DNA from: Chloroflexota bacterium
GTDB lineage: Bacteria > Chloroflexota > Dehalococcoidia > UBA2979
NCBI GenBank assembly: GCA_027592975.1
Contig: JAQCJS010000063.1
Location: 1 to 6,490 of the forward strand
DNA: 6,490 bases
Direction: 5' to 3'
Shown here: one piece after another, positions 1 to 6,490 of the stretch
Position numbering within the stretch: position 1 is the first letter of the stretch
Layout of the letters: each line of letters opens with the position of its first letter
Made by a program: the position numbers and the translations under genes
The notes under the pieces: model-generated
The model's input: the letters and a program-made list of their open reading frames with translations, nothing else
Databases searched by the model: none
What the model was told of the DNA's origin: nothing

Positions 1-857
1 GCCGTCGACACTGCCGCGGCGGTGACCACCAGCGCGCCCTCTTGCGGCGAGAAGCCCTTCGAGACGACGTACGGCGCCATGTGCACGAAGATCGACCACT
101 GCGGCAGGCCGGTGAGCGTGAAGCCGACGGTGGTGAGCCAGAACGCCCGGGTATGGAGCGCCTCGCGCACGGTCCATTCCCGCCCGTAACCGGCGGTCGT
201 GCCCGCCACGGACGTGATGGGAGGCGCGAGGTCCCCGTCCGGCAGCAGGCCCAGGTCGTCCGGGCGGCGGCGGATCGTGACCCACGCCATCGGCGCGATC
301 GCGCAGACGATGAGGCCCATCAACACCCAGACGAAGCGCCAGCCGTACGCCGCCTCCACGATCCCCATCAACGGCGCGAGCGCGATGCCCGCCGTCGCCG
401 ACCCGGCCGTGAAGAACATGAACGCCACCGCGCGCTTCCGCACGAACCAGTTGGCCATGGCGACCACGGGCCCCAGGTGGTTGAACCCCAGCGATGCGAC
501 GCCGTACAGCGACCAGATGGCGTAGTACTGCCACCTCGTCTGGACGCCCGCGAGCAGGATCAGCGCGATGCCGCCGGCCAGCAGCGAGACGGTCATGAGG
601 ACGCGCGGGCCGTAGCGATCCACGGTCGGCCCGAGCATCGCGGCGAGGAACCCGCCGAGCAGCGTCGCCACCGTGATCGCGGTCACGATCTCCGTGCGGC
701 TCCACCCCAGTTCCACGCCCATCGGCGCGATCAAGATGCCGAAGACCCAGCCCCCGGCGCTGGTGGCGAAGTGCTGCGACAGGAAGCAGGTCGCGACGAT
801 CCACCATCCGCGGAAGACGCGCGGCCGGGGCGGCGAGGCAGGCGGGGCGTTCACCAT
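1..857 (-). CDS. MFS transporter, partial (C-terminus beyond window edge)
   Basis: Major facilitator superfamily permease of the inner membrane, probably for a small organic acid. Reading the minus strand from the ATG at 857 gives 285 codons without a stop before the window ends; full family members have roughly 400-440 residues, so about two thirds is present. Visible parts: a short Pro-rich cytoplasmic N-terminus (1-15), a first membrane segment near 17-40, the sequence GWSRTEI at 51-57 before the second helix, a motif-A-like loop GPTVDRYGPR (76-85) between TM2 and TM3, hydrophobic helices near 86-104, 111-134, 143-165 and 173-193, and the central cytoplasmic loop with RRRPDDLGLLPDG (196-208). 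That loop and the GWSRTEI motif are typical of the monocarboxylate/oxalate-formate antiporter-like branch. TM7 begins near 238. The start lies 38 nt after the stop of the upstream CoA-transferase, so it is probably the last visible gene of that operon. No clear Shine-Dalgarno sequence is seen. MFS is secure; the substrate is an inference from context. Confidence 0.9.
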   Translation of the reverse strand, partial: MVNAPPASPPRPRVFRGWWIVATCFLSQHFATSAGGWVFGILIAPMGVELGWSRTEIVTAITVATLLGGFLAAMLGPTVDRYGPRVLMTVSLLAGGIALILLAGVQTRWQYYAIWSLYGVASLGFNHLGPVVAMANWFVRKRAVAFMFFTAGSATAGIALAPLMGIVEAAYGWRFVWVLMGLIVCAIAPMAWVTIRRRPDDLGLLPDGDLAPPITSVAGTTAGYGREWTVREALHTRAFWLTTVGFTLTGLPQWSIFVHMAPYVVSKGFSPQEGALVVTAAAVST

Positions 858-895
858 CGCACCGTAGCGCCGCCGCCGGATGTGGGCGAGACGTG

Positions 896-2155
896 CTAGA
901 AGACGACTTTCTCCGCGACCAGCGCGGCGATCTCCTCGTCCGTCAGGCCGAGGAGGCCGCCGAGGACGTCACGGTTGTGCTCGCCCAGCATCGGCCCGGG
1001 GCGCGGACGGTGGCCCGGGCTGGCGGACATCTTCCAGGGGACGTTCATCAGCGTGATCGGCCCGACGAGGTCGTGCCGCAGCCGCTCGATGAACCCCCGC
1101 TCCTCGAGGTGGGGGTCGGTGACGATCTGGTCGGAGCGCATGGAGGGCATCGCCGCCACGCCGGCCTCCTGCAGCACGCGCATCACCTCGTAGTCCGCAC
1201 GCGCGTTCGTCCACTCCGTGACCAGCGCGTCCAGCGCCTCACGGTGCACGACGCGGCTCGGGAGGTCGAGGAAGCGCGGATCCGCCGCCAGCCCGGGCTG
1301 GTCGATCGCGGTGCAGAAGCGCTGCCACTCGCCCTCGGAGGCGACGGCGATCGAGACCCAGTGGTCGTCGCCGGTGCAGCGGTAGACGCCGTGCGGCGCC
1401 ATGGAGGTGCTGCGGTTGCCGTCGCGGTGCCGCACGCGGCCGTTCATGGAGTAGTCCATCAGCGTGTCGCCGATGAGCGAGGCGAGCGCGTCGCGCGCGG
1501 CGAGGTCGATCCTCGTGCCCTCGCCGGTGCGCTGGCGGTGGTAAAGCGCAGAGAGCGTGGCGAAGACGCCGATGAACCCGCTGCGGAAGTCCGAGGATCC
1601 GCGGAACTCCGTGGGGGCGCCATCGGCATAGCCGGTCATGTGGCTGAGGCCGGCGAGCGCGGAGAACGTGGTCGCCAGCGCGCCGTACTCGCGCTCCGGG
1701 CCGGTGTCACCCATCGCCGCCATGGAGGTCATGATGATGCGCGGGTTGACCGCCTTCAGATCCTCGTAGCCGAGTCCGAGCTTCTGCATGACGCCGGGCC
1801 GGAAGTTTTCGATCACCACGTCGCTTTGCGCCACGAGGCGCTTGATCAACTCGATCGATCGCGGCTCGCGCAGGTTGAGCGTGACGCCGCGCTTGTTGTG
1901 GTTCAGGACGTGGAAGCCGGGCGCGTTCTTGGAGGGCCAGTCCGCGGGCGGGTTCGCGCGGTTGTTGCGGAGCTGCTCCAGGCGCGCGGCGCTTTCGATG
2001 CGGATCACGTCCGCGCCCAGCATCCCGAGCGTGCTGCAGGCGAACGGACCGGCGTAGATCGCACAGAAGTCCAGCACGCGGATGCCGTGCAGCGGCGCGC
2101 GCACCTCGTCCTCGGCGGGGCCGGTCGCGGGCGTGGGGGGCGTCTCGGTCGCCAT
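896..2155 (-). CDS. CaiB/BaiF (class III) CoA-transferase, B-type
   Basis: Cytoplasmic family III CoA-transferase, 419 residues, full length for the family (about 380-430). These enzymes move CoA from an acyl-CoA donor to a free carboxylate through a covalent aspartyl intermediate. Seen here: N-terminal fold motif GIRVLDF...AGPF (24-38), LGADVIRIES (46-55), NHNKRGVTLNL (85-95), the signature DVVIENFRPG (112-121) followed by LGLGYEDL, NPRI (137-140), the expected catalytic Asp at 189 in SSDFRSG (by alignment with Asp169 of Oxalobacter formyl-CoA transferase, from memory), GEGTRIDLAARDAL (211-224), DPHLEERGF (347-355) and the C-terminal PGPMLGEHN (386-394). The start chosen, ATG at 2155, shares its A with the TGA stop of the upstream gene (TGATG) and has AGGGG 7 nt before it. 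An open frame upstream to 2398 lies wholly inside the neighbour and lacks family similarity. It groups with the 6068 gene by its ADVI.IES..R motif. The substrate is unknown. Confidence 0.95.
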   Translation of the reverse strand: MATETPPTPATGPAEDEVRAPLHGIRVLDFCAIYAGPFACSTLGMLGADVIRIESAARLEQLRNNRANPPADWPSKNAPGFHVLNHNKRGVTLNLREPRSIELIKRLVAQSDVVIENFRPGVMQKLGLGYEDLKAVNPRIIMTSMAAMGDTGPEREYGALATTFSALAGLSHMTGYADGAPTEFRGSSDFRSGFIGVFATLSALYHRQRTGEGTRIDLAARDALASLIGDTLMDYSMNGRVRHRDGNRSTSMAPHGVYRCTGDDHWVSIAVASEGEWQRFCTAIDQPGLAADPRFLDLPSRVVHREALDALVTEWTNARADYEVMRVLQEAGVAAMPSMRSDQIVTDPHLEERGFIERLRHDLVGPITLMNVPWKMSASPGHRPRPGPMLGEHNRDVLGGLLGLTDEEIAALVAEKVVF

Positions 2156-3360
2156 CAGATCGCCCCTGCCGCGCGCAGCGCCGCGAGGTCGCCCTCGCCG
2201 TAGCCGATCGAGGCGAGCACGGTGGCGGTGTGCTGGCCGAGCGTCGGCGCGGGCAGGAACTCGCGCTTCGGGATGCCGGCAAACTGGTATGGCGTGGAGG
2301 GGTACCGGAACGTCCCGGCGACCGGGTGTTCGATCTCCACCAGGAAGCCGCGCGCCTCGGTCTGCTTCGACGTGAAGAAGTCCTCTGCGGTGTAGCACAC
2401 AGCGGTCGCGATTCCGGCCTTCTGGGTGAGGTGGAAGATCTCATCGGCCGTGCGCGTGCTGGCCCACTCGCCCATGCCCTGCCGGAGCAGCGCGTAGGAA
2501 CGGGAGCGGGTCAGGCGGTCGGTCAGTTCAGAGGCCTTCGCCCACTCGGGGTTGTCCATGACGCCGACCATTGTCTGCCACATGTCGTCCGCGCGCGCAT
2601 CGAGGACGACGTAGCCGTCCTTCGCAGGAACCACCCCGCCCGGCAAGTTGCGCGTGCGCCGCGTCTCCAGGACGCCGTCATCGCCGTAGCGCTCGATCTC
2701 GACACCCGATAGCAGCAGCAACCCCTCGTGCACGGAGACATCGATGACCTGGCCGTCACCGGTCGCCTCGCGCCAGAGCAGCGCGGCGACGATCGGGCTG
2801 GCGGCGATCACGCCGCCATCGCACTCCGCGAGGTGCGCGGGGCCGGCCACGGGCTCGCGGTCGGGGTGCAGGTCGTTCGCGTAGCCACCCGGCATCACGA
2901 AGCCCTCGCCGCCCGCGTGGAACAGATTCAGGTGGTGCGCGGCGTAGTCGCGGTAGGGGCCCGTCTGCCCGAACGGCGAGACGCGCGCCACGATGAGCCG
3001 CGGGTTCGCCGCGCGCAGCGTCTCCGGCGCCAGCCCGATCGCCTCCAGGTGCCCCGGCGGCTGGCCGTCCACCAGGACGTCCGCGTGCTGCGCGAGACGG
3101 AGGAAGACGGCGCGCCCCTCCGGCGTCGCCGGATCGAGCGTGATGCCCTGCTTGTTCGTGTTCAGGTTCAGGAAGAGGCCGCTGGCCTCCTCGTTCGGCA
3201 CGTCGCCGGGGAACGGCCCCTCGCGGCGCGTCCAGTCGCCCTGCCCGGGCTCCTCGACCTTGATGACCTCCGCGCCCAGGTCGCCGAAGAGCTTGGCGCA
3301 ATACGCCCCGCTGATGAACGGGCTGAACTCCAGGATGCGGACGCCGTCGAAAATGCCCAT
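2155..3360 (-). CDS. CaiB/BaiF (class III) CoA-transferase, A-type
   Basis: Cytoplasmic family III CoA-transferase of 401 residues, complete. Motifs in order: GVRILEFSPFISGAY (6-20), LGAEVIKVEEPGQGD (28-42), GPFPGD (48-53), SGLFLNLNTNKQGITLD (60-76), NPRLIVARVSPFGQTGPY (119-136), the expected catalytic Asp at 181 in HLAECDGG, GDGQVIDVSV (201-210), NPEW (270-273), EARGFLVE (335-342) and APTLGQHT (371-378). An oddity is DVLVDGQPPG at 94-103, where most relatives read V.ENFRPG; the Glu-Asn-Phe is replaced by Asp-Gly-Gln. The start at 3360 opens directly into the canonical N-terminus (MGIFDGVRILEF). The frame stays open up to 3585 but that part has no family similarity and overlaps the upstream gene. 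No Shine-Dalgarno sequence is visible before this ATG, so it may rely on coupling to the dehydratase gene 29 nt upstream. The stop overlaps the next ATG by one base. Paired with the B-type gene it may form a heteromer; that is inference. Confidence 0.95.
   Translation of the reverse strand: MGIFDGVRILEFSPFISGAYCAKLFGDLGAEVIKVEEPGQGDWTRREGPFPGDVPNEEASGLFLNLNTNKQGITLDPATPEGRAVFLRLAQHADVLVDGQPPGHLEAIGLAPETLRAANPRLIVARVSPFGQTGPYRDYAAHHLNLFHAGGEGFVMPGGYANDLHPDREPVAGPAHLAECDGGVIAASPIVAALLWREATGDGQVIDVSVHEGLLLLSGVEIERYGDDGVLETRRTRNLPGGVVPAKDGYVVLDARADDMWQTMVGVMDNPEWAKASELTDRLTRSRSYALLRQGMGEWASTRTADEIFHLTQKAGIATAVCYTAEDFFTSKQTEARGFLVEIEHPVAGTFRYPSTPYQFAGIPKREFLPAPTLGQHTATVLASIGYGEGDLAALRAAGAI
2163..2167 (-). 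promoter_or_regulatory. Shine-Dalgarno site of CoA-transferase B inside CoA-transferase A
   Basis: AGGGG on the minus strand, 7 nt before the ATG at 2155 and inside the last codons of the upstream gene. Together with the TGATG stop-start overlap it supports termination-reinitiation coupling and chooses 2155 over any upstream start. Confidence 0.6.
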
Positions 3361-3389
3361 GTGCGCGAGTCTACCGTGCGCGGCGCGGG

Positions 3390-4658
3390 CTAGGAGTACC
3401 AGCCCGGCGGCGGGCTGGCGAATTTCGGCGGCAACTGCACCGGGCCGAGCTCCCGCGACGGCAGCAGCACCTCCGCGCGGCCGGGGGCGGTGACGCGACC
3501 GCGCTGATCCTCCAGCCACACCTCGATCTCCACGATCGACTCGCCGTGCTCCTGTCGCTTGCCGGTGACGCGGCCCTTCGCCCACTCCGTGTCGCCGATG
3601 TAGACGAAGCGCCGGATCTGGTTGTCGATCATGCGCAGCCAGCCGGCGTCACCCATCCAGTTGGTGAGGACGTGCGTGGCGAAGGCAATGCGCTGGGAGC
3701 CGTAGTCGTACGCGACGGGATTGCCCGTGCGCTGGGCGATGCCGTTGTCCCAGTGCACCGCCTCGATCGGGTCAGGGATGCCCGCGCTGTTGATCAGGTA
3801 GGCGCGCGGGATCTTCTTGCGCTGGTCGTGCGCCAGCTTGAAGGAGAGCGACCCGCGCATCTGCAGACCCAGGCCGGAGGCGAACGTGAGCATGTCTGTG
3901 ACGGTCAGCGGGCCGTACACCGTGGGCGTTAGATCGTCCCCCACGTTCACGTCCTCGTAGTAGCGAGGGTTCGCGCCGCGGATCTCCATCCGCTCGTAGT
4001 CCGCGTCAATCCGCTCGATGTCCTCGGGCGTGTAGGTCTGGGGCTCGATGGCGGCGTACTTCTCGCGCTCGCCCCACTCCTTCTGGCGGCCGCCACGGAT
4101 GCTGGAGTTCGTACGACGGATCACCAGCTCGCCGCGCTGGTTCCAGACCTCCTCGCACTGGTACTGGAGGACCGTGCGGCCGGTGAACTGGCTCCGCTTC
4201 TCGATGATGTCGCCGAGGAAAGAGCGCGGCGTCAGCACGTCGCCCGGGTGAACCGGCAGCAGGAACTGCGTGTGCGTCCCCGCGTACCACGTGTGGATGC
4301 CGGAGAGCGCGTCGCGCGAGCGCTCGATCTCCTCGGCCGTCCACTCGCGCTGCTCGGGCACGCCGACCGTCTCGAAGAAGGTGGGCGAGCCGATGATGCC
4401 GCGCCAGCGGGTGGTCTTCGCGTAGTCGGGGTCGGAGTAGAGCGGGTTGTCCATGCCCAGCGACTCCGCGTAGTGGCGGATCGCGTCGCGGGTTGCCTCG
4501 GTGTTCCACTTGTTGCGGCGGATGGCGCGCTCCGCGCCGACGCGGCTCTTGGCGAGTGCGATCATCTCGTCCGTGATCTCGCGCTCCGCCTCGCCCGAGG
4601 CGTACGTGCCGTACTCCTGCTCCTTCACCACCGGAGCGGTTTGATCCTGCTGAGTCAT
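3390..4658 (-). CDS. Double hot-dog MaoC/FAS1-like acyl-CoA dehydratase/hydratase
   Basis: Predicted cytoplasmic protein of 422 residues with two hot-dog domains, as in FAS1-like dehydratase and eukaryotic hydratase-2 proteins. Such enzymes add or remove water across the 2,3-bond of an acyl-CoA. N-terminal domain about 27-200: GMDNPLYSDPDYAKTTRW (68-85) sits where hydratases carry the D.NP.H motif, with Tyr74 in place of His; PVHPGD (135-140) and RRTNSSIR (181-188) follow. C-terminal domain about 230-400: NVGDDLTP (238-245), VHWDNGIAQRTG (301-312) with His302 in the place expected for the catalytic His, YDYGSQRIAF (317-326), LTNWMGD (331-337), IGDTEWAKGRVTGKR (354-368). These blocks resemble the approximately 400-residue MaoC-type proteins of Actinobacteria and Chloroflexota (from memory). 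The start is supported by GGAGG 5 nt upstream and a promoter 30-60 bp upstream. It is the first gene of the leftward operon, 29 nt before CoA-transferase A. The fold is secure; direction of reaction and substrate are not known. Confidence 0.88.
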   Translation of the reverse strand: MTQQDQTAPVVKEQEYGTYASGEAEREITDEMIALAKSRVGAERAIRRNKWNTEATRDAIRHYAESLGMDNPLYSDPDYAKTTRWRGIIGSPTFFETVGVPEQREWTAEEIERSRDALSGIHTWYAGTHTQFLLPVHPGDVLTPRSFLGDIIEKRSQFTGRTVLQYQCEEVWNQRGELVIRRTNSSIRGGRQKEWGEREKYAAIEPQTYTPEDIERIDADYERMEIRGANPRYYEDVNVGDDLTPTVYGPLTVTDMLTFASGLGLQMRGSLSFKLAHDQRKKIPRAYLINSAGIPDPIEAVHWDNGIAQRTGNPVAYDYGSQRIAFATHVLTNWMGDAGWLRMIDNQIRRFVYIGDTEWAKGRVTGKRQEHGESIVEIEVWLEDQRGRVTAPGRAEVLLPSRELGPVQLPPKFASPPPGWYS

Positions 4659-4663
4659 GCGAG

Positions 4664-4668
4664 CCTCC
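4664..4668 (-). promoter_or_regulatory. Shine-Dalgarno site of the dehydratase gene
   Basis: GGAGG on the minus strand with a 5-nt spacer to the ATG at 4658. It is the strongest ribosome binding core in the window and fixes the start of the first gene of the leftward operon. Confidence 0.75.
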
Positions 4669-4687
4669 AGGGCGGACGAATAGAGCC

Positions 4688-4716
4688 GGTCTAACGCGAT
4701 GCGCAGAGCCTGTCAA
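4688..4716 (-). promoter_or_regulatory. Sigma-70-like promoter for the leftward operon
   Basis: On the minus strand a perfect TTGACA (4716-4711) is followed by a 17-nt spacer and TAGACC (4693-4688), which matches the TATAAT -10 consensus at three of six positions. A start of transcription near 4681 would leave a leader of about 22 nt that contains the GGAGG ribosome binding site of the dehydratase gene at the right distance. The -35 match, exact spacer and downstream geometry are seen in the sequence; activity is inferred. The -10 box is poor, as is common in high-GC bacteria. Confidence 0.5.
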
Positions 4717-4730
4717 ACAGTGCTTTACTG
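4710..4730. promoter_or_regulatory. Overlapping short inverted repeats, possible operator
   Basis: Two small palindromes share bases: CTGT-CAA-ACAG (4710-4720) and CAGT-GCTTT-ACTG (4718-4730). The first covers the -35 hexamer of the leftward promoter and the second lies just upstream of it, over the weak rightward -10 candidate. A repressor or activator bound here could act on both operons. The arms are only 4 bp, so chance is a serious alternative, and no regulator gene is visible in the window. Confidence 0.25.
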
Positions 4731-4795
4731 GCGAACACACCCCGCCAACTCCTACAACCGGCACCGAAGCCGCGCCCGTCCAGAGGCTGCCAGCC

Positions 4796-6067
4796 ATGAC
4801 CGCCGCCACCTCCGGCCCCACCGCCCAGACACACCCCGGCCCGCTCACGGGCCTGCGTGTCGTGGAGGTCGGCGACCTGGTCACCGCGCCGTTCACCGCG
4901 AAGATCCTCGCGGACCTGGGTGCCACGGTGCTGAAGGTCGAGATCCCCCGCACGGGCGACCGGAGCCGCGTGGTCGGCCCGTTCCCGCAGGATCAGCCGC
5001 ACCCGGAGCACAGCGGCCTGTTCGTCTACCTGAACGCGAAGAAGCGCGGCGTCACGCTCGACCTCGAGTCCGCGACCGGGCGGGCGCTGTTCGCGCGGCT
5101 GATCGCAGACGCCGATGTGCTGGTAGAGAACGTCGCCCCGCAGGACTCCGCGCGCCTCGGCCTCGCGCCGGAGGCGGTACGGCGGGCGAACCCGGGCATC
5201 ATCCACCTGTCGATCACGCCGTTCGGGCACGTCGGCCCATACGCCTCGCACCGGGGGTACGGCCTGAACGTTGCCGCGATGAGCGGCCTCGTCCTCACCA
5301 CCGGCGAGGCGGGCCGGCCGCCGCTACCGCCGCCCGACTTCCAGGAGGACTTCTTCACCGGCGTGGTCGGCGGCCTGAGCGTGATGCTCGCGCTCGCTGG
5401 CCGCGACCGTGCCGAGGCCGCTGGCGAACCCGCCGAGGCCCGCGGTGAGTGGATCGACCTCTCCGGCGCGAACGCGTGGATGACGTTCCAGACGGGCATG
5501 GCGGTGCTGCAGTGGATCTTCAGCGGTCGCCGCACCATCCGGCAGGGTCGTCGCAGCGCCGGCAATCCGTACCCCTACGCCATCCTGCCCTGCGCGGACG
5601 GCTACATCCGGCTGATCGCGATGCAAAAGATCGAGTGGACGCGCTTCGTCGACATCCTCGGCAACCCGGAGTGGACGAAGGACGCGCGCTTCCAGAACCG
5701 GCTGGTGATGAACCAGAAGTACCACGAGGAGTTGGACGCGCTGATCCAGCCGTGGCTGTCCGCGCGCACCAAGAACCAGCTGCAGGACATCTTCTACACG
5801 GGCGGCCTCCCCTTCACGCCGGTGAAGGACTACCGCGACGTGTTCAACGACCCGCAGCTCCGCGCGCGCGGCTTCTTCCTCCCGGCCGACCAGCCCGGCA
5901 TCGGTCAGTTCGATGTGCCCGGGCCACCCTACCACCTGCGCAACGAACCGCTGGGGGCGTGGCGGCCTGCGCCAACGCTCGGCGAGCACAATGACGAGGT
6001 GTACGGCGATCACCTGCGCGTGAGCGCGCGCGACCTGGTGGCGCTGCAGCAGGCGGGGGTGATCTAG
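4796..6067 (+). CDS. CaiB/BaiF (class III) CoA-transferase, A'-type
   Basis: Cytoplasmic family III CoA-transferase, 423 residues, complete. Motifs in order: GLRVVEVGDLVTAPF (19-33), LGATVLKVEIPRTGD (41-55), GPFPQD (61-66), SGLFVYLNAKKRGVTLDL (73-90), DVLVEN (107-112), NPGIIHLSITPFGHVGPY (132-149), the expected catalytic Asp at 185 in FQEDFFTG, WIDLSGANAW (219-228), GNPEWTKDARF (289-299), DPQLRARGFF (352-361) and APTLGEHND (392-400). Residues 203-218 are an Ala/Glu-rich stretch where relatives usually have a shorter R..TG.GQ turn, so there is a small insertion before the WID motif. An 18-residue N-terminal tail precedes the fold. The start at 4796 has AGAGG 9 nt upstream. The gene begins the rightward operon and its TAG stop directly abuts the ATG of the next CoA-transferase. 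It resembles the A-type gene on the other side of the promoter region more than its own neighbour. The substrate is unknown. Confidence 0.95.
   Translation: MTAATSGPTAQTHPGPLTGLRVVEVGDLVTAPFTAKILADLGATVLKVEIPRTGDRSRVVGPFPQDQPHPEHSGLFVYLNAKKRGVTLDLESATGRALFARLIADADVLVENVAPQDSARLGLAPEAVRRANPGIIHLSITPFGHVGPYASHRGYGLNVAAMSGLVLTTGEAGRPPLPPPDFQEDFFTGVVGGLSVMLALAGRDRAEAAGEPAEARGEWIDLSGANAWMTFQTGMAVLQWIFSGRRTIRQGRRSAGNPYPYAILPCADGYIRLIAMQKIEWTRFVDILGNPEWTKDARFQNRLVMNQKYHEELDALIQPWLSARTKNQLQDIFYTGGLPFTPVKDYRDVFNDPQLRARGFFLPADQPGIGQFDVPGPPYHLRNEPLGAWRPAPTLGEHNDEVYGDHLRVSARDLVALQQAGVI
6054..6064 (+). promoter_or_regulatory. Extended Shine-Dalgarno-like site before the second rightward gene
   Basis: CGGGGGTGATC matches the complement of the 16S rRNA 3' end (AGGAGGTGATC) at nine of eleven positions, and one of the two differences (A to G) still allows a G-U pair. 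The G-run ends 8 nt before the ATG at 6068. The same bases encode the last residues, Ala-Gly-Val-Ile, of the upstream protein, so part of the match may be a by-product of coding. Confidence 0.5.
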
Positions 6068-6490
6068 ATGACGAACCCCTCGACGGGCGCGCTGCTCTCG
6101 GACATCCGAGTCGTGGACATGGGCTGGGTGTGGGCCGGCGGCGTCACCGGGCACGTGCTGGCGGACTGGGGCGCGGACGTCATCAAGATCGAGTCCTCGC
6201 AGCGCATCGACCCCGCGCGGCAGGGCCGCCCGATCATCGGCGACGTGCCCGACCCCGAGCAGAACCCGATGTTCCACAACGTGAACCGCGGCAAGCGCTC
6301 GATCACCCTCGACATCACGAAGCCGGAGGGTGCCGAGGTGGTGCGCCGGCTAGTGGCGACCGCGGACGTGGTGATCGAGAACATGACGCCGGGCGCGCTG
6401 ACGCGCGCGGGACTGGACTACGAGGCGCTGTCCGCGGTGAACCCTCGGATCGTGATGGTGAGCCAGCCGATCGCCGGGCAGACCGGGCCG
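6068..6490 (+). CDS. CaiB/BaiF (class III) CoA-transferase, B'-type, partial (C-terminus beyond window edge)
   Basis: The first 141 codons of a further family III CoA-transferase; the frame is open to the end of the window, so about one third of a typical protein is seen. Motifs: SDIRVVDMGWVWAGG (11-25), LADWGADVIKIESSQR (31-46), VNRGKRSITLDITKPEG (72-88), DVVIENMTPGALTRAGLDY (99-117), NPRIVMVSQ (123-131) and GQTGP at the cut end. The region that would carry the catalytic Asp is not in the window, so activity cannot be judged. The ATG follows the TAG stop of the upstream gene with no gap (TAGATG) and has an extended Shine-Dalgarno-like match, so the two are very probably translated together. 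Its GADVIKIES..R block is close to that of the B-type protein at 896-2155. An opposite-strand open frame here (6064-6384) is a shadow. Confidence 0.93.
   Translation, partial: MTNPSTGALLSDIRVVDMGWVWAGGVTGHVLADWGADVIKIESSQRIDPARQGRPIIGDVPDPEQNPMFHNVNRGKRSITLDITKPEGAEVVRRLVATADVVIENMTPGALTRAGLDYEALSAVNPRIVMVSQPIAGQTGP

Follow-up and report, generated by a model that had tools for sequence, protein, structure and literature searches.

The window, by which we mean the whole 6490-base stretch of DNA that was analysed, carries six genes in two divergent groups. Four of them encode class III CoA-transferases, referred to here as A, B, A' and B'.

3..857, minus strand: partial MFS transporter gene (MFS_1 in Pfam, 79.4 bits), with 285 residues in the window, running off its edge
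896..2155, minus strand: B, class III CoA-transferase, BbsF-type, 419 aa (PF02515, 363.6 bits; D189 codon at 1589-1591)
2155..3360, minus strand: A, class III CoA-transferase, BbsE-type, 401 aa (PF02515, 295 bits; E179 codon at 2824-2826)
3390..4658, minus strand: FAS1/MaoC-type (double hot-dog) dehydratase/hydratase, 422 aa (PF13452, 58.7 bits)
4659..4795, no strand: intergenic region of 137 bases that separates the two divergent operons (ORF map)
4796..6067, plus strand: A', class III CoA-transferase, BbsE-type clade, 423 aa (PF02515, 305.6 bits; D185 codon at 5348-5350)
6068..6490, plus strand: B', class III CoA-transferase, BbsF-type, first 141 aa only, the gene being cut by the window edge (PF02515, 158 bits)

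A preliminary description of this DNA had recognized the four CoA-transferase genes and placed them in two A-then-B pairs on opposite strands. All four coordinate pairs were right, with rounded PF02515 scores of 295 (A), 364 (B), 306 (A') and 158 bits (B') that lie far above the cut-off of 23.3, and the gene order in the ORF map agrees. The start ATG of B overlaps the stop of A by one base. That description omitted the dehydratase gene and, downstream of B, the partial MFS transporter gene. With the dehydratase gene placed ahead of A, the divergent gap spans 4659-4795 and the minus-strand operon is headed by the dehydratase. A consensus scan of the whole window gave no sigma-70-like site, and a single ad hoc search for a DNA pattern was likewise negative.

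The six-gene arrangement is repeated at locus L001 in the small genome of a close relative (G001), where protein identities to the window are 85% for A, 86% for B, 91% for A' and 93% for the dehydratase. The window part of B' is 97% identical over 133 aa to its orthologue there (L001:11269-12504), and the MFS gene, directly after B, is complete (L001:4764-6053, 429 aa, MFS_1). The five L001 neighbours scanned were an NAD-binding protein, a luciferase-like monooxygenase, a permease, the MFS protein and a histidine kinase. Locus L002, in genome G002, has dehydratase-A'-B' and, within the 14 kb fetched, lacks a second CoA-transferase pair. Judged by equal contig size, homologues of A and A' seem to be co-located on contigs of 7606, 4945 and 2597027 bases. 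A plasmid tblastn search with A returned 1189 records, every one below 60% identity.

Identity is 34.5% between A and A' and 37.1% between B and B' (B' being taken from the G001 orthologue), compared with 27.8-31.2% for the four combinations of an A type with a B type; at the sequence level, the likeness within each type exceeds chance. Most of the motifs that had been quoted for these proteins are there, namely GPFP, SGLF..LN..K.G.TLD and DL.AL..AG.I in A and A', and ADVI.IES..R in B and B'. The 'G.GD' turn was quoted loosely, as A has KVEEPGQGD and A' KVEIPRTGD, so that only GD is common to the two. The best PDB match of A was BbsE (9fn0_A, E 8e-43) and that of B was BbsF (9fn0_B, E 1e-63), while both A' and B' matched 4ed9 first, followed by BbsE and BbsF, respectively. 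Among the four CoA-transferases, the fold was assessed for A, whose AlphaFold model (pLDDT 87.3) has a Frc-like fold with SUGCT, BbsE and YfdW as top matches (TM ∼0.86). A 65-row tree puts A, A' and BbsE together in a clade of 14 rows (SH-aLRT 99) and joins B, the B' orthologues and BbsF in a clade of 13 (SH-aLRT 97), so the separate A/A' and B/B' clades that had been predicted were found, with B' placed via its orthologues. All trees, here and below, are quick builds whose branch support comes from SH-aLRT alone, with the catalytic column left in the alignment. A clade of A with its operon partner B, which would have spoken against the predicted grouping, was rejected (p-AU 0.006); one of A' with B' was not (p 0.195).

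The divide between the A and B types is reflected in the catalytic aspartate. The site was anchored on BbsF D178, the residue named in the title of PDB entry 9fol ('D178-CoA adduct'), to which BbsE Y171 corresponds. BbsF D178 aligns with D189 of B, and A carries Glu (E179) there. Among the close relatives of A, P0015-P0017 have Asp and P0014 has Glu, so the change from Asp to Glu in the A lineage looks recent, and it is conservative. D185 of A' is invariant in 15 aligned sequences, the window's own included. B' stops before the catalytic position in the window, but its L001 orthologue has D177, and the A'-B' orthologues in L001 and L002 have Asp in both subunits. Asp is confined to the F-type subunit in A-B (E/D) but not in the A'-B' orthologues (D/D). 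A-B is probably a one-site heteromer and A'-B' a two-site heteromer, the Asp of B' being read from the orthologues.

Adjacent A-B genes, which the preliminary description had proposed looking for in other genomes, are widespread. We assembled 78 BbsEF-type tandem pairs (BbsEF included), leaving out near-duplicate or repeated loci (L018-L023, L103-L105, L115, L117, L120 and L002, the last re-entered once) and pairs with a member below 330 aa or not typed as one A1 plus one B1. Asp is present in B in 78/78 pairs and in A in 13/78, where three A-type rows that are gapped at this position are scored as lacking it; because loci were partly collected by likeness to A or A', this 13/78 share is not that of a random sample, and the 78 pairs are related genes rather than independent events. 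The distances among A and among B proteins are correlated across the pairs (Mantel r 0.81; the highest of 2000 permutations gave 0.10), and r is 0.56 among comparisons above 50% distance in both subunits. In G001, G018 and G026, exactly one Asp was found in 55 of 56 complete pairs, two in one pair and none in 0, counts that again come from related genes and not from independent events; the sole exception is the A'-B' orthologue. This tally covered 58 of the 59 domain matches listed for G001, 75 of 82 for G018 and 23 of 24 for G026, with one-frame pieces merged and several short G018 fragments omitted. It excluded the G001 pair C58_31 (whose first gene runs off the contig and whose second has Ser), the G018 pair L126_1866 (Asp in both, second gene incomplete) and the incomplete single genes C36 and C51 (both Asp). 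G001 alone has 22 neighbouring pairs, of which 8 are fused in one frame, as are 14/28 in G018 and 6/8 in G026. Gene order, family, clade, active-site residue and the co-inheritance of the paired genes are all direct observations.

We consider it likely that the divergent operons of the window encode two distinct heteromeric class III CoA-transferases of the BbsEF type. That the four genes instead specify separate homodimers, neighbours by accident, is very improbable. Homodimeric class III CoA-transferases encoded by single genes do exist besides YfdE. YfdE itself is described as a dimer (PMC3720670), and in G001, G018 and G026 the complete unpaired genes retain Asp in 37 of 38 cases. However, A lacks the catalytic Asp, so a homodimer of A should be inactive, and the near-constant single Asp per pair and the correlated distances argue the same way. 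The many fusions strongly suggest that each half belongs with the other, and two order-swapped G001 pairs still combine one gene of each type. It is also quite improbable, though a little less so, that A is itself catalytic, with Glu standing in for Asp and two active sites in A-B. The substitution is conservative and seemingly recent, and Glu (13/78) comes second only to Tyr (14/78) among the A-type substitutes. Against this, replacement of Asp430 in PtmU4 by Ala, Glu or Asn is reported to lower activity 125-400-fold (PMC6006322), and the Tyr, Leu, Ala, Phe, His and other residues found in further A-type proteins imply that A can do without this site. A YfdE active site is described as drawing its Asp from one subunit and its GNxH loop from another (PMC3720670), so an Asp-less A might be expected to retain GNxH. 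This idea was dropped: the Asn is kept in 55/76 B but 5/68 A, the His in just 26/76 B and the Gly in 64/76 B and 42/68 A, a weak result as the MAFFT columns there are gappy.

How the two heteromers came to lie together is a separate matter. The preliminary description offered either duplication of a two-gene unit with inversion or recruitment of two related heteromeric enzymes, and the latter fits best. Local duplication, which is compatible with heteromers, is unlikely, although A-A' and B-B' are mutual counterparts. The sparse tree left a recent event open: constraining A+A' scored 15.6 lnL above the free tree (p-AU 0.89), and B+B' were already on one branch (support 7). In the dense tree of 92 rows, however, A lies with P0014-P0017 in one starred clade and A' in another, and their union is rejected at a cost of 73.9 lnL (p-AU 0.028); the union of B+B' costs 31.0 lnL and is not rejected at 0.05 (p 0.093). 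Denser sampling thus disfavoured duplication on the A side only. The nearest loci also differ, being L007, L087 and L088 for A and L088, L090, L007 and L087 for B, but L106, L097 and L003 for A' and L003, L107 and L004 for B'. L092 is the exception, appearing in all four lists, and B' has B among its eight closest sequences (37.7-38.0% identity). Finally, L002 has dehydratase-A'-B' with no adjoining A-B.

In the dehydratase, D296 and H302, spaced D-x5-H, are invariant in 28/28 aligned sequences including the window's own. A fold search with its model returned MaoC-like dehydratases, mesaconyl-CoA hydratase MeaC (8hgn) among the top matches. In the alignment with HadB, a Pro lies opposite a HadB Asp that we take to be catalytic. 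At E 1e-40 it had a match in 40 of 245 genomes sampled from the class, only G001 reaching 93% and the next best at most 46%; the 71% identical L002 protein (P0253) sits in G002, outside that genome table. The idea that the dehydratase might mark the complete module was given up. With flanks of only ∼1.5 kb, its linkage to CoA-transferases could be assessed just in the immediate vicinity.

From these sequences we infer assembly, catalysis and substrates as follows. The host would be a Dehalococcoidia-like, probably freshwater, bacterium, in which A with B, and A' with B', would each interlock as one enzyme. Uptake of a carboxylic acid by the MFS transporter is the probable first step, after which CoA would probably be loaded on the acid from another CoA ester, ATP-free. 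In A-B, only B would supply the nucleophilic aspartate, forming acyl-anhydride and CoA-thioester intermediates, and A, with its Glu, would be a probably non-catalytic partner that forms the facing wall of that site. Each A'-B' pair is expected to have two active sites. The MaoC-type hydratase would then probably hydrate or dehydrate the CoA ester.

More tentatively, and with somewhat less than even confidence, we suggest that this lineage runs dozens of distinct heteromers in which one subunit is retained but catalytically dead. Repeated loss of Asp would free that side of the shared site to diversify in substrate range, with the Asp subunit fixed. A'-B' would be the conserved two-site form and A-B the one-site form, with Asp-to-Glu in A and its closest relatives, both states lying side by side in one catabolic locus. 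Such a locus would allow a direct test of why the second aspartate is lost. CaiB/BaiF genes are commonly annotated singly, and many of those seen here are better read as two-gene enzymes, usually with one active site. It changes how the enzymes are counted, which functions are guessed for them and how they should be expressed, in a family that is strongly expanded in SAR202-like bacteria, which are believed to break down recalcitrant organic matter.

SAR202 and related Chloroflexota have dozens of CaiB/BaiF members, as does the present lineage. Landry et al. 2017 (PMC5395668) describe 62 Sfam 1517 proteins and a further 11 among five partial genomes, with CoA transfer proposed to proceed ATP-free; the main text does not mention tandem, fused, heterodimer or two-domain forms, and five CoA-transferase terms are absent from the main text of the SAR202 paper of Saw et al. 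2020. The pairing and the one-Asp asymmetry in this lineage come from the present analysis. The Haloarcula mesaconate CoA-transferase, also class III, is described as working with an (R)-specific MaoC-type mesaconyl-CoA hydratase (PMC5592240), which the model of the window dehydratase resembles through MeaC; it is a homodimer, whereas two heteromers are predicted here, and the NCBIfam Mct model gives the four window proteins 165, 203, 165 and 92 bits against a cut-off of 700. According to published description, PtmU4 and DddD hold two CoA-transferase domains as one unit, with a conserved C-terminal-domain Asp in PtmU4 and its homologues (PMC6006322); many pairs in this lineage are likewise fused, those of the window being separate genes. 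The window enzymes are known in kind, and the closest parallel is BbsEF, the succinyl-CoA:(R)-benzylsuccinate CoA-transferase of anaerobic toluene breakdown (PDB 9fn0, 9fol), likewise of two class III subunits. An alpha2beta2 assembly is given in PMC5592240 for 'benzoylsuccinate CoA-transferase', citing Leutwein and Heider 2001. Tandem pairs also make up the BbsEF-like loci of Geobacter, Desulfogranum and NaphS2, and by tree and gene order both window pairs encode one BbsE-type with one BbsF-type subunit (B' via orthologues). Best PDB match and tree agree in making A BbsE-type and B BbsF-type, and Asp is confined to the F/B subunit in both systems, but identity is only 31.9% (A-BbsE) and 34.2% (B-BbsF), the Tyr of BbsE is Glu in A, and the A'-B' orthologues differ from BbsEF in having Asp in both subunits.

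The window carries six genes, four on the minus strand and two on the plus strand:

4658-3390, minus strand: FAS1/MaoC-type dehydratase, first gene in the minus-strand transcription order
3360-2155, minus strand: CoA-transferase A, second in transcription order
2155-896, minus strand: CoA-transferase B, third in transcription order
857 to the window edge, minus strand: MFS transporter gene, last in transcription order
4659-4795: inter-operon gap, between the dehydratase and A'
4796-6067, plus strand: CoA-transferase A', first plus-strand gene
6068 to the window edge, plus strand: CoA-transferase B', 141 aa within the window

All gene coordinates in the preliminary description were correct by ORF and translation checks, and nearly all of its quoted motifs, though not every one, were confirmed in the translations; the dehydratase, lying between A and the inter-operon gap, was absent from it. 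The nearest relative found, locus L001 of 'Chloroflexi bacterium isolate RH-26jul17-182', has an identical six-gene order, with protein identities of 85% (A), 86% (B), 91% (A'), 97% (B', over 133 aa) and 93% (dehydratase). Two protein matches, both named Dehalococcoidia, were closer: one shares 91% identity with A, the other 92% with A'. Judging from equal contig sizes, homologues of A and A' seemingly share contigs of 7606, 4945 and 2597027 bases. On the same strand downstream of the L001 MFS gene are luciferase-like monooxygenase and amino-acid permease genes (2200-3297 and 3373-4701, minus strand), neighbours that fit the monooxygenase-rich SAR202 theme. In the next relative, L002 (Baikal 'Dehalococcoidia bacterium', A' identity 71%), the dehydratase, A' and B' are present, with no further CoA-transferase within the 14 kb examined; the missing A-B pair is weak evidence, since the 1.2-Mb assembly has only four family members.

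Heteromeric BbsEF-type and two-domain class III CoA-transferases are already known. The top PDB matches were BbsE for A and BbsF for B, the two subunits of succinyl-CoA:(R)-benzylsuccinate CoA-transferase; A' and B' matched 4ed9 first, then BbsE and BbsF, respectively. A quick tree of 65 rows, 55 of them domains from the L001 genome (G001), placed A, A' and BbsE in one 14-row clade (SH-aLRT 99) and B, BbsF and orthologues of B' in one 13-row clade (SH-aLRT 97). The predicted separation of A with A' from B with B' was thus seen, for B' by way of its orthologues. A single A+B clade was rejected (p-AU 0.006); a single A'+B' clade was not (p-AU 0.195).

The family was found in 39 of the 40 genomes drawn as relatives, G001 included, and one 2.8-Mb relative gave 152 unconfirmed candidates at first look. 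G001 (2.3 Mb) has 59 PF02515 matches, and its 58 resolved domains comprise 14 unpaired genes and 22 tandem pairs with both members on one strand; in 8 of these pairs the members are fused within a single frame. Such expansion is already described by Landry et al. 2017 (PMC5395668) and in a sponge-symbiont study (PMC6306507). A second pair class in G001, tandem or fused (e.g. L049, L050, L051, L029, L033, L041), has members in two clades apart from BbsE and BbsF. Order-swapped pairs, all retaining one subunit of each type, occur at L039 (G001 C45), at L049:838-3225 (G001 C8) and three times in relative G018. A Thermoflexus-labelled bin carries three consecutive pairs (L004:7360-14956), whose catalytic positions read E/D, D/D and L/D, and L016-L023, labelled Acidimicrobiales or kin, share a conserved fused CoA-transferase in which the two positions hold Thr and Asp.

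The catalytic column was anchored on BbsF D178 (PDB 9fol is titled 'D178-CoA adduct'). In the domain alignment it holds D189 in B, E179 in A, D185 in A', D177 in a B' orthologue and Y171 in BbsE. Across three genomes (G001, G018, G026), exactly one Asp was present in 55 of 56 complete pairs, counting three G018 pairs whose Asp-less member has an alignment gap at the site; none had zero, and the lone pair with two is an A'-B' orthologue. Complete unpaired genes in these genomes had the Asp in 37 of 38 cases. Among 78 BbsEF-type pairs from all sources, A being the first gene in 74, Asp was present in B in all 78 and in A in 13. The second pair class in G001 had one Asp in 10/10 complete pairs, in the first gene of nine and the second gene of the order-swapped one. 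These counts are not independent events because the genes are related, and the Fisher value obtained for the three-genome counts is therefore no true probability. On a denser 92-row tree (88 rows A-type), the Asp/not-Asp label needed a minimum of 10 changes, and supported branches force no fewer than 4 of them. No statement of a one-Asp-per-pair rule was found in the literature searched, which left out most subscription papers, any on BbsEF structure included; the PtmU4 study notes the Asp in the C-terminal domain (PMC6006322).

The A-B pair obeys this rule, with an Asp-to-Glu change among A and its closest relatives (Glu in A and P0014, Asp in P0015-P0017). The A'-B' pair breaks it: D185 is invariant in 15 aligned sequences and both full B' orthologues have the Asp, a departure that seems stable. 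Twelve of 13 two-Asp pairs fall within the 14-row A' set or the 17-row A set of the 92-row tree, but many of these loci had been found through likeness to A or A'.

Two origins had been proposed for the back-to-back pairs: duplication with inversion, or recruitment of two related enzymes. The sparse tree was indecisive on A-A' sisterhood, the A+A' constraint scoring 15.6 lnL higher (p 0.89). In the 92-row tree, A groups with P0014-P0017 and A' falls in a distinct, supported 14-row set; uniting them cost 73.9 lnL and was rejected (p-AU 0.028). B and B' also lie in different supported sets, and their union, costing 31.0 lnL, was not rejected (p 0.093). The nearest loci common to A and B are L007, L087 and L088, and that common to A' and B' is L003; the lists of the two pairs differ with two exceptions: L092 is close to every one of the four proteins, and the eight nearest of B' include B itself. 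Since the lists agree within and differ between pairs, each pair was seemingly inherited as a unit. Local duplication is thus most likely not the origin, and two related units seem to have been brought or kept together.

Class III enzymes are interlocked dimers, and the YfdE active site combines an Asp from one subunit with a loop from the other (PMC3720670). A-B would have one working site, centred on B D189 with A forming the opposite wall, and A'-B' would have two. Glu is unlikely to be a good substitute in A, because PtmU4 Asp430 mutants, Glu included, lost activity 125-400-fold (PMC6006322). The expectation that the Asp-less A retains a GNxH-like loop failed (Asn in 55/76 B versus 5/68 A): B, the subunit with the Asp, keeps this Asn and A has mostly lost it, counter to a simple trans-site expectation. 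If the YfdE geometry holds, the variable loop of A would face the working Asp, and specificity would then be set by A.

The usual hydratase-2 Asp/His spacing differs from the D-x5-H of the dehydratase. This motif is invariant in its family (window 3390-4658; D296 and H302 in 28 aligned sequences), which is multi-copy in several relatives. Proteins matched by the dehydratase model (pLDDT 86.3), each sharing 12-16% identity with it, were MaoC-like dehydratases, itaconyl-CoA hydratase and the mesaconyl-CoA hydratase MeaC. Our best guess, predicted from the genes, is that the window encodes a catabolic module for some carboxylic acid. In the methylaspartate cycle, a class III CoA-transferase and a hydratase like this one act together (PMC5592240).
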